In this document: positions 1-5,984 of the stretch, piece after piece | How the letters are laid out: each line of letters begins with the position of its first letter | How positions within the stretch are numbered: the stretch's first letter is position 1 | Assembly (NCBI GenBank): GCA_023244795.1 | Contig: JAHFLR010000043.1 | Span: 1 to 5,984, forward strand | Source: a bacterium | Lineage (GTDB): Bacteria; Patescibacteriota; Minisyncoccia; UBA9983 | Length of the DNA: 5,984 nucleotides | Direction of reading: 5' to 3' | Translations under genes and position numbers: made by a program | Notes under the pieces: model-generated | What the model saw: only the letters and a program-made list of their open reading frames with translations | The model's database searches: none | Told to the model about the DNA's origin: nothing

Positions 1-20
1 TAATCTAAGAAGTTAGATTA
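1..20 (-). terminator. Hairpin at the 3' end of the pilin gene, possible transcription terminator
   Basis: On the coding strand the sequence reads TAATCTAA-CTTC-TTAGATTA, a perfect 8-bp inverted repeat around a 4-base loop. The stem has only one G:C pair, so it is weak, and any U-tract would lie beyond the window edge. It overlaps the pilin stop in the annotated frame (TAG at 5-7, in the second arm) and begins exactly at the TAA (18-20) that would end the pilin in the -1 frame. The position at the end of the operon's last visible gene suggests a terminator or a 3'-end stabilising hairpin. The arms might extend beyond base 1, which cannot be seen. Confidence 0.4.
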
Positions 21-541
21 TGGCTTAACGTCGTAGCAGTTATCGGTAGCGGCGCCAGGGCGGCACATCCCGTTTTTGCTCCGTCGAAAATGGCTGTGCT
101 GTCAGCATCGTTAGCAAGAGCCGGGTTGGCGGAATCTTCTAGTATTGACGCCAAATGATATGACTGGCAATCCTTGGCTGCTGCTGTACAAGCAGTTCCG
201 TCTGTTTTGGAGGCCGCATAGACATAGTAATTAGTGGCGCTTCCCGCTACTGGATCCTTTGGCAAGCTAGGAATCAGGTTGTCTGTTACCAAGCCAGCCA
301 AGTCGGTGGCAAAAGTAGCGGCAGTAACTCCGGATGATGCCGGGTATACTTGTCCGTTTTTGTCGTAAGACATCTCCAGCGCTGTTTTAACGTTAGCGAT
401 ATCGCTGATTCTTCTTGCGTCTCTTGATTTCTGCCTGGCGCTGTTCATGGAAGCGATAACGACAGAGGAGAGGATACCGATAATGGCGATAACGACCAAC
501 AACTCAATAAGCGTAAAACCTTTTTTATTACTTTTAATCAT
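5..541 (-). CDS. Type IV prepilin (pilA-like / GspG-like), probable frameshift near the C-terminus
   Basis: This is a precursor of the structural pilin or a major pseudopilin of the T4P fibre, 178 residues as read. It has a short basic leader (residues 1-8, MIKSNKKG) and the class III signal GFTLIELLVVIAIIGIL. Prepilin peptidase should cut after Gly8, leaving Phe9 as residue +1 and Glu13 as the conserved +5 Glu. Residues 9-30 form the hydrophobic N-terminal helix, followed by a charged helix (RQKSRDARR) and a small C-terminal head with an SLPKDP motif near 92-97. Cysteines are at 118, 125 and 159. The odd count, and a better tail in the -1 frame after Lys156 (with Cys at 160 and 169, ending CYDVKP at 18-20), suggest that the last 22 residues are out of frame. 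The ATG at 541 follows an A-rich leader with no Shine-Dalgarno. The gene stands 123 bp after pilC behind a possible promoter of its own. The N-terminus is certain to family level; major versus minor pilin is not decidable. Confidence 0.93.
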   Translation of the reverse strand: MIKSNKKGFTLIELLVVIAIIGILSSVVIASMNSARQKSRDARRISDIANVKTALEMSYDKNGQVYPASSGVTAATFATDLAGLVTDNLIPSLPKDPVAGSATNYYVYAASKTDGTACTAAAKDCQSYHLASILEDSANPALANDADSTAIFDGAKTGCAALAPLPITATTLSHNLTS

Positions 542-598
542 TTTAATAATTAGTTTTTAATAATAACTTTATTTAAAAAATTGTTTCGACCAATTTGT

Positions 599-619
599 TA
601 ATTAATACTTCGTTAATTA
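599..619 (-). repeat. A/T-only inverted and direct repeat between pilC and the pilin gene
   Basis: The coding strand carries TAATTAA, a 7-base loop CGAAGTA, then TTAATTA, a perfect 7-bp inverted repeat. On the plus strand the same bases appear as two direct copies of GTTAATTA, at 597-604 and 612-619, 15 bp apart. It overlaps the TATAAT box at 616-621 and the expected transcription start, where an operator could sit. The pairing is purely A:T in an A/T-rich spacer, so chance is a real alternative. The remainder of the spacer (542-598) is A/T-rich with no other signal I can support. Confidence 0.3.
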
Positions 620-621
620 TA
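616..621 (-). promoter_or_regulatory. Candidate -10 box (TATAAT) of a pilin promoter
   Basis: A perfect consensus TATAAT lies in the only sizeable non-coding gap of the cluster, pointing toward the pilin gene. Initiation about 7 bases downstream would give a 5' leader of roughly 65-70 nt. No good -35 hexamer is seen at 16-18 bp: the best-spaced one reads GGGTTA. The TG of an extended -10 is also absent. No terminator hairpin is visible between the pilC stop and this box, so read-through from pilC is likely as well. Separate expression of the pilin is expected, because it is needed in far greater amounts than the machine components. Confidence 0.45.
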
Positions 622-664
622 GCTCAAAACGCCAATATTAACCCATTTCTCTGTGGATATCTTA

Positions 665-1867
665 TTAAATCGTACTGGTGATGCTGTAAATCGGCCCCAA
701 AACGGCCATTACCAAAAAGCCCACCGCCAAGCCCAAAATAACAATCATCACCGGCTCAATAAGGCCTACGAGATTTTCTACCAGGTTGTCTACTTCTCTT
801 TTATAAAACCTGGCCATGGTAGTAAGCACAAAAGTCAGTTTGCCACCTTCTTCTCCAATCTTGGCCATTTGCGACACTAGGCCAGGGATATCGTCGTATT
901 GGGAAAATGCGCTGGAGAGAGAGCTGCCCGATTTAACCGCCTGCGCCGATTCCAAAAGAATGGCTCTGTAAACTTCGTTGCCCACCACGTCGGAAGTAAT
1001 CTCCAAAGCGGTTAACACAGGAATACCGCTGCCCAAAAGAGTGCTTAAGTTATCGGAAAGACGGGCCAAATAAATCTTGCGGTAGATATCTCCAACGTAA
1101 GGAACGGAGATTAACAATCGAGAGGAAACCATTTTGCCGGCGGTAGTTTGGAAGTACCGCCAAATAAACACAGTGCCAATTGCCAACACGGCCAGAATAA
1201 AAAACCACGTATTGCGTATAAAATCGCTAAAACCCAATAGAATCCTAGTATAAATGGGCAGTTGACCACCTAGATCTTTAAGTACCACCGCCAAGCGAGG
1301 AATAACAATGGCGAGCATCAAAATCATAATCACAATAAAAGTGGAGATAACAAAAGCCGGATAAAGTAGGGCGTTTTTGGCCCTGGAAGTTAACTCGTAA
1401 TTTCTCTCCATATAATCGGCCATGTGATTAAACATTTCGTCTAGTTTGCCCGACTCCTCGCCGATTCTGATGATATTTACGTAAAACTTGGAGAAAACCT
1501 CCGGGTGTCTGGCCATAGCTTGCGACATAGAGATACCGCCTTGGATATCGCCCACCACCTCCGCCAACTTCTGCCTCATTGCCGGGTTGGGAGATTCCGC
1601 CGCCAATAATTTAAAAGATTCCACCACCGGCACCTTGGCCTCAAATAGGGTGGCCAATTGGCGGGAAAGAATCACCACATCTTTATTTTTTATGGTTTGA
1701 AAAAGCGAAGAGCCAAAAAAGCCTCCCTTCTGCTCTACTGGCTCTATGGATGACACTATCAGCCCACGCCGCTGAAGCGAGGAGATGGCAATATCCACGC
1801 TGGGAGCATCGATGTTTCCATTTTGTTTTTGGCCGGCCTGAGTTGTCGATTGATACTTATATAACAT
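665..1867 (-). CDS. pilC: Type IV pilus inner-membrane platform protein PilC
   Basis: This is the polytopic platform protein (GspF/T2SSF family) that couples the cytoplasmic ATPases to pilin insertion into and extraction from the fibre. Its 400 residues match the usual family length. It has two T2SSF repeats at about 65-190 and 268-390, each with the family's helix-capping motif: GEESGKL at 136-142 and GEEGGKL at 338-344. Predicted membrane segments are at about 168-192, 218-238 and 372-393, preceded by a cytoplasmic N-terminal region beginning MLYKYQ, the usual family opening. The start follows the pilT stop by 12 bp and is not preceded by a Shine-Dalgarno, so translation may be coupled to pilT. 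The stop is TAA at 665-667, followed by the spacer before the pilin gene. Nothing appears truncated. Confidence 0.96.
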   Translation of the reverse strand: MLYKYQSTTQAGQKQNGNIDAPSVDIAISSLQRRGLIVSSIEPVEQKGGFFGSSLFQTIKNKDVVILSRQLATLFEAKVPVVESFKLLAAESPNPAMRQKLAEVVGDIQGGISMSQAMARHPEVFSKFYVNIIRIGEESGKLDEMFNHMADYMERNYELTSRAKNALLYPAFVISTFIVIMILMLAIVIPRLAVVLKDLGGQLPIYTRILLGFSDFIRNTWFFILAVLAIGTVFIWRYFQTTAGKMVSSRLLISVPYVGDIYRKIYLARLSDNLSTLLGSGIPVLTALEITSDVVGNEVYRAILLESAQAVKSGSSLSSAFSQYDDIPGLVSQMAKIGEEGGKLTFVLTTMARFYKREVDNLVENLVGLIEPVMIVILGLAVGFLVMAVLGPIYSITSTI

Positions 1868-1879
1868 CTGTGGCTTTTG

Positions 1880-2944
1880 TTACATTAGATTCTCCAAGCC
1901 CTTGGGGTCTAGAGAATACATTACGGCATTTTCCGGCAAAACCTCCCCGCTTCTGATTAAATCCGCCAAGGAGCGGTTCATGCTCATCATGCCTTGCTCA
2001 AAACTGGTTTCGATAACAATATCTATTTCGTGAGTTCTATTTTCTCTGATTAAATTTTTAATCGCCGAGTTGCAAATCAACAACTCATAAGCCGGGACTC
2101 TGCCGCCAGACACTCTCGGCACCAAGCGCTGAGAAAAAACTCCCAGCAGGGCGTTGGAAAGCTGCAAACGAACCTGATTTTGCTGGTCAGAAGGGAAAGA
2201 GTCGATGATGCGGTCTATAGTTTGAGCGGCGTTGTTGGTGTGGAGGGTGGAAAAAATAAGATGACCGGTTTCGGCGGCGGTGAGCGCGGTGGAAATGGTT
2301 TCCAGGTCTCTCATCTCGCCAATCATGCCCACGTTAACATCTTCTCTAAAAAGAGACTTAAGGGCGCGCTTAAAATCGGAAGTGTCTACTCTTACCTCGC
2401 GCTGGTCGATAATTGATTTATCTTGATTAAAAATATATTCGATTGGGTCTTCAACGGTTAAAATGTGTTCCGCGCGCGTATGATTAATGTGGTCTATGAG
2501 CGAGGCCAGTGTAGTTGACTTGCCATGCCCAATAGGGCCAACAACCAAAAAAAATCCCTGCTCTCTCTTGGCAAACTCCAAGAGGATGTCTGGCAAATTT
2601 AACTCTTTGGGAGTAGAGATTTTAGTGGGGATTAATCGCAACGCCACGCTCCAAAAACCCCTTTGAGAATAAGCATTTCCCCTAAATCTGGCCTTGCCCT
2701 GAAAATCGTAGGAGAAATCTAACTCTTTCTCTCGTTTAAGAACCTCCCTTTCGCCTGGCTCAAGCATTTCCATTGTTAGCGCTTCTGTCATCTCCGGAGT
2801 TAAAATTGGCTCTTTAACTAGGGGGATCAAACTACCCGATACTCGGATAGAGGGATTGCGACCGACCGATAAATGCAAATCGGAGGCATCTTCTTTTATA
2901 ACAGTCAGTAAAAGATTTTCTAAAAGTTTTTTGGGGTCTTCCAT
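1880..2944 (-). CDS. pilT: Type IV pilus retraction ATPase PilT
   Basis: This hexameric cytoplasmic ATPase (354 residues, typical for PilT) drives pilin depolymerisation and pilus retraction at the PilC base. It has an N-terminal PAS-like region (about 1-110; SDLHLSVGRNPSIRVSG at 21-37 is the standard PilT opening) and a RecA-like core. Walker A is GPIGHGKST (136-144), keeping Gly136, Gly141, Lys142 and Ser143 but with Ile138 and His140 in place of the textbook Thr and Ser. The Asp box is ILTVEDPIEY (161-170) with Glu165, Walker B is around MIGEMRD (207-213) with Glu210, and the His box is TGHLIFSTLHTN (226-237) with His228 and His235. The retraction-specific AIRNLIRE motif is present as AIKNLIRE (294-301), which separates PilT from PilB. 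The start is 10 bp after the response regulator stop, in an A-rich gap without a Shine-Dalgarno. A PilT paralogue such as PilU is the only reasonable alternative. Confidence 0.95.
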   Translation of the reverse strand: MEDPKKLLENLLLTVIKEDASDLHLSVGRNPSIRVSGSLIPLVKEPILTPEMTEALTMEMLEPGEREVLKREKELDFSYDFQGKARFRGNAYSQRGFWSVALRLIPTKISTPKELNLPDILLEFAKREQGFFLVVGPIGHGKSTTLASLIDHINHTRAEHILTVEDPIEYIFNQDKSIIDQREVRVDTSDFKRALKSLFREDVNVGMIGEMRDLETISTALTAAETGHLIFSTLHTNNAAQTIDRIIDSFPSDQQNQVRLQLSNALLGVFSQRLVPRVSGGRVPAYELLICNSAIKNLIRENRTHEIDIVIETSFEQGMMSMNRSLADLIRSGEVLPENAVMYSLDPKGLENLM

Positions 2945-2954
2945 TTTGTTTTTT

Positions 2955-3347
2955 TTATTTACTTTTTTTGCTGCGAATGATGTCTTCTATTTTTTGCACC
3001 ACTTCTTTAGGAGTAAGGTAGGCCTTAACCAAGTAATCGTCGGCGCCCAAGTTATGGCCCCGCTCAATATCTTCTTTTTGCCCAAGGTTAGAGAGGATAA
3101 CCAAGATAACATCTTTGCACAAACCCTCTTTTTTTATTTCGTGTAGCACCTCAAAACCGTCCATCTCTGGCATTACAACGTCTAACAGCATTACCTCCGG
3201 CTTAAAGCCGCCTCTTAGCTTTTCTAAAGCAATAGTACCTTTGTGCGCAACCTCCACATTAAAACCGGCTTCTCTAAATTTGGTAGAGTACATATCTAAC
3301 AAGAATTCGTCGTCGTCTACTATAAGTACCGTGTATTTTTTATCCAT
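2955..3347 (-). CDS. Stand-alone receiver-domain response regulator (CheY/PilH-like)
   Basis: This is a 130-residue single-domain response regulator with no output domain. The REC phosphorylation site is complete: acidic residues Asp11 and Asp12 in VLIVDDDE, the phospho-acceptor Asp56 in MLLDVVMPEMDG, the switch Ser86 in LSN, and Lys108 in DDYLVKAYL. The C-terminal helix ends in a basic RSKKSK tail. Such proteins act by phosphorylation-dependent binding to a partner, as CheY does at flagella and PilG/PilH do in twitching. It lies between the extension and retraction ATPase genes, 11 bp after pilB and 10 bp before pilT, so it is almost certainly co-expressed with both. A role in biasing pilus extension or retraction is an inference from position. 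No histidine kinase lies in the window. The start is the first ATG after the pilB stop and lacks a Shine-Dalgarno. Confidence 0.93.
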   Translation of the reverse strand: MDKKYTVLIVDDDEFLLDMYSTKFREAGFNVEVAHKGTIALEKLRGGFKPEVMLLDVVMPEMDGFEVLHEIKKEGLCKDVILVILSNLGQKEDIERGHNLGADDYLVKAYLTPKEVVQKIEDIIRSKKSK

Positions 3348-3357
3348 AATTGTTTTA

Positions 3358-3387
3358 ATTATACACTACCCAAAGAGTCTATACCAA
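3358..3387 (-). promoter_or_regulatory. Weak candidate internal promoter before the response regulator
   Basis: At the very end of pilB the coding strand carries TTGGTA (3382-3387), an 18-bp spacer and TATAAT (3358-3363), the latter overlapping the pilB stop codon. The -35 matches consensus at four of six bases. Initiation about 7 bases downstream would put the transcript start only a few bases before the ATG at 3347, giving an almost leaderless message. This could let the regulator, pilT and pilC be expressed independently of pilB. The A/T-rich context makes a chance match quite possible. Confidence 0.22.
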
Positions 3388-5071
3388 CCACGCCATCGAA
3401 TATTTTAATCAGGGCGTCTTCGGCCACGGTAATCATGCCCTGTTGCCTGGCAACGTCCATAACCGCCGATTCGGTGGGGTTTTTGTAAATGATATCTTTA
3501 ATCTCTCTGGTAATAGGCAACGTTTCGGCTACCACAATTCTGCCGGAAACTCCCTTGGGGCAAGTACCGGAAACTTTTGGCTGGTAAACTACGGCCGGAA
3601 TTTTAATATTACTTTTAACCGACTCCGGAGTTTGGGCCAACACATTTTCTACTCTTGATTTAATAGCGCCCTCGATTTTGATTTCGTCTTTAGAGTCGGG
3701 GCACAATCTGCCCACCAGCCTTTGGCCGACAGCCAAAACCAGCGTAGGCGCCAAAAGGTACGGATCCACCCCCATATCAATAAGCCTCGGTACCACACCG
3801 GCAGCCGAGTTGGTGTGCAAGGTGGAGAGCACCAAGTGGCCGGTAAGCGCGGCGTTGATTGCAAGCCCCGCGGTTTCTTTGTCTCTAATCTCGCCCACCA
3901 TAATGATGTTTGGATCCTGCCTTAAAATAGAGCGCAAACCGCTGGCGAAATCGTAACCAATCTCCGGCTTAACCTGAGACTGGTTAACACCAGTGATATT
4001 GTACTCAACCGGGTCCTCCAAGCTAATAACATTGTTTTTGGTTCTATCCAGCTCCTGCAACATGGCATAAAGAGTGGTTGATTTTCCGGAACCGGTAGGC
4101 CCAGTAAGCAAAATCATACCATACGGGGCATTGAGGGCGGTTCTTATCTTGGCGGTGTTTTCTTTAGAGAAACCGAGATCCTCGAGAGTTCTCACTCCGG
4201 CTTCGGTATCCAAAATACGGATAGCCATTTTCTCTCCCCAAAAAGTAGGCAACGAAGAAACGCGGAAATCCACATCGCGATTATCTATTCTGGCGCTAAA
4301 CCGGCCGTCTTGCGGCTTACGCTTTTCGTCCAGCTTCATATTACAGAGAATTTTTATTCGAGAAATGATTGATTCGTGAACGCTCAGAGGCAACAATAAA
4401 CTAGTGTACAAAATACCGTCTACTCTAAATCTAACCCTTAGTTTGTCTCTGCCCGGTTCGATGTGAATGTCGGAAGCTTTGCCAGAGATGGCGTGCCTCA
4501 ATATAACCGCCACCATTTTGGTAACCGGGGCTTCTTCTGTTAGGTTTGCCGTGCCCCCTCCGTCTAGGGCCTGCTGTAAACCGGAGCCCTTTATTTTTTC
4601 GGTCAATTCCGTCTCCAGCTCTCCCAAAACTTGTGTTGCCTCGCCGCTGAGCCCCTCGTACTCACTCAAAACTTTATCGAAATCTTCTTGCGAGATTATG
4701 TAAATTTTATATCCGATACCCATTCGAGAAAGCAAAAACTGCAGGGCATCTTTGGCCTCGGTGTCCTCTGGGTTAATCATTCCGACATCAAGATTTTTTT
4801 TGTCTGCCCCCAGCGGAACAACTTTGTAGTGTGTCGCTGTTTCCTCGGGGATATATTTAAGAACCTCAAACGGCACCTTGGTGTCTCCGATTATTTTATA
4901 TGGTATGCCCAACGCTTCGGCTTTGGCTTTAATGATTTCTTCGCTCGAGATGCCTCGGGCCACAAGCAAACCCTCTAGGTTACTGCCGCTGTCATGAGAA
5001 ATTCGAGAAGCTTCGTTAATAGCATCTTGGCTAACTATTCCCTTTTTTAGGAGAATGTCCGTAAAGCGCAT
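3359..5071 (-). CDS. pilB: Type IV pilus extension ATPase PilB
   Basis: This is the cytoplasmic hexameric ATPase (GspE/PilB family, 570 residues, full length) that powers pilin polymerisation through PilC. It has an N-terminal T2SSE_N/MshEN-like region (about 1-150), the N2 domain from about 175 (KASDIHIEPGRDKLRVRFRVDG at about 198-219) and a RecA-like core. Walker A is GPTGSGKST (324-332), the Asp box is VISLEDPVEY with Glu352, Walker B is MVGEIRD (391-397) with Glu394, and the His box is GHLVLSTLHT (411-420). Members usually have two CxxC pairs forming a zinc site in the C-terminal part. Here each pair keeps only one Cys, C457 in RLCPDSK and C504 in GTCPKGVSGR, so a classical tetracysteine zinc site cannot form. 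The ATG lies 20 bp after the stop of the small membrane-protein gene, behind an A/T-only spacer with no Shine-Dalgarno. The MRFTDILLKKGIVS opening fits family starts. Confidence 0.96.
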   Translation of the reverse strand: MRFTDILLKKGIVSQDAINEASRISHDSGSNLEGLLVARGISSEEIIKAKAEALGIPYKIIGDTKVPFEVLKYIPEETATHYKVVPLGADKKNLDVGMINPEDTEAKDALQFLLSRMGIGYKIYIISQEDFDKVLSEYEGLSGEATQVLGELETELTEKIKGSGLQQALDGGGTANLTEEAPVTKMVAVILRHAISGKASDIHIEPGRDKLRVRFRVDGILYTSLLLPLSVHESIISRIKILCNMKLDEKRKPQDGRFSARIDNRDVDFRVSSLPTFWGEKMAIRILDTEAGVRTLEDLGFSKENTAKIRTALNAPYGMILLTGPTGSGKSTTLYAMLQELDRTKNNVISLEDPVEYNITGVNQSQVKPEIGYDFASGLRSILRQDPNIIMVGEIRDKETAGLAINAALTGHLVLSTLHTNSAAGVVPRLIDMGVDPYLLAPTLVLAVGQRLVGRLCPDSKDEIKIEGAIKSRVENVLAQTPESVKSNIKIPAVVYQPKVSGTCPKGVSGRIVVAETLPITREIKDIIYKNPTESAVMDVARQQGMITVAEDALIKIFDGVVGIDSLGSV

Positions 5072-5091
5072 TTTATTTTAAAAATATTTGA

Positions 5092-5391
5092 TTAAAAACT
5101 GGTAAACGGATTGCTAATACCAGCTTCCTCTGATGGCGGTCTTTTGTAAAAATCCCGAAGGCTGGTAAAAGTGGGGTCGTTTAAAAAAGCGGTGTCGAGT
5201 TTGAGATTCTTTAAGATATTGGCCACCTGTTGAAAGTCTTCTCCAAACAAGTTCTCTCCTTGCACTTCGGTGATGACCCCAGTGGCCGCTTCCGGAGCCT
5301 GTGTGTAGGTGTAATAAACGTAATAACCGGCTAACCCCAAAATAAGAGCAAGCGCTACAACGAATTTTAATGTTTTGCTAATTCCCTGCAT
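5092..5391 (-). CDS. Small single-pass membrane protein of the pilus cluster, function unknown
   Basis: This 99-residue protein has a short basic N-terminus, one hydrophobic segment (about 10-27, LALILGLAGYYVYY core) and an external or periplasm-like remainder. A low-complexity linker (30-45) leads to a helix-like stretch (50-65), and then LNDPTFTSLRDFYKRPP followed by a terminal NPF (94-96). It has no cysteine, so it is not a PilP-type lipoprotein, although it occupies the place pilP holds after pilO in proteobacterial pilMNOPQ operons. From memory, short proteins with a similar F..L.DF...P......NPF tail follow pilO in other Patescibacteria pilus loci; this is unverified. Its ATG lies inside the end of pilO (14-bp overlap in another frame), pointing to translational coupling and a fixed ratio to PilO. 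A part in the PilN/PilO alignment complex is inferred. The family name is unknown to me. Confidence 0.82.
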   Translation of the reverse strand: MQGISKTLKFVVALALILGLAGYYVYYTYTQAPEAATGVITEVQGENLFGEDFQQVANILKNLKLDTAFLNDPTFTSLRDFYKRPPSEEAGISNPFTSF

Positions 5392-5929
5392 AATAGGTTA
5401 CGGCTTTTACGCTAAAATCATAAGAATCGACCTTGCCCGAAGAATTAAAACTAATCTCTTTGATATCCATAACTTGTAAGCTCTTCTCTAGATCGGATAA
5501 AAAGTTTAAGAACACTTCGTAAGAGCCGGTAGCGGTAAAGACTAGGGCCACAGAGTTGTATTTAGCCGGCTCGCCGGATGGAGTGAGCTCTGCCTTCTTG
5601 CCGGATTTTGGCTCTTCAATGTTAATATTCTTTAGAATCATGCCGCGAGATTTGGCCATGTCGTCTATTTGGTAAACAAGGTTGACTGCGCTTATTTGCT
5701 TTGGTAGCGCTCGGTCCAACTTGGCGTTATCTTCGTTGCTGATGCTGCCATATTTGGCCAAGATGTCGTTTCTTATTTTTTCCAAGTTATCGAATTCTTT
5801 TAGCGCCTCCGTGAGCCTAGCATCTTTGATACTGCTGGCTTTTATGTCATTTAACGAGGGAATGGTTAATCCAAAAAACATGGCGATCGCGCCTCCCAAA
5901 AATATCAACGTTGTTAATATTCTCATCAT
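5378..5929 (-). CDS. pilO: Type IV pilus alignment protein PilO
   Basis: This is a 183-residue bitopic protein of the PilO/GspM-like family, which pairs with PilN to link the inner-membrane platform to the rest of the pilus machine. A single membrane segment lies at about 4-24. It is followed by a charged, probably coiled-coil helix (about 30-60, ALKEFDNLEKIRNDILAKYG) and then a C-terminal alpha/beta fold (about 78-180). The pattern VNLVYQIDDMAKSRGMILKN ... YEVFLNFLSDLEKS ... MDIKEISF is the recurring ferredoxin-like arrangement of PilO. Two ATGs stand in tandem at 5929 and 5926, and either could start the protein. The first is 5 bp after the preceding stop, with no Shine-Dalgarno. It ends with TAG inside the start of the next gene. 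Assignment rests on topology, fold pattern and position directly upstream of pilB; sequence conservation in this family is low. Confidence 0.85.
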   Translation of the reverse strand: MMRILTTLIFLGGAIAMFFGLTIPSLNDIKASSIKDARLTEALKEFDNLEKIRNDILAKYGSISNEDNAKLDRALPKQISAVNLVYQIDDMAKSRGMILKNINIEEPKSGKKAELTPSGEPAKYNSVALVFTATGSYEVFLNFLSDLEKSLQVMDIKEISFNSSGKVDSYDFSVKAVTYYAGN

Positions 5930-5934
5930 ATTTA

Positions 5935-5984
5935 TTATTGGCCGGTATTAGCGCTAGGCCTATAAGAAAACATTTGCGGATCGG
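5935..5984 (-). CDS. C-terminal end of the upstream gene, possibly pilN (partial)
   Basis: An open frame enters from the right edge and ends in TAA at 5935-5937, five bases before the pilO start. The visible 15 residues read DPQMFSYRPSANTGQ. The other two frames on this strand are less convincing: one stops within eight codons and the other runs through into the pilO start region. The tight spacing matches the rest of the operon. pilN normally precedes pilO and its proteins often end shortly after a beta strand, which this tail could fit, but 15 residues cannot establish the family. Confidence 0.55.
   Translation of the reverse strand, partial: DPQMFSYRPSANTGQ

Follow-up and report, generated by a model that had tools for sequence, protein, structure and literature searches.

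The out-of-frame end of a type IV pilin gene at a contig end in a Patescibacteriota genome is most likely a one-base sequencing or assembly error

According to the passage of a review that deals with it (PMC4471445), a disulphide usually staples the D-region at the C-terminus of pilins, and in the Saccharibacterium TM7x the loss of a major pilin lowered host binding, according to the part of that study drawn on here (PMC12206443). In this work we analysed a type IV pilus locus carried by the window, a stretch of 5984 bases that is one whole contig of a 573-kb genome in 83 contigs, with the pilin gene at one end. Compared with the stapled D-region as that passage of the review describes it, the pilin ORF of the window is without the last cysteine and has only three (118, 125 and 159), whereas the database protein closest to it, P0001, has four (118, 125, 159 and 169), of which two are C-terminal (159 and 169) and one lies in the last predicted strand (169–172); by analogy with other pilins, these two cysteines would form the usual pilin disulphide. 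The odd number of cysteines in the window ORF goes with a break in the reading frame. We propose that this ORF is one base short at positions 58–57, most likely because of a sequencing or assembly error, and that the cell would make a normal 174-residue pilin ending in CYDVKP, a reading drawn from sequence comparison to which we give a probability of about 0.75. The features of the window are listed in Table 1.

Table 1. Features of the window, with positions in the window and strand
Feature	Position	Strand	Basis or remark
Perfect 8-bp inverted repeat, 4-base loop, ending at the contig end	1..20	-	Opens with the pilin stop codon of the −1 frame
Pilin ORF in the window's reading, frame broken close to the 3' end	5..541	-	178 aa, three cysteines; PF07963, TIGR02532
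Out-of-frame tail LAPLPITATTLSHNLTS and TAG	5..58	-	0/119 listed homologues matched at E<0.01
Codons for GAATDNCYDVKP and TAA, other frame	18..56	-	Match the end of P0001; ending common to pilin relatives
Frame break, two bases for codon 162	57..58	-	tblastn of P0001
In-frame pilin part, residues 1–161	59..541	-	Identical to P0001
A5 run, codons agree with P0001, not the break	73..77	-	Sequence and comparison with P0001
PilC/GspF-type platform protein, 400 aa	665..1867	-	PF00482; below NCBIfam cut-offs
PilT-type retraction ATPase, 354 aa	1880..2944	-	TIGR01420 425 bits, cut-off 319.1
Receiver-only response regulator, 130 aa	2955..3347	-	PF00072
PilB/GspE-type assembly ATPase, 570 aa	3359..5071	-	PF00437, PF05157; TIGR02538 494.6 bits, below cut-off 675.65
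99-aa ORF, between pilO and pilB	5092..5391	-	One likely membrane segment (by eye)
PilO-type protein	5378..5929	-	PF04350 25.1 bits, cut-off 22; identical copy on a 6411-base contig

The type IV pilus genes of the window are all on the minus strand, in the order PilO-type gene, 99-amino-acid ORF, PilB/GspE, response regulator, PilT, PilC/GspF and, last, the pilin. The response regulator, which consists of a receiver only, stands between pilB and pilT, and Pfam and NCBIfam searches with the 99-amino-acid ORF gave no match. PilB/GspE proteins have four zinc-binding cysteines near the region that matches the stretch LCPDS ... TCPKG, in which the PilB-type ATPase of the window has, by eye, two cysteines only. 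When named genomes were searched with PilC, 15 loci were found among the records covered, the nearest of these being 49–57% identical and including Candidatus Terrybacteria, Giovannonibacteria and Taylorbacteria and one Patescibacteria group bacterium, so that the window very probably comes from a member of the Patescibacteria. A promoter scan of positions 1–700 gave 2 promoter-like sites, near the number expected from shuffled sequence (1.3), and a terminator scan of the same positions gave 3 candidates, all of them on the plus strand. The pilin ORF carries the prepilin N-terminal cleavage and methylation motif (PF07963, 39.4 bits for a cut-off of 21.2; TIGR02532, 37.4 bits for a cut-off of 16.3), and as judged from its sequence the gene at 5–541 probably encodes a type IV pilin of the ordinary kind and carries a one-base error close to the contig end.

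A protein search with the pilin ORF scored 7993 candidates, of which 6591 were at E≤0.001, and the best 120 were listed. P0001, the top match, is a protein of 174 amino acids with two member sequences and a longest contig of 6411 bases; over residues 1–161 the window ORF is identical to it (161/161), and the next best listed matches are at most 61% identical over the aligned part. In a tblastn comparison with the window, P0001 is encoded in one frame for residues 1–161, down to base 59, and in another frame for residues 163–174, from base 56 to base 21, followed by TAA, while residue 162 is faced with two bases (58–57) and not three. Relative to P0001, and as deduced from the protein sequence of the latter, the window lacks one base at 58–57. 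Neither frame of the window encodes the residue that P0001 has at 162, which indicates that the DNA itself differs, and not that the same DNA is read with a slip; ribosomal slippage at the break as the source of P0001 is ruled out on this ground. The preliminary description had noticed that the pilin gene goes out of frame near its end, which this comparison bears out, but it had placed the shift at the A5 run (77–73). P0001 shares the annotated frame to residue 161, and the break is 14 bases past this run, at a run of only three C. The positions that it gave for the A5 run, for the TGA (104–102) and for the TAA (20–18) are correct, as are the two tails that it read from the sequence, namely TGCAALAPLPITATTLSH after Lys156 in the annotated frame, in which the ORF ends ...SHNLTS, and NGMCRPGAATDNCYDVKP after the A5 run in the −1 frame.

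The tail of P0001, and not that of the window ORF, is the one found in the family. As a test set we used the 119 listed homologues other than P0001, out of the best 120 of 6591. The number of cysteines in these homologues is 2 in 8 proteins, 3 in 1, 4 in 86, 5 in 2 and 6 in 22, hence even in 116/119. With respect to their C-terminal ends, 45 show a CYDxxP/N-type ending, 52 a YCxxP/Q-type ending and 21 a YDxxP-type ending, the last one (P0096) having another; 118 of the 119 listed homologues thus have an ending of one of three related types, patterns that were formulated after the endings of the homologues had been viewed, and the window ORF ends in none of them. Used as a short query, the tail of P0001 (residues 157–174) matched 27 of the 119 listed homologues at E<0.01, compared with none of them for the tail of the window ORF (residues 157–178). 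A profile of the same 119 proteins gave 215.4 bits for P0001 and 204.7 for the window ORF, and its alignment to the latter goes no further than residue 161, where the frame breaks. Finally, in an alignment of 45 sequences, in which 43 of the 119 homologues, chosen by eye for their cysteine-type ending, stand with P0001 and the window ORF, and which favours the motif by design, C159 is invariant and C169-Y170-D171 nearly so. These results agree with the proposal, made in the preliminary description, that the −1 frame gives the more plausible C-terminus, ending in CYDVKP. That description had also counted three cysteines in the annotated frame, as we find, and four in the alternative one; the number four stands, with the third cysteine at position 159 and not 160. 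Four further closed pilin-like frames, distinct from one another, were seen in the genome and lack the CYDxxP ending. This counts against the reading proposed here, although these frames are other pilins, and suggests that the ending is a trait of a subfamily rather than of all the pilins of this genome. Two pilin-like frames (207 and 235 amino acids) lie close together on another contig of the genome (C74), and their endings are unlike those of the family of the window pilin.

The AlphaFold2 model of P0001 has a pilin fold (pLDDT 84.4), with a helix at 11–61, strands, and a last strand at 169–172 that contains Cys169. In the model of the window ORF (pLDDT 82.2) a last strand is still drawn, at 172–177, and confidence in the tail blocks is moderately lower (60, 52 and 75, vs 68, 69 and 89 for P0001), a comparison in which the alignments behind both models are made of cysteine-ending homologues and are biased toward the P0001 tail. 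The predicted structure may therefore be said to favour the P0001 tail over the window tail only weakly. When the P0001 model was compared by Foldseek with solved structures, the best match was a type IVb pilus subunit (E 1.5e-4, TM 0.50 by query), which was also the sole match at E≤0.001 among 71. The predicted P0001 structure combines the long N-terminal helix and the globular head of pilins.

An origin for P0001 is suggested by a control search with PilO, which lies at the opposite end of the window. The best match, P0121, is identical over 183/183 residues and is on a contig listed as 6411 bases, so that P0001 and P0121 are both listed with a contig of this size, vs 5984 bases for the contig of the window. 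One contig of 6411 bases, about 427 bases beyond the size of the window, would thus carry the whole locus, and P0001 probably stems from an assembly that extends further over this locus. We also looked for another contig of this genome that overlaps the window's end; the first 150 bases of the window had no match at E≤10 in the other contigs of the genome. The inverted repeat that ends the contig was folded within 30 bases (−4.4 kcal/mol, z −2.88; 6 of 200 shuffles were as good) and no other perfect copy of it was found in the genome; it is possibly a terminator stem, the T tail of which would lie past the contig end.

The likeliest account of these observations is that the missing base is an error. 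Support for the consensus is often poor at contig ends, and here the one-base error would have arisen within 58 bases of the contig end. Since a protein identical over residues 1–161 runs on to the usual ending of the relatives, the odd tail is likely to be a sequencing or assembly slip, and we infer that the missing base is not a real allele. Nevertheless, the error profiles described for Illumina reads, in the parts of the two studies used here, set a limit on this reading. Substitutions are the main error and indel rates are very low, the 3-mers most common before deletions being AAA and TTT (PMC4787001); the context of the break differs from these, and the platform used for this genome may not be Illumina. 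Because Illumina indels are rare according to this source, we do not place the error reading above the probability given at the outset. GGC motifs and inverted repeats have been linked to Illumina miscalls (PMC3622629, PMC4787001). GGC is, in the same part of the first of these studies, no reliable predictor of error-prone positions (PMC3622629), and since substitutions dominate and indels are very rare in these sources, a GGC-motif sequencing error is not claimed here as the cause.

Among the alternatives, the one that best withstands the evidence is a real one-base deletion allele present in part of the population, in which the last 13 residues of the pilin are replaced and one cysteine is lost, the contig stopping where the assembly graph branches. 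Two versions of the pilin are indeed on record, that of the window and P0001, and the break is close to a contig end, where graphs would be expected to branch for alleles as they do for errors; the P0001 cluster counts two member sequences, the second of which is not necessarily the window's version. However, the tail that this allele would encode has no counterpart at E<0.01 among the 119 homologues listed, the conserved cysteine near the end is missing from it, and there is no further close copy with this tail among the listed matches, in which identity falls to 61% or less after P0001. We consider such an allele unlikely. If it were real, it would mean that the pilus surface varies in a group to which TM7x belongs, where the loss of a major pilin lowered host binding; that part of a Patescibacteria population would have a rewritten, cysteine-poor pilin C-terminal end, with two pilus surfaces in one population, is still more doubtful.

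It is very improbable that the exposed pilin end is switched at the A5 run, whether by slippage in the homopolymer or by a −1 shift of the ribosome: by eye, this run exceeds every other homopolymer in 57–101, and from it onward the −1 frame is open, but P0001 keeps the annotated frame across the five A's and for four codons after them, no X_XXY_YYZ heptamer of the kind used in programmed −1 frameshifting is seen by eye at the A5 run (GCA AAA ACG) or at 58–57, and the break, at a run of only three C, is outside the tract in which phase variation would change the length. A frame break at the A5 run is ruled out by the residues of P0001 across it; residues 155–161 of P0001 are the same as in the annotated frame, so five A's fit and neither tRNA-Lys slippage nor phase switching is needed. 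Of the three causes put forward in the preliminary description, a sequencing or assembly error is therefore the best fit, at another position than it supposed, whereas phase switching and tRNA-Lys slippage at the A5 run are not supported; its remark that this run is not a canonical slip site is confirmed.

In conclusion, the comparison with P0001 and its relatives argues for an error that breaks an otherwise normal pilin gene. Close to the end of a contig, a slip of one base can mimic a surface protein that is phase-variable or recoded, and for pilins of such a kind an even number of cysteines together with a conserved C-terminal motif provides a quick check of the frame. The case resembles the frameshift errors of draft assemblies, as described in the part of PMC12007338 used here, in that an indel-type error likewise breaks an otherwise conserved gene; that work concerns long-read assemblies, and the platform of the window may differ. 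Compared with the Patescibacteria-type type IV pilins (PF07963, TIGR02532), the N-terminal GFTLIELLVVIAIIG segment, the long first helix and the strands are also present in the window pilin, its gene likewise comes after pilC, pilT, pilB and pilO, and the CYDxxP C-terminal ending is seen in P0001; the sole difference is in the last 17 residues of the window ORF, which are probably not real.
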